In this document: in pieces, positions 1 through 64,000 of the stretch | Position numbering within the stretch: the first letter of the stretch is position 1 | Layout: every line of letters starts with the position of its first letter | From: Spartobacteria bacterium | GTDB lineage: Bacteria > Verrucomicrobiota > Verrucomicrobiia > Chthoniobacterales > UBA10450 | Length of the DNA stretch: 64,000 nt | Reading direction: 5' to 3' | Assembly: GCA_003167555.1 (NCBI GenBank) | Contig: PMSN01000004.1 | Coordinates: forward strand, 27,227-91,226 | The notes under the pieces: generated by a model | Told to the model about the DNA's origin: nothing | What the model saw: the letters and a program-made list of their open reading frames with translations, nothing else | Database searches by the model: none | Made by a program: the position numbers and the translations under genes

Positions 1-2
1 CA

Positions 3-110
3 AGTGTGAACGAAGTCAAGTTCGCCAGTTTCTCCTACCACGACACGCCCGATCCCGTCTTCGAGGAAACTCTACTTCCCGGAGCTGTAACGTTGCTGAG
101 GTTGAAATAG
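3..110 (+). CDS. C-terminal fragment of an unidentified protein (possibly a glycoside hydrolase)
   Basis: Only the last 35 codons lie in the window; the frame is open from the edge and stops at TAG 108-110. The visible tail ends LLPGAVTLLRLK. This resembles the last beta-strand (PxSVTxLRL) of C-terminal beta-sandwich domains in GH30/GH44/GH51-type glycoside hydrolases. The match is short and from memory, so the family is a guess. The gene converges on the next one, with 23 bp between the two stops. Confidence 0.45.
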   Translation, partial: SVNEVKFASFSYHDTPDPVFEETLLPGAVTLLRLK

Positions 111-133
111 GAGCTGGCGAATGGCACGCGAAC

Positions 134-1273
134 CTAAGGCCGGAACGTGATCGGGACGCTGAGGCTCCATTCCTGGCCGGGTGCGCATTTCCAGAGACGT
201 AGCGCACTCAACGCGGCGGTATCGAGAAGGCTGCTGCCGGTCGATTGGATCACGTCGACGCTCCTGGCGTCGCCGGCGGTGGAGAAGTTGATCCGGAAAC
301 GGCCTGATCCTTTTATCGGAGGATTCGATCGCCGTGCCGCCATGGGGTAGGCGGGTTGCGGGTTGAATACCAGTCTGGAAGGTAGCTTCGGCGAAGGTGT
401 AGGTGTCGGCTTCTTCGGCGAAGGAGAAGGAGTCGGGGAAACTGTGAGACCGCTGCTGCCTGGCCAGCGTGGAACGGTAGTGGCGGAGATCGAGTCGAGC
501 AGGGGAAGCAGCGCGGTTGCGGGCCTGACCACGATCGAAGCTTCGGCCCGGCCGGTGGTTGAAGTCACGATGCCTATTACTTCTCCTTTGTCGTCGAGAA
601 CAGGCGCGCCGATCGCCTCCTTGTCGAGAGTAAGGGGTAATTCAAACCATTCGCTATTCGCATCGAAGAGTTTCGCGGAAAGGGCGGCCTCGACCGGAGG
701 CCGAGTTTTACTTTTCAGCGGACTGCCGATAACGGCGGCCAGTGCGCCGGGCGCGGGCGTGGTGGTTTTGTTCAGGGACAAGAACGGAACGCGCTTTACC
801 TCGGCTTGAAGCACGGCCAGATCGAGCGGGCTCGAGACCGAGAGGAAGCCCGTGACATTGTAGATCTTTCCATCCGCCGTTTTGGCGACGGCGTTCTCGC
901 CGCCTGCGATAACACGCGCGCTCGTGATGAAGCGGCCGGTCTCGCTGACAAAAAAACCGTTCCCGGTCGTGATCAATTTTCCCGACGGATCGAACACGCT
1001 CAGGAGAATCACGGCGGGACCGGCGTCTTTGGCAAGCTTCGCCAGGTCGAGGTGCGGAACCGGGTTCAGGCTTGGGGCGGGCTGCGGCGTCGCGGACTTA
1101 TTCTCGACGGGTCCTTCCCCGGGTGGGGGAGGATTAGGCGAATCGAGGAGTGAAAACGGTTTGTCGGGCGACTGCGTGCGAGGGACCGGAGAATTTTGTT
1201 TCCGTTTGCAACCTCCGATGGCGAGGAGGCTGACACAAAGTGCGGCGCTGAGAATGCGACAGGGATTTTTCAT
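134..1273 (-). CDS. Lipoprotein with degenerate trypsin-like domain and C-terminal TonB-like domain
   Basis: The 379-aa product begins with a lipoprotein signal (LLAIGGCKRK), so it is probably anchored in an envelope membrane. Residues ~75-260 resemble the HtrA/trypsin (S1C) fold, but the triad is broken. The His motif reads TSARV instead of TSAHV, the Asp in SPLDLAVLQ is kept, and the GNSGGP serine loop reads EAIGAP. A Pro/Thr/Ser-rich linker (~275-300) leads to a C-terminal TonB-like domain with the YPMAARR and LDTAALSALRLWKC signatures. It is probably a non-proteolytic binding protein rather than an enzyme. The upstream ATG at 1273 fits the signal peptide. Confidence 0.8.
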   Translation of the reverse strand: MKNPCRILSAALCVSLLAIGGCKRKQNSPVPRTQSPDKPFSLLDSPNPPPPGEGPVENKSATPQPAPSLNPVPHLDLAKLAKDAGPAVILLSVFDPSGKLITTGNGFFVSETGRFITSARVIAGGENAVAKTADGKIYNVTGFLSVSSPLDLAVLQAEVKRVPFLSLNKTTTPAPGALAAVIGSPLKSKTRPPVEAALSAKLFDANSEWFELPLTLDKEAIGAPVLDDKGEVIGIVTSTTGRAEASIVVRPATALLPLLDSISATTVPRWPGSSGLTVSPTPSPSPKKPTPTPSPKLPSRLVFNPQPAYPMAARRSNPPIKGSGRFRINFSTAGDARSVDVIQSTGSSLLDTAALSALRLWKCAPGQEWSLSVPITFRP

Positions 1274-1428
1274 GTTTCTGACGCGACACGACGGTTATAT
1301 CGCCTCGCGTCGAACAAGCCATGCTATTCTTCGCAACGCGAGCGCGAAAAATGTGCCTGCAGCTGGCGAGGTCCCTGGAAGATTCGTGAGTTGTTGGCGC
1401 GATCGGTCGGTTTGGGCGTGAAGGAAAA

Positions 1429-2154
1429 TCAGGCCGCTCCGCGTAACTTGTCGTAAAGCCCAAAGGCGCGCTCCCGCAGGCGGTTGTCCGTTCCGGTCAA
1501 GTCGCCAAGTGCGAGATCATCGCCAAAGGCCGAGCCCGGAAAGACAAAGAAGAGCACGTCTTCTTCGATGCTCGAGTCGAAGATGCGCTGGCAGAACCCG
1601 GTCTCTGGGTCGCGATGATTCTTGCAAGGGTCGGGCGCCGCCGGGCGGAGCTGTTCGTGAAGGCAAATGGAGCCTTCTCCGATTTTCTTGAGAGGGCCGA
1701 TGTCGCCGCAGATGGCCGCGGTCTTTTGTCCTTTGTAGATCACCACCGCCACATCACCGATTTCGAGGTTCGGGTGGAAGGGCCCGTTTCCAGCTGCGTT
1801 CATCGGCAGCACCAGATAAGGCGCCACCTCGCTCGGCAAATCGCCCCCGCTCTGCGGCAGGTGGAACGACGTTTTATTCTGCCCACTATCGGGATCCATC
1901 TGCTTGCCGGTGCAGCGCCTGGCGTCATCGGGCGCGGCTGGGCCATCGGAATCAATGCCCATCTTCGAACTCCAAAAGACGGTGCCATCCTCAAAATGGA
2001 AGAGGCCTTTGCACATGTTTTTGTCGCGATTCTGCGGCGTGTCAAAGGCGTCGTAGCGTTGTTTGGCCGCGCTTTCCTCGTCACTGGTTTGGGCCTGGTC
2101 GAAGGGAACTCCCTGCAATTGGGCCAGGGAGGCAGCTGGTGGTGTGAATGCCAT
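1429..2154 (-). CDS. GH75 chitosanase-like protein
   Basis: The 241-aa product resembles family GH75 (fungal-type chitosanases, endo-hydrolysis of chitosan). Signatures are FWSSKMGIDSDG, the PYLVLP strand, and AAICGDIGPLKKIGEGSI, which carries the Asp and Glu positions that are catalytic in GH75. No signal peptide is visible at MAFTPPAASLAQLQ, which is odd for an enzyme acting on an extracellular polymer; an unrecognised export route or a cytoplasmic role is possible. The gene lies in its own unit, with ~155 bp to the lipoprotein downstream. Confidence 0.7.
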   Translation of the reverse strand: MAFTPPAASLAQLQGVPFDQAQTSDEESAAKQRYDAFDTPQNRDKNMCKGLFHFEDGTVFWSSKMGIDSDGPAAPDDARRCTGKQMDPDSGQNKTSFHLPQSGGDLPSEVAPYLVLPMNAAGNGPFHPNLEIGDVAVVIYKGQKTAAICGDIGPLKKIGEGSICLHEQLRPAAPDPCKNHRDPETGFCQRIFDSSIEEDVLFFVFPGSAFGDDLALGDLTGTDNRLRERAFGLYDKLRGAA

Positions 2155-2419
2155 GATAGTTAGTCCGGTTTAGTTTTGATCTTGGTTGGGGTGTTTCAGA
2201 AGTTTGGGTTCATGAAAGGGATGGCGGGAGTGTTGGAGTGGGGGATTAGGCAGACTCTGGCAGCCGGTGTGATGGATCGAGGGGAGTTGTGTAAGAAAAT
2301 AGTGGCAGGTGCTCAGAGCCACAGCAAGCATAAATTAGTGGTGGAGTGGCGACGCTCCGGTGATCGCAACGGTTTTTGGGAATTGCCGTGCCGATGGCGG
2401 GCAGGCTAACGTTCGAGAA

Positions 2420-3841
2420 ATGAGCCTTCCCGAAGAGAATGCCCCTCAACTCGAGCGCGCCCTGACCTTGCGCGACCTCGTGCTCTTCAATCTCGTCGCG
2501 GTGGTCGGCATCACCTGGGTGGCGACGGCGGCCAAGGCCGGACCGAGTGCTTTAACGTTGTGGCTCCTGGCGGCCCTCCTCTTTTTCATCCCGCAAGGTC
2601 TCGCCGTCATCCAACTCTCGTCGAGTTATCCCGATGAAGGCGGCATCTATGCCTGGACCAAGAAGGAGTTTGGCGAAGGACATGGCTTTCTTTGCGGCTG
2701 GTGCTACTGGATCAACAACGTCCTCTTCTATCCCACCTTGCTTCTTTCCGCCGCTGTCATGGCGACCTATGTGATTGGCCGTGGCGGGAGCGGTCTGGCC
2801 GATAACTGGAGCTATGTGCTTCCCTTCACCTTGATCGCGTTGACTGCGGCGGTATGGATCAACGTTGTCGGTGTAGGGACAGGCAAATGGCTCCAGAACA
2901 TCGGAGGTCTAAGTGTTTATCTTCCCGGAATTCTTCTCGTGCTGCTAGGTCTCCATGGCGCGCTAACCAGATCTCCGGCAAATGCTCTTAGTTACGGTCA
3001 GCTAAAGCCGGACCTAACGAACCTGCCCTTACTCAACTTATGGGCTACGATTGCCTTCGCCTTCGCGGGTCTTGAACTTTCTTCCACAATGGGCCATGAG
3101 ATCCAGAACCCGCGCCGCAATTTGCCACGCTCAATCTATATTGCCGCGCCGCTGGTCGCAGTCGTCTACCTTTGCGGGACGGGTTCCATGCTTTGGCTTG
3201 TCCCCAGGGATGAAATCAACATCGTCGCCGGCCCGCTGCAGGCGCTTGCAAATGGAATGCGCAATCTCGGCAGCGGCGGTTGGTGGGTTATTCCGCTGGC
3301 CGCGCTTCTCCTCGCTGTAGCGCGGGTGGGCGCGGTGGGCGCATGGCTGACCGGCTCGGCCCGGGTCGCGTTCGTGGTGGGACTCGACCGGTATTTCCCG
3401 CCCGCCTTCGCGCGGATCCATCCGCGGTGGCGCACGCCTTATTGGGCGATCCTTATCCAGGCGCCCATCGCCGTTTTCTTTCTGCTGTTATCGGTGCTGG
3501 GCAAAGGGACGTCGGTCGAGAAAGCCTTCCTGATTCTGCTCGATATGTCGCTCCTCATCTACTTCATTCCCTACCTCTACCTCTTCCTCTGCTTTATGGT
3601 TCATTGCTGGAGAGGGCGAGAGCTTCGCGACGCAAGCTTGCTCGTTCCGGGCGGACCGACGGGAGCGCTGGTCATCGGGCTGTGTGGCCTTTCCATCACG
3701 CTCTTTGCCATGATCGTCGCCCTGATTCCGCCGCCTGGCACTGCCGACATTTGGATTCACGAAGCCAAGGTCGCAGGCGGCTCGCTTCTCCTGGTCTTTC
3801 TCGGCTTGTTTATTTACTGGCGCGCGAAGAGAAACGCTTGA
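2420..3841 (+). CDS. APC-superfamily amino acid permease
   Basis: A 473-aa integral membrane protein with about 12 hydrophobic segments. The N-terminal part has the APC signature: LTLRDLVLFNLVAVVG in TM1, then SSYPDEGGIYAWTKKEFG, typical of amino-acid/polyamine permeases of the glutamate/GABA-antiporter-like branch. TM6 carries AFAFAGLELSS. I chose ATG 2420 because the 20 upstream in-frame codons are polar and unlike the family. The substrate cannot be read from sequence. The 2155-2419 gap before it holds no recognisable gene and presumably the promoters for this gene and the divergent GH75 gene. Confidence 0.88.
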   Translation: MSLPEENAPQLERALTLRDLVLFNLVAVVGITWVATAAKAGPSALTLWLLAALLFFIPQGLAVIQLSSSYPDEGGIYAWTKKEFGEGHGFLCGWCYWINNVLFYPTLLLSAAVMATYVIGRGGSGLADNWSYVLPFTLIALTAAVWINVVGVGTGKWLQNIGGLSVYLPGILLVLLGLHGALTRSPANALSYGQLKPDLTNLPLLNLWATIAFAFAGLELSSTMGHEIQNPRRNLPRSIYIAAPLVAVVYLCGTGSMLWLVPRDEINIVAGPLQALANGMRNLGSGGWWVIPLAALLLAVARVGAVGAWLTGSARVAFVVGLDRYFPPAFARIHPRWRTPYWAILIQAPIAVFFLLLSVLGKGTSVEKAFLILLDMSLLIYFIPYLYLFLCFMVHCWRGRELRDASLLVPGGPTGALVIGLCGLSITLFAMIVALIPPPGTADIWIHEAKVAGGSLLLVFLGLFIYWRAKRNA

Positions 3842-3860
3842 CCTCCGGTGTTACGCGATA

Positions 3861-4478
3861 ATGTATTGCGCTTCGATGGTTATTCTTCCTTCTCTTCGCC
3901 TTTCAGCCGCCGTTGCGGTCGCGTTTGTTTTTGTAAGTTGCGCCTCCTTCGCCCGCGCGAACATTTTCGTATCGGCCGGGGACGAAGCAGCCACCCATTC
4001 GACTTCTGATGAAGCATCGTCCGTCGCGGCCTTGCGAGATCGGATCGCGAAGCTCTCTCCCAGCGTGCGAAAGGACGAGGCCCAGCGATTAGCCCAGTGC
4101 GCCTACACCAACTCGCGACGGCTGGCGCGTGAATACCGCGTGGTCTGGCCGCCGGGCCTGCAGAATTTCCTTATCAAAACGGGGGCGAGAAAGCGGGGCT
4201 ACTGTTATCAATGGGCGGAAGACCTGCTCGTCCCTCTGGACGCCTTGAAACTCCAAACGCTGGAATTCCACTGGGGAGAATCCTTTGCCGGAACGGAGAG
4301 CGAGCATAATAACGTCGTGGTTACGGCCAAGGGCCAGCCGTTTCAACAAGGTCTTCTGCTCGATTGCTGGCGCTACGGCCGCCTCATCTGGATGTCCGTT
4401 GTGGCCGACCGCCACTACAAGTGGACCGAGAACAAGGCGGTCGCCGAGCGTGTCTTGAAGACGCACAGCAGTCGGTGA
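3861..4478 (+). CDS. Secreted protein with a possible Cys-His-Asp catalytic triad
   Basis: The 205-aa product has an N-terminal signal sequence (LSAAVAVAFVFVSCASFARA); the VSC could be a lipobox, but SPase I cleavage after ARA also fits. I do not recognise the family. The conserved-looking core holds RGYCYQWAEDL, then SEHNNVVVTAKG, then LLLDCWRYG. The order Cys-His-Asp is that of papain-like/NlpC-like hydrolases, so a cysteine hydrolase role is possible but unproven. A second ATG at 3879 would give a cleaner signal peptide. It starts 19 bp after the permease stop and may be co-transcribed with it. Confidence 0.65.
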   Translation: MYCASMVILPSLRLSAAVAVAFVFVSCASFARANIFVSAGDEAATHSTSDEASSVAALRDRIAKLSPSVRKDEAQRLAQCAYTNSRRLAREYRVVWPPGLQNFLIKTGARKRGYCYQWAEDLLVPLDALKLQTLEFHWGESFAGTESEHNNVVVTAKGQPFQQGLLLDCWRYGRLIWMSVVADRHYKWTENKAVAERVLKTHSSR

Positions 4479-4661
4479 CCCTGCGATCGCCGCGCGGCGG
4501 CGCGCTTCCGGTTGCCCGTTCTGATTAGGTCGTATTCTGGCCCTTTCGCGATTATTTCCTTGTTCATAGGCGGCCATGCGCCCCAACCTATGCTTTGCTC
4601 GTCGCATTGATAGTCAGTCGACCTCGGACATTTCGATAACAGGAACAAGGAAGGAACACGT

Positions 4662-4883
4662 ATGACTGAAGAGAGAAAGGCAGACGGCCAAGGGCGGCAA
4701 CCTGAGGGGAAAGGTGGAAGAAGTTTCCCCGAGACTGCTCAGCAGACCGCGGAAGAGGTCGCAGGGCGGTCGCGCACGATGAAGGTCACGTGCTGGAATT
4801 GTGGCAGCACTTCGCTGGCGTACGACGATTGGACCTGGGTCACGTGCTGGAAGTGCGGGGCTCTGTTCGGCGACAAATCCTAG
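4662..4883 (+). CDS. Small zinc-ribbon protein
   Basis: A 73-aa protein with a polar, probably disordered first half followed by a compact zinc ribbon: two CxxC knuckles, CWNCGS and CWKCGA, separated by 15 residues with aromatic positions between. The good Shine-Dalgarno (AGGAA close to ATG 4662) supports the start. The family is unknown; ribbons of this size often bind nucleic acid or act as small adaptors. It lies directly upstream of the DoxX-like gene and the two frames meet at the stop codon, which suggests translational coupling. Confidence 0.7.
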   Translation: MTEERKADGQGRQPEGKGGRSFPETAQQTAEEVAGRSRTMKVTCWNCGSTSLAYDDWTWVTCWKCGALFGDKS

Positions 4884-4906
4884 GAGTTAGCGCGACTTGT
4901 AACTCC

Positions 4907-5347
4907 TTGGAAGCTGAACACCATAACCTTACTCGCGCCTGGGCGTTGCTCTTTGCCCGGCTCGTCCTTGGATTGATCTTTTTCATGGCGGGCTTCTGGA
5001 AGGTCTTTCAATTGGGACCGCTCGAACACGCCCGAAAATATTTCCTGCCCTTCTCCGATACTTTTCTGCCTGTGTGGTCTCTCTGGTTTGTCGGTGTCAC
5101 TGTCCCTTTGATCGAACTCCTTGCCGGAGCGTTGTTGATCCTGGGTCTGCGCACCCGCGACGCTCTCATCGCCCTCGGCTTTGTCCTTGTCGTCGTGACC
5201 TTCGGCCACCTTCTGCACGAACCGCTTTACAACTTTAGCGGTCACGTCATCCCGCGTCTTGCCCTGCTGCTATTGGTCCTCTGGTGCCCGCGAGAATACG
5301 ATCGGTTTTCGCTGGATTACGTTCTAACTCTGCGCTCCAAGCGATAA
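4907..5347 (+). CDS. DoxX/MauE-like small membrane protein
   Basis: About 146 aa with four hydrophobic segments. The core reads ARLVLGLIFFMAGFWKVF, then LIELLAGALLILGLRTR, then a HLLHEPLYNF loop and a final LLLLVLWCPREYDRFSLD. This is the DoxX/DoxD/MauE-like four-helix membrane fold, whose members are linked to quinone or redox-related membrane systems. The start is uncertain. No ATG lies between the previous gene's stop and TM1; TTG 4907 gives a plausible N-terminus, and the frame is also open back to an ATG at 4790 inside the zinc-ribbon gene. Confidence 0.72.
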   Translation: MEAEHHNLTRAWALLFARLVLGLIFFMAGFWKVFQLGPLEHARKYFLPFSDTFLPVWSLWFVGVTVPLIELLAGALLILGLRTRDALIALGFVLVVVTFGHLLHEPLYNFSGHVIPRLALLLLVLWCPREYDRFSLDYVLTLRSKR

Positions 5348-5396
5348 TCTGATTCTTTCCAAGGAGCGGCTGTTTACAAACCGTTTCCCGAAGGCG

Positions 5397-6104
5397 CTAG
5401 TTTATTTCGTATTCAACATCAACCACGACACGAACGATCTTGCGTTCGGGCGTAGCGGCGTCGCGATTCTCCACCTGGAACCAACCTTGCGTGGCGTTGC
5501 GCAATTTCCCCAGGGTGGTTTGCGAGTCCCGGGAGAATTGTTCGGCAGCGATGCGGGCGTTCTTGGTCGCCTCCTGGATCATGCCTGGCTTGATTTCGTT
5601 GAGTTTGTTAAAGATGTAGTTCGGTTCAGCCTTACCAGATAGAAGAACGCCGCTTACCATAAGATTGGAAGCAGAGGCGAGGGCCGGCTTGATCGCGTCG
5701 ACTTTCGAGGTGCGTAACAAGACGGCTTGATCGGCTCGGTATCGTTCTGGTGGCGGCGGAGAATCCTTCTCGCGCTCGTCCATGCTGGTATCGTGGAGCG
5801 AGGGAGGTTGGACCGCCATGTCGATCTCAGCGAAGCCTGCTTCTTTGAGGAACGCCAGGACGGCTTTGGTGCTCTCTGCTAATTTCCTGTTGATCTCGCC
5901 GAGCTCATTGCCGGTGGCGGTGTAGCCTACCGTCCAGGTGGCGACGCTCGCCGGCACCTCCTTTTCTGAGAGTCCCTTTACCGAGATGATCCTGCGCCCG
6001 GCGCTTCTGCCGGAGATTCCTTCTCCGATAAAGTAACCGGCGGCGGTCAGGCCCAGGCCGATGAGGAAGGCCGCAAGGACGAGCGATATTCGAGAGGAAC
6101 TCAT
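5397..6104 (-). CDS. SIMPL-domain (DUF541) periplasmic protein
   Basis: The 235-aa product has an N-terminal signal anchor (LVLAAFLIGLGLTAAGYFIG) followed by a SIMPL/DUF541 domain: IISVKGLSEKEVPASVATW, a helical segment with KLAESTKAVLAFLKEAGF, and a C-terminal VRVVVDVEYEIN strand. E. coli YggE is the best-known relative; it forms ring oligomers in the periplasm and affects oxidative stress tolerance, but the molecular function is unsettled. It converges on the DoxX-like gene; 50 bp separate the stops. Confidence 0.85.
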   Translation of the reverse strand: MSSSRISLVLAAFLIGLGLTAAGYFIGEGISGRSAGRRIISVKGLSEKEVPASVATWTVGYTATGNELGEINRKLAESTKAVLAFLKEAGFAEIDMAVQPPSLHDTSMDEREKDSPPPPERYRADQAVLLRTSKVDAIKPALASASNLMVSGVLLSGKAEPNYIFNKLNEIKPGMIQEATKNARIAAEQFSRDSQTTLGKLRNATQGWFQVENRDAATPERKIVRVVVDVEYEIN

Positions 6105-6151
6105 GAACCAGGATAACTAACTAACGACGACCAGGCGGGATAGTCCGCGCG

Positions 6152-7162
6152 TTATCGCGGACCGCTGGTCTGAGTTGTTGGCTTCTTTATGACGCGCTTT
6201 CTAGGAGTAGGCGAAGGATTGGGTTGGTAGGTAGTTTGGGCGCGCGTGGTGGTAGTAGTTACTGGCGCCTTGGTGGTGGTTTGATTAGGTCCCCGACGCG
6301 TTAAGATTTGTGGCGGAGTAGGAGTAGGAGCCGGGTTGTTTTGATTCGTCGTCGGCCCTACCACGGGGCGCGTCCCGGGAGGATTCCGGTTCGGGCGCGG
6401 TGGTGGCTGTGGCGGGTTGCGGTTTGGCGGCTGGCGGCGCGGTGGCCCTCCGAATATGCTGATGATGGGCAGGATGGGGAAATTCGGCCCGGTGGACGCA
6501 GTGGGATTTTGCTGCTGGGCCGCCGCGGTAATGAGGTCGCGGCTCGGCAACGGGCCGAAGTCGGTGATGAGCGGGTGCGTCTTCATCACCTCGTTCAGAT
6601 CGATGTTCACCGGCATCGGCAAAGTGGTGGCGCCCGCCGGAACGTCGAGCATCTGCCCCGCCTTCACGTAGCGCGATTCGCGCGAATGTTTCACCAACGA
6701 AAGGCTCGCGCCGCCTTCGAGCGTAATCAGTTTGCTTTTACCCGCGCGCGTCGTTTCAAGGATGACCGTCGTGCCGGTCACCGCCACGGTGACGGCGCTT
6801 GTTCTGATGGAGCCGCCGCCGGAATCCTTCGGCACGCGCAGGAGAATCGAGCCGCTCTCGATCTTGTCGTTGCGCCCGGCTTTGTTGAAACTGAAAATCG
6901 TATTGGCGCCGAGGCGCGTGATGGTGAGATCGGAGAAGGTCAACTCCGAGCGCGAATCGCCTCCCGTGCGCACGCCGGTGTCCTCGGCGACTCTGTCGTT
7001 GACGACGGCGGCGCGGACGGCCGCGTCGGATGGGAGGAGCTTGACGTCGTGGATGATTTGCGTGACGCGCGCTTCCTTGTTCGACGAACTGGCGGCAACG
7101 GCGAGCCCCGCGCAGAGCAAAGCGGCGGCGCCGCGCGTGAGAATTTTGTGTGCGGCATTCAT
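6152..7162 (-). CDS. Secreted FecR-domain protein with Pro/Asn/Thr-rich tail
   Basis: The 336-aa product has a signal peptide (GAAALLCAGLAVAASSS) and a FecR/iron-sensor-like beta-roll at ~25-190: VRTGGDSRSELTFSDLTITR, GANTIFSF, SGSILLRVPKDSGGGSIRTS and TVAVTGTTVILE. In this context FecR domains occur in secreted proteins rather than anti-sigma factors; there is no cytoplasmic part. Residues ~235-336 are low-complexity Pro, Asn, Thr and Arg and probably disordered or wall-associated. I chose ATG 7162, preceded by GGAG, over upstream starts that would hide the signal peptide. Confidence 0.8.
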   Translation of the reverse strand: MNAAHKILTRGAAALLCAGLAVAASSSNKEARVTQIIHDVKLLPSDAAVRAAVVNDRVAEDTGVRTGGDSRSELTFSDLTITRLGANTIFSFNKAGRNDKIESGSILLRVPKDSGGGSIRTSAVTVAVTGTTVILETTRAGKSKLITLEGGASLSLVKHSRESRYVKAGQMLDVPAGATTLPMPVNIDLNEVMKTHPLITDFGPLPSRDLITAAAQQQNPTASTGPNFPILPIISIFGGPPRRQPPNRNPPQPPPRPNRNPPGTRPVVGPTTNQNNPAPTPTPPQILTRRGPNQTTTKAPVTTTTTRAQTTYQPNPSPTPRKRVIKKPTTQTSGPR

Positions 7163-7272
7163 TTTGGAAACTCCGTTTGGCGGAAGCAGCCAGAGTGATA
7201 AACACGAAATGAAATGTCTAGCCGAAAACGCGGGGCAACGATTGGGACCAACGACGACGCTGCCGATAATAA

Positions 7273-8082
7273 TCACGCCCCGATTGCCCGCAGATACCGC
7301 TCGGCCGAACGAATGAGCGCGGCCTTGGCGTCGGACAAGACATTGCGCTGCCACCACGCGCCGTAAACCTGTTCGAAGGCGAGCGGCTCAATGCTCGCGA
7401 TGATTTTCGCGACGGCGCCGGCCGAGAGCGGAATCAGATTCGGATAGCTGCGCATGAAGCTGACGTAACGACGGTCGAAGACGACCTGGATAATGTCGCC
7501 GGTCAACAACGCACCGCGTCCGCCTCCTCCGCCCGGAAAATGCAAAGCCATTCCGCCGTCGAAATGGCCGCCGCACTGCACGAGCGTCATTCCATCCCAG
7601 AGGGAATGCGTCTCGCCTTCCCAAAATCGAATGCTGGAATCGTCGCGCATGACCCACTCGCGATCGGCCGCATGCAAATAAATGGGCGCGTCATGAAAGG
7701 CGTGGCTCCACTCGACCATCGCCGAGTAGTAGTGCGGATGGGAAATAGCGATCGCGCGAATGCCACCGAGCGCATGGACGCGTTGAATGGTTTGCTCGTC
7801 GAGCAGCGTCACGCAATCCCATAAAATATTTCCGTTCGGCGATTGCGCGAGAAGCGCGCGCTGACCGATCGCGAACGAAGGTTCGGTCCCGATGCCCCAA
7901 AGGTTCGCTCCTTCAGCCTCGATCCGATTCGAGTGACCGACTCTCAACTGCGCAAGCGTGGTCCATTGCTGCCCGTCCCAGTTCACGTACTGCCGCTCAT
8001 CTTCGCAAACCGGGCAACTGGCCGGTGGCTGCTCGGTTTCGCCGAACTGCGTGCCGCACGTGACGCAAATGTAGTTACTCAT
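7273..8082 (-). CDS. Metallo-beta-lactamase-fold hydrolase with N-terminal zinc ribbon
   Basis: The 269-aa product opens with a rubredoxin-like ribbon ([20 protein letters not shown]) and continues as an MBL-fold domain. [11 protein letters not shown] is the typical first strand. [14 protein letters not shown] stands where HxHxDH is expected, so some zinc ligands of the canonical site are altered. The later elements [15 protein letters not shown] and [10 protein letters not shown] keep a His and an Asp ligand. ATG 8082 follows GGAAG and starts at the ribbon; an upstream ATG would lie in a palindromic repeat. Substrate unknown. Confidence 0.8.
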
Positions 8083-8092
8083 ATTCTTCCGT

Positions 8093-8172
8093 CTGTAGCC
8101 GCCGCCCTGCGGGCGGGCGGCGTGGTTCGCAGCTGCCCCCATCCCACGCTTCGCACAGCGAAGCGGCTACAG
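8093..8172. repeat. Intergenic palindromic repeat (CTGTAGCCGC ... GCGGCTACAG)
   Basis: An imperfect inverted repeat between the divergent MBL-fold gene and asnS. It begins CTGTAGCCGC and ends GCGGCTACAG, with an internal GCCCTGCGGGC stem. The same outer ends occur at 11283-11313 and 36641-36715, so it belongs to a dispersed REP-like family in this genome. Confidence 0.7.
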
Positions 8173-8223
8173 AAGAGAACAGAAGAACTTGTCGAATTGC
8201 AATTGACCAGCAAACTTCCCCCA

Positions 8224-9612
8224 ATGCCAGCAACCACCTCGGTAAAAGCTGCACTGCAAAGTGCTGCTCCGATTGCTCCGATCCAAGTCCAGGGCTGGGT
8301 GCGCACGCGTCGCGATTCGAAAGATTTTTCGTTCATCGAGCTGAACGATGGCTCCTGTCTGCGCAATCTTCAGATCATCGCGAAGAACACGCTGCCAAAT
8401 TACGCGGCGGTCCAGCACTTGATCACGGGCGCGTCGATCACCGTGCGTGGCGCGCTGGTGGCGTCGCAGGGCAAGGGCCAGAGCTGGGAAATCGTGGCGG
8501 ACGAGATCGAGATCGTCGGCGCGTCGGACGACACCTATCCGCTGCAAAAGAAGGGACACACGCCGGAGTTTTTGCGCGAGATCGCCCATCTGCGGCCCCG
8601 CTCGAATTTGTTCGGCGCGGTCTTTCGCGTCCGGAGCCGGCTCGCGTTCGCCATCCATCAATTTTTCCAGGAACGCGGCTTTGTTTACGTGCACACGCCG
8701 ATCATCACGGGGAGCGATTGTGAGGGCGCGGGGGAACTGTTTCGCGTCACCGCGATCGATCCGAAGAATCCACCGCGCCGGCCGGACGGGGCGATTGATT
8801 ACGCACAAGATTTTTTCGCGCGCTCGACCTTCCTCACCGTGAGCGGACAACTGGAAGCCGAGGCGTTCGCTTGCGCGCTTTCGAAAGTTTACACCTTCGG
8901 CCCCACCTTTCGCGCGGAGAACTCGAACACTTCCCGGCATGCGAACGAATTCTGGATGATCGAGCCCGAGATGGCCTTCACCGATCTGCGCGGCAACATG
9001 GATGTCGCCGAAGAGATTGTGAAATATCTCATTCGCGATATTCGCCAGCATTGCGCGGAGGACCTCGAGTTGTTCGCGAAGTTCGTCGACAAGGAATTGC
9101 TGGCGCGACTCGATTTCGTGATGGAGCGGCCGTTCCAGCGCATCACTTACACGGAGGCGGTCGAGTTTTTGACGAAGAGCGGAGAGAAATTCGAATTCCC
9201 GGTCGCGTATGGCGCCAACCTGCAATCGGAGCATGAGCGCTGGCTCACGGAAAAACATTTCAAATGTCCGGTGACGGTTTTCGATTATCCGAAGGAGATT
9301 AAACCGTTCTACATGCGGTTGAATGACGACGGCAAGACGGTGACGGCGATGGATGTGCTCGTTCCCGGCATTGGCGAGATCGTTGGAGGAAGTCAGCGCG
9401 AAGAGCGGCTCGAAGTGCTCGAGGAAAACATGCGCCGGCACAAGATGGATCCGGCGGATTACAAATGGTATCTCGATCTGCGCCGCTATGGGACCGTGCC
9501 GCATTCCGGTTTCGGACTCGGGTTCGAGCGCATGCTGATGTTCGTCACCGGCGTGTCGAATATCCGCGATGTGATTCCGTTCGCGCGCACGCCCGGCAGC
9601 GCGGAATTCTAG
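8224..9612 (+). CDS. asnS: Asparaginyl-tRNA synthetase
   Basis: Charges tRNA-Asn with asparagine in the cytoplasm. The 462-aa length from ATG 8224 matches bacterial AsnRS. An N-terminal OB-fold ([20 protein letters not shown], ~15-110) is followed by the class II catalytic core: motif 2 [20 protein letters not shown] and motif 3 [17 protein letters not shown]. The Asn-specific rather than Asp-specific form is suggested by the short length without the GAD insertion of bacterial AspRS. The open frame extends upstream, but that part has no homology. Confidence 0.95.
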
Positions 9613-9761
9613 ACCTCACACGAAGGTCACAAAGGATCACAACGAAGGGCTGGGGATTATGAAATCCCTTCGCGCCCTTTGTGTGAGCTGCCTTTCTCTC
9701 TTGTTTTAGTTAGCGGGAAAGTTCTAACTTCCCGAACTCACTTCTTAACCGGGGAAAATCC
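9613..9761. repeat. Intergenic inverted repeat downstream of asnS
   Basis: CTCACACGAAGGTCACAAAGG at the left is mirrored by CCCTTTGTGTGAG at the right, with AAGGGCT..AAATCCCTT between. It could act as a terminator for asnS and looks like another member of a dispersed repeat family. No coding potential is evident. Confidence 0.45.
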
Positions 9762-11267
9762 ATGATCACCATCCATCGCCAAACTTTCATCAAAGGCGCC
9801 GCACTCGCCGTCGCCGCCATTCTTAGCTTGAACCAGCAACTCGCGGCCGCGGACGATCTCGCGCCGATCAAAGCGGAGATCGTGAAGCGTCACGATGAAG
9901 CGCTCAAGCGTCTCCAGGATTGGATCAAGCTGCCGTCGATCGCGGCGGAGAACCTTAACTCCGCGGAAGGCGCGGAATACATGGCGAAGCTGGCGAAGGA
10001 CGCGGGTTTCCAGCAGGCGACCGTGATTCAGACGGATGGTAAGCCAGGCGTGTTTGCGACGCTGGATGCCGGCGCGGCTAAAACGGTCGGGCTTTATTTC
10101 ATGTATGACGTGAAGCAGTTCGATCCGAAGGAATGGACCTCGCCTCCCCTGGATGCGGCGCTGATCGATAAGCCCGGATTAGGAAAGGCGATCGTCGGTC
10201 GCGGCGCGGTGAATCAAAAGGGACCGGAGTCGGCGTTTCTGGCGGCGTTGCATGCCATCAAGGGCGCGGGCAAGAAGATGCCGGTGAACCTGGTGATGGT
10301 CGCGGAGGGTGAGGAAGAAATTGGTTCCCCGCACATCGCCCAAATCGTGCACAAGCCGGAAGTGCAGGCGGCGCTCGCGAAAACCGTGGGCGTTTTCATG
10401 CCGTCTACGATGCAGGATCTCGATGGCATCGTCACGGTGAGCCTCGGTGCGAAGGGCGTGGTCGAGTTGGAGTTGGTTTCGAGCGGCGAGAAATGGGGAC
10501 GCGGACCCGGGAAGGACATTCATTCCTCACTGAAAGCGATGGTCGATAATCCGGCCTGGCATTTGGTCAAAGCGCTCAACACGCTCGTCTCGGAAGATGG
10601 CAACGAGATCGCGATCGATAATTATCCGAAGCCGCGTCCGATCAGCGACGAGGAAAAGAAGATGATCGTGGACGCTTCGAAGATTCGCAGCGAAGCGCAG
10701 GCGAAGAAGCAGATGAGCGTGCAGCATTGGATCAATGATCTGCCGTGGGAGCAGGCGAATATTCGCCTGGAATCGCAGCCGACCGCGAACATCGAAGGGC
10801 TGGTGGGCGGTTACACCGGTCCGGGAGGGAAAACGGTGCTGCCCCACAAGGCGGTGGCGAAAATGGATTTCCGATTGGTGCCCGATATGAAAGCGGCGGA
10901 CGTGGTGCCGGCCATCAAGGCGCATCTGGCCAAGCGCGGTTTCGGCGACATCGAAGTGAACATGAGCGGCGGTTATGATCCGACGCAGACCGTGGCGAGC
11001 GCGCCCTTGATTCAAGCGCAGATCGCGGTCTTGAAACGCGCCGGCATCGCGCCGGTGATGTGGCCGCGCAACGCCGGCTCGTATCCGGGTTTCGTCTTCA
11101 CCGGCGAGCCGCTAAAATTAGCCTCGGGCCATTTTGGTCTTGGTCACGGCAGCGGCGCGCATGCGCCGGATGAATATTACGTGATCGAGTCCGCGAACCC
11201 GAAGATCCAAGGTTACGACGGCGCCGTGATGTCGTTCGTGGAATATCTCTACGAGCTGGCGAAGTAA
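9762..11267 (+). CDS. Secreted M20-family peptidase-like protein
   Basis: A 501-aa protein with an N-terminal signal (GAALAVAAILSLNQQLAAA), so it probably acts in the periplasm. The fold is M20 (di-zinc aminoacylase/carboxypeptidase): an N-terminal catalytic part, the dimerisation insert around VVELELVSSGEKWG..DIHSS, and the late LGHGSGAHAPDEYY with a His ligand. The first metal motif, usually GHxDxxP, reads FMYDVKQFD. The bridging-Asp motif, usually G.G..DDKG, reads GRGAVNQKG. EGEEEIGS is intact. At least two canonical ligands are therefore replaced. Substrate unknown. Confidence 0.85.
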   Translation: MITIHRQTFIKGAALAVAAILSLNQQLAAADDLAPIKAEIVKRHDEALKRLQDWIKLPSIAAENLNSAEGAEYMAKLAKDAGFQQATVIQTDGKPGVFATLDAGAAKTVGLYFMYDVKQFDPKEWTSPPLDAALIDKPGLGKAIVGRGAVNQKGPESAFLAALHAIKGAGKKMPVNLVMVAEGEEEIGSPHIAQIVHKPEVQAALAKTVGVFMPSTMQDLDGIVTVSLGAKGVVELELVSSGEKWGRGPGKDIHSSLKAMVDNPAWHLVKALNTLVSEDGNEIAIDNYPKPRPISDEEKKMIVDASKIRSEAQAKKQMSVQHWINDLPWEQANIRLESQPTANIEGLVGGYTGPGGKTVLPHKAVAKMDFRLVPDMKAADVVPAIKAHLAKRGFGDIEVNMSGGYDPTQTVASAPLIQAQIAVLKRAGIAPVMWPRNAGSYPGFVFTGEPLKLASGHFGLGHGSGAHAPDEYYVIESANPKIQGYDGAVMSFVEYLYELAK

Positions 11268-11282
11268 CGACGGAATTTCTTC

Positions 11283-11313
11283 CTGTAGCGGCGGTCTATG
11301 ACCGCCGCTACAG
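11283..11313. terminator. Perfect hairpin between convergent M20 gene and rpsA
   Basis: CTGTAGCGGCGGT, a 5-nt loop, then ACCGCCGCTACAG: a perfect 13-bp inverted repeat. It sits between convergent stops at 11267 and 11335, so it can end transcripts from both sides, although there is no long T tract. The same ends flank repeats at 8093 and 36641. Confidence 0.65.
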
Positions 11314-11334
11314 AAGAGCGCGCCAACGCGCCAA

Positions 11335-13017
11335 CTATTTCTTTTTGCCTTCGCCCGGCCGGTAATCTTCCTCGGCCGCTTCGAACGCTTTCTCGAGGCC
11401 GACCATGTCTTCGCCCGGACGCAGGTTGTCGAACGCTTCGGATTCGCGCTTGAGTTCCTCTTCGGAATAATTCGCGGCCTTGATCGAGAGGCCAATGCGG
11501 CGCTCGACTTTGTCCACCTTGATGACGCGCGCTTCGACTTCCTGGCCGACCTTGAGCACGTCCTTCACCTTCGCGACGTGATCTTCGCTCAACTGCGAAA
11601 TGTGGACGAGCCCATCGATTTCGTCCTGCAATTGCACGAACGCACCGAAGCTCGCGAGCTTTGTGACTTTGCCGGTCACGAGATCGCCGATCTTGTATTT
11701 CGTGTCGATTTCCTTCCACGGATCGTCGCTCAGCTGTTTGATGCCGAGGCTGATCCGCTGGTTCACCTTGTCGATGTCGATCACGACCGCTTCGACTTCG
11801 TCGTTCTTCTTAAAGACTTCGCTCGGGTGATTGATCTTCCGGGTCCAGCTCAAATCGGAGACGTGGATCATTCCATCGATGCCATCTTCGAGCTCCACGA
11901 ACGCGCCGTATGCCGTCATGTTGCGGATCGCGCCTTTCACGTGGCTGCCGATGGTAAATTTCTTCTCGATCTCATCCCACGGATTCGCTTCGAGCTGGCG
12001 CAGGCCTAACGAAATCTTCTGCTCCTCCTTGTTCACGCCAAGGACCACGGCTTCGATTTCCTGCCCCTGCGTTAGAACATCGGACGGCCGCATGATGCGT
12101 TTCGTCCACGACAATTCGGAAACGTGAATGAGACCCTCGACGCCTTCCTCGAGCTCCACGAATGCGCCGTACGGCACGAGGTTCGTGATCTTGCCTTTGA
12201 CGTGCTGCCCGGCCGGGAAACGCTCTTCGATCTGGTCCCACGGATTTTTCTGGGTCTGCTTCAGGCCTAACGAGACGCGCTCTTTCTCTTTGTTGATGTC
12301 GAGCACGATCACTTCGAGCGGCTGGCCGACTTTGAGTAATTCGCTCGGGTGACCGAGGCGGCCCCAGGTCATGTCGGTGATATGGAGCAGGCCATCCATC
12401 CCATCGAGATCGATGAACGCGCCGAAATCGGTCAGGTTTTTCACGTTGCCCTTCACCAGGTCGCCGACTTGGACGCCTTCGAGGAATTTCTGGCGCTTCT
12501 CGCTCCGCTCCTGCTCGATCAATTCGCGCCGGCTCAGGACCACGTTCTTCCGGTCGTCGTTGATCTTGACGATCTTGAAATCGTAAGTGTTGCCGACAAA
12601 CTGCTGCAAATCTTTCGGCGGAACAATGTCGATCTGCGACGCCGGCAAAAATGCCTCCACGCCGATGTTCACCATCAGGCCGCCTTTCACGACGGACTTC
12701 ACCTTGCCTTTGATCAACCCGTCGCCGGCAAAGACCTGCGCGATCTTGTTCCAATTCTGGCGATAAGCCGCTTTCTCCTTCGAGAGGACCACCATGCCTT
12801 CGTCGTTTTCGAGGCGCTCGAGGAGCACTTCCACTTCGTCGCCGACCTCCATCGACTCGATGTCCTCGAACTCGGCGGAGGGAATGACGCCCTCCGATTT
12901 GTAGCCGATGTCGACCAGGACTTCGCGCGGGCGAATCTCGAGAACGCGTCCTTTGACGATGCTACCTTCTTTGAACTCGCGGTACGAGCTCGCAAGTAAA
13001 TCCTGCATTTGCAACAT
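11335..13017 (-). CDS. rpsA: 30S ribosomal protein S1
   Basis: The 560-aa product contains six S1 RNA-binding domains, the normal number for bacterial S1. Domains start at VKGRVLEIRPREVLVDIGYK, IKGKVKSVVKGGLMVNIG, VKGNVKNLTDFGAFIDLDG, VKGKITNLVPYGAFVELEEG, VKGAIRNMTAYGAFVELEDG and VTGKVTKLASFGAFVQLQDE. Domains 3-6 are the more canonical ones, as usual. S1 binds mRNA on the 30S subunit and helps initiation. An acidic/lysine tail ends in GEGKKK. Monocistronic, with ~400 bp of non-coding DNA upstream. Confidence 0.95.
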   Translation of the reverse strand: MLQMQDLLASSYREFKEGSIVKGRVLEIRPREVLVDIGYKSEGVIPSAEFEDIESMEVGDEVEVLLERLENDEGMVVLSKEKAAYRQNWNKIAQVFAGDGLIKGKVKSVVKGGLMVNIGVEAFLPASQIDIVPPKDLQQFVGNTYDFKIVKINDDRKNVVLSRRELIEQERSEKRQKFLEGVQVGDLVKGNVKNLTDFGAFIDLDGMDGLLHITDMTWGRLGHPSELLKVGQPLEVIVLDINKEKERVSLGLKQTQKNPWDQIEERFPAGQHVKGKITNLVPYGAFVELEEGVEGLIHVSELSWTKRIMRPSDVLTQGQEIEAVVLGVNKEEQKISLGLRQLEANPWDEIEKKFTIGSHVKGAIRNMTAYGAFVELEDGIDGMIHVSDLSWTRKINHPSEVFKKNDEVEAVVIDIDKVNQRISLGIKQLSDDPWKEIDTKYKIGDLVTGKVTKLASFGAFVQLQDEIDGLVHISQLSEDHVAKVKDVLKVGQEVEARVIKVDKVERRIGLSIKAANYSEEELKRESEAFDNLRPGEDMVGLEKAFEAAEEDYRPGEGKKK

Positions 13018-13425
13018 GGCGGTAAGTTTTCTCCTCGCGGCGCGGAGCCGCTTTTCTGTCTTTAGCGCAGGCGATCATCGCCGAGGCTGTCCCGCAGAAA
13101 TGGGACGGCATATTAGCCCGTTCTCACGAGAGGTCAACCGGGGGAAATGGGGTGGAAAAATGCGTGTCATCCCGAGCCGCGCAGGCGGCGAGGGACCTCA
13201 CACCCGCAGATTGGCTCCTCGCTTAAACGCGGCGCGTAGCCTGACGTAGACGCCCGGTGTATGGCGGAAGCCGAAGACCGCTTGCGAGGTCGGCGCTCCT
13301 CCCATGTTCGCGGTCCCTTCTGCGCGGCTCGAGACGACAGCCTTCACGTCTTGAGCCGCGCGGATTTCTCCGCATATTGGTGTTGTCCGCGAAGCCAGCC
13401 CCCTTCGTTTCGCCGCGACGTTTCC
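13018..13425. other. Non-coding gap upstream of rpsA with a degenerate palindromic repeat
   Basis: 408 bp without a convincing gene. The part next to rpsA (13018-13140) presumably carries its promoter and leader. The segment 13165-13340 is a degenerate copy of the repeat seen at 20546-20704: it starts TGTCATCCCGAGCCGCGCAG and ends with a reversed TCTGCGCGGCTCGAGACGAC. Confidence 0.5.
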
Positions 13426-13920
13426 ATGAAAAGAATCCTCATTTCATTTCCTGTCGTGCTCTCAATGATCTGTGCGGTAGGTCTTTTCGCCGCGTCACCG
13501 GCGGAACAGCAGCTCGCGGAGGCGATCAAAGCGCCGGGGCTGAGCGTTGTCCATCTCTGGGCGCCGTGGTGTTCGAATTGCCAGGCGGAATTGAAAAGCG
13601 GCGGCTGGCTGAAAATCGTGAAGGAAAATCCGACGACGAAATTTTGCTTCGTCTCGGTCTGGAATGGCGGCGACGATGGCCGCGCCATGCTGACGAAATT
13701 TCAACTCGTCGACCAACCCAACGTCACCATCGTGGCCGATCCTGGACCACGCAGTGGTGACGGCAAGATCAAACGTTTCCTCGATCTGCCGCTGAGCTGG
13801 ATTCCGACCACGTGGGTGTTCAAAGGCGGCGACCTGCGTTACGCGCTGAACTACGGCGAAGTGCGTTTCGATACGCTCCAGCAATTTCTCGCCGACAGTA
13901 ACTCGGAGTGGTCGCACTAA
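13426..13920 (+). CDS. Secreted thioredoxin-fold protein
   Basis: The 164-aa product has a signal peptide (SFPVVLSMICAVGLFAA) and a thioredoxin-like fold with the redox motif WAPWCSNCQAE and the cis-Pro loop SWIPTTWVF. It resembles TlpA/ResA-type extracytoplasmic thiol-disulfide proteins. Its partner is unknown. ATG 13426 is chosen because it begins the signal peptide; the frame is open further upstream through a repeat. Its stop lies 17 bp before the cystathionine beta-synthase start, so the two may share a transcript. Confidence 0.8.
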   Translation: MKRILISFPVVLSMICAVGLFAASPAEQQLAEAIKAPGLSVVHLWAPWCSNCQAELKSGGWLKIVKENPTTKFCFVSVWNGGDDGRAMLTKFQLVDQPNVTIVADPGPRSGDGKIKRFLDLPLSWIPTTWVFKGGDLRYALNYGEVRFDTLQQFLADSNSEWSH

Positions 13921-13937
13921 AGAACGGCCGAATCAAA

Positions 13938-15347
13938 ATGTCCGCTACTTCGCTCGCTCCCATTCAGTCCACTTCGAAACCGCCCGCGATCCTCTCGCTG
14001 ATCGGCGACACGCCGCTCGTCGAGATCACCCGAATCGACACCGGCCCGTGCCAGCTCTTCGTTAAGCTCGAAAACCAGAATCCCACCGGCTCGATCAAGG
14101 ATCGCGTCGCGCTGGCCATGGTGGAAGCGGCGGAGCGCGATGGGAAACTCGGGCCGGGCGGCACGATCGTCGAGGCGACTGCGGGCAACACAGGATTGGG
14201 CCTCGCTCTGATCGCCGGTGCGAAAGGTTACCGCATCATCCTCGTAATCCCCGACAAGATGTCGCAGGAAAAAATTGCGCATGTGCGCGCGCTCGGCGCG
14301 GAAGTCCGGCTCACGCGTTCCGATGTCACGCGCGGCCATCCCGAATATTACCAGGATGTCGCGGCGCGGCTGGCCGAGGAAATTCCGGGCGCGTTTTACG
14401 TGAACCAATTTGGCAACCCGGCTAATCCGCTCGCGCACGAGCGTGGCACCGGCCCCGAGATTTGGGAACAAATGCGGCACGATGTCGATGCGGTCGTGGT
14501 GGGCGTGGGTTCCGGCGGAACGCTCACCGGGCTCAGCCGATTTTTCTCGCGCGTGCGCCCAAGGCGCGGCGTGGAAATGATCCTGGCCGATCCCACCGGC
14601 TCGATTCTTTATGAGTACGTCAAGACCGGCAAGCTGGTCGAAGCCGGGAGTTGGGCCGTCGAAGGAATCGGCGAGGATTTCATTCCCGACATCGCGGACA
14701 TGAGCTACGTGACCGACGCGTTCGAGATCGATGACGCCGAAAGTTTCTCGACGGCGCGCGAACTCCTGCGGCTGGAAGGAATTCTCGGTGGCTCTTCGAC
14801 CGGCACGCTCGTGGCCGCGGCGCTGCGTTATTGCCGGCAACAAACCAAACGGAAACGCGTGGTCACTTTTGTCGCCGATGACGGGAACAAATATCTCTCG
14901 AAAATGTTCAACGACTTCTGGATGGCGGACCAGGGCTTCGGTCGCCGGCCCACTCAGGGCGATCTGAGCGATCTGATCAGTCATCGCTACGAAGCCGGCG
15001 AAGTCATCACGGTGGGACCGGGCGACACGTTGCTGACGGCGGTCAAGCGCATGCGTGCCGCGGGTGTTTCGCAGGTGCCGGTGGTCGATGAAAACGGACG
15101 CGCCATTGGGATTCTCGATGAATCCGACGTGCTCGTGAAGGTGCACCACGATCCCGACCATTTTCATCATGAGGTGAAGACGGCGATGACCGATCGGCTG
15201 GAGACCTTGTCGCCGTCCGCGAAGATCAAGGATCTGCTGGAAGTTTTCGATCGCGGCCGCGTCGCCATCGTGATGGACGGAAACAAATTTCTCGGCCTAA
15301 TCACGCGGAGCGACCTGCTCTCTTATCTGCGGCGCCAAATGCCGTAG
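13938..15347 (+). CDS. Cystathionine beta-synthase (PLP domain plus two CBS domains)
   Basis: A 469-aa PLP enzyme of fold type II. The Schiff-base Lys is in PTGSIKDRVA, the substrate Asn loop is EATAGNTGLGLA and the phosphate loop is GVGSGGTLTG. Residues ~345-469 form two CBS motifs (DTLLTAVKRMRAAGVSQVPV and AKIKDLLEVFDRGRVAIVMD). Condenses serine or O-acetylserine with homocysteine (or sulfide). The PLP-plus-CBS layout and the next gene argue for cystathionine beta-synthase over cysteine synthase, though the two are hard to separate by eye. 13 bp before the next start: an operon. Confidence 0.88.
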   Translation: MSATSLAPIQSTSKPPAILSLIGDTPLVEITRIDTGPCQLFVKLENQNPTGSIKDRVALAMVEAAERDGKLGPGGTIVEATAGNTGLGLALIAGAKGYRIILVIPDKMSQEKIAHVRALGAEVRLTRSDVTRGHPEYYQDVAARLAEEIPGAFYVNQFGNPANPLAHERGTGPEIWEQMRHDVDAVVVGVGSGGTLTGLSRFFSRVRPRRGVEMILADPTGSILYEYVKTGKLVEAGSWAVEGIGEDFIPDIADMSYVTDAFEIDDAESFSTARELLRLEGILGGSSTGTLVAAALRYCRQQTKRKRVVTFVADDGNKYLSKMFNDFWMADQGFGRRPTQGDLSDLISHRYEAGEVITVGPGDTLLTAVKRMRAAGVSQVPVVDENGRAIGILDESDVLVKVHHDPDHFHHEVKTAMTDRLETLSPSAKIKDLLEVFDRGRVAIVMDGNKFLGLITRSDLLSYLRRQMP

Positions 15348-15360
15348 CGCCCACATTCCC

Positions 15361-16521
15361 ATGAAGAAGCAACACGACATCGCCACGCGCGTCATCCACG
15401 CCGGCCAATCGCCCGACCCTTCGACCGGGGCGATCATGACGCCGATCTACCAGACGTCGACTTACGTCCAGCAAAGTCCCGGCCGGCACAAGGGCTACGA
15501 TTATTCGCGCTCGATCAATCCCACGCGCAGCGCCTACGAGCGTTGCATCGCCGATCTCGAAGGCGGCACGCGCGGCTGGGCGTTCGCGTCCGGTCTCGCC
15601 GGGATGGCCACGGTCCTGGACGGACTCGACAGCGGCTCGCACGTCGTCGTGAGCGACGATCTCTACGGCGGAACGTTCCGGCTTTTCGAACGCGTCCGCC
15701 GCCGATCCGCGAATCTCGATTTCACTTTTATCGACATGACCGATGCGAGCGCGGTCGAGAAAGCGATGCGGCCAAACACGCGCATGGTCTGGGTGGAAAC
15801 GCCGAGCAATCCGTTGCTCAAGCTGATCGACCTGGAAGCGGTCGCGAAAATCGCGCGCGCGCACAAGGCCATCAGCGTTTCCGATAATACTTTCGCCAGT
15901 CCGTGGATTCAGCGGCCGATCGAATTCGGATTCGATATCGTCGTTCATTCCGCCACGAAATATCTAAATGGCCACTCCGACATGGTGGGCGGCGTTGTCG
16001 TCGTGGGAGAAAACAAGGAGCTCGGCGATCAGATCGCGTTTTTGCAAAACGCGGTCGGTGCGATCGCGGGGCCGTTCGACAGCTTTCTGGCATTGCGTGG
16101 ATTGAAGACGCTCGCGCTCCGGATGGAGCGGCATTGCGAGAACGCGATGGAAATCGCGCGCTGGCTCGTGGCCGAACCGAAAGTCGAGACGGTGAAATAC
16201 CCGGGCCTTGAAGAGCATCCGCAGCATGCGCTCGCGAAAAAGCAGATGCGCGGCTTTGGCGGCATGGTCACGATCGTCTTGAAAACCGATCTCGAAGGGA
16301 CGCGGCGGTTTCTCGAGAACACGCATTTATTTTCGCTCGCGGAAAGCCTGGGCGGCGTCGAGAGCTTGATCAACCATCCCGCGCTGATGACGCATGGATC
16401 GATCCCGCCGGAAATGCGCGCGTCGCTCGGCATCACGGATTCGCTCGTTAGGCTCTCGGTCGGTGTGGAGGATGTCGCCGATTTGATCGACGATTTGCGG
16501 ACCGGTTTCGCGGCGATTTAG
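15361..16521 (+). CDS. Cystathionine gamma-synthase/gamma-lyase family PLP enzyme
   Basis: The 386-aa product is a fold-type I Cys/Met-metabolism PLP enzyme. It shows the N-terminal ATRVIHAGQSPDPSTGAIM, the phosphate-binding ASGLAGMATV, DNTFASPWIQRP, and the PLP-lysine motif HSATKYLNGHSDMVGG. The C-terminal SLGGVESLINHPALMTHG is typical of gamma-synthase/gamma-lyase. Paired with cystathionine beta-synthase, it most likely performs reverse transsulfuration (cystathionine to cysteine), but gamma-synthase activity cannot be excluded. Confidence 0.92.
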   Translation: MKKQHDIATRVIHAGQSPDPSTGAIMTPIYQTSTYVQQSPGRHKGYDYSRSINPTRSAYERCIADLEGGTRGWAFASGLAGMATVLDGLDSGSHVVVSDDLYGGTFRLFERVRRRSANLDFTFIDMTDASAVEKAMRPNTRMVWVETPSNPLLKLIDLEAVAKIARAHKAISVSDNTFASPWIQRPIEFGFDIVVHSATKYLNGHSDMVGGVVVVGENKELGDQIAFLQNAVGAIAGPFDSFLALRGLKTLALRMERHCENAMEIARWLVAEPKVETVKYPGLEEHPQHALAKKQMRGFGGMVTIVLKTDLEGTRRFLENTHLFSLAESLGGVESLINHPALMTHGSIPPEMRASLGITDSLVRLSVGVEDVADLIDDLRTGFAAI

Positions 16522-16522
16522 G

Positions 16523-16593
16523 AATGTGGGAGGGACCTTTGCGTCCCGACTCTTGCCGAAGCGCTGTCGCGGCGCAGAGGCCGCTCCCACATT
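16523..16593. repeat. Palindromic repeat AATGTGGGAG ... CTCCCACATT
   Basis: Inverted repeat with ends AATGTGGGAG and CTCCCACATT around GGACCTTTGCGTCCCGACTC. A second copy with the same ends and the same internal text lies at 30160-30239. It starts right after the preceding stop and could double as a terminator or processing site. Confidence 0.7.
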
Positions 16594-16626
16594 GTCAATC
16601 GCGAGGCCGCGTCTAAGATTGCTCAA

Positions 16627-17721
16627 ATGGGCAGCAGCTTCGGACAACTTTTTCGGATCACGACCTGGGGCGAATCCCACGGCGGCGGTGTCGGCGTGGT
16701 GATCGATGGTTGCCCGCCGCGAATCGAGCTGAGCGAAGAAGACATTCAACGCGACCTCGACCGGCGCCGTCCCGGACAGAGCAAAATCGTCACGCCTCGC
16801 GACGAGGCGGATCGCTGCCGGATTTTGTCCGGTGTCTTCGAGGGCTGTACGCTCGGCACTCCAATCTCGATCCTGGTGATGAACAAGGACGCGCGGCCCG
16901 AGGCGTACTCCGAAATGAAAGCCACCTATCGTCCGTCGCATGCGGACTTCACCTACGAAGCGAAATACGGCATTCGAAACTGGCAGGGCGGCGGCCGGGC
17001 TTCCGCCCGAGAAACGGTCGGGCGCGTCGCGGCCGGCGCGGTGGCGAAAAAAGTTCTGAGCAAACTTTCGCCGCGACCCTTGGAGATCGTCGCGTACGTC
17101 ACGCAAATTCAGGAAGTCTCCGCTCGAATCGATCGCAGTTCGGTCCGGACCGAAGACGTCGAGCGCAATGCCGTGCGCTGTCCCGATGAAGCGGCCGCGG
17201 AGCTGATGACCGCGTTGATTCAATCTGTGCGCGACGAAGGTGACTCGTTAGGCGGCGTGATCGAATGCGTGATCCGCGGCGTTCCTCCCGGTCTCGGTGA
17301 GCCGGTCTTCGATAAGCTCGAAGCCGATCTGGCGAAAGCGATGTTGAGCCTGCCCGCCTCGAAAGGTTTTGAGATCGGCTCCGGTTTCGCGGCGACGCGG
17401 ATGAAAGGCTCGGAGCACAACGATCCTTTTGAAGTGCGCGATGGAAAGGTCCGCACCACGACGAACAATTCCGGCGGCGTCCAGGGCGGGATCAGCAATG
17501 GCGAAGACATCTTTTTCCGCGTCGCCTTCAAGCCGACTTCGACGATCGCGCGCGATCAGAAAACCGTGACTGCCTCGCACGAGGAGACGACGCTCGCCGC
17601 GCGCGGCCGCCACGATCCTTGCGTTCTGCCGCGCGCCGTGCCGATCGTCGAAGCGATGGCCGCGCTCGTCCTCTGCGATCACGCTTTGCGGCAGAAGGCG
17701 ATTTCGGATTTCGGAAAGTAG
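16627..17721 (+). CDS. aroC: Chorismate synthase
   Basis: The 364-aa enzyme catalyses the last shikimate-pathway step, EPSP to chorismate, using reduced FMN. Signatures are the N-terminal [34 protein letters not shown], the FMN loop [18 protein letters not shown], and the C-terminal [18 protein letters not shown]. Length and start ([14 protein letters not shown]) match the family. It is followed after 14 bp by a CvpA-like membrane gene, probably in the same transcript. Confidence 0.96.
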
Positions 17722-17735
17722 CGCAAGCGCTACCA

Positions 17736-18650
17736 ATGAAACCCGAAATTGAAAGCATCGCTGGCTCAGCGACCTGGCAAATCATCTTCGTCTCGTTCGC
17801 TGTTGTCCTCATTCTCCTGGAAATCATTCGCGGATGGCGGCTCGGGATTTTGCGCCAGCTGATGCGCGCGGCCGCGATCATCGCCGCCTACGCCGCCGCC
17901 TTTTTCTTTGGGAGCATGACAGTTTCGCTCCTGCGGCCCATCGTCAAAATGCCGGACATCATTCTCTCCGTTTTGGGCGGCGCGATCCTGGCGTTTCTGG
18001 TTTACGCGCTTGTCGCCAGCGTCGGCTCCATTCTTTTCAAACGGACCGCGCAACAAAGTTCCGGCGCGGTCCGCCTGGTCTACGGCCTGAGCGGTGCGCT
18101 GGTCGGTTTCCTTTTCGGCGCATTCTTTATCTGGCTCGTGCTGGTTGGAATTCGGTCCCTTGGATCAATCGCCGAGGCAACGGTCCGCGCGCGGCCCGCA
18201 AATGACCCGGCCAGAAATGCGAGCCCTCTGCCCAATCGCAACCAATCCGAGGAGCGAGCGCCATCCTTCGATTCCGATTCCATCGCTCCACTGCTCGCGC
18301 GCCTGAAAAATTCCGTCGAAATGGGCGCGCTCGGCGATTTCGTGAAAAAGACGGACGCGATGCCGCCGGGCGTTTACCAAACTCTCACGGACGTCGGCAC
18401 GGTATTCTCGAATCCGGAAAGCGCGCGGCGCTTTCTCGCGTTTCCGGGCGCGGCCGAGTTGAGCGAGCAGCCGAAAATCGTCGCGCTCCGGAACGATCCC
18501 GAGATCATGGCGATGATTGAGCAAGGCCGCCTCGTGGAATTGCTGCGCGACCCGCGCATCCTCGACGCCGCGAACGACCCGGCCCTGGCCGAGCGGGTGA
18601 AGAAATTCGATCTGAAGAACGCGCTCGAATACGCGGCAAGAAAGAATTGA
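17736..18650 (+). CDS. CvpA-family membrane protein
   Basis: The 304-aa product has four N-terminal hydrophobic helices (~15-160) in the CvpA/colicin V production arrangement: IRGWRLGILRQLMRAAAIIAAYAAA as two segments, GGAILAFLVYALVASVGSIL, and YGLSGALVGFLFGAFFIWLV. A soluble alpha-helical C-terminal part (~180-304) carries repeated short helices and ends VKKFDLKNALEYAARKN. The role of CvpA proteins is unclear (envelope homeostasis). The stop codon TGA 18648-18650 lies inside the left inverted repeat of the following cassette, so the native C-terminus may have been altered. Confidence 0.85.
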   Translation: MKPEIESIAGSATWQIIFVSFAVVLILLEIIRGWRLGILRQLMRAAAIIAAYAAAFFFGSMTVSLLRPIVKMPDIILSVLGGAILAFLVYALVASVGSILFKRTAQQSSGAVRLVYGLSGALVGFLFGAFFIWLVLVGIRSLGSIAEATVRARPANDPARNASPLPNRNQSEERAPSFDSDSIAPLLARLKNSVEMGALGDFVKKTDAMPPGVYQTLTDVGTVFSNPESARRFLAFPGAAELSEQPKIVALRNDPEIMAMIEQGRLVELLRDPRILDAANDPALAERVKKFDLKNALEYAARKN

Positions 18651-19072
18651 AGATTTCAGATTTCAGATTTCAGATTGCAGATTGCAGATTGGACAGAATG
18701 AACCCTGAAGAACTAAAGGATCGAACAAAGCAGTTTGCGTTGCGCGTTTTGAAACTTGTCGCTGCGATGCCGAAAACTATCGAAGGACGCGCCATTGCGA
18801 ATCAACTGGTTCGCTGCGGGACATCCGTGGCAGCAAATTATCGGGCAACGTGTCGCGCGCGCTCGAAAGCCGAGTTCATCGCTAAGATTGGCGTCGTCTT
18901 GGAGGAAGCTGATGAGGCATTGCTTTGGCTTGAGCTGATTGCAGAAGCAAACCTTCTCCCGCCCAAACGCATCGATCCTCTTTTAGCCGAGGCCAATGAG
19001 TTGGTCGCCATTATGGTGGCGTCGCGCAGGTCGGCCTCTTCAAATCTGCAATCTGCAATCTGAAATCTTCAA
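18647..19072 (+). mobile_element. Four-helix-bundle (IVP-like) cassette bounded by inverted repeats
   Basis: A 426-bp insertion between the cvpA-like gene and gatB. Its ends are a perfect 14-bp inverted repeat, TTGAAGATTTCAGA at 18647-18660 and TCTGAAATCTTCAA at 19059-19072. Inside the ends are short tandem copies of CAGATT: GCAGATTGCAGATT on the left and its mirror AATCTGCAATCTGC on the right. It holds one gene (18698-19063) and has taken over the stop of the left neighbour and the start region of the right one. No transposase is encoded, so any movement would need help in trans. Confidence 0.7.
18698..19063 (+). CDS. Four-helix-bundle protein (23S rRNA intervening-sequence protein family)
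   Basis: A 121-aa, wholly helical protein of the four-helix-bundle/S23 family first seen in intervening sequences of 23S rRNA genes. Signatures are LKDRTKQFALRVLKLVAAMP, GRAIANQLVRCGTSVAANYR and the CRARSKAEFIAKIGVVLEEADE helix. The family often sits in small repeat-bounded cassettes of unknown function. ATG 18698 begins the conserved part; a read-through start at 18647 would translate the repeat itself. The last codons (SNLQSAI) are made from the right-hand repeat. Confidence 0.88.
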   Translation: MNPEELKDRTKQFALRVLKLVAAMPKTIEGRAIANQLVRCGTSVAANYRATCRARSKAEFIAKIGVVLEEADEALLWLELIAEANLLPPKRIDPLLAEANELVAIMVASRRSASSNLQSAI

Positions 19073-19095
19073 TCCTCACCACGATCGGTCTCGAA

Positions 19096-20520
19096 GTGCA
19101 CGTCCAGCTCAAGACGCGCTCGAAAATGTTCTGCGGCTGCCGGGTGGAATTCGGCGCGGCGCCGAACTCGCACACTTGTCCGACTTGCCTCGGGTTGCCC
19201 GGCGCGCTGCCAGTGATGAACCACGAAGCGCTCCGGCTCACGGTCCTGACCGGACTGATGCTCGGGTGCGACATCGCGCCGCTCAGCAAGTTCGATCGCA
19301 AAAGTTATTTCTATCCGGACATGCCGAAGAACTATCAGATTTCCCAATACGATCTGCCGTTGTGCGCGAACGGCAGCGTGCCGTTGCACGACCTCGCTTA
19401 TCCAAAGGACGCGCAGAAGAAGATTGCGACGCCGGAGAAAGAAGTGCCGCTCGTCCGCATTCACCTGGAGGAAGATGTCGCGAAAAGTTTTCACCTCGAA
19501 AATAACACCGCGATCGATTTCAACCGCGCGGGCACGCCGCTGATGGAGATCGTGAGCCAGCCCGAAATCAATTCTCCCGAGGAAGCGTTCGCCTTTCTCA
19601 CGGCGCTCAAACAAATCCTGATTTACGGCGCGGTCAGCGACGCGGACATGGAGAAAGGCCAGTTGCGTTGCGACTGCAATATCTCGGTCCGGCCCGCGGC
19701 CCAGCAGGAACTCGGCGCGAAGATCGAGATCAAGAACATGAACTCGATCAGCGCGGTCCGGCGCGCCCTCACTTACGAAGTGGAGCGGCAAACAGAGGCG
19801 CTCGCACGCGGCGAAAAATTGGAGCAGGAGACGCGCGGCTGGGATGATGGCGCGGGCAAGACGTTTCTGATGCGCACGAAAGAGTCGGCGCACGATTACC
19901 GTTACTTCGCCGAGCCCGATCTCGTGCCGGTGAAGACTGAATCGCTGCTCGAGGAGGTGCGCGCGCGATTGCCGGAGCTGCCGCGCGCGAAGCGAGCCCG
20001 GTTCGTCGAGCAGTATGGCGTGAGTGTCTACGACGCGGCTGTGTTGGCGCACGACCTGGCGCTCGCTGCATTTTTTGAGGCGGCCGCGAAAGGCGCGCGG
20101 AAACCGAAGAGCGTCGCGAATTGGATCTTGAACGATCTGCAAAGCGCTCTGGCTGGCGCGGGCCGCGCGATCGGAGATTGTCCGATCTCTCCCGCGGCAC
20201 TCGATGAATTGGTGAATCTGATCGAGAGCGGAAAGATCAGCGGGAAGCAGGCGAAGGAAGTTTTCTCGGAGATGTTCGCGAGCGGGAAAAGCGCGGCGGC
20301 GATTGTGAGCGAAAAAGGGATCGAGCAATTGAACGATCCGACTGAGATCGAAACGCTCTGCGAACAAGTGATCGCCGCGAATCCGAAACCGGTCGCGGAT
20401 TTTCGCGGGGGAAATTCCGCGTCGCTAAATTTTCTCAAGGGACAGGTGCTGAAGCTTTCGAAAGGCAAGGCGAACCCGGCGCTGGTGGGGGAAATCTTGG
20501 AACGGCAACTGAAGACATGA
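19096..20520 (+). CDS. gatB: Asp-tRNA(Asn)/Glu-tRNA(Gln) amidotransferase subunit B
   Basis: GatB is the kinase/tRNA-binding subunit of GatCAB, which amidates Glu-tRNA(Gln) and/or Asp-tRNA(Asn). Signatures are HVQLKTRSKMFCGC..TCPTCLGLPGALP (zinc site), FYPDMPKNYQISQYDLP, CDCNISVRP and EIKNMNS. The C-terminal YqeY-like tail ends LVGEILERQLKT. The usual N-terminus (TTIGLEVHVQL) is encoded from ~19078, but no ATG, GTG or TTG precedes it in frame. GTG 19096 is the first canonical start and cuts off TTIGLE; CTG 19060 inside the repeat is another option. With asnS present, the Gln pathway is the likelier need. Confidence 0.92.
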   Translation: MHVQLKTRSKMFCGCRVEFGAAPNSHTCPTCLGLPGALPVMNHEALRLTVLTGLMLGCDIAPLSKFDRKSYFYPDMPKNYQISQYDLPLCANGSVPLHDLAYPKDAQKKIATPEKEVPLVRIHLEEDVAKSFHLENNTAIDFNRAGTPLMEIVSQPEINSPEEAFAFLTALKQILIYGAVSDADMEKGQLRCDCNISVRPAAQQELGAKIEIKNMNSISAVRRALTYEVERQTEALARGEKLEQETRGWDDGAGKTFLMRTKESAHDYRYFAEPDLVPVKTESLLEEVRARLPELPRAKRARFVEQYGVSVYDAAVLAHDLALAAFFEAAAKGARKPKSVANWILNDLQSALAGAGRAIGDCPISPAALDELVNLIESGKISGKQAKEVFSEMFASGKSAAAIVSEKGIEQLNDPTEIETLCEQVIAANPKPVADFRGGNSASLNFLKGQVLKLSKGKANPALVGEILERQLKT

Positions 20521-20545
20521 ATGAGTGTGCGCGTCTTTCTTTGCT

Positions 20546-20704
20546 TGTCATCCTGAGCCGCGCAGACGGCGAAGGACCTCGCACCCGGTCATCGGCCAGC
20601 TTGCGCAAAGGTCGGACCTTCGACTTGAACGGTGTGGTGAAGGCGCAAGCTATTTCGCATTGCAGTTGTGAGGTCCCTCGCCGTCTGCGCGGCTCTGGAT
20701 GACA
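20546..20704. repeat. Long inverted repeat (TGTCATCC.GAGCCGCGCAGACGGCGA...)
   Basis: The left arm starts TGTCATCCTGAGCCGCGCAG and ends AAGGACCTC. The right arm is its mirror, GAGGTCCCTCGCCGTCTGCG followed by CGGCTCTGGATGACA. The arms (~36 bp) are separated by ~85 bp. Degenerate relatives lie at 13165-13340 and 25202-25305, where the text is GTCATGGTGAGCGCAGTCGA and its reverse. A dispersed repeat family in intergenic DNA. Confidence 0.7.
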
Positions 20705-20719
20705 AAGCGAAACCGTTCC

Positions 20720-21826
20720 ATGCGAATCCTCGTCGCGCCGGATAAATTCAAGGGCTCGTTAGGCGCGCGCGAAGTCGCGGCCAGGATCGCGGCGGGATTG
20801 CGCGACGCTCGGCCGGGGTTGGAAATCGAGGTGCAGCCTGTGGCGGACGGAGGTGAGGGGACCGCCGATTTGATTCGCGAGGCATGCGACGGCGAATGGA
20901 TCACGTGTGCCGCGCAGGACGCGCTCGGGCGTGCGATCGAGGCGCGATATGGCTGGCTCGCCAAAACCGCAACAGCGGTCCTAGAGATGAGTGAGGCCGC
21001 GGGCTTCTGGCGAATCGCGGCGCACGAGCGCGATCCGATCCGCGCGAACACATTCGGCGTCGGCGAAATGCTGCGCGACACAATCGCGCGCGGCGCAAAG
21101 GAGATCGTCGTCGGCTTGGGCGGGAGCGCGACAAATGATGGCGGTTTCGGAATGGCGCGCGCTTTGGGTTTTCGTTTTCTGAGCAAGGCGGGCGCGGAGT
21201 TGGCCGACGCAGTGATCGATCTGCGGGACCTCGAACGGATTTCATCACCGCGCGATCTCACCCTTCCGCGTGTGATTGCCGCAACCGATGTGCTGAATCC
21301 GTTCCTCGGTCAACGCGGCGCGACGCGAACCTTCGGACCGCAGAAAGGCGCGACGCCGGATCAACTCGGCTCGCTGGAAGAAGCGCTTGCGCGTCTCGCC
21401 GATGTCGTGGCGCGCGATTTGGGCCGCGACTTTCGGGACGCTCCCGGCGCCGGCGCGGCCGGCGGATTGGGCTTCGGTCTGATGAGTTTTTGTGGCGCGA
21501 CGGTGCGGCCCGGTTTCGATCTCGTCGCGGAGATGGTCGATCTCGAAGCAGCGGTTGGACGCGCCGATGTTGTCATCACCGGCGAGGGCAGCCTGGATGA
21601 ACAGACGCTCGACGGGAAAGCGCCGGCGGGAGTGGCGCGGCTCGCGCGGAAGCATGGGAAGCGCTCCTTCGCGATCGTCGGATCTGCGGCGGAGGGCGGG
21701 ACGTCACGTGATCTCTTCGATGGCGTCCTGGTTCTGGCAACGCCGCCGATCACGCGGGAAGAATCGATGGCGCGGACCGCGGAGCTCTTGCAGGAACGCG
21801 CGCGAGAATTGGCCCAAATGATGTAG
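20720..21826 (+). CDS. Glycerate 2-kinase (GlxK/GarK family)
   Basis: The 368-aa product begins MRILVAPDKFKGSLGAREVA, the signature of the glycerate kinase type 1 family (GlxK/GarK). The family phosphorylates D-glycerate, mostly to 2-phosphoglycerate, in glyoxylate/serine catabolism. Further family elements are VADGGEGTADLI, VGLGGSATNDGGFGMARALG, GAGAAGGLGFGLMSF and VVITGEGSLDEQTLDGKAP. ATG 20720 is chosen over 20699 because homology starts there. It is 15 bp ahead of the polysaccharide fusion gene, though a functional link is not obvious. Confidence 0.92.
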   Translation: MRILVAPDKFKGSLGAREVAARIAAGLRDARPGLEIEVQPVADGGEGTADLIREACDGEWITCAAQDALGRAIEARYGWLAKTATAVLEMSEAAGFWRIAAHERDPIRANTFGVGEMLRDTIARGAKEIVVGLGGSATNDGGFGMARALGFRFLSKAGAELADAVIDLRDLERISSPRDLTLPRVIAATDVLNPFLGQRGATRTFGPQKGATPDQLGSLEEALARLADVVARDLGRDFRDAPGAGAAGGLGFGLMSFCGATVRPGFDLVAEMVDLEAAVGRADVVITGEGSLDEQTLDGKAPAGVARLARKHGKRSFAIVGSAAEGGTSRDLFDGVLVLATPPITREESMARTAELLQERARELAQMM

Positions 21827-21841
21827 AATAGGCCTCCGTAA

Positions 21842-24800
21842 ATGGAAGAGAACGCCCCACATTCCGTCACGCCGTTCGTTTTCTCGGATCCCGCCGGGAA
21901 ACGCTGGCCACGCCTGCGCCTCGTGCTCCTCATCGCGGGCGTCCTGATTTTTCTCGGCACGATTCTTTTCGTGCAGACGCTCTTTGTCGCCCCGCAACTG
22001 AATCTCCCTTTTGCCCTGCGACAGTTGAAAGGGCAACTGAAGTCGCTTCAGAAAGTGAATCCGGCCGGGCAACAGCCGGCGAACCTTGCGCTCTGGGAAA
22101 AATTCGCCGCGACCCGCCTGGCCTCGAAGAAGACTCCGGGACCAGCGCCTTCTCCGCCGGCGCATCCGCGGAAGAAATCGGCGGACAATGAAGTGCGCCT
22201 CGCGTTTTACACCAACGGCGATCCCTACAGCTACACGTCGCTCGAGCAGCACGCGGCCCAGATCACGCATGTGTGCCCTGAATGGATGGCGATGACGAAT
22301 GGCTCGGGCGATCTGCAAGTCGATGCCGACGAACGCATCCCGAAACTCGCGGCCAGCAAAGGGATCGCATTGATGCCGTTGCTGACGAATCTCGTCGGCG
22401 ACACCTGGCAACCGGAAGCGGTCGAGAATCTCGCGCACGCTTCCACGGAACGGCAGGACCGTTTCATCCAGAAGGTGCTGGCGATTTTGAACGAGGCGAA
22501 GGCGGCCGGCGTGGTGGTCGATTGGGAGCAGATCGATCCCGCTTACAAAAAAGACATCACGATATTTCTCGACCGTTTCACGGACGCGCTCCACTACGAT
22601 GACAAACAGCTCTGGCTCTGCGTCCAGCCGGGCCAGGACCTCGATTACATCGATTTCGAGGAGATCTCGGATAACGTCGATCGCTTCGTCGCGTTGCTCT
22701 TCGACGAAACGTCCGACATCGATCCGGCCGGCCCGCTCGGTTCGCGGCGATGGTTCGAAGGATGGCTTAACGTCCTGATGGATGGCGCGGAGGCGAAGCA
22801 ATGGATCATCGCGCTCGGCAGTTACGGATACGATTGGACCAACGGCGCGAAGAAGGCGGAGCTGATCAGTTTCCCCGAGGCGATGAGCCGCGCGAGCTAC
22901 GCCGAGGTGGCTGGGCTCAACATCGCCGCGCCGGATTACAGTCCGTATTTTTATTACGAAGACGCGGACAAGGACCATTCCGTCTGGTTCCTCGATGCGG
23001 TGACGTTCCTGAATCAATTGCGCAAGGTGAGGGAAGTGAAGGCCGGCGGGTTCGCGGTCTACCGCCTCGGCACGGAGGATGTTTCGATCTGGGACGCGCT
23101 CGGCGTTCCTCAGGATTTTAAGATGGAAGCGTCGTTGCGTTCGGCGCTCGAGGTTCTCCGAGGCACCGACACGATCGCCGATGTCGGCGAGGGCGAGATC
23201 GTCTCCGTCGATGAGACGCAGTCCGACGGATTCCGTTCGCTCGCGGTGGACAAGGACGGCTACCTTACCGCCGCGTATTCGAAGTTCCCGCAGTTCCCCA
23301 CGCTTTATCATCAAGGCGCGGGCGAGCCGCACCAGGTCGCCATCACCTTCGATGACGGGCCCGACCCGGAATGGACGCCGCAAATTCTCGACATCCTGAA
23401 AGCGGCAAATGTGAAAGCCGCGTTTTTCCTCGTGGGCGCGAACGCGGAACAATATCCAGCACTCGTTAGGCGAATCGTCGAGGAAGGCCACGAGATCGGA
23501 AACCACACCTATTACCATCCCAATCTCGCGCTCTGCTGGCCCGAGCATATCCGGATCGAGCTCAACGCCACGCAACTTCTCCTCGAAACGATCACCGGCC
23601 GTTCGACGACACTCTTTCGCCCGCCCTACGCCGCCGACACGAGTCCTTCAAAAGTTAGTGAGCTGATGCCGTTGAACCTGGCGCAGGAGCTCGGTTATCT
23701 CGTCGTGCTCGAAAACATCGATCCCCAGGATTGGGCGCGGCCGGGCGCCGACATCATCCTCCAGCGCGTGAAGCAGCAGCGGCATGACGGCAGCATCATT
23801 TTGCTCCACGACGCGGGCGGCGACCGCGAGCAAACGGTCGAAGCGCTGCCGCGGATTCTCGATTATCTCAAGGCGCGCGGCGATACCGTCGTGTCGTTAG
23901 GCACGCTCCTCGGCACGACCCGCGATGCGTTGATGCCGCCCGTGCAGACCAAGGGCTTGAATCATTTTGTTTCCGGCGCCGGCTTCCGGATTTTCCACGC
24001 GTCGGAAGAATTTCTCTGGGCGTTCATGATTGTCGCGACCGCGCTCGTGGTGTTGCGGACGCTCACGGTGATCTGGCTGGCTGCGCGCTTCCGCCGGACC
24101 TGGCCGTCGAATTTCGCCGAACCTCTCAGCGTGCTCGTGGCTGCCTACAACGAAGAAAAAGTGATCGGGGAAACTTTGCGCACCGTTCTCGCGACTGATT
24201 ATACGGGGGAAATCGAGGTGATCGTGGTCGATGATGGATCGCGGGACCAGACGGCGGCCGAGGTGGAAGCAATCGCCGCGACCGATCCGCGGGTGCGTTT
24301 GTTGCGTCAGGAAAATCGCGGGAAAGCGCGCGCGTTGCAGCGCGGTCTCGCCGCGGTGCGGAGCGGGGTCGTCGTTTTTCTCGATGCCGATACGCATTGC
24401 CAGCGCGATACGCTCCGGCGATTGGTCGAGCCGTTTTCCGATGAAGGCGTGGGCGCCGTGTCGGGGCACGCGAAGGTCGGCAATCTCCGCACATTCATCG
24501 CGCGCTGCCAGGCGCTCGAATACACCTGCGGCTTCAATCTCGATCGGCGCGCCTACACGCGCTGGAATTGCATGACGGTGGTTCCGGGTGCGATCAGCGC
24601 GATCCGGAAATCCGCCATCGACGACGCGGGCGGGCTCAGCCTCGAAACGCTGGCGGAAGACACCGATCTGACGCTCTCCCTGCATAAGCGCGGCCACCGG
24701 ATGGTTTACGTTCCCGAAGCGATCGCGTGGACCGAAGCGCCGGAGACAGTGCGCACTCTTGCGCGGCAACGTTTTCGCTGGGCTTACGGCACGCTGCAGT

Positions 24801-25192
24801 GCCTGTGGAAACATCGTGACATGGTCTTCAACTGGAACTACCGCGCGCTCGGCTGGTTCAGTTTGCCGAGCGTCTGGTTTTTCCAGATCATTCTCGTCGC
24901 CATCACGCCGATGGTGGATTTGTTTCTCCTCGCCTCGCTTCCTTTCGGCGCGTGGCGCGCGGTGTTGCCATTTGTCATCGCGTTTTTGAGCATGGACGTG
25001 CTGCTCGCGACGCTCGCCTGTATCCTGGAACGCGAATCCGTCCTGCGCGCGTGGCGGATTCTCCCGATGCGACTGATCTATCGGCCGATGCTGAGCTACG
25101 TGATTTGGAAAGCGATCCTGCGCGCGATCAAAGGCGCCTTGGTGGGATGGGGAAAATTGGAACGAACCGCGTCGGTGCCGGTGAGGGTTTAG
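21842..25192 (+). CDS. GH18-like / NodB polysaccharide deacetylase / GT2 glycosyltransferase fusion
   Basis: A 1116-aa membrane protein with four parts. A TM helix (~22-46). A GH18-like barrel (~115-430) with GVVVDWEQID in place of DxxDxDxE. A NodB deacetylase (~498-690) with VAITFDDGPDPEW, EIGNHTYYHPNL, FRPPYAADT and IILLHDAGG, so the metal-binding Asp-His-His are kept. After another TM, a processive GT2 (~760-1000) with DDGSRD, LDADTHC, EDTDLTL and QRFRWAYG, then terminal TM helices. The combination parallels PgaB plus PgaC of PNAG synthesis in one chain. The likely product is a partly deacetylated beta-linked amino-sugar polymer; the exact sugar is unknown. Confidence 0.92.
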   Translation: MEENAPHSVTPFVFSDPAGKRWPRLRLVLLIAGVLIFLGTILFVQTLFVAPQLNLPFALRQLKGQLKSLQKVNPAGQQPANLALWEKFAATRLASKKTPGPAPSPPAHPRKKSADNEVRLAFYTNGDPYSYTSLEQHAAQITHVCPEWMAMTNGSGDLQVDADERIPKLAASKGIALMPLLTNLVGDTWQPEAVENLAHASTERQDRFIQKVLAILNEAKAAGVVVDWEQIDPAYKKDITIFLDRFTDALHYDDKQLWLCVQPGQDLDYIDFEEISDNVDRFVALLFDETSDIDPAGPLGSRRWFEGWLNVLMDGAEAKQWIIALGSYGYDWTNGAKKAELISFPEAMSRASYAEVAGLNIAAPDYSPYFYYEDADKDHSVWFLDAVTFLNQLRKVREVKAGGFAVYRLGTEDVSIWDALGVPQDFKMEASLRSALEVLRGTDTIADVGEGEIVSVDETQSDGFRSLAVDKDGYLTAAYSKFPQFPTLYHQGAGEPHQVAITFDDGPDPEWTPQILDILKAANVKAAFFLVGANAEQYPALVRRIVEEGHEIGNHTYYHPNLALCWPEHIRIELNATQLLLETITGRSTTLFRPPYAADTSPSKVSELMPLNLAQELGYLVVLENIDPQDWARPGADIILQRVKQQRHDGSIILLHDAGGDREQTVEALPRILDYLKARGDTVVSLGTLLGTTRDALMPPVQTKGLNHFVSGAGFRIFHASEEFLWAFMIVATALVVLRTLTVIWLAARFRRTWPSNFAEPLSVLVAAYNEEKVIGETLRTVLATDYTGEIEVIVVDDGSRDQTAAEVEAIAATDPRVRLLRQENRGKARALQRGLAAVRSGVVVFLDADTHCQRDTLRRLVEPFSDEGVGAVSGHAKVGNLRTFIARCQALEYTCGFNLDRRAYTRWNCMTVVPGAISAIRKSAIDDAGGLSLETLAEDTDLTLSLHKRGHRMVYVPEAIAWTEAPETVRTLARQRFRWAYGTLQCLWKHRDMVFNWNYRALGWFSLPSVWFFQIILVAITPMVDLFLLASLPFGAWRAVLPFVIAFLSMDVLLATLACILERESVLRAWRILPMRLIYRPMLSYVIWKAILRAIKGALVGWGKLERTASVPVRV

Positions 25193-25201
25193 CATTTTTA
25201 T

Positions 25202-25305
25202 CGTCATGGTGAGCGCAGTCGAACCATCCCGTGTATTCCTGCGGCAGCGTCGCTCGCGAGAAACTACGGGGTTCTTCGACTCCGCTGCGCTCCGCTCAGA
25301 ATGAC
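25202..25305. repeat. Inverted repeat between the fusion gene and the GH26-like gene
   Basis: GTCATGGTGAGCGCAGTCGA on the left is mirrored by TCGACTCCGCTGCGCTCCGC..CAGAATGACA on the right. It is a divergent relative of the repeat at 20546-20704. The right arm runs up to the start of the downstream gene. Confidence 0.6.
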
Positions 25306-26425
25306 AAGCAGGGTACGCTTCGCGGTCAGTCTGCTCACCGCTGCTCTTGTTGCGACGACCGGCTGTCGCAAGCAGAGCACCGTCCACCCGCCCGATCCGA
25401 ACGCGCCGGTCGAAGTTCTCGCGCCGGAGCGCGGCGCTTACACGGGCGCGTTCATGGATTTCGGCGACGCGGAAGATGAAGTCACGCTCGAGATGATCGA
25501 GGAGTTCGAGACGATGGTCGGCAAACACCAGGCCATCATCGCTTCCTCAAGCTACTGGGGTGAACAAAGTTTTCCCACCGCGAACCTGAACGTGGTCTGG
25601 CGCCACGGCGCGATGCCGCTCGTCTTTTGGTCGCCCTGGGACCGGCCGTATGAACAGAATCGCGGCCCGGACAAGTTTAGCCTCAACGCCATCATCGAGG
25701 GAAAATGGGACGCGTACATCGATAAGTGGGCCGATGCCGCCCGCGAGTTCGGGAAGCCGATGATCGTCGCGTTCGGTGTGGAGATGAATGGCGACTGGTT
25801 TCCATGGTCCGGTTGGTTTTACGGAGGCGAGGAGTGGGTCGGTGACACGCCCGATCAGTGGGAAGGTCCCGAGCATTTCAAGAAAGCGTATCGGCATGTG
25901 GTCGATCGTGTCCGCGCGCGCGGCGCCAAGAACATCCAGTGGATGTTTCACACGAACAATTATTCATACCCGCTGGATACCTGGAACTTTGCGCCGGCGT
26001 ATTATCCGGGATCGGATTACGTGGACTGGCTCGGGATGAGCGTTTACGGCCAGCAGTTCAAGGACGAACCGAATCCGGATATTCCGTCGCTCCTCGACTG
26101 GCCCTACAAGGAATTGTGCGGACTCGATCCGCAAAAGCCGGTCATGATCGCGGAGTGGGCCACGGGCGATTTTCCGTTCTCGGCCGATGCGCAAGGAATG
26201 CTCAAACCGCAGTGGATCAGTCAGGCGCTGGAGATGTTTCGGACGCGTTATCCGCGGATTAAAGCTGCGATTTACTGGCACGAGCGCTGGCAGAATCCCG
26301 ACCAGACCTACAGCAACCTGCGGGTGAACTCGTCGGTGGAATCGCTGGAAGCATATCGAGCAGGCGTCGCGCATCCTGATTGGCTGGGAAACTTGCTCTT
26401 GCGACCGGTCCACAGCGAGCGGTAA
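25301..26425 (+). CDS. GH26-like (beta-mannanase family) lipoprotein
   Basis: The 374-aa product has a lipoprotein signal (AVSLLTAALVATTGCRKQ). The catalytic barrel looks like GH26 (clan A): the acid/base Glu is in FGVEMNGDWFPWSG and the nucleophile Glu in MIAEWATGDFPF, with WMFHTNNYSYP and WLGMSVYG as active-site walls. GH26 enzymes cut beta-mannans or related beta-glycans. Next to the polymer synthase it may trim or release that polymer, as hydrolases do in other synthase-dependent systems (inference). The start (ATG 25301) overlaps the preceding repeat. Confidence 0.8.
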   Translation: MTSRVRFAVSLLTAALVATTGCRKQSTVHPPDPNAPVEVLAPERGAYTGAFMDFGDAEDEVTLEMIEEFETMVGKHQAIIASSSYWGEQSFPTANLNVVWRHGAMPLVFWSPWDRPYEQNRGPDKFSLNAIIEGKWDAYIDKWADAAREFGKPMIVAFGVEMNGDWFPWSGWFYGGEEWVGDTPDQWEGPEHFKKAYRHVVDRVRARGAKNIQWMFHTNNYSYPLDTWNFAPAYYPGSDYVDWLGMSVYGQQFKDEPNPDIPSLLDWPYKELCGLDPQKPVMIAEWATGDFPFSADAQGMLKPQWISQALEMFRTRYPRIKAAIYWHERWQNPDQTYSNLRVNSSVESLEAYRAGVAHPDWLGNLLLRPVHSER

Positions 26426-26455
26426 GGAGTAGCGGGAAGTGGGGAAATCTCTTTC

Positions 26456-27622
26456 ATGCTTGAACGAGTAAAAGAATTATTGCCGATGTTGCGCTGTCCT
26501 CGCACCCACACATCGCTTCACTTGGGCAATGGCAAATTGATCTCCGATAGCGGCGAGGAATACCCAATCGTTAACGGCAAACCGATTCTCGTTAGATCGC
26601 CGCGAACGCATCATCTGACGCCACCATCAGCGGAACACATATCGCAAAACCACAAACGGTACGTCGTCGAGGAGAGGTGCTCCAGTTCGCCGAGAAGATG
26701 TTTGCATCTCGGTTCCGGCAACGTCCCTTGTACGGATCCGCGTGTTATCTCGTTCGATGTGTTGCCGTGCGAGAACGTCGATATCGTAGGCGAGGCCGAG
26801 GAGTTGCCGTTTGTGGATGATGTTTTCGATCTGGTGGATTCAGGCGCGGTCTTCGAACATTTGCGCGACCCGCTCCGCGCGATCAAAGAGGTGAAGCGCG
26901 TCACCGCTCCCGCGGGACTCTATCTGATTGATACGGCGTTCCTGCAATCATATCACGGTTTTCCTGCGCACTATTTTAACCTGACGCCGCTCGCCGCGGA
27001 ATCGTTCCTCGTCGACGATTTCCTTCTTGAAGATTCACATGTCCCGGGATCCGCGACTCTTGTGCAGACATTTCTTGATCTGAGCGAAAGATTTCTCGCG
27101 GCTTTGCCCAAGGAGAGGCGCTTGGCGGTGGAGCGCCTGGCGCTGCGTGACCTGCTCGACGTATTGAAAAACGACGCGCTGTTTCGCGACCAATTGCTGC
27201 AAGAATTCTCTGAATATTCAAACCGCTGTCTTGCCGCCAGCTTCGTGATAGCTGCGCGCAAACCAGCGCGGTGGAATGAAGCGCAACTCGTCTGGGAGCA
27301 GGTGCCGGGCTTAGCCGAGGAGTGTCGGCTGGCAAGAAGAGAACATTACGAGCTGCGCATGACTGCTATTCTCAGGCATCACGAAGTTCTTTTGTATGAG
27401 CGTCTTTGCCGGGAAAGTGGAGTCGAGTTAAATGCTGGGCGGCCTAACGACCCGGCACCGATCAGGGACATTCTCGCGCGATGTAAGCCGGACGACATCC
27501 TCAGCCACAAATCGGTCCTTGCGGCGAACGACGCGCTACGTTGCGTGGAGCAGGATCTACGAGTCTCCCGTGACGAGTGGATCAAACTGTACACCGGTGC
27601 TATTTCTTGCGCTCAACGGTGA
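26456..27622 (+). CDS. SAM-dependent methyltransferase with Trm112-like N-terminus
   Basis: The 388-aa product opens with a Trm112/YcaR-like segment (PMLRCPRTHTSLHLGNGKLI, then EEYPIVNGKPIL), followed by a class I methyltransferase core. The SAM site is HLGSGNVPCTDPRVISFDVL, then EAEELPFVDDVFDLVDSGAV, and EHLRDPLRAIKEVKRVTAPAG corresponds to the usual post-IV helix. Residues ~200-388 are helical and unfamiliar. Such proteins are common in surface-glycan clusters, so it may modify the polymer made by the neighbours; the acceptor is unknown. Confidence 0.8.
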   Translation: MLERVKELLPMLRCPRTHTSLHLGNGKLISDSGEEYPIVNGKPILVRSPRTHHLTPPSAEHISQNHKRYVVEERCSSSPRRCLHLGSGNVPCTDPRVISFDVLPCENVDIVGEAEELPFVDDVFDLVDSGAVFEHLRDPLRAIKEVKRVTAPAGLYLIDTAFLQSYHGFPAHYFNLTPLAAESFLVDDFLLEDSHVPGSATLVQTFLDLSERFLAALPKERRLAVERLALRDLLDVLKNDALFRDQLLQEFSEYSNRCLAASFVIAARKPARWNEAQLVWEQVPGLAEECRLARREHYELRMTAILRHHEVLLYERLCRESGVELNAGRPNDPAPIRDILARCKPDDILSHKSVLAANDALRCVEQDLRVSRDEWIKLYTGAISCAQR

Positions 27623-27666
27623 GATTGGCGTTCGTGTAGTCGTGCGCAGTAAGAAAAACGGACTGG

Positions 27667-30102
27667 CTACTCCGCGCGCAACGCCACCATCGGATCGACG
27701 CGGGTAGCGCGATGTGCGGGCAGCAGACACGCGAGGAGCGCGACCGTTCCCAATAACACCGTGACGATGATGAACGTCATCGGATCCATCGCGTCCACGC
27801 CGTACAGGACGCTCTTGAGCAGACGCGTGGAGGCGAAAGCAATGATAAGTCCGATCACCGAACCGATTAGTGCCAGCGTCATTCCCTGCCGCAAAATAAG
27901 TCTGCGCACGTTCGATGATTGCGCGCCCAGCGCCATACGCAACCCAATCTCGCGAGTGCGGCTGGCCACGACAAAAGACATCACGCCGTAGATGCCGACA
28001 GCCGCGAGCACGAGCGCCAGCACGCCGAAGCTGCCCAGCGCGCCCGCCGCCATTCGCGCCGGGAAAAGCGGGATGTTCATATGTTCCGTCAGCGTCTTCG
28101 CGTTGAAGACCGGCAGAGTGGGGTCGAGTTGCTGCACCTCGCGCCGCATCGCGGCGAGCGTGCTTTCCGGCTGGTTGCCTGTCCGGGCGACGACCGTCAC
28201 CATCGTGCTGTAATCGCGCAGGAGCGGCCGATAAAGCGCGATCTTCTGCTCTTCGCCGAGGCTATTGTATTTTCCATCCGGGACGACGCCGATGATTTCC
28301 CAGAACGGTTTGTCCGGGCCGTTGAAATTAAAACGTTTCCCGATCGCTTCCTCGCCTTTGAAAAAACGGCGCGCAAAAGTTTCGTTCACGAGCGCGACGC
28401 GCGATTCGGTTTGGTTTTCGTCCTCGCGAAAATCCCGGCCCCGCACGGGAATGCCCATGGTGTGAAAATAATTTGGGCCCGCTTCGAGTGGAATCGCGAG
28501 TGGAAGATTACCGTTGCCCGTGGACGGCTGGCCTTCGATATAAATCGTGGTCGAGTTGTAGTTGAGACTCAGCGGCAGCTCGCCCAGCGCCGCGGACCTG
28601 ACTCCTGGCAATGCCCGGATGCGCTCCAGCACTTCCTTTTGGAAAGCGCGTCCCTTGGCTTCATCGTACCCCTGCAAGCCGACGTCGAAGGAAAGTGCGA
28701 CCGCGTTCTGCGGATCGAAGCCGGGGCGCATCCGCTGCGCGGCCTGGAGACTGCGCACGATGAGCCCGGCGCAAATGAGCAGCACGAGCGAAAGCGTGAT
28801 CTGTGCTACGACGAGGCTGTTGCGCAAACGCGAGCGGCGAAATCCCGCCATGGAGGTTTCATCTTTCAACGCCGGCACCAGCGCCGGCTTCGACGATTGC
28901 AACGCGGGAAGGAGGCTGAAGAGAACGCCGGTCAGAAGAGAGAGGACGATGGTGAATGTGAGCACTCGCCAATCGAGGCGCAGATCGAAGATCAACGCGA
29001 CATCGGTGGGCAATTTGATTGCGCCGACGATTCCATTGATCCAGGCGGCGAGCAGAATCCCGAACGCGCCGCCGATGAGGGAGAGCATTACGCTTTCAGT
29101 CAGTAGTTGGCGGACAAGGCGTGCGCGACTCGCGCCGACCGCCAGCCGGATCGCGATTTCCTTCCGGCGCTGGGTGGCGCGCGCGAGAAGGAGATTGGCG
29201 AGATTCACACAGGCGAGCAGCAACACCAGCGCACCCACGGCCGCGAGGACGAAGGAAAACGCGAAGATGCCATTGCGGATGTCGGGAATGAACAGGCCGG
29301 GCGGGATGAGTTTGAGTCCGCGTCCGGCATCTTCTTTCGGAAAATCTTTCGCGAGCTGCAGCGTGATCGTCTGGAGCGCCGCCTCCGCTTGCGTGCGCGT
29401 CACCCCTGGCTTCAGGCGGCCGACAACGAAGAGGTTGTCGCTGTCGCGTGAGTCGAGGTAGTTACTGCCCGGCTCGATTTCCTTCGACATCATGAGCGGC
29501 ACCCAGAATTCCGGCGCGTAGGCGACTTCCGTGCCGAAGAAACCCTTGGGCGCGACACCGACGACGGTGTAAGCGCGATTGTTGAGCGAGATCGTTTGTC
29601 CGACGATCGCCGGATCCGACCCGAAGCGGCGCTGCCAGGTGCCGTAACTAAGAACGGCAACCGGATGCGAGCTCGGCGTTTGATTTTCTTCCGGGAGGAA
29701 CGCGCGCCCGAGGGCGGGCTTCACCCCGAGAACGTCGAAGTAATTTCCGCTGACGAGATAACCCCAGACGCGCTGATTATTTCCGCTGTGACTCAGGCTT
29801 GTGACCACCATCCGGTAGGCGAAGAGTCCGGAGAGAACGTCGTTGCGATCGCGGTATTCCTTGTAGTTCGGATAGGATTGGATCGTGTAGTCGGCGTTGT
29901 TATGGAGCGTGCCATAAAGCTCGACGAGCTGGGACGCGTCGCGCACCGGGAGCGGCCGGAGCAACACGGTATCGATAAGACTGAAGATGGCGGTGTTCGC
30001 GCCGATGCCGAGGGCCATCGAAAAGATCGCGAGGAAAGTGAAGGCGGGACGCTTGCAAAGCTGGCGCGCGCCATAACGAAGATCCTGGAAAAGTGTCTGC
30101 AT
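27667..30102 (-). CDS. ADOP-family ABC transporter permease (MacB/FtsX-like)
   Basis: The 811-aa permease has the layout of the ADOP (acidobacterial duplicated orphan permease) family: N-terminal DLRYGARQLCKRPAFTFLAI, TM1 GIGANTAIFSLIDTVLLRPL, a MacB-like periplasmic domain, two FtsX blocks, and TM helices at ~280-460 and ~690-800. It ends with THRATRVDP-type text (AHRATRVDPMVALRAE). It probably forms a tripartite or lipoprotein-type export machine with an ATPase encoded elsewhere; no ATPase gene is adjacent. Substrate unknown. Confidence 0.9.
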   Translation of the reverse strand: MQTLFQDLRYGARQLCKRPAFTFLAIFSMALGIGANTAIFSLIDTVLLRPLPVRDASQLVELYGTLHNNADYTIQSYPNYKEYRDRNDVLSGLFAYRMVVTSLSHSGNNQRVWGYLVSGNYFDVLGVKPALGRAFLPEENQTPSSHPVAVLSYGTWQRRFGSDPAIVGQTISLNNRAYTVVGVAPKGFFGTEVAYAPEFWVPLMMSKEIEPGSNYLDSRDSDNLFVVGRLKPGVTRTQAEAALQTITLQLAKDFPKEDAGRGLKLIPPGLFIPDIRNGIFAFSFVLAAVGALVLLLACVNLANLLLARATQRRKEIAIRLAVGASRARLVRQLLTESVMLSLIGGAFGILLAAWINGIVGAIKLPTDVALIFDLRLDWRVLTFTIVLSLLTGVLFSLLPALQSSKPALVPALKDETSMAGFRRSRLRNSLVVAQITLSLVLLICAGLIVRSLQAAQRMRPGFDPQNAVALSFDVGLQGYDEAKGRAFQKEVLERIRALPGVRSAALGELPLSLNYNSTTIYIEGQPSTGNGNLPLAIPLEAGPNYFHTMGIPVRGRDFREDENQTESRVALVNETFARRFFKGEEAIGKRFNFNGPDKPFWEIIGVVPDGKYNSLGEEQKIALYRPLLRDYSTMVTVVARTGNQPESTLAAMRREVQQLDPTLPVFNAKTLTEHMNIPLFPARMAAGALGSFGVLALVLAAVGIYGVMSFVVASRTREIGLRMALGAQSSNVRRLILRQGMTLALIGSVIGLIIAFASTRLLKSVLYGVDAMDPMTFIIVTVLLGTVALLACLLPAHRATRVDPMVALRAE

Positions 30103-30159
30103 ATTCGCGGTTTCCCAGATGAGATGCGCCGAACGTGCGCTTTGGATTCAAAATATCTT

Positions 30160-30239
30160 AATGTGGGAGGGGCCTTTGTGCCCCGACAACGAGCGTTCAG
30201 CAAAGCGAAGAGTCGGGACACAAAGGTCCCTCCCACATT
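30160..30239. repeat. Palindromic repeat AATGTGGGAG ... CTCCCACATT, second copy
   Basis: Same ends and internal text (GGCCTTTGTGCCCCGAC, GTCGGGACACAAAGGTCC) as the copy at 16523-16593, here nearly fully self-complementary. It lies just downstream of the NTF2-like gene stop and upstream of the ADOP start. Confidence 0.7.
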
Positions 30240-30248
30240 TCAAGGCAG

Positions 30249-31127
30249 TTACTTCTCTGCCGGCAGCGCCTGCTGCCAATCGAGAACGAGCTTCCACTCG
30301 CCCGCAGCGTCGGCCTGCCAGATCTGAAGATAGTGGCCTTGCTCTGTGCCTTTATCGCGCACGCTGGAATACTTGCCGTAAGCATAAGCCAGATCGGCCG
30401 ATTGGCTCATATCGCCTCCCAGCGATTCGAAAGACAGCTTGCCACCTGTCTCATTGAGCAATGAGCGGGCAGCATCCTTTCCGACAGAAGGGAAGTGGCC
30501 GTCGCGATAGACGCGGACCTCATCGGCTGCAACCGCGAGCGCGGCGGCGCACAAATCGGCCTTAGCCGCGTCGGCAAATTTTTGCTGCGCCGCACGCAAA
30601 TTCTTGCGCGCAGTTTCGAGACCGCCTGCAACCTTGGCGCGGTTGTCCGGCGCGACAGCCCGGAGCGGCCCTGGTTTGTTGGCTGGCTCGGGATTCTCGA
30701 TCCCGCAATCCAGCGCGACTTTCCATGAGCCATCCTTTTGCTTCTTCCAGATGGAAACAAATTGCCCGTGGCCGAGAAACTTCTCGTCCTTCTTGTTCGC
30801 TCTCCATTTGGCAGGTCCGGTGTCATAGCCAAAATCGCCGCTGCGCGCGATTGCGGCGAAGGTCGGTTCCCAAATCAGGTCCAGGCCATTCTCCGTGCGC
30901 TTACTCCAAGCCTCTTTGCCACTGACCGGGCCCGGCTGGAAAACGATCGCGTCATCCGCAAGAAAGGCGAGGAAGGCGGCGCGAGTGCCTTGTTCCTGGC
31001 CGGTCTGGTAGAATTTCCTTTCCGCATCCACCATGGCGCGGACCGCTTCCGCGGGTGTTTCCGCCCGGGCAACGACGCAGGTGAGCAGGACATACAGAAG
31101 CGAGAGTGAGCTCCGGCGCATTTGCAT
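30249..31127 (-). CDS. Secreted protein with two NTF2-like (SnoaL/DUF4440) domains
   Basis: About 292 aa with a signal peptide (LSLLYVLLTCVVARA). Two NTF2-like alpha-beta barrels follow: one at ~25-155 (AVRAMVDAERKFYQTG, DDAIVFQPGPVSGKEAW, GQFVSIWKKQKDGSWKV) and one at ~170-292 (LRAAQQKFADAAKADLCAAA, YGKYSSVRDKGTEQGHYL, IWQADAAGEWKLVLDW). The domains look like DUF4440/SnoaL family members, often of unknown function. I chose ATG 31127 because GGAAA lies 8 bp upstream and it begins the signal peptide; an ATG at 31145 is possible. Confidence 0.8.
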   Translation of the reverse strand: MQMRRSSLSLLYVLLTCVVARAETPAEAVRAMVDAERKFYQTGQEQGTRAAFLAFLADDAIVFQPGPVSGKEAWSKRTENGLDLIWEPTFAAIARSGDFGYDTGPAKWRANKKDEKFLGHGQFVSIWKKQKDGSWKVALDCGIENPEPANKPGPLRAVAPDNRAKVAGGLETARKNLRAAQQKFADAAKADLCAAALAVAADEVRVYRDGHFPSVGKDAARSLLNETGGKLSFESLGGDMSQSADLAYAYGKYSSVRDKGTEQGHYLQIWQADAAGEWKLVLDWQQALPAEK

Positions 31128-31164
31128 CTGATTGTTTCCAGTCATCGCCGCGATGCCAAGAAAC

Positions 31165-31210
31165 AAATGTAGAGGCTTTTCTTTTCCGGGAGTTCCACTA
31201 GAACGCTGGG
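31165..31210 (+). promoter_or_regulatory. 46-bp conserved upstream block of cyclase copy 1
   Basis: The 46 bp directly before ATG 31211 match the 46 bp before ATG 35782 with two differences. The block includes an A/G-rich AGAGG, CTTTTCTTTTCC, and an inverted repeat GTTC-CACTA-GAAC ending ~7 bp before the start codon. It is a candidate operator, promoter or leader element. Confidence 0.6.
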
Positions 31211-32068
31211 ATGGATTTGGACGAGGCGGGGGCCTGGCTGGAATCTCCTGGTCGCGAGCGCGTCCAAATTCACGGGAACTGTTCCTTGGGCAGATCGCTC
31301 AAGAGCTCTGTCGTCCTCGATTCGCCCAAGGTCTCGCGCCGTCATGCCGTCATCAATCTGCAAAATGTGGGCGAGTTCTGGCTTATCGATCTGGGCAGTA
31401 GCAACGGAACCTTGCTGAACAAGCGCCGCGTTCACCAACCGGTCCGGCTTTGCCACCTGGATCAGATCACGATAGGCGACGCTACCTTTACCTTTCGGCA
31501 GCCGGAGGAACTTTCCAATGAGTTCCGGACGACTTTGGCCGAGCGCACCATCCGTGAGACGGAGGACCTTCCCTGCTGGCTCCTTGTGGCCGACATCGAA
31601 AATTTCACGCCCTTGAGCCGCAGTCTGGTCAACGACAAGCTTGCCACCCTGATCGGAGGCTGGGTCTCCACCTGCAAGGAGATCATCGAAGAGCACCAGG
31701 GGATGATAAACAAGTATCTTGGTGACGGGTTTCTCGCTTATTGGCGGGAGGACGAAAAAGCGGCGGAGGATGTCGCCGCGGTGCTCGCTGCTCTCAAGCA
31801 AGTTCAGACCCAAAAGCCGCGCTTCAGGATCGCATTGCATTTCGGGTTGGTCGCAGTCGGCGGCATGGAGTCGATGGGGGAAGAGAGTTTGATAGGCAAA
31901 GAGGTCAACGTCGTTTTCCGAATGGAGAAGCTTGCCGGATCGCTAGGTATCGAATGCCTAACGAGTGCTGCCGCCAACGATAAGCTCGGGATATTGCTTC
32001 CCTCCCATTCAATCGGCTCCCACGAACTCAAAGGCTTCGAAGGGAAGTCCGAGTTCTTCAGTTGTTGA
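31211..32068 (+). CDS. FHA-domain class III nucleotide cyclase, copy 1
   Basis: The 285-aa cytoplasmic protein joins an N-terminal FHA phosphothreonine-binding domain (~18-95: SRRHAVINLQ, WLIDLGSSNGTLLN) to a class III adenylate/guanylate cyclase domain (~120-285). Metal Asp residues are in VADIENFTPLSR and YLGDGFLAYW. The transition-state pair Asn..Arg is present in GKEVNVVFRMEKLAG. It is expected to make cAMP or cGMP when recruited through FHA to a phosphorylated partner. The partner is plausibly the PEGA kinase encoded nearby. A paralogue is at 35782. Confidence 0.9.
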   Translation: MDLDEAGAWLESPGRERVQIHGNCSLGRSLKSSVVLDSPKVSRRHAVINLQNVGEFWLIDLGSSNGTLLNKRRVHQPVRLCHLDQITIGDATFTFRQPEELSNEFRTTLAERTIRETEDLPCWLLVADIENFTPLSRSLVNDKLATLIGGWVSTCKEIIEEHQGMINKYLGDGFLAYWREDEKAAEDVAAVLAALKQVQTQKPRFRIALHFGLVAVGGMESMGEESLIGKEVNVVFRMEKLAGSLGIECLTSAAANDKLGILLPSHSIGSHELKGFEGKSEFFSC

Positions 32069-32105
32069 AGCGGACAGGCCGATGTGCGAGAGAAAGTCGC
32101 ATTTA

Positions 32106-32603
32106 CTACCGTCGGAAAATCGCAGAAGGATTGCCGACAAATGGGCCCTTTAGGGCACCCGTCGCTGTTTTTCCGTCCGCATTTGGCGTCAACGTCCACG
32201 TATACTCCTTAAACCAGCCGGATCGCCATGTAATCGTTGTGCCGTCGCTCGAGACCTTCCTCGTCCCAGTTCCGAGTCTGGACTTTTCAATCACCGACGT
32301 TCCTGAAGGGTCAACCACAAGTGTGTACTCGACGTCCCCCCATATTCCGAACCCCTTAATTGTTCCAATCCAAGTCCCGGCAAAACGTGCCGGACCCTGT
32401 GTCGGTTTCGCGGGAGGTTTCGGGACAGTTTTCGTTTTGAATTCGGACTCGATCGATTTTGATTTCGATGGCGTCTTCTTCGGCCTGGCTGGCTGTGTCA
32501 GAGGCGGTGTCGGGCTTTCCGGAACTTCTTGAATCGGCGCGGGGAGCCGGTGAGCGGAAAACAGAAATAGAACCAGGCAAAACCACGGCCGTATGACTTT
32601 CAT
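32106..32603 (-). CDS. Small secreted beta-rich protein behind the kinase operon
   Basis: The 165-aa product has a signal peptide (VIRPWFCLVLFLFSAHRLPA), a Pro/Lys linker, then a ~95-aa beta-rich domain starting GPARFAGTWIGTIKG, with SGTSVIEKSR and TITWRSGW. The same GPARF.GTW opening and order of strands appear in the upstream gene. No catalytic motif is visible. Its ATG overlaps the stop of the preceding gene by 4 bp (ATGA), so the two are translationally coupled in the kinase operon. Confidence 0.75.
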   Translation of the reverse strand: MKVIRPWFCLVLFLFSAHRLPAPIQEVPESPTPPLTQPARPKKTPSKSKSIESEFKTKTVPKPPAKPTQGPARFAGTWIGTIKGFGIWGDVEYTLVVDPSGTSVIEKSRLGTGTRKVSSDGTTITWRSGWFKEYTWTLTPNADGKTATGALKGPFVGNPSAIFRR

Positions 32604-33433
32604 TGTGAAGTGACGCTGTAGGTGATCGTCATCGGGACCTCTCGTGGGCAGCCCGGAGTGGCGTGCCATTTCCGCAACGTCGCGATGGCGGCTTGATCGA
32701 GAATCGTTACGCCGGTGGATTGACGCACAGTCACGTCAATTAGGTTTCCCGTTGGTTTGTCGAAATGCAGGAGGTAGATACCTTGCCCGCTGTAGTGTTG
32801 GCCGCGCGCTTCCGGAGGGAGATCAGGACGGGGACCGGACATGGTCCCAGAAGGCGTCAAGGCTACGGAAACAGTGCTCGGGTTATCCGTGCTTGCTTGC
32901 GATGTTATCGCCGGGGTCTCTTTTGTGGCTGCAGGGGTGGTCGTGGTAACGGGCGCTGAACTTCGGTGCAATGTAGCCGTATTGCTTGCCAAAAGACCTT
33001 TGAGAGTCAATTGCGCCGTTTGGCCGTCGTTATTGAGAGTGAGGCTTGCGTTGCTGCCGAGTATGCCGGTGTTCCAGGAAATAGTATCGCCGCTTACCGT
33101 GGCCTCGTGCGTGCCGCCGCCCATGTTCTGGCTTACTTGCACCGAAGTAGCATCGGGATTGATAGTGAACGTGCCGATGACGTGGCCGAGAAGACCCTGA
33201 TTGATTTTTCCGCTCCACGTTCCCACAAACCGGGCAGGGCCTTGCAAGGGAGCCGGTGTAGAACGGGTCGTGGCAGTCTTCTCTTGCGAATAGGTTCGGT
33301 GCTGCGATTTCCGTTTGGCGGGCTGTTCCGTCGCCGGCGGTTTGTCCGGAGTTTCGACGATGGGCGCTGGAAGGCGATGTGACGCTGCCATCAGCAAGCC
33401 AAACGTGAGGCAAATGCGAATGGGTCGGTTCAT
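32600..33433 (-). CDS. Secreted beta-domain protein with C-terminal TonB-like domain
   Basis: The 277-aa product has a signal peptide (ICLTFGLLMAASHRLPA) and a GPARFVGTWSGKINQG beta-rich domain at ~60-155 like that of its downstream neighbour. A Thr/Ser/Pro linker leads to a C-terminal TonB-like domain (GIYLLHFDKPTGNLIDVTVR, LDQAAIATLRKWHATPGCPR). The same kind of TonB tail closes the lipoprotein at 134-1273. It lies 62 bp behind the kinase gene. It may sense or bridge at the periplasmic side of the kinase (inference). Confidence 0.8.
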   Translation of the reverse strand: MNRPIRICLTFGLLMAASHRLPAPIVETPDKPPATEQPAKRKSQHRTYSQEKTATTRSTPAPLQGPARFVGTWSGKINQGLLGHVIGTFTINPDATSVQVSQNMGGGTHEATVSGDTISWNTGILGSNASLTLNNDGQTAQLTLKGLLASNTATLHRSSAPVTTTTPAATKETPAITSQASTDNPSTVSVALTPSGTMSGPRPDLPPEARGQHYSGQGIYLLHFDKPTGNLIDVTVRQSTGVTILDQAAIATLRKWHATPGCPREVPMTITYSVTSQ

Positions 33434-33495
33434 GTTAAAAAAACGCCGTGAATGTTGCTGCGTTGCGCTACCTATGGCGGCGCCGAGAGCACTCT

Positions 33496-35679
33496 TCATG
33501 GCGTCAAAGTGGCGACATAAGTTTTTCCGTTGGCCTTGCATTCATAAATCCCGCCGGTGCCATCGGCGTTAAACTGGAGCGTAAAAGATTCCGGCTGCCA
33601 CTGAATGCCTGCCGGTTTGGAGACCACGTCGTCCGTCACAGCGTGCAAAGTTGTTCCATCCAGGACGCCCTTGAATTTTACTATCGTATCACCCTTCTTG
33701 CTGCCGTAGGTCATCGTACCGGATTTGCGGTCGGCTTCCAGTCTGACGGTTAGTGCCGTTCCCGGCCCGGCTTTGTCATCGGTGGCGCGAATCGTTCCCT
33801 TATAGGTCGCCGGCGAATTTACCGCTGAGATCGTCTGGCCGCTCAGCTTCGCGATATAAGCCTTTCCGCCGGCATTGCACTCGTAGGTCGCGCTACTTCC
33901 GTCAGAGGTAAAACGCAGGTTAAAGGACTCTGGTGTCCACCCAACCTTTGCCGGTTTGGAAATCACTTCATCAGTAACGGCGTGCAAAGTTGCTCCCTCC
34001 CAGATGCCGTTAAACTTCACCACCATATCGCCGCTCTTGCTGGTTTGGGTCATCGTACCAGATCGCCCGTCAGGATTCAGCTTGATACTCAAAGGCACGC
34101 CGGGGCTGCTGGAAGGATCGAGTGGAACCGAAATCATTCCTTTGTAAATGGCGGCCGGTTTGCTCAGCGCCACTGTGGCCTTGAACATCTCTTTGGGTGA
34201 AAGCGTTGCCTTCAATTCGCTGGGCAGATAACCCTCGAGCACTAACACGAACGTGGCCTCGCCAGCCGATAAGTCAGCGCGTTGGAATGGCGTGGTACCT
34301 AACAAGGTCGCGCCTCGAAAGACCTGCGCCCCGGCAGGAACACTGTTTAGCTCGATCGCCGACTTGGTGGCTTGCAGCGTGAGCGTGCCGAGATCGGTAA
34401 ACTCATTGCCTTTAATCTCGATATCTTTTTCAATAGTGTCGTAGCCGCTCAAGGCGATTCGCATTGGATATTTGCCGGGCCTAAGTTCTTTGAACGTCAC
34501 CGGACTTTTTCCCGCGGACGTGCCTCCCAGAGTCACAGTCGCTCCTTCCGGGGAAGTACTCACAATCAATCCGCCAAGCAGGATGGCCGGTCCCGGCGCT
34601 GCTAGGTCGGTCTTGATCGGCTCCGCGACAACGGTTGTCATCTGCGCGGGCTTTGGCGTCGAACGATAGAAACCAAAATACCAGATGCCCGCTGCCAGGA
34701 GGCAGAGAGCACCGGCCACACCCGCGACGATGCGGTAGCTCTGGCGCCGGGGTTTCGGGAGCGGCGGCGTCTTGCGCGTTTTCGTTTTCGGCGAAGCCAG
34801 GGCGAGATGGTCGGCGATGTGGGCGATCGATTGCGGCCGGCGCACCGGATCTTTCGCCAGACAGCTTGCCACCACCCGCTCCCAACTTTCGTCGATCCGG
34901 TCCCCCTCGATCTCGAGTTCCTTTCGCCGTTGCGTCATGCTGGGCGGGATTTTCTCGCGAATCTGCCGGTCGACATTTCCCGACGAAAAAGGCGGTCTGC
35001 CCGTTAGGAGTTCGTAGACGCAGGCGCCGAACGAGTAGATGTCGTCCAAGTGAGTGCCGCGTTCGCCGTCGAGCTGCTGCGGGCTCATGTAAACGAGGGT
35101 GCCGCTCTTCCCGTGCTGCATCGTCACCTTGCTCATCGAGTCGCTTAAGCTGCGGGCAATGCCAAAGTCGGTTACCTTGAGGTCGCCGCGCTGATTCACC
35201 ATGAGGTTCGCCGGTTTGAGATCCCGGTGAATGATGCGCGCGTGATTATGCGCGTAATCGAGCGCATCGCAGAGCTCGCTCGTCCAATCGGTCAGTTCCG
35301 GAATCTCAAAGACTTTGCGCGGTTTGTCCGCGCGCAAATTGGAAAGCGTATCGCCGTCGACGTATTCCATCGAAATGCAGCCCGATTGCCCGTCATGCAC
35401 AAAATCATGAATGCGGACGATGTTCTTATGCGTGAGCTCCAGGCTGCGGCGGGTCTCGCGTTTCAGATCCGACAAGACCGCGCGATCGTGCACGATCAGC
35501 TCAGGCAAAAACTTGAGTGCGACCTCGCGTTCGAGTTCCTCATCGCGAGCCAGCCAGACGACGCCCATGCCGCCGCGGCCCAACGTCTTGATAAGCGTGT
35601 AACGGCCAAAAAGCTTCTGCCCGCCAGAAAATTCTCGCAGGGTAGCATCGAGCCCATTGCTCGAAGTCTCGGCACTCAC
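33496..35679 (-). CDS. Membrane Ser/Thr protein kinase with two PEGA domains and tandem C-terminal repeats, copy 1
   Basis: A 727-aa bacterial Hanks-type kinase. Kinase domain ~25-290: GRGGMGVVWLA loop, VALKFLPEL Lys, IIHRDLKPANLM, VTDFGIAR, GTLVYMSPQQ. TM helix at ~313-335. Outside: PEGA 1 (~367-437, SPEGATVTLGGTSAGKSPVT), PEGA 2 (~439-505, SVPAGAQVFRGATLLGTTPF), then two ~105-aa repeats (~508-619 and ~621-727). Each repeat runs YKG..I...GTMT..S..GD..VKF.G...TLHAVTD...SKPA. Starts at GTG 35679, 102 bp from the divergent second cyclase gene. Confidence 0.92.
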   Translation of the reverse strand: MSAETSSNGLDATLREFSGGQKLFGRYTLIKTLGRGGMGVVWLARDEELEREVALKFLPELIVHDRAVLSDLKRETRRSLELTHKNIVRIHDFVHDGQSGCISMEYVDGDTLSNLRADKPRKVFEIPELTDWTSELCDALDYAHNHARIIHRDLKPANLMVNQRGDLKVTDFGIARSLSDSMSKVTMQHGKSGTLVYMSPQQLDGERGTHLDDIYSFGACVYELLTGRPPFSSGNVDRQIREKIPPSMTQRRKELEIEGDRIDESWERVVASCLAKDPVRRPQSIAHIADHLALASPKTKTRKTPPLPKPRRQSYRIVAGVAGALCLLAAGIWYFGFYRSTPKPAQMTTVVAEPIKTDLAAPGPAILLGGLIVSTSPEGATVTLGGTSAGKSPVTFKELRPGKYPMRIALSGYDTIEKDIEIKGNEFTDLGTLTLQATKSAIELNSVPAGAQVFRGATLLGTTPFQRADLSAGEATFVLVLEGYLPSELKATLSPKEMFKATVALSKPAAIYKGMISVPLDPSSSPGVPLSIKLNPDGRSGTMTQTSKSGDMVVKFNGIWEGATLHAVTDEVISKPAKVGWTPESFNLRFTSDGSSATYECNAGGKAYIAKLSGQTISAVNSPATYKGTIRATDDKAGPGTALTVRLEADRKSGTMTYGSKKGDTIVKFKGVLDGTTLHAVTDDVVSKPAGIQWQPESFTLQFNADGTGGIYECKANGKTYVATLTP

Positions 35680-35735
35680 GCCGGGAGGTTAGCGACCCGG
35701 AATCCTGGGATAAAGCACAAAATGGCGACGTGCAT

Positions 35736-35781
35736 AAATGTGGAGGCTTTTCTTTTCCGCGAGTTCCACTAGAACGCTGGG
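35736..35781 (+). promoter_or_regulatory. 46-bp conserved upstream block of cyclase copy 2
   Basis: Same 46-bp block as at 31165-31210 with two substitutions, including GTTC-CACTA-GAAC at 35763-35775. Here it lies in the 102-bp divergent region between kinase 1 (minus) and cyclase 2 (plus), so it could serve both promoters. Confidence 0.6.
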
Positions 35782-36639
35782 ATGGATTTGGAAGAAGCGG
35801 GAGCCTGGCTGGAATCACCCGGTCGCGAGCGCGTCCCACTTCGTGGCAACTGCTCGATCGGCCGCTCGCCTAAGAGCGCTGTCGTCCTCGAGTCCCCCAA
35901 GACCTCGCGCCGCCATGCCATTATCAATCTGCAAAACGTCGGCGAGTTCTGGCTCATCGATCTGGGCAGCAGCAACGGGACCTTCTTGAACAGGCGCCGC
36001 GTTCATCAGCCCGTCCGGCTTTGCGACATGGACCAGATCACCGTCGGCGACGTGGCCTTCACCTTTCGGCAGCCCGAGGAAATTACCAACGAGATGCGCA
36101 CGACGATGGCCCAGCAAACGATTCGCGAGACCGCGAACATTCCTTGCTGGCTCCTCGTGGCCGATATCGAAAATTTCACGCCGCTCAGCCGGAGCATGGT
36201 GAGCGACAAGCTGGCCACGCTCGTCGGCGTCTGGGTCGCGACCTGCAAGAACATCGTCGAAGAGCAGCACGGCGAGATCGACAAATATCTGGGCGACGGC
36301 TTCCTCGCCTACTGGCACGACGACGAGAAGGGCGCGGAAAATCTCGCGACGGCGCTGCAGAAGCTGAAGGAGATTCAGAAGAACGAGCCGCGCTTCCGGC
36401 TGGCGTTGCACTTCGGGCTGGTCTCGAGTGGTGGCCTCCGCTCGATGGGCGAGGAGAGCTTGATCGGCCGCGAGGTCATCTTTGTTTTTCGGATGGAAAA
36501 ACTGGCCGGGTCGTTAGGCGCGCATCTGCTCGCGAGCGAGCCGGCGCGGACAAAGCTGGGCGCACTTGTCCAATTTCAACCGGCTGGGTCTTACGACCTC
36601 AAAGGCTTCGAAGGCACCTTCGAGTTCTTCAAGAGCTGA
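35782..36639 (+). CDS. FHA-domain class III nucleotide cyclase, copy 2
   Basis: The 285-aa paralogue of the gene at 31211 has the same length and layout: FHA with SRRHAIINLQ and WLIDLGSSNGTFLN, cyclase with VADIENFTPLSR and YLGDGFLAYW. It differs at the transition-state motif. EVNVVFR in copy 1 reads EVIFVFR here, so the catalytic Asn is an Ile while the Arg is kept. Activity may be lowered, or the protein may have become a partner of copy 1. Divergent from kinase 1. Confidence 0.9.
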   Translation: MDLEEAGAWLESPGRERVPLRGNCSIGRSPKSAVVLESPKTSRRHAIINLQNVGEFWLIDLGSSNGTFLNRRRVHQPVRLCDMDQITVGDVAFTFRQPEEITNEMRTTMAQQTIRETANIPCWLLVADIENFTPLSRSMVSDKLATLVGVWVATCKNIVEEQHGEIDKYLGDGFLAYWHDDEKGAENLATALQKLKEIQKNEPRFRLALHFGLVSSGGLRSMGEESLIGREVIFVFRMEKLAGSLGAHLLASEPARTKLGALVQFQPAGSYDLKGFEGTFEFFKS

Positions 36640-36640
36640 C

Positions 36641-36715
36641 CTGTAGCGGCGGTCTCTGACCGCCGAACGAGTCTTCCCAAGGCATGAATCCGGCGGTCAG
36701 AGACCGCCGCTACAG
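36641..36715. repeat. Palindromic repeat CTGTAGCGGCGGTC ... GACCGCCGCTACAG
   Basis: An extended inverted repeat starting 2 bp after the cyclase 2 stop and ending just before the convergent gene's stop. The outer arms equal the hairpin at 11283-11313; here a ~30-nt centre separates them. It probably ends transcription in both directions. Confidence 0.7.
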
Positions 36716-36725
36716 TCAGAGACGG

Positions 36726-37304
36726 TTACTTGGCGCGGCGATAGATGACGGCGTTGGGATCGTTGACTCTGCTCAACTCGTCTCCCTTCAGCGTGTAGAC
36801 AGACGTCTCCGCGGTCGGCGCGCCGTAGCTATCGATGGTGGCGTTCGGGATCGTTTTCGGAGTCCAATCCGCCAACTGGCCCGGCGACCATTGGATGGTA
36901 AGGCTCGTGCCCTGTTCGTTCAGGTCGACCGCGTTGTAGGTCCACTTCCTATGCAGCTCGTAGATGGTGCCATAGAAAGGCTTCTCGGGCGTCGACGCGT
37001 TTGAGGTATCGAGCGTCTTGGTGGCCTTACCTTCCTTGATCACCAGAGTGAAGGTGCGGCTGATCACCTGCTGTGCGTCCGGGTTGTTCTTGTTATCCGT
37101 GGCCAGCCAGGTGCCATCGAATTTGTGCGAGGCATGCTTCGTTGTGGATTGTTGTCTGGGTTGCTGGTTGCGACGCGGCGCCTGGGTAGGTCTTTGGGTT
37201 CGATCGACAAACATCTTTATGACACTGTCGATCTGCGCCGGAAGCGTCGAAGCTGTTCCTGGCAACAGTAGGATTGGTAGCAGGTATTTGATCGTTCTAT
37301 TCAT
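36726..37304 (-). CDS. Small secreted protein of the second kinase operon
   Basis: About 192 aa with a signal peptide (YLLPILLLPGTASTLPAQ), a Gln/Arg/Pro linker (~35-58) and a beta-rich domain opening HKFDGTWLATDN, later RTFTLVIKEGKA, SLTIQWSPGQLADWTPK and NDPNAVIYRR. The position behind kinase 2 and the FxGTW opening match the proteins behind kinase 1, although overall similarity looks weak. GGAGG precedes ATG 37304. The kinase stop overlaps this ribosome-binding site, which suggests coupling. Confidence 0.72.
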   Translation of the reverse strand: MNRTIKYLLPILLLPGTASTLPAQIDSVIKMFVDRTQRPTQAPRRNQQPRQQSTTKHASHKFDGTWLATDNKNNPDAQQVISRTFTLVIKEGKATKTLDTSNASTPEKPFYGTIYELHRKWTYNAVDLNEQGTSLTIQWSPGQLADWTPKTIPNATIDSYGAPTAETSVYTLKGDELSRVNDPNAVIYRRAK

Positions 37305-37311
37305 GGCGTGG

Positions 37312-38781
37312 TTAACCTCCGGAGAATTCATTGATAGGAACCGTTTGACCTGGCGGAGCGGCTGATGGCATGACTGTCGGCATAACGGATGGTTCCGGCT
37401 TGTTGTCAGTCAGTGCAGTCGGCTTGCTTCGTTGCAGCGTGATCGTTCCCAGGTCGAGAAACTGACTCGCTTTGACTTCTACCTCCCGGTCGAATGGCGC
37501 ATAACCGTTGAGTGTTATATGAAGCTGATACTTACCAGCGAGAACTCCTTTGAACGTGATAGGACTCTTGCCCGCATCGAGTCCTCCCAGGGTAACAGTC
37601 GCACGCGACGGAGAGGTATTAACGATCACGCCGCCGAAGCCATTTGCTCCCGGCTCTTCGGGAGCGGCGGTCGCAGCCGGAGTCGGTTTCACCACCACTG
37701 CCGGAGTCGATTTCGTTGATTTGAGAAATCCGAAATACAAAATGGCAATGGATCCGATTAGAAGCAGGAGAAGCGCGGCAGCACCTCCCGCGATGAGCAC
37801 GATTCGGTTGGAGAACAGAGAGGCCGGTTTCGGAAGGGGAGGCGGCACGTCCGTCTTGGGTTGGGCGATCGGCTGAGCGCGGACTGTTTTCGGCGAAGCG
37901 ATTTCCAACCGCTGCGCCACCTCCGCGAACGATTGCGGCCGCCGTGCCGGGTCCTTGGCCAGGCAGGCCGCCACGACTTTCTCCCAATTCTCGTCAATTA
38001 GCTCGCCCTCCACCTCTAAATCTTTGCGCCGCGCTGCCATCGACGGCGGAATTTTTTCCCGGATCTGCCGATCGACATTCCCCGAGGAAAAAGGCGGCTT
38101 GCTCGTGATGAGTTCGTAGATCGTCGCGCCGAAGGAATAAACGTCGTCGAGATGAGTGCCGCGTTCGCCATCGAGTTGCTGAGGACTCATGAAAACCAGA
38201 GTCCCGCTCCGCCCCTGCTCCATCGTGAGCATGCTGACCGAATCGCTCAGGCTGCGCGAAATGCCGAAGTCCGAAACCTTGAGATCGCCGCGCGTATTCA
38301 CCATCAGGTTGGCCGGCTTCAAATCCCGGTGAATGATGCGCGCATGGGTGTGCGCGTAATCGAGCGCATCGCAGAGCTGGCTGGTCCATTCGTTCAGCTC
38401 GTGCGCTTCAAAAACCTTGTGCGGTTTGTCCGCGCGTAAATTCGAAAGCGTGTCGCCGTCGACGTATTCCATCGAGATGCAGCCTGATTGGTCGCTATGC
38501 ACGAAATCGTAAATGCGGACGATGTTCTTGTGGGTCAGGTCCAGACTCCGGCGAGTCTCGCGTTTCATATCGCCCAGCACCGCGCGGTCATGGATGATCA
38601 GCTCGGGAAGGAATTTGAGTGCGACGTTGCGCTCGAGTTCGTCGTCGTGGGCCAGCCAGACGACGCCCATGCCGCCGCGGCCGAGCGTCTTGATCAGAGT
38701 GTAGCGATTGAAGACTTTTTGCCCGTTGGCAAAGTCTCGCGTCGTCGCATCCAAACCATTACCGGCATTCTCGCCACTCAC
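37312..38781 (-). CDS. Membrane Ser/Thr protein kinase with one PEGA domain, copy 2
   Basis: The 489-aa paralogue of the kinase at 33496 has a very similar kinase domain (GRGGMGVVWLAHDDELERN, VALKFLPEL, IIHRDLKPANLM, VSDFGISR, GTLVFMSPQQ). It has a TM helix at ~325-348 and one PEGA domain (~380-450: TSPSRATVTLGGLDAGKSPI). It lacks the second PEGA and the tandem C-terminal repeats of copy 1 and ends in a short Pro-rich tail. GTG 38781 aligns exactly with the GTG start of copy 1; the frame is open further upstream but without homology. Confidence 0.9.
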   Translation of the reverse strand: MSGENAGNGLDATTRDFANGQKVFNRYTLIKTLGRGGMGVVWLAHDDELERNVALKFLPELIIHDRAVLGDMKRETRRSLDLTHKNIVRIYDFVHSDQSGCISMEYVDGDTLSNLRADKPHKVFEAHELNEWTSQLCDALDYAHTHARIIHRDLKPANLMVNTRGDLKVSDFGISRSLSDSVSMLTMEQGRSGTLVFMSPQQLDGERGTHLDDVYSFGATIYELITSKPPFSSGNVDRQIREKIPPSMAARRKDLEVEGELIDENWEKVVAACLAKDPARRPQSFAEVAQRLEIASPKTVRAQPIAQPKTDVPPPLPKPASLFSNRIVLIAGGAAALLLLLIGSIAILYFGFLKSTKSTPAVVVKPTPAATAAPEEPGANGFGGVIVNTSPSRATVTLGGLDAGKSPITFKGVLAGKYQLHITLNGYAPFDREVEVKASQFLDLGTITLQRSKPTALTDNKPEPSVMPTVMPSAAPPGQTVPINEFSGG

Positions 38782-38843
38782 GCTCTTGAGATTAACGCAG
38801 GGCCGCCGCGCATAAAGCAAAAAAATGAGGGCCGTCCAAGGAG

Positions 38844-38863
38844 CGGCGGTTTCCAAACCGCCG
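38844..38863. repeat. Hairpin CGGCGGTTT-CC-AAACCGCCG
   Basis: A perfect 9-bp inverted repeat in the divergent region between kinase 2 and the aspartyl-protease-like gene. The wider text CCAAGGAGCGGC.GTTT.CAAACCG recurs at 5359-5382, so it is another dispersed repeat. Confidence 0.55.
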
Positions 38864-38965
38864 TGGGCGATTTGTAATTCGCCCTTCCCTGTTCCGCCCC
38901 ATCGCAAGAAACGTTCGCGCGTCCAGACAAATCCCGCCCTCGGCGGCGTCTTCACTCCAACGACG

Positions 38966-39886
38966 ATGGAACACACGCTGCGCCGATTCTTCCGACTCTT
39001 GAGACCATTACTGGTCCTGGCCGCCATCGTCACGTGGATCTCTGGGCGCGCGCAACTGGCCCATTCCGCTGACGCCGCCCCGAAACTTCCCGTCGAGATC
39101 CCGATGCAGACCGAGGGCGGCATGCCCACGATCGAACTGATGGTGAACGGCCAGGGCCCGTTCCTTTTCGGAATCGACACCGGCGCGCAGGCCGGGACGC
39201 GCATCGATTCATCGCTCGTGGAGAAGCTCGCGCTCAAGCCGTCCGGGCAAGTCCAGGCGACCGATCCCTCCGGACGAAATCCGCAGACGATCGATACCGT
39301 CAAGCTCGACTCCATTGTCATCGGCAATCTCCGCTTCGCCGATGTCACCGCCGCTTCGCGCAACTACAAGAACTCTCCGCGCCCTATGAAAGTGGACGGT
39401 ATTCTCGGCCTGAGCCTCTTCGCCGAATATCTCGTGACCCTCGATTTTCCCGCGAAGCTATTGCGGATCGACCGCGGCGAATTGCCCAAGGCCGACGGCG
39501 CCGAAATCCTCGATTACAAAAATGAGGGCGGCGTTCCGCTGGTCGAGTTGACTGTCGGCAGCGCGAAGATCGATGCCCATCTCGATTCCGGAAACGCGAT
39601 CGGCGCTTTCGTTCTTCCCACCGCCTTTGTGGAGAAGCTCGCCAAGGCCTCCGAGCCGGTCGTAGTCGGCAAAGCGCGAAGCGCGAGTGGCGAGATGGAG
39701 ATCAAACAGGTTCAACTCAAGGACACCTTGCGCCTGGGCCGTCACGAATTTCCGCAACCCACAATCACCTTTCCGGCTCTCGGCGAGGTCGGGAACGTCG
39801 GCGTCAAGACTCTCAGCCAATTTGCTGTCACGTTCGATCAGCAACACAATCGCGTCCGCCTGACGCGCCTCGAAGTTAAACATTAG
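38966..39886 (+). CDS. Secreted retropepsin-like aspartyl protease family protein
   Basis: The 306-aa product has a signal peptide (LRPLLVLAAIVTWISGRAQL..SADA) and two aspartyl-protease-like lobes: lobe 1 with FLFGIDTGAQAGTRI (DTG), lobe 2 with DAHLDSGNAIGAFVLP (DSG). GILGLSLFAEYLVTLDFPAK and LSQFAVTFDQQHNRVRL are typical C-terminal strands of each lobe. This is the bacterial PDZ-less aspartyl protease family, whose substrates are unknown. Divergent from kinase 2. I chose ATG 38966 for the signal peptide. Confidence 0.85.
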   Translation: MEHTLRRFFRLLRPLLVLAAIVTWISGRAQLAHSADAAPKLPVEIPMQTEGGMPTIELMVNGQGPFLFGIDTGAQAGTRIDSSLVEKLALKPSGQVQATDPSGRNPQTIDTVKLDSIVIGNLRFADVTAASRNYKNSPRPMKVDGILGLSLFAEYLVTLDFPAKLLRIDRGELPKADGAEILDYKNEGGVPLVELTVGSAKIDAHLDSGNAIGAFVLPTAFVEKLAKASEPVVVGKARSASGEMEIKQVQLKDTLRLGRHEFPQPTITFPALGEVGNVGVKTLSQFAVTFDQQHNRVRLTRLEVKH

Positions 39887-39948
39887 GCGTTAGGCGTTGG
39901 TCGTTAATTTGGCATTCGGCACGCTCGTGCCGCTGCCTTGGCGTTGAT

Positions 39949-40308
39949 TCAGGGAATCTCTGGCTGTCCGAGTTGGGCCAATAATTTGTTGATGGCCTTA
40001 CGTGCGATGCTGCGCGGCGCAAAGAGCTTGAACCCACCTGACTCCACGCCCATCTCTGACGGGACGAGGAACAGGGCCATCAAACGGATCAGGACGTTTG
40101 CCCGCACCCATGCTTCAAAGTTGCACTCCGCTCCGTTGTCGCTTACTCGCAGCATCATCGGCGCAACCAGAAAGCCAACGCCCTTCTGGTAGAGTCTGCT
40201 TGCAGGGGAGGTTTCTCTCAGGTTGAACCCGTTTTCTCCGGCCCACCCTTCGACGATGGGCCAAATGTCCCCAGTGTGCTTGAATGATATGCTTGTTCTA
40301 TTGCTCAT
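39949..40308 (-). CDS. Hypothetical protein, 119 aa
   Basis: I do not recognise this family. The sequence begins MSNRTSISFKHTGDIWPIVE and holds KGVGFLVAPMMLRVSDNG and a hydrophobic helix ANVLIRLMALFLVPSEMG. It ends with a basic segment and QLGQPEIP. The composition and length suggest a genuine cytoplasmic or membrane-associated protein. The upstream AGGAGGCACGATG gives a strong Shine-Dalgarno, which supports the start. Confidence 0.65.
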   Translation of the reverse strand: MSNRTSISFKHTGDIWPIVEGWAGENGFNLRETSPASRLYQKGVGFLVAPMMLRVSDNGAECNFEAWVRANVLIRLMALFLVPSEMGVESGGFKLFAPRSIARKAINKLLAQLGQPEIP

Positions 40309-40631
40309 CGTGCCTCCTGTGGTTTTTGCGTCAGCGAAATAAGATCAGCTACCGCTACCGGGAGCGAGCGTAATCAGAGGACAGAGGACAGAGGACAGAG
40401 GACGGGGGGGCAAGGGGGCAGGGGACAAAACTCAGTTTCACCATGGAATGCTTGGCGTGAAATGTGAGCTATTTTGAAAGATATCTGTCCACAGAATTGC
40501 GCCGTTTCGACAGGCTCAAGGCCCTGAGTTGGCCGAAGGGCAGATTTCACGCAGATTCTCTCGGAGTTGGACAGCCTGCCCGCCTTAGCTTGGCGAAGGA
40601 GGTTCGCGATCGGAAGACGCCCCCGCTTCAC
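40309..40631. other. Non-coding gap with AGAGGAC tandem repeat
   Basis: 323 bp without a convincing gene. The tract 40376-40404 is four copies of the 7-bp unit AGAGGAC, followed by a G-run and AGGGGGCAGGGGAC. The rest shows no clear signal. Confidence 0.55.
40376..40404. repeat. AGAGGAC tandem repeat
   Basis: Four head-to-tail copies of a 7-bp unit, followed directly by a G-rich run. Candidate variable-number repeat. Confidence 0.7.
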
Positions 40632-41441
40632 TCAGTGCACCTGTTCCAGTCGCGCGAGCGGATCCTGATGGAAGAATTTCTTCAGCTCTTCGTAGAGCTC
40701 CGGATGTTTTTCCTTCAGAGCCTTTGGACTTTCAAAGAATGCTTCCGTGATCACGGCAAAAAATTCCGCCGGATCAGTCGCGCCGTACTGATCGATCAGC
40801 GTCTCTTGCCCGCGTTCCGCAGCCTGGCCAAGAGCCCGGTATTCCTGCATGAGGACGCGCGCCCACGAGCGGTAGTGCGAGCGCTTCTCCAGGAGAGGCG
40901 CTCCATCGAAGGTCCCGTCTTGCTGGTCAAGCTGATGCGCGAACTCATGCAGGGTGACGTTGTGCCCATCCTGGAAATCGCCTGAATCCCGGCGCACCTC
41001 ATCCCAGGAAAGAATGATCGCTCCTCGCAACCACGCTTCGCCGAGCCGGCTTTCGTCGCCTTCGTGCACAACGCCCGCGGGATCAACAAACCGCGACGGC
41101 GCCAGGAACGAGCTCGGGTAAACGAGAACGGAATGGAGCCCTGCATAAAAGTCGTGCTCGCGATTGAGCAGAAGAATGCAGGCTTGCGCCGCGATCGTCA
41201 CCCGGATCTCGTCGGTGATCTCCAGACCTCTACAGCCTTCAAACTTCTTCTCCGCAAGGAAGACCCGAATGAGCTTCCGCAGTTCTGTTTGTTCGTCGTG
41301 GGAGAGCAGACGGTAGTAAGGCACTCGCTCTCGCAGGATGCCGAGCCAGGCCGCCGGAAACGGCAGCTTGTCGAATCGCCGCCTTCGCCATTTTCTTAGC
41401 GTCTCAAACACCGCAGCTACTGAAGGAGTCCGGAGCGCCAA
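40632..41441 (-). CDS. mtfA: MtfA-type zinc peptidase (M90)
   Basis: The 269-aa product is an MtfA/M90 family metallopeptidase. The zinc site HEFAHQLDQQDG (HExxH) and the downstream Glu in PAEFFAVITEAFFE are intact. Other family blocks are LVYPSSFL, GAIILSWDEV and the N-terminal LSHDEQTELRKLIRVFLAEK. E. coli MtfA binds the Mlc repressor and thereby affects glucose PTS expression; whether that applies here is unknown. Predicted cytoplasmic, single gene. Confidence 0.92.
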   Translation of the reverse strand: MALRTPSVAAVFETLRKWRRRRFDKLPFPAAWLGILRERVPYYRLLSHDEQTELRKLIRVFLAEKKFEGCRGLEITDEIRVTIAAQACILLLNREHDFYAGLHSVLVYPSSFLAPSRFVDPAGVVHEGDESRLGEAWLRGAIILSWDEVRRDSGDFQDGHNVTLHEFAHQLDQQDGTFDGAPLLEKRSHYRSWARVLMQEYRALGQAAERGQETLIDQYGATDPAEFFAVITEAFFESPKALKEKHPELYEELKKFFHQDPLARLEQVH

Positions 41442-41616
41442 GTCAATGAACCATCGGCTTGAGACTCGCGCGCTGTAGTCGCCTCACTCTGTCGAGGCGT
41501 GGCATCCCGCTCGGAACGGCGATCCCGCAGCGGCGAGACCGCCCCTACGGCGGGCGATGCCGCGAACCGCTCGGAATGACGAAAGGCGCAAGCAGGTAGG
41601 AATTACTTTGAATTGC

Positions 41617-42171
41617 ATGCGGCGAAGCCGAATACATTTACCTAGCGTGGAATTTGATCTCCAACCGACGTTGAAGGGAAATCTCCTGGAGCTGCATCCT
41701 CTGGCGCGGGAGAACTTCGACGCGCTCGTTGCCGCCGCCAGCGATCCGCTAATCTGGGAACAGCATCCGGAAAACGACCGCTACAAGAGGGAGGTCTTTC
41801 AGAAATTCTTCGATGGAGCCATGGAATCGAATGGCGCCTTCGCCATCATCGAGCGGACCTCCGGCCGAATTATTGGCAGCTCCAGATACTGCAATCTCAA
41901 TTCCGCCGAAAGTGAAGTAGAGATTGGCTGGACCTTCCTGGAACGGGCGTTCTGGGGTGGATCGTATAACCGTGAGTTGAAATCCCTCATGCTTGACCAC
42001 GCCTTTCGATTCGTTGAGCGCGTCGTGTTCGTCGTGGGCGAAAAGAATTTCCGATCCCAACAAGCCCTCCGGAAAATCGGCGCCAAATTTCTAAAGAAGA
42101 AGGAACTTCCGGCGGTCGACGGCACTATGACTACGCATCTTGTCTTTGTTATCACGCGGACCCAGTCCTGA
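41617..42171 (+). CDS. GNAT-family N-acetyltransferase
   Basis: About 184 aa, resembling RimJ/RimL-type GNAT enzymes: LLELHPLARENFDALVAAAS, RIIGSSRYCNLNSAESEVEIGWTF (split over two strands), and the acetyl-CoA region LMLDHAFRFVERVVFVVGEKNFRSQQALRKIG. Acetyl-CoA donor; acceptor unknown. The start is uncertain: ATG 41617 or a GTG at 41648 just before the conserved EFDLQPTLKG. Confidence 0.82.
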   Translation: MRRSRIHLPSVEFDLQPTLKGNLLELHPLARENFDALVAAASDPLIWEQHPENDRYKREVFQKFFDGAMESNGAFAIIERTSGRIIGSSRYCNLNSAESEVEIGWTFLERAFWGGSYNRELKSLMLDHAFRFVERVVFVVGEKNFRSQQALRKIGAKFLKKKELPAVDGTMTTHLVFVITRTQS

Positions 42172-42274
42172 TATCGGCGGAGTTCGATCATCGGAGTTTG
42201 CGCGCACACGATGAAAATCTCAATTTGTCGAGATTCTCAGACTGACCCTTCTACTCCCCTTCAGTCATGCGACG

Positions 42275-42826
42275 TCACTGCGACGCAAGAACTACGTATC
42301 GGCCTGTGATCTCTGGTGGTTGAATATCGTCCCCTGTCGCTTCAATTCGAACTGTGTTTTCGCCCACCCTCAGGGCAACTAGCACCGTCAAAGTAACTTC
42401 ATGTCGAAGAAAAGCCTTCTCAGTTTGGCGACTCCAAGTGCCCGCGATGAGCTGGTCGTTTAAGTAAAGCCTCGGTATTAAAGAAGAGCGATATTCGATA
42501 GCTCCAGACGTTGCCCTAGCGTAGACCGAGATGATCCCAGTTGAGGGGCGAACGCAATGAATGTCGACGACTGCACGGCCGATTCCTTGAATCGCTCCTT
42601 GGCCCTCCAAGCTTTTGCGACTGAAGCTCACAGACATGAGCGCCAAAAGCACTGCGGCGACTGCTGCAATTATTGCGAACCAACCAATAACACCTCGCCT
42701 AGGCCTAAATTGAACGTCTCCGTTCTCGGGTTTTTTCGCGCGTAGTTCTAGGACTTTGCACGCCACAGCAAAGACACCGGCGACAACTGCGGCAATGATT
42801 TGGGGAGCCGTAACCAGTTCAATCAT
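42275..42826 (-). CDS. Hypothetical membrane-anchored protein, 183 aa
   Basis: Unrecognised. Two hydrophobic helices (~5-25 and ~46-68) flank a short charged loop, followed by a ~110-residue extracytoplasmic beta-rich domain (VVDIHCVRPSTGIISVYARA, TLTVLVALRVGENTVRIEA). Last of a run of minus-strand unknown genes. The DNA upstream carries CTTCTCGTTAGAC, which resembles an integron attC end, but no paired half-site was found. Confidence 0.6.
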   Translation of the reverse strand: MIELVTAPQIIAAVVAGVFAVACKVLELRAKKPENGDVQFRPRRGVIGWFAIIAAVAAVLLALMSVSFSRKSLEGQGAIQGIGRAVVDIHCVRPSTGIISVYARATSGAIEYRSSLIPRLYLNDQLIAGTWSRQTEKAFLRHEVTLTVLVALRVGENTVRIEATGDDIQPPEITGRYVVLASQ

Positions 42827-42925
42827 AAAACGGAGGGCGAAGTAAAGGTACTCGTCTAACGAGAAGAAGGTCAGCTACTCCGAAAGCTTCGCGAATTGGG
42901 TGCATCGCAGAGGTCAGGCAGCGAG

Positions 42926-43162
42926 CTACTCCAACTCCAATACTAACTTGCCATCAACGAGCCTTACGTCTTCGTATGCCTCGAACGGAATGAGAATATC
43001 TTCTTCCAGGCGCAACCCACCTGCCGGGTTTGTTTGGTAAATCAATCGCCACTGATCAGGCTCTCCATAGCGCTTGTAAAGGGTCATCCGTCCGGTGACC
43101 GTTCGGCCGCTAGATTTTTTTGTAAAGCTGACGATCTGATCCTCAATTGCGGATGGTTTCAT
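42926..43162 (-). CDS. Hypothetical protein, 78 aa
   Basis: Unrecognised small protein (MKPSAIEDQIVSFTKKSSGR ... VRLVDGKLVLELE). Alternating hydrophobic and polar residues suggest a small beta-barrel. It follows the next upstream gene closely (34 bp). The spacer between them contains CGCCTAACCCCTATGTCCG. Confidence 0.5.
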   Translation of the reverse strand: MKPSAIEDQIVSFTKKSSGRTVTGRMTLYKRYGEPDQWRLIYQTNPAGGLRLEEDILIPFEAYEDVRLVDGKLVLELE

Positions 43163-43196
43163 AGCGTTGTTCGGACATAGGGGTTAGGCGTTTCTG

Positions 43197-43679
43197 TCAT
43201 GGGTTGCGAAAGCCAAACAGTGCGTAAAAGTCGGGTGAAACAAGAGAGAGCCGAATAAATACAAAGTCGTTGTAGAATCCCGGATTGACGGAAGTGTCTC
43301 CGCGAAGCCTGATGGTGATGAGAAACGGGCCGGAACGGATGCCGGAAGATATCTGAATCAACTTTTGGTTGTTGTCTCCTGATACGAGGCGGGCCTGCGC
43401 CAAAGTGCGTTCAACCGAGTGATACGGCTTTGTTGGGTCTGGCTCGTATATTGTGACGGTAATCTCATGCCCGGGATAGCCGGCGTATGTCTCAACGTGC
43501 TCGGTATCGAGGATAAGTGTATAGTGCAAGTCCTGAGTAGAAGTGGGGTCAAGACGATACACGGTAATCGGAAGCTCGGCAGCGATGCCGCTATAGTGGG
43601 CGTCGCCGTAAATGCCCGGCTCGTCACCGAGGTGAATTCGTCCTTGCCAGATTAGTTCCTGTTGTGGGTTGGTAGCCAT
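43197..43679 (-). CDS. Hypothetical protein, 160 aa
   Basis: Unrecognised. Beta-rich with no signal peptide or TM: ELIWQGRIHLGDEPGIYG, ITVYRLDPTSTQDLHYTLIL, GHEITVTIYEPDPTKPYHS, PFLITIRLRGDTSVNPG. The N-terminus is reminiscent of small lectin-like or tail-fibre-like proteins, but I make no claim. In line with two other unknown minus-strand genes. Confidence 0.55.
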   Translation of the reverse strand: MATNPQQELIWQGRIHLGDEPGIYGDAHYSGIAAELPITVYRLDPTSTQDLHYTLILDTEHVETYAGYPGHEITVTIYEPDPTKPYHSVERTLAQARLVSGDNNQKLIQISSGIRSGPFLITIRLRGDTSVNPGFYNDFVFIRLSLVSPDFYALFGFRNP

Positions 43680-44107
43680 ATCTTTCAGTTTTGTTTGGTT
43701 GATGATGTTTCTGAGCGACCTCTAACGAGAACTAGAAGTTTGTAATCGTCTCCGGGGACGGCGCTGATCATCGACGTTCTGGATGAGGCGGCCCTGGGCG
43801 ATGGAGGCGAGAGATTCGGCATTTGGCATAAGGATTGGGTCTTTCTTGGTTGCGCCGTCTCGGTCGAGATCCTGGGGGATCGGGGGCCCGGGGCGGCTGG
43901 TTTTGCCTATTTCAGGCGGTCGGCGATGGCCGGGTCAAGATTTTTTTGCGTTGCCGGAAGATTTTCAGGGGCAAAATGAGATTATTTTGGCGTTCCCGAA
44001 GCGTCAGCGCAAAAGAGCGAGAATCACAGACTTACCCCTTTCCGTCTCCTTTCCCTGTCTTTCGCTTGTTCGCTCGAATTTCTCCGATGACCGGACTGCG
44101 ATAAGTC
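43680..44107. other. 428-bp gap without a supported gene
   Basis: No frame has convincing coding signal. On the minus strand a short frame from 43828 (MPNAESLASIAQGRLIQN...) ends at the TAG of a CTCGTTAG motif near 43722. It may be the truncated N-terminus of a lost gene. The remainder is purine-rich and unremarkable. Confidence 0.4.
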
Positions 44108-44527
44108 TCACAACTCACCAATGCGCAGCCACGGCTTGAAAATAGCCCATAAATTTGCGGGATGTGTTCTGACACGTCGTTGCCAGTCAACATACCGGGA
44201 CATGAACTCTTTAGTGAGTGGTCGTGTTGCGGTAACCTCTCCGAACTCTTGACCGATGATATTTAGATTGTCCCCAGCTTTGCGGTGCCCTCGCGAATAG
44301 AAGTCGGAAGAGATGAGAGTGAATTGAGCGAGTGCCTCCTCAATCTTCAAAAGGGTCACGGCCTCTTGAGCGACATCTCCGTAAATGAAATCAATCCCGC
44401 GAACTAGGCGTAGGGCTTCGCCGGTGAGGGCGCTGAAGCGGGCCATTCGAGATACAATGAAGCCGGCATAGACGCCTGTAGTAATTCCAATGATGATTTC
44501 CCAAAAGACGTTTGTATCAATGTTCAT
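44108..44527 (-). CDS. Hypothetical protein with N-terminal TM, 139 aa
   Basis: Unrecognised. One N-terminal TM (FWEIIIGITTGVYAGFIVS), then a helical cytoplasmic part (LTGEALRLVRGIDFIYGDVA, ALAQFTLISSDFYSRG) and a C-terminal WQRRVRTHPANLWAIFKPWL. ATG 44527 is preferred because the frame upstream runs through a duplicated gene fragment. GGCGTTAGGTGG lies ~40 bp upstream. Confidence 0.6.
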   Translation of the reverse strand: MNIDTNVFWEIIIGITTGVYAGFIVSRMARFSALTGEALRLVRGIDFIYGDVAQEAVTLLKIEEALAQFTLISSDFYSRGHRKAGDNLNIIGQEFGEVTATRPLTKEFMSRYVDWQRRVRTHPANLWAIFKPWLRIGEL

Positions 44528-44685
44528 GCTAAACGCTGGTGGCGAACGTGGTGGATGTCCACCTAACGCCGGGTAGTCTCGGGCTCTTAGCCCGACGATA
44601 GCGTCAATCTCACTACGAAGTGGACAGCTAGCCGGATGTAGTTTGGCGCGAGAGGCACCTGCGCTCGACCGGGGAAGCGCTTCTC

Positions 44686-44893
44686 TTATTGAATGAACCG
44701 GATCGTCATCGGGTAGCGATAGAATTTTCCATCGCTCGCCTCGATGGAGGCGATGATGGCGAAGACAACGTTCAGGACCCAAAGGATCGCCAGGAAAACG
44801 AAGCCGACCAGGATCAGGCAAAAGACCGCGGCGACAACGTTGTAGATGAGCATCGAGATTTGGAAGTTGAGCGCTTCTTTGCCGTGCGCATCG
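44686..44893 (-). pseudogene. Truncated duplicate of the DUF4870 gene
   Basis: 208 bp nearly identical to the 3' end of the intact gene at 46104-46487, with only a handful of differences. It encodes the last ~67 residues (from AHGKEALNFQISMLIYNVV to the stop) and then diverges abruptly at the 5' side. The similarity continues ~25 bp past the stop (CCTGCGCTCGACC), so a DNA block rather than just the gene was copied. The fragment lacks a start codon at its break point. Confidence 0.85.
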
Positions 44894-44956
44894 CGGCGCT
44901 AATCACCGCTGGTCGAAGCTCACGGCGCGGCAAGATCCGACCCAGGTTGGCAAAAG

Positions 44957-45940
44957 CTAAAGGTGTTCCCATATCCAATCGATAATGTCTTCGATCTTGT
45001 CTTCTATTAACTTTTCAACGGGGCTAAAAGGCGTGCCATCGAAGTAGTGCGCAATGGTTCCAGGACCATCGGGACTTCCATGTCCCTCATCGATGGATTT
45101 GCGCCAGCGCTCCGCATGCGTCCGCCACTCCTCCTGGTCTACGAGCTTGGGCGCCGTGAACCAGACGTTCCACGAGAGCAGGTTGCCAGGCTGGAGCATG
45201 TTACCGGAAGCCATGTTGAAAACATCCATGACCAGTTGGTTAAATTCATCGACGAGATCGTTATTCGTCTTTTTGATCGGGCCGATCTCGACTTCCACAT
45301 TGGCAACCGCCCAGGCTTCGTTGTGGATGGCAAAGTCGGGACTCTTGAACAGATCGGTTTGGCCCCTCCGAACCGGAAAGATGGGTTGGTCGGGGTTTCC
45401 CGACATATGAGTGGTGACCTTAATCGAGTTCGCTTTGTCCTTGGGAAAGGGGAGTGGGCTGTTTTTGAAACTGTCCCACAAAACCTGAAAGATGAAATCT
45501 TCGTCTGCGAACGGACTAAACCAGATCTGACCCATCACGGTCATATCCGCTGCGACCTCCCTGGTTGTCTCGTTAACCCAACCCCGTTGTCCGGTAACGG
45601 TAACTTCTACATTCATGCAACCTATTTTAGTTTGGCAAACACCCTGTTGGGGACAGATGATGGAATAGACCCTTCCGGTATCGGTGTAACCGAGCCGGGA
45701 AATGTAGGGGGCGAACATCTGAAAGCACCTCTTGGGATCCGCTTGGCCCTTTTCGGTCTCCCAACTAAACTCGGGCCACTCCACGCCCTGCTGGCGTTGG
45801 AGTAAATCAATGTTGGCCATGTTCCCTAACATGAGCAACGAGGTCAGGTCTGGATTTGGATAGGCGAAGGCGGGATTTGATTCGGCGAATCCGCCTACCC
45901 ATCCGGGTGGAACGATGTCTGAGGGCTGATTTGGTTTCAT
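44957..45940 (-). CDS. Hypothetical protein, 327 aa
   Basis: I do not recognise this protein. It is soluble, with no signal peptide, Pro/Asn-rich at the start (PSDIVPPGWVGGFAESNPAF). Later segments are WPEFSWETEKGQADPKRCF, VEVTVTGQRGWVNETTREVA, QIWFSPFADEDFIFQVLWDS and a C-terminal acidic helix EKLIEDKIEDIIDWIWEHL. It lies between the intact and truncated DUF4870 copies, as if the insertion of this unit caused the duplication. The start may also be ATG 45991. Confidence 0.65.
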   Translation of the reverse strand: MKPNQPSDIVPPGWVGGFAESNPAFAYPNPDLTSLLMLGNMANIDLLQRQQGVEWPEFSWETEKGQADPKRCFQMFAPYISRLGYTDTGRVYSIICPQQGVCQTKIGCMNVEVTVTGQRGWVNETTREVAADMTVMGQIWFSPFADEDFIFQVLWDSFKNSPLPFPKDKANSIKVTTHMSGNPDQPIFPVRRGQTDLFKSPDFAIHNEAWAVANVEVEIGPIKKTNNDLVDEFNQLVMDVFNMASGNMLQPGNLLSWNVWFTAPKLVDQEEWRTHAERWRKSIDEGHGSPDGPGTIAHYFDGTPFSPVEKLIEDKIEDIIDWIWEHL

Positions 45941-46103
45941 AGGAGTTTCATTGATTTGGTTGGTTATCGAATTGCGATCTCTGGGGTTCACGACGAACTG
46001 ATAACCTCTATGCTACTGCCATAAGCGGCAGTAAGGAAAGCAGAAAGCGTCAGTCCTGGAATCTCGGCATTTGCGCCTGCGCTCGACCGTGGAAGCACTT
46101 GTC

Positions 46104-46487
46104 TTATTGAAGGAACCGGATCGTCATCGGGTAGCGATAGAATTTTCCGTCGCTCGCCTGGATGGAGGCGATGATGGCGAAGACAACGTTCAGGACCCAA
46201 AGGATGGCCAGGAAAACGAAGCCGACCAGGATCAGGCAGAAGACCGCGGCGACAACGTTGTAGATGAGCATCGAGATTTGGAAGTTGAGCGCTTCTTTGC
46301 CGTGCGCATCGATCTCGGGTGAGTCGCCGCGCTTGACCAGCCAGACGATAAGCGGCCCGAGCAGGTGGCCGGGGAAATGAAGGAAAACGCCAAGCAAGGA
46401 GCTGGCGTGACAAAGCGCGTTCCAGGTGCGCACGTTGGTGAGGGCGGGGGCGCTGAGAGGCGGTGGTGATGGGTATGAAGTCTCCAT
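46104..46487 (-). CDS. DUF4870-domain membrane protein
   Basis: The 127-aa protein has three hydrophobic segments and the DUF4870 signatures: NALCHASSLLGVFLHFPGHL, LGPLIVWLVKRGDSPEIDAH, GKEALNFQISMLIYNVVAAV and a final DGKFYRYPMTIRFLQ. Function unknown; members are small inner-membrane proteins. ATG 46487 begins the conserved part after a short Pro-rich leader. Its 3' end is duplicated at 44686-44893. Confidence 0.88.
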   Translation of the reverse strand: METSYPSPPPLSAPALTNVRTWNALCHASSLLGVFLHFPGHLLGPLIVWLVKRGDSPEIDAHGKEALNFQISMLIYNVVAAVFCLILVGFVFLAILWVLNVVFAIIASIQASDGKFYRYPMTIRFLQ

Positions 46488-46716
46488 GGCGTCTAATGAA
46501 TGGATGCAGCCGGCCCGAGGTTCGGATTCAGGAAAATGCGGATTGCGGAATTCGGAAAGAGTCAAACTGGAGCCGGGTTGCCGTTCAGCATTTCGCCGAC
46601 TTGCGCTTGTTCCCGATCGCGCCGCGTTTCTGCACTTTTCGGATATAGTCTGGCGCAAAGGGCACAGTTTCTCTATTGAGCGCATGCCTCAGGCAGACTT
46701 GGCTCCTTTCGGACGC

Positions 46717-47235
46717 TCAGGGAACGTCACCGCGGATCCATTTCACCATGTGTGGGAAAGGCTTCACGCCACGGAAGCGTGCATTCTGCTCGTCGAATGC
46801 CATCTCCCATGCCTGCAGGAGCGGGAAGCCGATGTAGATTCCACGGCGCGCGCAATCGATAATGTTAGACGAGTCGCCACCCTTGTAGGCGGTGCCGTGG
46901 AAGACATCCTCCGGCTGTAGGTCGAGTTCCAGCAGCGCGGCCCAACACCAGGAGATCGTTGTCAATTCCTCGCCCCCTGTCGCGGCTTCGATTAACCCGA
47001 CGTCGGCTGACCGGCGCTCGGGCGGCGAGAGCGCGATGTGCGCAGCCTCGTGCAGCGCGTCGCCCGGCGCGACGAGGATTGACTCGTCAACGACAAGCGA
47101 CCCGCCGGAGACGAGACTCCCCGGGAAGAGCGTCGGCACGTCGATGGTGCCGGCTCGCATTTCGATACCGATTGACCCGAGGAACGCGGCCATCCGGGAC
47201 AGGCGCGGATCGCGGAACATGGGTTTTGTGAGCAT
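46717..47235 (-). CDS. Hypothetical HExxH-containing protein, 172 aa
   Basis: Unrecognised, but it contains HEAAHIAL, a gluzincin-type HExxH motif in a helix, with a following Glu-rich stretch (LIEAATGGEELTT) that could supply a third ligand. Other segments are LFPGSLVSGGSLVVDESILV and a C-terminal WEMAFDEQNARFRGVKPFPH. A small cytoplasmic zinc peptidase is possible. ATG 47235 precedes MLTKPMFRDPRLSRMAAFLG; upstream codons look non-coding. Confidence 0.62.
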   Translation of the reverse strand: MLTKPMFRDPRLSRMAAFLGSIGIEMRAGTIDVPTLFPGSLVSGGSLVVDESILVAPGDALHEAAHIALSPPERRSADVGLIEAATGGEELTTISWCWAALLELDLQPEDVFHGTAYKGGDSSNIIDCARRGIYIGFPLLQAWEMAFDEQNARFRGVKPFPHMVKWIRGDVP

Positions 47236-47348
47236 AGCTGTGCTGGGTAGGGTTGGAGGAAACGCCGCATTCGATGAGGAGGATGGCCGAATCGGCGATA
47301 GCCGGCAAGGACGCGCATTTCGGTCTTCCCAAAAAACGCTGATGTAAT

Positions 47349-47440
47349 GGACAGGATTAACGGGATTGAGATGGATTAGAAGATCGGATGCAGAGTTTTT
47401 CTGATGTCTTCTGCCCAAATCCCGTTGATTCTGTTCGTCC
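47349..47440. repeat. Inverted repeat GGACAGGATTAACGGGATT ... AATCCCGTTGATTCTGTTCGTCC
   Basis: Two imperfectly complementary arms (GGACAGGATTAACGGGATT and its mirror) separated by ~50 bp, in the divergent region between the HExxH gene and the 70-aa gene. Same general style as the other intergenic palindromes. Confidence 0.55.
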
Positions 47441-47484
47441 GCACATTCCGCGCCGGTTGACCAGCGCGCCCGGCGGATGCTAGG

Positions 47485-47697
47485 ATGGATCACGTGAAAA
47501 ATTCTCCTTCAGGAAACCGAGGCGCATCAGAGCGCAGGGCGCGCGTTGCTGTTGTGGTCGCGAACGCGAAAGCGCAGGGAAAGAAAATCCCAAGCGGAGT
47601 GAGGCTCATCGGTTTTCGCGAACCCACTGCGGCCGAGCGCGACTTTGGCAAGACGCTGGGGCCGCTCGCGCGGAAGCGCGCCAGGGCCGCCGCGTAA
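47485..47697 (+). CDS. Small basic hypothetical protein, 70 aa (possible antitoxin)
   Basis: A 70-aa protein rich in Arg, Lys and Ala with no recognised domain (KKIPSGVRLIGFREPTAAER, LGPLARKRARAAA). It is followed after 45 bp by a RelE-like small gene, so a toxin-antitoxin relationship is possible, but the antitoxin family is not recognisable. Confidence 0.45.
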   Translation: MDHVKNSPSGNRGASERRARVAVVVANAKAQGKKIPSGVRLIGFREPTAAERDFGKTLGPLARKRARAAA

Positions 47698-47742
47698 GGT
47701 CGGTAACGACCGTTTCCTCCCCCCGCAAGAAAAGGATGCGCC

Positions 47743-48000
47743 GTGCCAGAGCTGCCGCGCCAAGTCATCCGCGAGCACTCCTTTGAACGCGCGTTGCGCG
47801 CGCTGATTCAGGATGCGCGAGAAGCCGATGAGTTTGTGGAAGGCGCTGAGTTTGTCCTGGCGCGTGACCCCGAAGTCGGATCGCCGTTGGGCAAGGGAAT
47901 TTGGTTTCTCCCGATGGCTCCGATTGGCAAAGCGCAGATCGCGCTCTACTACACGTTCGATGATTCGACGGTGACGTTGCTCGCGATCGCGAGCGTCTGA
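47743..48000 (+). CDS. RelE/ParE-like small protein
   Basis: An 85-aa protein with an N-terminal helix (REHSFERALRALIQDAREAD), a turn with VLARDPEVGSPLG, then strands GIWFLPMAPIGKAQIALYYT and FDDSTVTLLAIASV. Size, order of elements and the closing strand with YYTFDDSTVTLLAI resemble RelE/ParE-superfamily toxins, in which this strand normally reads VYRVDDGTVTLLAV. Catalytic residues are not clear, so it may be a non-toxic relative. Confidence 0.6.
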   Translation: MPELPRQVIREHSFERALRALIQDAREADEFVEGAEFVLARDPEVGSPLGKGIWFLPMAPIGKAQIALYYTFDDSTVTLLAIASV

Positions 48001-48178
48001 GGCAGCGTAGCTTCACGACCTTCCGACGACACCCTCCATGGGGCGGGGCCAACCGTCCCGAAACGGGATTCCTCCGATTCGGCTTCGCTCACGGTGAGCT
48101 ATGCGCTCGGAAGGACAAATCGGTTAGACAAAATACGCAGTTGGCGGCGTCTCGTTATTAAAAGACCGTTAAGAGGTC

Positions 48179-48673
48179 ATGGAAGATGTCGTCACTCATG
48201 AAGATTGGAAAGTCTGTTTCGCGCAACTGGGGCCTGGGCTCGTCCTCTTTGCCCGCCAGTTTGTCCGCACTTCCGCGGACGCCGAGGACATCGTCCAGGA
48301 CGCGTTCGTTCGTTTCTGGCGCAAACAGCATTCGATCGAGAATCGCGCGCTCCTTTACGCCACGGTCCGCTCGGTCGCGCTCGATCTTCTCCGGCGCGAT
48401 GCTCGCCGCGCCCGGCGCGAAGCGGACGCTTCGCTCGAGATGGAGCACACGACTGCTCCGCAATTTGATTTTGACGATGGATCGCAACGCGCGCTGGCTG
48501 CGGCGATCGATCTCCTTCCAGCCGAGCAACGCGAGGTGCTGGTCATGAAAATCTGGAACGAGCTGACCTTTGCGGACATCGGCACTGTCCTCGGAATTTC
48601 CCAAAACACCGCGGCGTCGCGCTATCGCTATGCGCTGGCGGCGCTCAAGAAAAATTTTGTCGCCCATGAATGA
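48179..48673 (+). CDS. ECF-type RNA polymerase sigma factor
   Basis: The 164-aa sigma-70-family ECF factor has region 2 (LVLFARQFVRTSADAEDIVQ then DAFVRFWRK) and region 4 (LLPAEQREVLVMKIWNELTF, ADIGTVLGISQNTAASRYR). It overlaps the next gene by 8 bp, which fits an anti-sigma partner. No extra C-terminal domain. Confidence 0.9.
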   Translation: MEDVVTHEDWKVCFAQLGPGLVLFARQFVRTSADAEDIVQDAFVRFWRKQHSIENRALLYATVRSVALDLLRRDARRARREADASLEMEHTTAPQFDFDDGSQRALAAAIDLLPAEQREVLVMKIWNELTFADIGTVLGISQNTAASRYRYALAALKKNFVAHE

Positions 48674-49178
48674 TTTCACGGAGCTGGAAAACGAGCTGAA
48701 GAAGTTGCGTCCGCAGGCGCCTTCGCCCGATCTCGCGTTGCGGATCGAGCAGAGCATGTTGGAAGTGGCGGGGCGCGGGACGGCGACGGCGGGTGTGTTG
48801 CCGAAGCGGCGGAGTTTCAAACTGAATTGGCTCGGGCTGGGATTAGGTCTCGCGGCGGCTGCTGGATTTTTGCTCCTGGCGCGGGTGAGTGTCGATCGCA
48901 AGCCGGAGAAATCGACGGGCCTCGCGATGGTCTCGCCGGTACCGGGCGTCTCGACAGACGCGGTCCGCGACATCCTGGTGCCGGCGGGCAAGACCGAGGT
49001 GGTCTATAACAGGCGCGACGAAGGATTGCATTTCGAGGAGGGCGCGGATCAGCCGGTGCGCCGGGTGCGCTCGCGCAAGCAGCAGACCTTGCAATGGAAC
49101 AATCCGCAAACCGGCGCGTCGCTCCGCGTTTCGTATCCGAGCGAGGAAGTGACTCTCATCCCAGTTTCCGGCCAATAG
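48666..49178 (+). CDS. Probable anti-sigma factor, single-pass membrane protein
   Basis: The 170-aa product has a short cytoplasmic part (NDFTELENELKKLRPQAPSP), one TM helix (~57-73, LGLGLGLAAAAGFLLLARV) and an extracytoplasmic beta-rich tail (DILVPAGKTEVVYNRRDEGL, RVSYPSEEVTLIPVSG). There is no zinc HxxxCxxC motif, so it is not a ZAS-type anti-sigma. Position, overlap with the sigma gene and topology support the role. 33 bp before the PDZ gene: one operon. Confidence 0.75.
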   Translation: MNDFTELENELKKLRPQAPSPDLALRIEQSMLEVAGRGTATAGVLPKRRSFKLNWLGLGLGLAAAAGFLLLARVSVDRKPEKSTGLAMVSPVPGVSTDAVRDILVPAGKTEVVYNRRDEGLHFEEGADQPVRRVRSRKQQTLQWNNPQTGASLRVSYPSEEVTLIPVSGQ

Positions 49179-49211
49179 AATTTCAGATTCATCCTTAACC
49201 AAAACAAAAAC

Positions 49212-50381
49212 ATGAAACTAACAACGCTAGCAATCATCGCAGCCTTCGGGTTGCTTCCCATCACCGGCTTTGCGCAACCGCCCGCGCCGCCGAATCCGCC
49301 GAGCGCGCCGCTTCCGCCGACGCCGCCCACGCCGCCTAAAGACCGCGATCACGATCGCGACAAAGGGCCCAAGGTGCCGGTGACATTTCTCGGCGTGGAA
49401 ACTTCGAGTGTCCCGCGCGTGGTGAGCGAACAGCTCGGGTTGCCGAAAGGCTTCGGACTCGTCGTGGATTACGTCGTGCCGGATGGACCGGCGGCCGCCG
49501 CGGGCGTGCAGCAGAACGACATCATCAAGATGTTGAACGACCAGATCCTGATGGAGCCCGATCAGCTCGCGAAGTTGATCCGCAGTTATGCGGAAGGCAC
49601 CAACGTGACGCTGACGATTCTGCGCAAGAACGCGGAGACGAAGGTGACGGTGAAGCTCGGAAAAAAGGAAGTGCGTTCGCGTGACGACATGTTCGACAGA
49701 CATCACGGCCCTGATTTCGGACAGATGAACGACGAGATGGAAAAGATGAAGCGCGACATGGGCGACATGAAATTCGAGTTCGGCGATATGAAGGTGGACG
49801 GGCCCGCGATCGCCAACGTGGTGCGAGACGCGCAGCGCGAAGCTATGCGCGTTCAACGGGACGCGCAGCGTGAAGCCATGCGGGCTCAGCGGGAAGCGTT
49901 GCGCGCCGCGAATAAGTTCCGCGTCTTCAACCGGAAAGATGGTGCGCTGAAGTCGACCACGATCGATCTCGGGAAAGCGCAGATTGTCTTCACGGATTTG
50001 AAAGGCGAGATGAAGATCGAAAGGGTCGACGGCAAGAAGATGCTGACCGCGAAAGATCCGGCGGGCCGGCTCCTTTTCAGCGGCCCGATCGAGACGAAGG
50101 AAGACCTGGACAAGCTGCCGCCGGACGTGCGCCAGCGTTACGACCAGCTCGAGCAGAAAGATTTGCCGGCCGTCGTTCCCAACAACTCGTTCGTGGAAAA
50201 TGACAAGGACGAGAACATTGACATGGATAACGACAACGATAATGACAACGACAACGATGCCGATGATAACGACAACGATAATGACAATGATGACAGCGAC
50301 ACGGCGGCCGTCACGATGCAGCAGGTCTCGCTGCAATCTTTCCCGCGTTCGTTCCGGACGCTGAATGTAATTTCCATCTAA
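49212..50381 (+). CDS. Secreted PDZ-domain protein with Asp/Asn repeat tail
   Basis: The 389-aa product has a signal peptide (LAIIAAFGLLPITGFAQ), a Pro-rich linker and a PDZ domain at ~55-155 (FLGVETSSVPRVVSEQLGLP, GPAAAAGVQQNDIIKMLNDQ). A charged coiled-coil-like stretch (~165-235) repeats DMGDM and REAMRAQREA units. The C-terminus carries an Asp-Asn dipeptide tract (~335-360, DNDNDNDNDNDADDNDNDND), possibly Ca2+-binding and length-variable. As third gene of the sigma/anti-sigma operon it may sense envelope state. Confidence 0.82.
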   Translation: MKLTTLAIIAAFGLLPITGFAQPPAPPNPPSAPLPPTPPTPPKDRDHDRDKGPKVPVTFLGVETSSVPRVVSEQLGLPKGFGLVVDYVVPDGPAAAAGVQQNDIIKMLNDQILMEPDQLAKLIRSYAEGTNVTLTILRKNAETKVTVKLGKKEVRSRDDMFDRHHGPDFGQMNDEMEKMKRDMGDMKFEFGDMKVDGPAIANVVRDAQREAMRVQRDAQREAMRAQREALRAANKFRVFNRKDGALKSTTIDLGKAQIVFTDLKGEMKIERVDGKKMLTAKDPAGRLLFSGPIETKEDLDKLPPDVRQRYDQLEQKDLPAVVPNNSFVENDKDENIDMDNDNDNDNDNDADDNDNDNDNDDSDTAAVTMQQVSLQSFPRSFRTLNVISI

Positions 50382-50421
50382 GGCGGCAATCTTGCGCCTT
50401 AAATCACGCTCGCCACATCTA

Positions 50422-51542
50422 ATGAAAGCAATTCTGGCGGGCGCGATCATGAGCCTGGTCGCGGCTGTCGTGACGAGCGGGGAGGAAGCGGCGCCCAACA
50501 GTACGCCTAAGGACAAGGCGGGACCGGCGAACGAACTCCAGAGCTACTTCGATTCGCTCGCGGCCGAGAACAAACTCTCCGGCGCCGTGCTGGTGGCGAA
50601 GGACGGTGTAACTATCGCGAGCAAGGCAGCGGGCGTCGCAAACAAAGCGACGGGCGCACCGATTGTGTTGAACACGAAGTTCAACCTTGGCTCGATGAAC
50701 AAGATGTTTACGGCGGTAGCTATCGCCCAGCTAACTCAAGCGGGGCGTCTTTCCTTTACCGATACTATCGGCAAGCATCTTCCGGATTACCCTAACAAGG
50801 AGGTAGCGCGGACAAGGTAACGATTCATCAACTGCTGACCCATACATCCGGCATGGGGCTGTACTGGAATGAGAAGTTCATGGCGCAGCGCGAGAAATTG
50901 ACAACGGTGGCGGCGCATCTGCCGCTCTTTGCCAGCGATCCACTTTCGTTTACTCCCGGAGAAAAATTTCAATACAGCAACTCGGGCTACATGGTCCTGG
51001 GCGCCATCATCGAGAAGCTCTCGGGCCAGGATTATTACAGCTACGTCCAGGAGCACATCTACAAACCATCCGGCATGGGCGATACCGGCTTTTACGAGCC
51101 GGGAAAGGAGACTCCGAACCTGGCTATTGGTTATACGAAGATGGGGCCGGATGGTAAGCCTCTGGAAGAGGTTCGAGATAACACGAACATACGCGAGGTT
51201 AAAGGCGGGCCGGCGGGCGGTGGTTATTCGACCGTGGGGGACCTGGTTAAATTTCACATGGCGCTGCGGAGCTACAAACTCCTGAACGAGGAATACACAA
51301 AGCTTGTCACAACTGGCAAAGTGGATACCGGCGGCCCGATTGGGCGATACGCATACGGCTTTGGTGACAAGATGCTTGGAGGAAAACATATCGTCGGACA
51401 TAACGGCGGCTCGGCCGGCATCGCGGCGAATTTCGAGATGTATCCGGAGCTGGGTTACACCGCGGTCCTGCTCATGAATGCGGATCCTCCCGCGATGATG
51501 CCGGTCATCATGGGAACCAGGCAACGCCTTCCGGCCGAGTAA
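50422..51542 (+). pseudogene. Beta-lactamase-family serine hydrolase, frameshifted
   Basis: Two frames together make one class C beta-lactamase-like/DD-peptidase-family hydrolase. Frame 1 (50422-50820) has a signal peptide and SxxK in FNLGSMNKMFTAVAIAQL, ending ...PNKEVARTR. Frame 2 (from about 50810 to 51542) continues VTIHQLLTHTSGMG, YxN in QYSNSGYMVLGAIIEKLSG and the HNGG box GHNGGSAGIA. The break is at ~50806-50818; removing the extra CG of GCGCGGAC restores the frame. It is either a true inactivation or a sequencing error; all catalytic motifs are otherwise intact. Confidence 0.85.
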
Positions 51543-51561
51543 TGGTGCTTTCAAGGAGAGA

Positions 51562-51634
51562 GTCCGCCGGGGCTTAACCCAGCTTTCGGCAGCCCCAAAC
51601 GGTTCGGGGTAACAACGCTGCCCGGCGGGCTTTT
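51562..51634. terminator. Structured bidirectional terminator or small structured RNA
   Basis: Between convergent genes. The outer stem GTCCGCCGGG / CCCGGCGGGC (one wobble) encloses two inner stems, GGGGCT..AGCCCC and CCCCAAACGGTTCGGGG; the plus-strand 3' side ends CTTTTCC. The multi-branched form is more elaborate than a simple hairpin. Confidence 0.55.
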
Positions 51635-51653
51635 CCTTTGGCAATAACGGTGG

Positions 51654-52244
51654 CTACTTTGCCACCGGCCCAAGCGGCAGCACGACCTTGCCGAACAATT
51701 CGTTGAGCACCTGGGCGAGGCCGGCGTAGATCGCGGCGAAGCCGCAGAAAATTCCTTCGTAGCCGGTGAAATGTTTGAACCCGGCGCTCGCGCCGGTGAA
51801 ATCGCCGTAGGCGAGGAGGAAGAACAGGATCGTGAGCGTGGCGAAAACAATTTGGAGCGCACGGTTTAGCCGCAACGTGCCGACAAACATGACGGCGGTG
51901 AACAGTCCCCACATCGCGAGATACGCTGCCATCGCCGTGTCGTTGGACGGCGCGCCCCACCCGACTTTGGCGAGGACGATCAATGCCACGAGCGACAACC
52001 AAAAGAAGCCGTAAGAAATAAACGCAGTCGCCGCGAAGGTATTATTCTTCTTCCACTCCATGGTGCCGGCGATGATTTGGGCGGCGCCGCCATAGCAGAT
52101 ACCCATCGCGAGAATCATGCTGTTGAGTTCGTAGAAGCCGGCGTTGTGAAAATTGAGCAACACCGTGGTCATGCCAAAGCCGAGCAGGCCGAGCGGAGCC
52201 GGATTGCCTGTGCTGTCTTTGATTTGGATGATGGAGTCGTTCAT
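51654..52244 (-). CDS. GPR1/FUN34/YaaH (SatP-type) acetate uptake transporter
   Basis: A 196-aa membrane protein with six TM helices and the family motif [15 protein letters not shown] near the N-terminus (NPAPLGL). Further segments are [20 protein letters not shown] and [16 protein letters not shown]. Relatives move acetate/succinate or ammonium as hexameric channels. ATG 52244 is chosen because the family starts close to the NPAPLGL motif. Monocistronic. Confidence 0.92.
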
Positions 52245-52333
52245 GGGCAATTCTGCAGAACGTTTGATCAAACGAGAGATCGACTGTCAATAGCAACCCT
52301 TGCGGAAAGGAAGCCGGTTGACGCGGCGTCGAC

Positions 52334-52376
52334 AACAGGCAGGATGCCTGTTGACCCCACAGCCAGGATGGCTGTG
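52334..52376. repeat. Two tandem hairpins upstream of the DUF885 gene
   Basis: AACAGGC-AGGAT-GCCTGTT (52334-52352) followed by CACAGCC-AGGAT-GGCTGTG (52358-52376). Both loops are AGGAT and both stems 7 bp with different sequence. The pair ends 15 bp before ATG 52391, so it could shape translation of that gene. Confidence 0.7.
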
Positions 52377-52390
52377 CTACACCAACAGCA

Positions 52391-54223
52391 ATGAAAAAAC
52401 TCGCTTCTATCTTCTCCGCCCTCGTCGTCGCGCTCCTCGCTATCCAAGGTGCTCCCGAGACAACGCCTGCTTCTTCGCCATCCGACCAAATCGCCGCGGA
52501 ATCGAAACGCGCGAATGAATTCCTCGACAAGGTTTTCGACGAGTTCGTTGCGACTCATCCGCAAATCGAATCGCAGCTCGGGATCAAGACGCATTACGAC
52601 CAGTGGAACGACTTCTCGGATGAAGCGGCCAAGCGCGATCTCGAAACGGAGCAGAAGAATCTGGCGGACTTGAAGCGCCAGTTTCCGAAAGAAAAGCTCG
52701 ACGCCCAAACCCAGCTCAGTCTCGAGCTTTATGAATTCAACACCGCGCGTGACACCGAGGCCTTTCAATTCCGGCTCGACAGCTATCCGGTGAACCAGAT
52801 GGGAGGCCTTCACTCCGAGACGCCCACGTTCCTGATCAACATCCACAAGATCGACAACGAGAAGGACGCGCAGGCTTACATCGCGCGGCTCAACGGCCTG
52901 GCGAAGGTGTTCGATCAATTGATCGTGAATCTGAAAGAGCGCGAAGACCACGGCGTGATTCCGCCCAAGTTCGTTTTCCCGCTCGTGCTCGAGGCCTGCG
53001 CCAATGTGACGAAGGGCCAGCCCTTCGACGAGTCCGGACCGAACAGCCCGCTCTTCGATGATTTCTCGAAGAAGGTCGGCAAACTAACAAATGTCGACCA
53101 GGCGGTGCGCGATCGCCTCCTCGCGGATGCGAAGAAAGCGCTGACCGAATCCGTGAAACCGGCCTACGCAAAGCTCGTCGCGGCGCTGCAAGCCCTGGAA
53201 AAGAAAGCGAATGACGATGCGGGCGTGTGGAAATTTCCCGACGGCGCGGACTTCTACGCTTCCGCGCTCCGCCGCACGACCACGACGAAACTGACCGCGG
53301 ACCAGATTCACGAGACCGGCTTGAAGGAAGTCGCGCGCATTCATGGCGAGATGCGCAAGATCATGGAGAAGGTCGGTTTCAAGGGCGACTTGCAGGCGTT
53401 CTTCAAGTTCATGCGGGAAGATCCGCAGTTTTATTTGCCGCAGACCGAGGAAGGGCAGCAGAAGTATCTCGCGATGGCGACGAAGATCGTCGACGACATG
53501 AAAAAGCGGCTCGACGAATTGTTCATCACGAAACCGAAGGCGGACATCGTGGTGAAAGCCGTGGAGAAATTCCGGGAGAGCTCGGCGGGCAAAGCGTTTT
53601 ACAATCAGCCCGCGCCGGACGGCTCACGGCCGGGGATGTTCTACGTGAACCTGTCGAACATGAAGGACAATCCCACCTACGAGCTGGAGTCGCTCGCGCA
53701 TCATGAAGGAATTCCCGGGCATCACATGCAGATCGCGATCGCGCAGGAATTGAAGGGCCTCCCTAAATTCCGAAAGTTCGGCGGCCGTTATACCGCGTAC
53801 ACCGAAGGCTGGGGTCTCTACAGCGAGCTGACGCCGAAAGAGATCGGGATGTATCAGGATCCGTATTCCGATTTCGGCCGGCTTTCACTCGAGCTTTGGC
53901 GCGCGGGCCGGCTCGTGGTGGACACTGGCATCCATGCGAAACGCTGGACGCGCCAGCAGGCGATCGATTACCTGAAACAGAACACGCCGAACGCCGAGAG
54001 CGATTGCATCGACTCGATCAATCGCTACATCGTCATGCCGAGCCAGGCGACCGCTTACAAGATCGGGATGCTGAAGATTCTCGAGCTGCGCGAGAAAGCG
54101 AAGAAGCAGCTCGGCGCGAAGTTCGATCTCCGGCAGTTCCACGAAGTGGTCCTCACGAACGGAGCGGTCCCGCTCGATGTGCTCGAAGAGCTGGTGGACA
54201 AGTGGGTGAAATCCAAGGCTTGA
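52391..54223 (+). CDS. Secreted DUF885 zinc-peptidase-like protein
   Basis: The 610-aa product has a signal peptide (LASIFSALVVALLAIQGAPE). It belongs to DUF885, a helical metallopeptidase-like family. The zinc motif is HHEGIPGHHMQ (HExxxGHH-like, ~440), followed by FGGRYTAYTEGWGLYSEL with the third-ligand Glu, and later CIDSINRYIVMPSQATAYKI split by a short gap. Related to dipeptidyl carboxypeptidase-type folds (inference from family knowledge). Substrate unknown, probably periplasmic peptides. Confidence 0.9.
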   Translation: MKKLASIFSALVVALLAIQGAPETTPASSPSDQIAAESKRANEFLDKVFDEFVATHPQIESQLGIKTHYDQWNDFSDEAAKRDLETEQKNLADLKRQFPKEKLDAQTQLSLELYEFNTARDTEAFQFRLDSYPVNQMGGLHSETPTFLINIHKIDNEKDAQAYIARLNGLAKVFDQLIVNLKEREDHGVIPPKFVFPLVLEACANVTKGQPFDESGPNSPLFDDFSKKVGKLTNVDQAVRDRLLADAKKALTESVKPAYAKLVAALQALEKKANDDAGVWKFPDGADFYASALRRTTTTKLTADQIHETGLKEVARIHGEMRKIMEKVGFKGDLQAFFKFMREDPQFYLPQTEEGQQKYLAMATKIVDDMKKRLDELFITKPKADIVVKAVEKFRESSAGKAFYNQPAPDGSRPGMFYVNLSNMKDNPTYELESLAHHEGIPGHHMQIAIAQELKGLPKFRKFGGRYTAYTEGWGLYSELTPKEIGMYQDPYSDFGRLSLELWRAGRLVVDTGIHAKRWTRQQAIDYLKQNTPNAESDCIDSINRYIVMPSQATAYKIGMLKILELREKAKKQLGAKFDLRQFHEVVLTNGAVPLDVLEELVDKWVKSKA

Positions 54224-54299
54224 TTGCCCAAGCGGAAAATCAGGGGGCGCCGGTGTTTTCGGCTTGGCGTTTTGACGCAGCGTCGATAATATTTCCCAA

Positions 54300-54845
54300 A
54301 TGAAGAAAATGATCCGCAGCCTTGCAATGTCTTTCCTGCTCGTTGGCGCCGCCATGGCGTATGGCGGAATTCCTCCGATGAACGTGACCGTGTCGGACGC
54401 CAGCGGCAAAGCCGCCTTTAAGGGCGCGACGAACACAAGTGGCGCCTTCGCGACCGCAAAGCTCCAGCCCGGCAATTACGTCGTGCAGCTCAACTCGAGC
54501 AGCTCTGAGTTAAAGGGCAAAAAATACGCCGTGGTCGTGGCCGCGGGGAAAAAGAAGGTCTCGGCTGACGTTGCCGGAGAGAAGTTCGCCGGCGGTGGGG
54601 TGGCCATGAAGGTGGACGTGGCAGCCGGACTGAACATCACGGGACAAGTGGCGGCTCAGACCGGCCCTGTTTCGAAGGGCGGAAAGAAGATGGTTTGGAT
54701 TGCACCTATGCTTGGCAGCAATATGCCGGGGCATTGGGTGGAGGAAGATTCGGCCGAAGCCAAGGCGTCGAAAAGCAGACTCAACATGAGCAACGACTCG
54801 GTCCAGAAAATGCAGGAGAAGGCTTACAATCCGCAGGGTAACTGA
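54300..54845 (+). CDS. Secreted carboxypeptidase-regulatory-like protein
   Basis: The 181-aa product has a signal peptide (LAMSFLLVGAAMAYGG). Residues ~20-95 look like a transthyretin/CarboxypepD-reg-like beta-sandwich: MNVTVSDASGKAAFKGATNT, GAFATAKLQPGNYVVQLNSS, KKYAVVVAAGKKKVSADVAG. A Gly-rich part and a helical tail (SNDSVQKMQEKAYNPQGN) follow. Function unknown; 76 bp behind the DUF885 gene. Confidence 0.75.
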   Translation: MKKMIRSLAMSFLLVGAAMAYGGIPPMNVTVSDASGKAAFKGATNTSGAFATAKLQPGNYVVQLNSSSSELKGKKYAVVVAAGKKKVSADVAGEKFAGGGVAMKVDVAAGLNITGQVAAQTGPVSKGGKKMVWIAPMLGSNMPGHWVEEDSAEAKASKSRLNMSNDSVQKMQEKAYNPQGN

Positions 54846-54951
54846 GTGCCCGTGCATTTTGCCTGAACTCGGCTCGCCGCCGAGAGTTTGCTTAGCGCCG
54901 CCAGACAGCCGTCCTGGCGGCGCGGCTTTTCACAGGCCTACGGCTGAGTCG

Positions 54952-55035
54952 TACCGGCGGAGGGGTTCGAACCCACACACTCTTGCGAGTACTGGATTTT
55001 GAGTCCAGCGCGTCTGCCAGTTCCGCCACGCCGGC
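54952..55035 (-). tRNA. tRNA-Leu (anticodon CAA)
   Basis: 84-nt class II tRNA. Acceptor stem GCCGGCG/CGCCGGT (one G-U pair) with discriminator A. The anticodon stem CTGGA/TCCAG holds the loop CTCAAAA, giving anticodon CAA. There is a long variable arm (TACTCGCAAGAGTG), and the T-arm includes GGTTCGAACCC. CCA is not encoded. The integrase gene begins ~70 bp beyond its 5' end, so it may be the insertion target of the adjacent element. Confidence 0.95.
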
Positions 55036-55106
55036 TACGTAGGTAAAATGTCCTTTTTGTCTCTTTTTTCTTGCCCGTGTTCTACTTTTTGTTCTACTTT
55101 GACCTT

Positions 55107-56306
55107 GTGGAACCCAAAGAAACCACAAACACGGGGCAAATTGTGGATTCCATCGCCAATCTCGGACATCGCGCAAAACATCGATCTCGCTTTACCAGCG
55201 TTAAAGATTCTCGCAATCGAAAAGTGCGTGGACTCTGGCGCCGAGGCGAGAAGCTCTACATGCAGACCCGGGTGGCGGGGGAAAGGTCAGCGCGGAAGAT
55301 CTCGCTCGACTCTACCGGCCTCGAGGCCGCTCGCGCTGAAATGGCCGACATCAGGAAGAAGAACCGCGGGGAGGGGCTGCCAAAGACGGGCCTGCGTCCA
55401 TTGTTCGCCGACTACGCCAGAAAGTATTTGGAGTTTCAGAGGACCGCGCGCGACAGCGGCAAGAAACCTCGCACAATCGATCGGGAGGATCATTCGTTGG
55501 TCCACTGGATCGCAGCGATTGGGAATGTCCGTTTGGACAAGATCACGAAGCCCATGATCACCGGCTTCGTCAAAGCCCGTCTCGAAAAGGGCCTAAAACC
55601 TCGCACGGTGAATATCGACGTGATTGTCCTTCGGAACGTCTTGAACGAGGCCAAGGACGAGGGCCTAATCGTTAATCTGCCAACCGAAGGCATCAAACCG
55701 AAGAAGGTGAATACTCCCGTCCGGACGTTGCTTTCGCCGGCGGCATTTGAAAATCTGTGCAAGGCTGCGGCCGCTTGTCGCAAGAACAACGTTCAGCTTT
55801 GCGATTACATCCGGCTGCTGGCCTATAGCGGTGCGCGTCGGGACGAGGCGTTGGCGCTCAAATGGGAAGACGTGAACTTCGAGCGAAAGTTCCTTCGCAT
55901 CGGCGCCGATGGCGCTGCCAAGAACAGCAAAGCTCGTCACGTCGATTTTAATTCGCAATTGGAGACGCATTTGAAGGAGATGGCGACGAGGATGGCGCCA
56001 GATAGCCAGTGGCTTTTCCCCAGTCCACGGCGAGTGCAGAGCGACAAGCCGGTTAAGACCCTGAGAGAATCCTTTTTGATTGCTCGGAAAAAGGCTGAAT
56101 TGGAGGGCCTTGGATTTCACGATCTGCGTCACTATTTCGCGAGCATGGCGGTGATGTCGGGGATCGATTTCAAGACGATCGCAGAGTGGCTCGGCCACCA
56201 GGATGGTGGGATGCTGGTTGGTAAGGTTTATGGCCACTTGCTCCCGGAGCACAAGCAGCGCATGGCGGAGCGATTTATTTTCGGTTCAAGAGACCCAGTC
56301 ACATGA
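55107..56306 (+). CDS. Tyrosine recombinase / phage integrase
   Basis: About 399 aa. The N-terminal SAM-like DNA-binding part (~95-190) is followed by the catalytic domain with the full set: Arg in LAYSGARRDEALALKWED, His-x-x-Arg in LGFHDLRHYFASMAVMSG, His in EWLGHQDG, and the nucleophile Tyr in GKVYGHLLPEHKQR. It catalyses site-specific insertion/excision. The start is uncertain: GTG 55107 or TTG 55071, both without a good Shine-Dalgarno. Its stop overlaps the next ATG by 4 bp. Confidence 0.9.
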   Translation: MEPKETTNTGQIVDSIANLGHRAKHRSRFTSVKDSRNRKVRGLWRRGEKLYMQTRVAGERSARKISLDSTGLEAARAEMADIRKKNRGEGLPKTGLRPLFADYARKYLEFQRTARDSGKKPRTIDREDHSLVHWIAAIGNVRLDKITKPMITGFVKARLEKGLKPRTVNIDVIVLRNVLNEAKDEGLIVNLPTEGIKPKKVNTPVRTLLSPAAFENLCKAAAACRKNNVQLCDYIRLLAYSGARRDEALALKWEDVNFERKFLRIGADGAAKNSKARHVDFNSQLETHLKEMATRMAPDSQWLFPSPRRVQSDKPVKTLRESFLIARKKAELEGLGFHDLRHYFASMAVMSGIDFKTIAEWLGHQDGGMLVGKVYGHLLPEHKQRMAERFIFGSRDPVT

Positions 56307-57187
56307 GGAACTTGGCCGACGCGCTGAATAATCTCTTTAAGGAGCCAAACCTCCCACCCGCCGAGTGGGATTTTCGCTTACTGATTCACAAGCTTCCAAC
56401 AGATAAGCAACGCCACGAACTCCGGGCTGCCATCTACTACGAGTACGCGCGCGAGTCGCCTGCAATCCGAAGCTTGTCAAAGAAATATGGGAATCTGCCT
56501 GATCAACTGAGACGGGATTTCCAATCGCTGCGGTGGTCTGGTGACCCGGCTATTTCGGAGCCGCTCTTTTTCCTTTCTAGCCTTCCATTCGCGAACTGTA
56601 TCCTGTGGTCCGAGTATTTCCCGAAAATGCCGTGGTTGTTGATTCCGCAACCGGCTCGTGATGAGAGAATTGCACACTACCTGGAGAGCAGCAGCCGCGC
56701 TCTCTTTGAACTAAAGGCGCTTGATCAGGTCCGCCCTTGGGAAGTCTCCGATCCTGCAACACGGCGGTTCACCTCCAGTATTGAACACTTGCTGATCGCC
56801 ATCGACTGGACCGGCGGTTCCAACAATGACATTGCCGAGGCTCTTGCGAATTGGATTCGCAAGAATCGGCCGTCTCGATTCCCTCCACCGCACGATGACG
56901 CTTCGAGAGAGAACGTGAACGGCGCTTTCCTCACCCGGCTTGCAGTCATGCGTTTATTGCACACTCACGCGCATTTGGATGCTGTGGACCAGGCTGACCG
57001 GCATGGGCTACCGATGCCCAAGCAGCAGAGCAAGGCGTTGAGCGCGAGAAAGAGAGTCCTGGCGGACATCCGCAGAGTGTTTCAAAGCGAGGGTTTCAAG
57101 CAAGTAACCGGCAAACCACTCATTCCTGCCAAAGAATTTCCGCTCTCCTGGCGCACGCTGGCCAGAGAGAAGCGGACGCGAGTCTAA
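56303..57187 (+). CDS. Hypothetical protein coupled to the integrase, 294 aa
   Basis: Unrecognised, soluble and mostly helical. It shows NLADALNNLFKEPNLPPAEW, DRRAIYYEYARE-type basic/acidic helices (RAAIYYEYARESPAIRSLSK), and a C-terminal basic region (SKALSARKRVLADIRRVFQS, EFPLSWRTLAREKRTRV). The ATGA overlap with the integrase gene shows joint expression. It may help recombination or regulation, but this is only context. Confidence 0.65.
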   Translation: MRNLADALNNLFKEPNLPPAEWDFRLLIHKLPTDKQRHELRAAIYYEYARESPAIRSLSKKYGNLPDQLRRDFQSLRWSGDPAISEPLFFLSSLPFANCILWSEYFPKMPWLLIPQPARDERIAHYLESSSRALFELKALDQVRPWEVSDPATRRFTSSIEHLLIAIDWTGGSNNDIAEALANWIRKNRPSRFPPPHDDASRENVNGAFLTRLAVMRLLHTHAHLDAVDQADRHGLPMPKQQSKALSARKRVLADIRRVFQSEGFKQVTGKPLIPAKEFPLSWRTLAREKRTRV

Positions 57188-57281
57188 GCCCAGCGCATCG
57201 GCGCGAAGGCCAACCATATCCGAGGTTGAAACAACCTCAGGGTATATCCAGACGTTCCACGTCGTTGAAAATGCGGGTGCT

Positions 57282-57530
57282 ATGGAACTACTTCAGGCGT
57301 TGGCAAACCCAGCGAGCAACCTGCTCGCGCTGGAGAAATTTACACAGGAAATCGGTCTAACGTCAACAACCATTTGGCGTTTTCGGCAACGGGGGTGGCT
57401 CAAGACGGTCAATATTTGTGGTCGCCTCTACATCAGTCGCGAAGAGATCAAGCGATTCGAGGAGCGCGCGGCCCGTGGAGAGTTCAGCAAGACCCACGCG
57501 GCGCCGAAGCGAAAGGCGAGAGAGAAATGA
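57282..57530 (+). CDS. Excisionase/AlpA-like helix-turn-helix protein
   Basis: An 82-aa protein with a winged HTH of the MerR/AlpA/excisionase type at ~22-62: EIGLTSTTIWRFRQRGWLKT, then CGRLYISREEIKRFEERA. A basic tail follows (HAAPKRKAREK). In phages and satellites such proteins direct excision or activate the element's genes. It overlaps the next gene (ATGA at 57527). Confidence 0.78.
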   Translation: MELLQALANPASNLLALEKFTQEIGLTSTTIWRFRQRGWLKTVNICGRLYISREEIKRFEERAARGEFSKTHAAPKRKAREK

Positions 57531-57775
57531 GCGTGCCGCCCATTTCTGAATGGCCGGTCGAAAGCGGTGTTTGGTGGCTTCAAACACGCGAGCCGAGGTT
57601 GGCACGCAAGCTCGGTCGGCGCTCCGACACGCGCCTGGTGGCCGTCGGTGTCTCCGGCGGTTTTCTTAGGATTTTTAAGCTACGACGCCCGCCATCTTTT
57701 GTGCGGCGCCTAATTGCTCGCTACATGGCCACTAATGCTCGGTTTCAGGAGCGGGGAGGGCGTGCCAGTGCTTGA
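57527..57775 (+). CDS. Small hypothetical protein of the element, 82 aa
   Basis: Unrecognised basic protein (MSVPPISEWPVESGVWWLQT, SDTRLVAVGVSGGFLRIFKL, PSFVRRLIARYMATNARFQE). Start coupled to the stop of the HTH gene through ATGA. Confidence 0.55.
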   Translation: MSVPPISEWPVESGVWWLQTREPRLARKLGRRSDTRLVAVGVSGGFLRIFKLRRPPSFVRRLIARYMATNARFQERGGRASA

Positions 57776-57911
57776 AGCGGCGAAACAGGGTAACGGCAGC
57801 GGGTCGCCACTTGCCAACGCGTTGACGCTGGATTCCGCGACAACACTCGCCACCAATTGTGTGCTCATCGGGCACTATGACAAAGCCGATCCTCGGAAGG
57901 AGGTTTCGTGA
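57762..57911 (+). CDS. Very small possible gene, 49 aa
   Basis: A GTG-started frame overlapping the end of the previous gene and ending just before the primase start (VPVLEAAKQGNGSGSPLANA ... HYDKADPRKEV). It fits the tight spacing of the operon, but there is no other support. Confidence 0.3.
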   Translation: MPVLEAAKQGNGSGSPLANALTLDSATTLATNCVLIGHYDKADPRKEVS

Positions 57912-57912
57912 G

Positions 57913-59040
57913 ATGGCCTTACAAGAGGCCTTGGAGTGGTGGTCGCAGCAAGATGACATGGGCGGTTTTCGCGCAGTGGCCCAAGTCTTGTTTCCCGGCT
58001 GGGAACCGAAGCGATCTTGTCGCGCACCGCACCGTGAAGATGAGGAACGGTCGTTCAGCGTCTACCGGAACAATCGCGGAAACTGGCGCTTCAAAGACTT
58101 CGCTGGCGAGCAAGGCGGGCTTGTCGGTTTTGTCATGTTGGCGGGAATGGATCAAAAGGCGGCCTCGCACTGGCTTATGGACAAAACCGGAATAGTGGCG
58201 GGGCAGTCCACCGCTTTCGCTCCTCGAGCGAGAGCAAAGGGCAAGGAGTGTAAAATCGAGAAACTTCCCGCAATGCCAGAGAAAGCGATGGCGGCATGGA
58301 TTGAGGGTGTTCAGTACCTTCAGGCCCAGCCGGGGGCAGTCAAAATGCTGGCAACTTGGCGAGGCTGGCCGGTTAAATTTGCACGATACGTCGTTGACTG
58401 CGCGGTTATCGCCATGCCGCTGTATCACGGCAAGCGCACCATAGCGTTTCTCGTAACGGTGCCCGAAGCCGGCACTACCTCACTCGGAGGACGCATTATC
58501 ATGCGCGACGTGGGGTTCCATTGCAGGTTGAAGCCCCGCGAGGGTCAAGCAAAAGCGAGCTGGCGGTTCGTGCCGAATGAGAAAGAGCACGAGCAGAGCA
58601 CGCCGGCATTGCCTTTTATTATCGGCGGCTCTGACTTCGATTCAGCGACGTTGCTCGTCATTGCGGAAGGTCAATGGGATGCATTGACATTCGCCTTGGC
58701 TGCTGACTGGGTTGGCGACGGCTGCATGTGGCCTCCCGATGTTTGTGTCATAGGCGTTCGCGGCGCATCGGGTATCAATAGCTTTCTCCAGACCTACGAC
58801 CGCTTTTGGCCGAAAGCTGCGAACTGTCTGCTACTACCAGACACTGACGGTCCCGGCAGCAAGTGGTTCGACAATGAGGATTCCTTTGCGGATCGGCTGG
58901 TGGAACGATGCCGGAAGGTTGCCGTGGTGGGATGTCGCGGGCACAAGGATTTCAACGACCTCTACCGCGCCGAGAAAGTCATGCCGGGGCAGATCGCTGA
59001 TCTTTTAGCTTCGCACGGCATGAGTTTGGAAGGCGGGTGA
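57913..59040 (+). CDS. DNA primase-like protein (CHC2-type zinc finger plus Toprim)
   Basis: A 375-aa primase-like protein. The N-terminal zinc-finger region has CRAPHREDEERSFSVYRNNR and WRFKDFAGEQGGLVGFVMLA, close to the CHC2 finger of DnaG-type primases although the fourth ligand is unclear. The Toprim part (~250-345) has LVIAEGQWDALTFALA (catalytic Glu) and CLLLPDTDGPGSKW (DxD). It probably primes replication of the element. GGAGG 10 bp before ATG 57913 decides the start. 4 bp ahead of the helicase gene. Confidence 0.82.
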   Translation: MALQEALEWWSQQDDMGGFRAVAQVLFPGWEPKRSCRAPHREDEERSFSVYRNNRGNWRFKDFAGEQGGLVGFVMLAGMDQKAASHWLMDKTGIVAGQSTAFAPRARAKGKECKIEKLPAMPEKAMAAWIEGVQYLQAQPGAVKMLATWRGWPVKFARYVVDCAVIAMPLYHGKRTIAFLVTVPEAGTTSLGGRIIMRDVGFHCRLKPREGQAKASWRFVPNEKEHEQSTPALPFIIGGSDFDSATLLVIAEGQWDALTFALAADWVGDGCMWPPDVCVIGVRGASGINSFLQTYDRFWPKAANCLLLPDTDGPGSKWFDNEDSFADRLVERCRKVAVVGCRGHKDFNDLYRAEKVMPGQIADLLASHGMSLEGG

Positions 59041-59044
59041 AGGC

Positions 59045-60544
59045 ATGAGCGGCAATAAACTCGTAAAACAATCGCCGTTTCAAGAGTTGAAGGTGTTGGA
59101 GAAGCGGTCGAGTGATGCCAAGCAGGAGGACATTCCAAAGACAGCTGCCAGCGCATCACCGGGCGATGTCGTGCGGGCCCAGCGGCGACTAGCTGAAGCC
59201 ACAGGCAGCAAAACTGCGACTAAAGGCAGATCTCGTCACGCCCCAATTGAGGCGTTCTACGATTCGGAGCGCAGGCTCTACCTGATACGTAATAGTGGCG
59301 AACGTTGGCTCGCCTATACAACCGAACAGTTCAAACCCCGGCTTCGGAGTATGGGATTTCGTAGCACCGTGGAAAAAGGGGAAATGGTGGCGCCGGCGGA
59401 TCGAGTTTTACTGTGGCTCCAGGACAATCGCGACGTTCGATATGCGGGCCCGTTAGCCGGTCGATCGAGTGGATTCTATGGGGAGAGTGGCGCGCGCTTC
59501 TTGGTTACGGAGGATTGTCAATTTATCGAGCCGAGCAAGGGCGAGTGGCCGGTTTTAGGAACCATTCTTCAAAATTTGTTTGTTAGCTCAGAACCCGAAC
59601 ACGGCTCGAGGCAGTGGCACACGTTGCTGACATGGCTGAAAGGCACTGTGCAGGCGCTGCGAGCTGGCATGTTTAAGGAAGCGCAGGCACTTGCCGTTGC
59701 CGGCCCGGTTCGGAGCGGGAAAAGCCTATTTCAACGGCTGCTTACGCCACTATTGGGCGGCAGAGAGTGTAAACCTTTCGGTTTCATGACGGGGAAAACG
59801 CCGTTCAATGCTGAATTGTTTGAAGCTGAACATCTCGCATTGGAGGACGAGCATATGAGTCGAAAACTCTCCGATCGTTTGCAACTCGGCGCCGCAATTA
59901 AAGGTGTTGTCGCCAACGAATCACATTCTTGTCACAGAAAATATTGCACCCCGATTACACTGCGGCCGTTTTGGCGCCTGACGATCACACTTAACGACGA
60001 ACCGGAAGCGTTGCTGGTCTTGCCCCCACTCGATGATCACGTCGCCGACAAGATTCTCCTTCTGCGAGCCAGCCGCTCTCCGCTCCCGATGTGCACCACC
60101 ACCCACGATGACCGGGCAAAGCTTTGGCAAACGTTAATGGCGGAAGTCCCTGCGTTTCTCTATTACCTTCTGAATGAATATGAGACACCTGTGGAGCTGA
60201 CGGATCCGCGCTATGTCGTCGCGGGCTTCCATCATCCCGAGCTTGCCGCAGCCCTCCACATGCTTTCGCCGGCGGCCGCCCTGCTCAATTTGATCGACAC
60301 GCTGACGCCTTGGTTTACCGAACGCGAATGGGAGGGAACGGCCGAGAGCCTTCGATCTGAATTAATGACCGAAACGCGGACGAGAGACGATGCTCGACGC
60401 CTCTTAGAATGGCCGCAAGCCTGCGGAAATTACCTCGCTACCCTGGCAAGGAAACAACCCGAACGGGTTCAACAACACCGAACTAGCACAGCGAGAAACT
60501 GGATTATCCGAGCACCGTCGAATGACGCCGTGACGGACGATTGA
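59045..60544 (+). CDS. SF3/D5-type replicative helicase-like ATPase
   Basis: The 499-aa product has a variable N-terminal part (~1-190) and a C-terminal ATPase. Walker A is AGPVRSGKSLFQRLL, Walker B is HLALEDEHM and a sensor-type segment is FWRLTITLNDEP. The arrangement matches virulence-associated E/D5-type helicases found in phages and satellites. With the upstream primase it forms a replication pair. The C-terminus (SNDAVTDD) is partly repeated as DNA ~50 bp downstream. Confidence 0.8.
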   Translation: MSGNKLVKQSPFQELKVLEKRSSDAKQEDIPKTAASASPGDVVRAQRRLAEATGSKTATKGRSRHAPIEAFYDSERRLYLIRNSGERWLAYTTEQFKPRLRSMGFRSTVEKGEMVAPADRVLLWLQDNRDVRYAGPLAGRSSGFYGESGARFLVTEDCQFIEPSKGEWPVLGTILQNLFVSSEPEHGSRQWHTLLTWLKGTVQALRAGMFKEAQALAVAGPVRSGKSLFQRLLTPLLGGRECKPFGFMTGKTPFNAELFEAEHLALEDEHMSRKLSDRLQLGAAIKGVVANESHSCHRKYCTPITLRPFWRLTITLNDEPEALLVLPPLDDHVADKILLLRASRSPLPMCTTTHDDRAKLWQTLMAEVPAFLYYLLNEYETPVELTDPRYVVAGFHHPELAAALHMLSPAAALLNLIDTLTPWFTEREWEGTAESLRSELMTETRTRDDARRLLEWPQACGNYLATLARKQPERVQQHRTSTARNWIIRAPSNDAVTDD

Positions 60545-60882
60545 AAACTGAGTTGCGTCATTGCGACTAGCCTCAAATGACACCGTGACGGACGAATGAA
60601 GCCCTCGAAAGATTTCAGGGCCAGGAGGAGTAACAGAGTGAGGGTGTCCGGAACCTACAGCTTGAAGCATGGAAGTGTTGATCATGGGGCCGTCATGGCG
60701 TCATTGTAGCTCGAACAGCACTGCCCATGACGTAATAGGGAAATCGACTAGAAAGGGGTGCGCGAATCGCAGCCAACGGCAACTCCGCAGAATCCTGTAG
60801 GCTGCATCATAAGGTCAGGTCGCAACACTATGATCGAAGTCCCTGCTTGCATTCCGACTCAGATTTCGCAAGTCACTGCGCC
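60545..60882. other. 338-bp gap with repeated TGACG motifs (candidate replication origin)
   Basis: No gene is supported. AATGAC.CCGTGACGGACGA.TGAA occurs at 60522-60547 (overlapping the helicase end) and again at 60575-60600. Further GCGTCATTG, GCCGTCATGGCGTCATTG and CATGACGTAAT motifs lie up to ~60740. Placement directly behind the primase and helicase fits an origin with iterons, but this is inference. Confidence 0.4.
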
Positions 60883-61458
60883 GTGAGCAAACCTATAGAG
60901 AAACCCCCGCCAAACGGCATCTCGGATGCCTTTATTGCTCCAGTAATCGAGAGCGCATACCTGACACAACTGACACTGACTCATCGCGCGCGCGCGCGCC
61001 GGGCGTTGCGGTGGCGACCGAGGTTCTTGGCCGCCTTGTCCGCCTCTTGCAGCTTCACATTTGCAGCCAGGGCAGCCAAGGTCTCCTACAACACCTTTCT
61101 TCTTCACCAGAGGAACGATCCTGAGTTCGCTCGGCAAGTCGCCGAAGCCGAAGAGCAGGCGGTTGACCTCTTGCACGCCAGGTGCATTAAGGCCGTCATT
61201 GAAGGCGAACCGGAGCCAGTCTACTTCCAAGGCAAGATAGTGGGGCACACCGGGAAGTTCGATTCCCGGCTAGCAATCGAGCTGCTGCGGGCGCATATGC
61301 CGGACGTTTTCAAGACGCCCGGCTCGAAGGTGGCGATCAACAGCGGAAACAGCTTCATTGGTATTCAGATTACCGAAAAAGAGCGAGACGAGCTGGTGGC
61401 GCTTCGCCAGGAAGCGCTGGAGGACATGAAACGAGCCGAGGTTTTGAACGTGACCTGA
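60883..61458 (+). CDS. Terminase small subunit-like protein
   Basis: About 191 aa. An HTH-like region (FLAALSASCSFTFAARAAKV SYNTFLL, written here in two parts) is followed by DPEFARQVAEAEEQAVDLLH, GKIVGHTGKFDSRLAIELLR and AHMPDVFKTPG, the order seen in phage terminase-small-subunit-like proteins. In satellites such a gene redirects DNA packaging to the helper phage's capsid. GTG 60883 or TTG 60847 could be the start. A decayed second copy lies downstream. Confidence 0.68.
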   Translation: MSKPIEKPPPNGISDAFIAPVIESAYLTQLTLTHRARARRALRWRPRFLAALSASCSFTFAARAAKVSYNTFLLHQRNDPEFARQVAEAEEQAVDLLHARCIKAVIEGEPEPVYFQGKIVGHTGKFDSRLAIELLRAHMPDVFKTPGSKVAINSGNSFIGIQITEKERDELVALRQEALEDMKRAEVLNVT

Positions 61459-61639
61459 TAAACCCGCCAAATGGCAGAATTAAATCTCAGACCTGCGTCG
61501 GATTCTCGACTTCATCTGTGTTGTCGGAAGTTATCGCTCTACGCCTCGTGATCTGATGTCCCGTTCTCATGTCTCACGAGTGAGAGTGGTAAACGTTCTA
61601 GCTGTTATAGTGACGCCTCTCATGTTTGCGAGGAGGAGC

Positions 61640-61930
61640 GGTTGCGTGCCAAGTGGGATCAAGGTCGGGCATATCAAGAAGTTCGATAATAGGTTGAGGA
61701 TCGAGATGCTTCGTGCACATGCCGGACAAGTTCAAGACACCGGGTAGTCATGCAGCGGCCAACGTCAACGCGCCTGGCGCTTCCGGGCTCGTCTCACACC
61801 CGAAGTGCAGGCAGAGCTGATAGCGATGCGGCAGGAAGATCTGCGGGTGATTCAGGAGAAGAAGGCGAGGGCGATCGAGTTAAATCCGCCAAATGACGGA
61901 TTTGATGGCACGCCGCCACCGGCGAGCTGA
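61640..61930 (+). pseudogene. Degraded second copy of the terminase-small-subunit-like gene
   Basis: VGHIKKFDNRLRIEMLRAHA (61662-61721) mirrors GHTGKFDSRLAIELLRAHMP of the intact gene. After a frame break near 61745, VQAELIAMRQEDLRVIQEKK matches ERDELVALRQEALEDMKRAE and runs to a stop at 61930. The N-terminal half is missing. An internal duplication that has decayed. Confidence 0.7.
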
Positions 61931-62031
61931 TTCTTAGAATTGCTGGAGTCATTTGACGCTTTTCCCCTCTCACTCCTCCGACGTGAGAGTGCCATTGGCG
62001 GATCTGATGTTTGCTCCCGATGGCGACGGCG

Positions 62032-63048
62032 CTACTGTGTGAGCGTCGTTCGGTCAAGCGGACTCTTCACCCCGATCCCCGGTTTGTTGAGGACGTGCGT
62101 GTAGATCATTGTGGTGCTCAAATCTTTGTGACCTAGCAGCTCCTGGACGGTGCGGATGTCGTAGCCGTTCTCCAACAGGTGTGTGGCGAACGAATGTCGG
62201 AACGTATGACAACTCGCCGGCTTCGTGATGCCGGTTTGTCGCACGGCCGTCTTGACAGCTCGCTGCAGCAATGTTTCGGAGATATGGTGGCGCTGGTCGG
62301 CAGTCGCACCAGATTTGTCGCGAGGGTCGGCAGAACGATTCGAAGCGGCGAATAAGTACTGCCAGCCGAGCTCGCGCGCCGCGTTAGGATACTTGCGAGC
62401 GAGAGCGCCCGGCAAATATACCGCTCCAAACCCTGCAGCCAAATCCTCCTCGTGCATCAAGCCGCGCTTTACAATCTGACGGCGCAAGGGCTCGACCAAA
62501 CTCACCGGCAACATTGTAACCCGGTCATGCCCCCCTTTTGCATCACGAACGGTGATTTGGAGATATCCAAAGTCGATATCCTTAATACGTAGTCGCACAC
62601 ACTCCATGACGCGCAGGCCGCAGCCGTAGAGCAATTGTGCCATCAGGCGTGTCGTTCCGTGCATTGCGGCGAGAACGGTACGTGCTTCGTCTGGCGTCAA
62701 GACTACGGGAACTCTTGCAGGGCGCTTGGGCCGCTCGATCCCGTCAATCCACGGCAGTTCCCGGTTGAGCACGACCCGATAAAGAAACAGGAGAGCGCTG
62801 AAAGCCTGGTTTTGCGTGGCAGCGGCAACGTCCCGCTCGACCGCCAAATGAGTGAGAAACTGGCGAATCTCTTCCGCTCCCATCGTGTCAGGATGCTGCT
62901 TTCCGTGAAAAACAATGAATCGTTTGATCCAGTCGACGTACGTTTGCTCGGTCCGCAGACTATAATGTTTTAGCCGGATCGCCCCTCGCACTCGGTCGAG
63001 CAGTTTGCCCTTGCCAGCTTGCTCCGTGGGTGATAGGTTCGTTGACAT
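62032..63048 (-). CDS. intI: Integron integrase
   Basis: The 338-aa tyrosine recombinase has the integron-specific extra segment between the catalytic boxes (~205-255: [47 protein letters not shown]). Catalytic residues are Arg146 in [12 protein letters not shown], Lys171, His281 and Arg284 in [12 protein letters not shown], His307 in [10 protein letters not shown] and Tyr316 in MIYTHVL. It inserts and excises gene cassettes between attI and attC. It is transcribed away from the cassettes at 63146 and 63647, as usual. ATG 63048 starts the conserved part; the frame is open to 63096. Confidence 0.95.
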
Positions 63049-63088
63049 GCAGCCTTTTAGGGCGATTCCCCTCGCTAAGGCAAGAATT

Positions 63089-63107
63089 AGACGCACACAG
63101 TGCGTCT
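63089..63107. promoter_or_regulatory. Perfect inverted repeat AGACGCAC-ACA-GTGCGTCT
   Basis: An 8-bp perfect inverted repeat with a 3-bp centre, lying between intI and the attI core, with a further GCGCAC at 63114. Candidate operator for intI or accessory IntI-binding site. Confidence 0.5.
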
Positions 63108-63137
63108 TATTTTGCGCACTTTGTCGTTCTACATCTC

Positions 63138-63144
63138 GTTAGAT
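63138..63144 (+). other. attI core site (GTTAGAT)
   Basis: CTCGTTAGAT at the junction between the intI upstream region and the first cassette, fitting the GTTRRRY recombination core. The first cassette gene starts 2 bp later. The exact limits of attI cannot be seen. Confidence 0.75.
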
Positions 63145-63145
63145 C

Positions 63146-63517
63146 GTGAATGCCTCGCAGATCAAACGGAGTCTCGTGTTTTACCCGCTGGCGATCATTA
63201 CGATTCCGGTGGTGCTTGCAGTGTTTTGGTTTGCCGATGCTCAGTATGTAGATTGGCGTTACATTCGTCCTTGGGAGCGAGTCGCACGCGGCGACACCGA
63301 AGACCGTGTGGTGGCACTTCTCGGGCACCCTCACCTAATTGTGACGGAGCGCAGCGACAAAGGATCGTGGCAGTCCGAAGGAAGGGTCGAGTTCTACGAC
63401 GCGGACGTTGCGAAAGACTTTCGATATGTGCCATTCTCGATCACCGGTGAAGAGTACCAAGTCAGTTTTGATCCGTCTGGGCATGTCGTCTCCAAGTACC
63501 ACATCACGTCACCCTGA
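63146..63517 (+). CDS. Integron cassette gene 1: TM protein with BamE/SmpA-like segment
   Basis: The 123-aa product of the first cassette begins at GTG 63146 directly after the core site. One N-terminal TM (FYPLAIITIPVVLAVFWF) is followed by WERVARGDTEDRVVALLGHP, which resembles the SmpA/OmlA/BamE-like small beta-alpha domain (helix then LG.P), and a beta-rich end (YDADVAKDFRYVPFSITGEE). Function unknown. Its stop is 3 bp from the attC R-double-prime site, the classic cassette layout. Confidence 0.78.
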   Translation: MNASQIKRSLVFYPLAIITIPVVLAVFWFADAQYVDWRYIRPWERVARGDTEDRVVALLGHPHLIVTERSDKGSWQSEGRVEFYDADVAKDFRYVPFSITGEEYQVSFDPSGHVVSKYHITSP

Positions 63518-63520
63518 ACG

Positions 63521-63644
63521 ATCTAACAAATCGCTGGAGCCAACCGCTGGCCGTCCTGTTGAGTCGCTCTGAGTTTATGAGAGACTTCCCAATGTTTGCC
63601 ACGCCCGTTCCCGCCAGCGGTGCCTCAGCTCCTTCTCGTTAGGT
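63521..63644 (+). repeat. attC recombination site of cassette 1
   Basis: 124 bp with R'' ATCTAAC (63521-63527) and R' GTTAGGT (63638-63644). Between them GCTGGAGC..ACCGCTGG on the left pairs with CCAGCGGT..GCTCC on the right, leaving unpaired bases (CA against GCCTCA) as expected for extrahelical bases of a folded attC. The centre (~60 nt) is a variable loop. Confidence 0.9.
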
Positions 63645-63646
63645 CT

Positions 63647-63961
63647 ATGCGTAAGCTTGTATTTTGTTGCGCGCTTTTCCTCGCTGGATGCGGCACTTAC
63701 ACGAGCATCGTTGGCCCATATCGAGCGAGTTTGTCGCAGGGCGATGTGCAGGCCATCACCCAAATTGCGCAGAGCATATACCCTGGATATTACAACCAAA
63801 TGACCCTCAATGCGGTTCGGCCTGACGAAGTTTGGGTCGATACACTGTCGCATGCAGCCACCGGGTCGTACGGATACTCCGCTGTTCGTCGTCACGGCAG
63901 ATGGGAGCGCGGCCCGATACATATCACGGCCCGATACACGCCGCCGCCGATAAGGGATTAA
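63647..63961 (+). CDS. Integron cassette gene 2: small lipoprotein
   Basis: The 104-aa product has a lipoprotein signal (LVFCCALFLAGCGTYTS). The mature part (RASLSQGDVQAITQIAQSIY, MTLNAVRPDEVWVDTLSHAA) is unrecognised. ATG 63647 lies 2 bp after the R' core of the preceding attC. Its own attC would lie past 63961; no half-site is visible before the window edge. Confidence 0.75.
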   Translation: MRKLVFCCALFLAGCGTYTSIVGPYRASLSQGDVQAITQIAQSIYPGYYNQMTLNAVRPDEVWVDTLSHAATGSYGYSAVRRHGRWERGPIHITARYTPPPIRD

Positions 63962-64000
63962 TTGGCTCAAGATGCAAAAAGACCTAGGCTCAACTTTGTA

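Follow-up and report, generated by a model that had tools for sequence, protein, structure and literature searches.

This locus raises the question of whether a transmembrane kinase and an FHA-cyclase encoded side by side form one signaling switch, and through which residues the kinase would reach the cyclase. We examined a window (the whole stretch of DNA analyzed) of 64,000 nt from a Spartobacteria bacterium (Verrucomicrobiota; GCA_003167555.1, contig PMSN01000004.1, positions 27,227 to 91,226). What is new here is a TxR[DE] threonine that lies after the FHA domain of the cyclase and occurs again in the N-terminal tail of the kinase.

Layout of the locus and its genome setting

The ORF map places two tandem sets between positions 31211 and 38781 of the window, each consisting of an FHA-cyclase, a PEGA-kinase, and one or more secreted-type proteins. 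A sequence-only reading had described a duplicated FHA-cyclase/PEGA-kinase module; the ORF map and Pfam matches showed this module to be real, with the gene order and strands that the reading had given. In the first set, FHA-class III cyclase 1 (31211..32068, plus strand) is followed on the minus strand by sec1 (32106..32603), sec2 (32600..33433), and kinase 1 (33496..35679). The second set contains FHA-class III cyclase 2 (35782..36639, plus strand) and, on the minus strand, sec3 (36726..37304) and kinase 2 (37312..38781). Kinase 1 and cyclase 2 are head-to-head (gap, 103), and the kinase/cyclase pairings therefore overlap.

Both kinases matched Pkinase in Pfam (E = 3e-49 each; residues 27-291 in kinase 1 and 27-283 in kinase 2), with an N-terminal tail ahead of the domain and the Hanks-type motifs VALKFLP, HRDLKP, and DFG intact. 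PEGA was above the cut-off in both (E = 3e-22 and 2e-12) and lies beyond the kinase domain and a transmembrane (TM) segment recognized by eye. Kinase 1 has one such segment, two PEGA stretches, and two C-terminal repeats (also by eye), and PEGA spans residues 383-442 of kinase 2.

Profile searches of the 4.2-Mb genome returned 16 Pkinase matches, which we read as 15 genes. With so few kinase genes, we estimated a chance of about 3% that a randomly chosen position has a kinase within 3 kb. Only 4 FHA matches were above the cut-off in the genome, and 3 of these were in the two window cyclases and a lone third cyclase elsewhere (G000:C18:67834-68688). This third cyclase retains TIRE without a cognate kinase; a broken kinase ∼1.3 kb upstream was rejected as its former partner because it is of another type and has no tail motif. 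No PP2C phosphatase was above the cut-off in the searches with PF13672 and PF00481, and there were two SpoIIE-type matches.

A threonine motif common to kinase tail and cyclase linker

The FHA domains of cyclases 1 and 2 were clear in Pfam (E = 7e-20 and 1e-19; residues 25-89 in cyclase 1). R28, S42, H45, and N65 were present in 120/120 of the homologues listed, and G27 was seen in the alignment; these fall in the GR, SxxH, and NG motifs that bind phosphothreonine (pThr) according to the accessible part of PMC5549992. Lys40, two residues before the FHA Ser, was found in 113/120 listed homologues and in 30/30 near sequences with a letter at this position, versus 0/8 distant ones.

In both cyclases, a TIRE motif (T113-E116) lies between the FHA and cyclase domains, at 31547..31558 (plus strand) in cyclase 1 and at the same position of the protein, 36118..36129 (plus strand), in cyclase 2. 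The N-terminal tails of the kinases carry TLRE (kinase 1, T13-E16; 35632..35643, minus strand) and TTRD (kinase 2, T13-D16; 38734..38745, minus strand). Position 113 was Thr in 152/152 near sequences having a letter there and was the sole invariant column between residues 96 and 122 of that set. The linker TxR[DE] occurred in 116/120 listed homologues; by locus, it occurred in 22/33 near loci and 0/8 distant loci. Among the top 120 of the 3262 homologues of kinase 2, the tail Thr was kept in 118/119 and TxR[DE] in 115/119 (one of the 120 had no recognizable P-loop), and the tail motif was found in 0/12 other kinases of this genome. The match between tail and linker was spotted post hoc, and the chance of R at +2 with D/E at +3 is 0.8% per Thr, based on composition.

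We tabulated the looser pattern T.R[DEG] across 28 kinase-cyclase pairs. Both members had the pattern in 16 pairs, only the kinase in 4, only the cyclase in 0, and neither in 8; the five distant cyclases of this table have neighboring kinases without an N-terminal tail. The exact TxR[DE] was missing from the cyclase in 5 of 21 near pairs (L061, L062, L064, L069, and L075), a set that omits L072 (neighbor kinase of another type) and L077 (no linker letters). In both class-level relatives, the motif was absent from the linker and from the kinase tail. The activation-loop Thr of the kinases is also kept (Ser in L074 and L076). Since this Thr has no acidic +3 residue in the window kinases, we prefer the tail Thr as the predicted FHA ligand. 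The sequences make TxR[DE], common to kinase tail and cyclase linker, a concrete candidate site for the kinase-to-FHA step.

In our judgment, the balance is even on the following reading of the kinase/FHA-cyclase pair: a pThr in the kinase tail would recruit the cyclase, the linker TxR[DE] would then be phosphorylated, and the FHA domain would grip the linker and control the dimer. An outside signal would reach the kinase through its PEGA ectodomain, with the co-encoded secreted barrel proteins probably acting as co-sensors. The kinase would autophosphorylate at T13, and the FHA domain would bind pT13, with Arg28 and Ser42 contacting the phosphate, Asn65 the peptide backbone, and Lys40 the acidic +3 residue. 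After docking, T113 of the cyclase would be phosphorylated, and the FHA domain would hold the linker of either its own subunit or the partner, by which the cyclase dimer would be controlled. By analogy with DgcB (see below), the switch would turn cAMP synthesis on, although it could also turn it off. Several findings weigh against this reading: near pairs with a degenerate motif and distant pairs with none, the TIRE of the lone third cyclase, the post hoc match, and the PP2C searches, as well as the tail Thr of unpaired kinases and the catalytic Asn missing from the cyclase 2 lineage (both described below). We hold a fuller version more tentatively and think it somewhat doubtful: a complete two-gene transmembrane kinase-to-cAMP switch, in which tail and linker would offer the same pTxR[DE] ligand to one FHA domain, docking would give way to phospho-linked cyclase dimers, and the duplicated set would comprise one active cyclase and one without the Asn.

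A simpler possibility, which we consider unlikely, is that the FHA domain only docks the cyclase on the phosphorylated kinase (tail or activation loop), with regulation by location or contact and a structural role for the linker Thr. The intact FHA residues, the conserved pairing (see below), and the conserved tail Thr all fit such recruitment. Moreover, T113 is near the C-terminal end of a predicted helix (residues 103-114), beside the cyclase core, and could be structural. However, T113 is invariant in the near sequences and has R at +2 and E at +3 like the kinase tail. It also falls within a poorly modeled stretch, with residues 113-116 among those of lowest confidence (pLDDT, <50), as expected for a flexible motif.

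Conservation of the pairing across genomes

The sequence-only reading had named loss of the pairing in relatives as one result that would refute its proposal. The pairing was kept. A Hanks kinase was found within 3 kb of 30/41 cyclase ORFs (a set including the window's two and fragments) and of 19/25 where 3 kb was present on both sides, compared with the ∼3% expected by chance. Cyclase ORFs with no kinase within 3 kb comprised 6 with the full 3 kb on both sides and 5 at contig ends. In both class-level relatives, a kinase lay within 2 kb of the cyclase. Across 98 genomes, we counted 20 with the cyclase and an orthologous kinase, 4 with the cyclase only, 7 with the kinase only, and 67 with neither (thresholds, E ≤ 1e-50 for the cyclase and E ≤ 1e-70 for the kinase), a tally inflated by relatedness.

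Kinases with no adjoining cyclase nevertheless keep the tail Thr, as TxRE in L131, one kinase of L132, and L139 and as TxRG in L133 and L135, and some of them come from genomes in which no FHA-cyclase was detected. The tail Thr is also present in L134, L138, L140, and L142, where the contig ends too close to judge pairing. We thus rejected the idea that the tail motif is exclusive to paired kinases. These unpaired kinases, together with the six cyclases that have full flanks and no kinase nearby, are what might be expected if the genes had only shared regulation or a regulon in common, with the FHA domain reading other phosphoproteins and the tail Thr serving as an autoregulatory site of the kinase family. 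We regard this explanation as improbable. The kinase is on the opposite strand in 29/30 paired cyclases, which makes a single shared transcript an unlikely source of the pairing, and the pair stays across families while the ectodomain changes (PEGA, TPR, and Sel1 among nine kinases compared). The co-occurrence of cyclase and kinase across genomes also argues against it, though with the inflation noted above.

Cyclase residues and comparison with known systems

FHA-cyclase proteins are common in sequence data: in one search, 3286 of 7996 candidates scored matched at E ≤ 1e-10, of which the weaker ones may have only single domains in common. The domain calls of the sequence-only reading held in Pfam for FHA, Pkinase, and PEGA, whereas the cyclase domain was a weak match in cyclase 1 (22.7 versus a cut-off of 21.9 bits) and gave no Pfam match in cyclase 2. 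The predicted fold of cyclase 1 resembles the class III cyclases CyaC, Cya2, and OaPAC (Foldseek search with the model). D128 and D172, which we take to be the two metal-binding Asp residues of a class III nucleotidyl cyclase, were present in 120/120 listed homologues, as were the substrate Lys and the Arg. N233 and R237, presumably the transition-state Asn and Arg, are both present in cyclase 1; cyclase 2 keeps R237 and has I233, so the Asn is missing. Cyclase 1 also has Lys168 and Ser226, a combination that suggests ATP as the substrate. On this basis, cAMP would be a likelier product of cyclase 1 than cGMP.

The tree showed a single loss of Asn233, in a clade with 40/89 rows (I, 38; F, 1; S, 1; SH-aLRT, 99) that is under purifying selection (pN/pS, 0.19). 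We predict from these residues that cyclase 1 is the active enzyme of the two and that cyclase 2 may be slow, regulatory, or noncatalytic. It seems improbable that the cyclase domains, in cyclase 2 and its lineage at the least, are phospho-regulated scaffolds or inhibitors that produce no cyclic nucleotide: the missing Pfam match of cyclase 2 and the single loss of Asn233 in a clade still under purifying selection would fit, but the metal Asp residues, the substrate Lys, and the Arg are universal among the listed homologues, and Asn233 is retained in cyclase 1 and out-group lineages.

For the preferred reading of docking followed by gating, close precedents exist. The pathway proposed from sequence alone gains from the conserved pairing and the intact FHA and kinase motifs; its statement that no named system has this combination was too strong because, in the accessible parts of the papers, closely similar mechanisms are described for FHA-gated DgcB (PMC6733907) and for the docking of OdhI/GarA on PknG (PMC8546545). 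Bdellovibrio DgcB is described in those parts of PMC6733907 as an FHA-GGDEF diguanylate cyclase activated by its own FHA-bound phosphopeptide; its switch is solved, and no kinase is identified for it there. DgcB was the top-ranked Foldseek match to the model of cyclase 1 (E = 2e-10; TM-score, 0.31). In both, FHA is joined to a second-messenger cyclase, and gating by a pThr of the same protein, shown in DgcB, is predicted here. As far as that text goes, DgcB differs in having a GGDEF output (c-di-GMP) rather than a class III cyclase, a pThr tail that precedes FHA rather than a motif C-terminal to it, and no identified kinase, whereas here a kinase gene adjoins the cyclase gene.

According to the sections of PMC8546545 available, pThr residues of the PknG N-terminal tail recruit FHA substrates; the autophosphorylated tail Thr recruits the FHA protein, whose tail motif is then phosphorylated, a sequence of events shown there and predicted here. 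In that system, OdhI/GarA regulates metabolism and has ETTS in the N-terminal region, in contrast to a cyclase with TxR[DE] after FHA. ETTS before FHA is absent from our cyclases, where the FHA match in Pfam begins at residue 25. PknG, in the same sections, has TPR and no PEGA, unlike the kinases here, with PEGA beyond a TM segment (by eye). By analogy, the locus probably combines docking as in PknG-OdhI with FHA gating of the DgcB type, and its predicted output is an adenylate cyclase.

A Hanks kinase and a class III cyclase also go together in Myxococcus Pkn2 (PMC1262709, accessible part) and in the TOMM kinase/cyclase family TIGR03903, although as one fused chain rather than as separate genes; kinase 1 scored 88 of the 705.75 bits required for TIGR03903. 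We found no pairing of a kinase with an FHA-class III cyclase in the literature searched (by title and abstract start, with most subscription journals outside it) or in the available portions of PMC1262709, PMC12034629, and PMC7291507. The pair would provide an FHA-controlled cyclase with the kinase partner that has been missing. Because the candidate kinase adjoins the cyclase and both have the same predicted pThr motif, two proteins and a few point changes would suffice to test the whole route by which an outside signal would lead to a second messenger. If true, the system would parallel, in bacteria, receptor kinases that switch on a second-messenger enzyme docked on them.

The secreted-type proteins likely start at signal peptides recognized by eye (32603, 33433, and 37304). 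sec1 had no match in Pfam or NCBIfam and is related to sec2 (95 bits, phmmer), which carries a TonB_C domain (Pfam) in addition to the domain common to both. Homology of these proteins to the C-terminal repeats of kinase 1 was unsupported (hhalign probability, 47% over 31 columns for sec1/sec2 and 0.4% for sec3). VtrA/VtrC and ToxR/ToxS are periplasmic pairs in which VtrC and ToxS, as lipocalin-like barrels, form a complex with a membrane partner. The model of sec3 is an eight-strand barrel, and its nearest structures were VtrC and ToxS.

The duplicated module and its conservation

The kinase/FHA-cyclase module is real, conserved and duplicated. It lies at 31211 to 38781 in the order cyclase 1 (+), sec1, sec2 and kinase 1 (-), cyclase 2 (+), sec3 and kinase 2 (-), where sec1 to sec3 are secreted-type proteins. 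The genome that holds it measures 4.2 Mb, and its closest named relatives are metagenome genomes of Spartobacteria and other Verrucomicrobia. Pfam placed an FHA domain in each cyclase and the domains Pkinase and PEGA in each kinase; the cyclase domain of cyclase 1 was barely above the cut-off, and Pfam found none in cyclase 2. By eye, the C terminus of kinase 1 (33499 to 34167) holds two tandem repeats with no convincing Pfam match.

A DUF4440 gene (30249 to 31166) borders the module on one side, an aspartyl-protease-like gene (38825 to 39886) on the other. Relatives of the former again adjoin the cyclase at five related loci (L050 and L054 to L057; phmmer), and a relative of the latter is next to it at L050 only. 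Across the whole genome we counted four FHA matches above cut-off (three of them the module-type cyclases), 16 Pkinase matches, 7 cyclase-domain matches and 11 cNMP-binding matches (10 above cut-off). PP2C was not found in this genome by PF13672 or PF00481; contig C7 carries two SpoIIE-type phosphatase matches.

The cyclase was present in 32 of 98 related genomes (E<=1e-30), and kinases around the matches were mapped by phmmer, counting those over 80 bits. Of the 41 cyclase ORFs scored, a number that takes in fragments and both ORFs of the window, 30 had a kinase within 3 kb, 6 had none despite 3 kb of sequence on both sides, and 5 had none where sequence ended early at contig ends. The sequence-only reading had tied its proposed pathway to a conserved neighborhood of the two genes, and the pair is indeed conserved, with a kinase within 3 kb in 19 of the 25 cyclase ORFs having 3 kb on both sides. 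At least one kinase was on the opposite strand at 29 of the 30 paired ORFs. In the window's genus (L050, L052 to L057) the arrangement is cyclase, sec3, kinase, and convergent; outside that genus, most kinases lie head-to-head with the cyclase.

A phylum sample of 194 genomes gave four cyclase matches (E<=1e-40), two of them from outside the family; these class-level relatives (36% identity) both have a kinase less than 2 kb from the cyclase. At stricter cut-offs (cyclase E<=1e-50, kinase E<=1e-70), both genes occurred in 20 of the 98 genomes, the cyclase alone in 4, the kinase alone in 7 and neither in 67, a co-occurrence inflated by the relatedness of the genomes.

A threonine motif in cyclase linker and kinase tail

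Shortly C-terminal to the FHA domain, T113 is invariant in the near group (152 of 152 near sequences having a letter there), and the remaining linker columns are variable. Its motif, TxR[DE] and usually T[IL]RE, occurs in 116 of the 120 homologues listed and at 22 of the 33 near loci, of which one lacks letters in the linker; the 8 distant loci all lack the motif. Paired kinases bear TxR[DE] on a short N-terminal tail, and its Thr is T13 in both kinases of the window. In the top 120 of 3262 kinase 2 homologues, 119 of them scored, the tail Thr was present in 118 and the motif in 115; the stretch ahead of the kinase domain lacked the motif in all 12 other kinases of the window's genome.

FHA Lys40, two residues before the phosphate-binding Ser, is kept in 113 of 120 homologues and in all 30 near sequences that have a letter there; none of 8 distant ones has it. 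The residue at the equivalent place in Rad53 FHA1 reads an acidic +3 residue. Passages of PMC5549992 back the phosphate-binding residues of FHA domains and the part played by pT+3, not the Lys40-equivalent residue.

The best fit is PknG-like docking followed by DgcB-like gating, with all phosphorylation, binding and activity steps inferred. The kinase tail pThr would dock the FHA domain, as excerpts of PMC8546545 describe for PknG, and the FHA domain would then bind the pThr of its own enzyme, as excerpts of PMC6733907 describe for DgcB, a Bdellovibrio FHA-GGDEF diguanylate cyclase. Both likenesses, a tail pThr recruiting an FHA protein and an FHA domain acting on the same enzyme's pThr, are predictions for the window's kinases and cyclases, and the switch would be on rather than off by analogy with DgcB. 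This motif-level hypothesis is concrete; the module itself varies known kinds of system and forms no new category.

Several observations weaken the shared-motif case. With the pattern T.R[DEG], 28 of the 30 pairs could be tabulated (L049, with its cyclase cut, and L054, with its kinase cut before the tail, were omitted): 16 had the motif in both proteins, 4 in the kinase only, none in the cyclase only and 8 in neither, the last including 5 distant pairs and 1 with the linker missing. Same-family kinases without an adjoining cyclase retain the tail Thr, as TxRE at L131, at L139 and in one of the L132 kinases, and as TxRG at L133 and L135 (at L134, L138, L140 and L142 the contig end is too close to judge); the function of the tail may therefore lie with other FHA readers or within the kinase. 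Both class-level relatives lack the motif in cyclase and kinase alike. The genome's third cyclase (L048; G000:C18:67834-68688), near cyclase 2 in sequence, stands alone and retains the linker motif. About 1.3 kb upstream of it is a broken kinase of another type.

Catalytic residues of the cyclases

The two metal Asp, Lys168, Ser226 and Arg237 are present in all 120 homologues. Position 233 varies: 49 homologues have Asn, 69 have Ile, and one each has Ser and Phe. From the residues alone, cAMP is the predicted product of cyclase 1. In a quick tree with 89 rows, made from alternate entries of the homologue list and 29 near loci after 4 fragments had been dropped, loss of Asn233 in the cyclase 2 lineage maps to a single clade (40 of 89 rows; SH-aLRT, 99). 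The cyclase domain of this lineage remains under purifying selection (median pN/pS, 0.19, over 21 pairs from seven sequences whose synonymous sites are close to saturation) and is thus still in use.

Kinase ectodomains and atypical loci

Ectodomains were scanned in nine paired kinases and comprised PEGA (L049, L074, L075), TPR with TolB_N or a weak FlgO match (L059, L061, L072), Sel1 (L080, L085) and no match (L078). Because the L078, L080 and L085 kinases neighbor distant cyclases and bear only remote likeness to the window's kinases (90 to 110 bits), this variation is in part a change of the whole pair.

The L058 cyclase (G005:C30) has no kinase within 3 kb, an altered linker motif (TMRQ) and a changed metal-site loop, and is perhaps decaying. 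At L075/L143 (G007:C1:97209-115008), a row of six same-strand kinases of the window's family, an expanded kinase array, adjoins a more distant (42%) FHA-cyclase.
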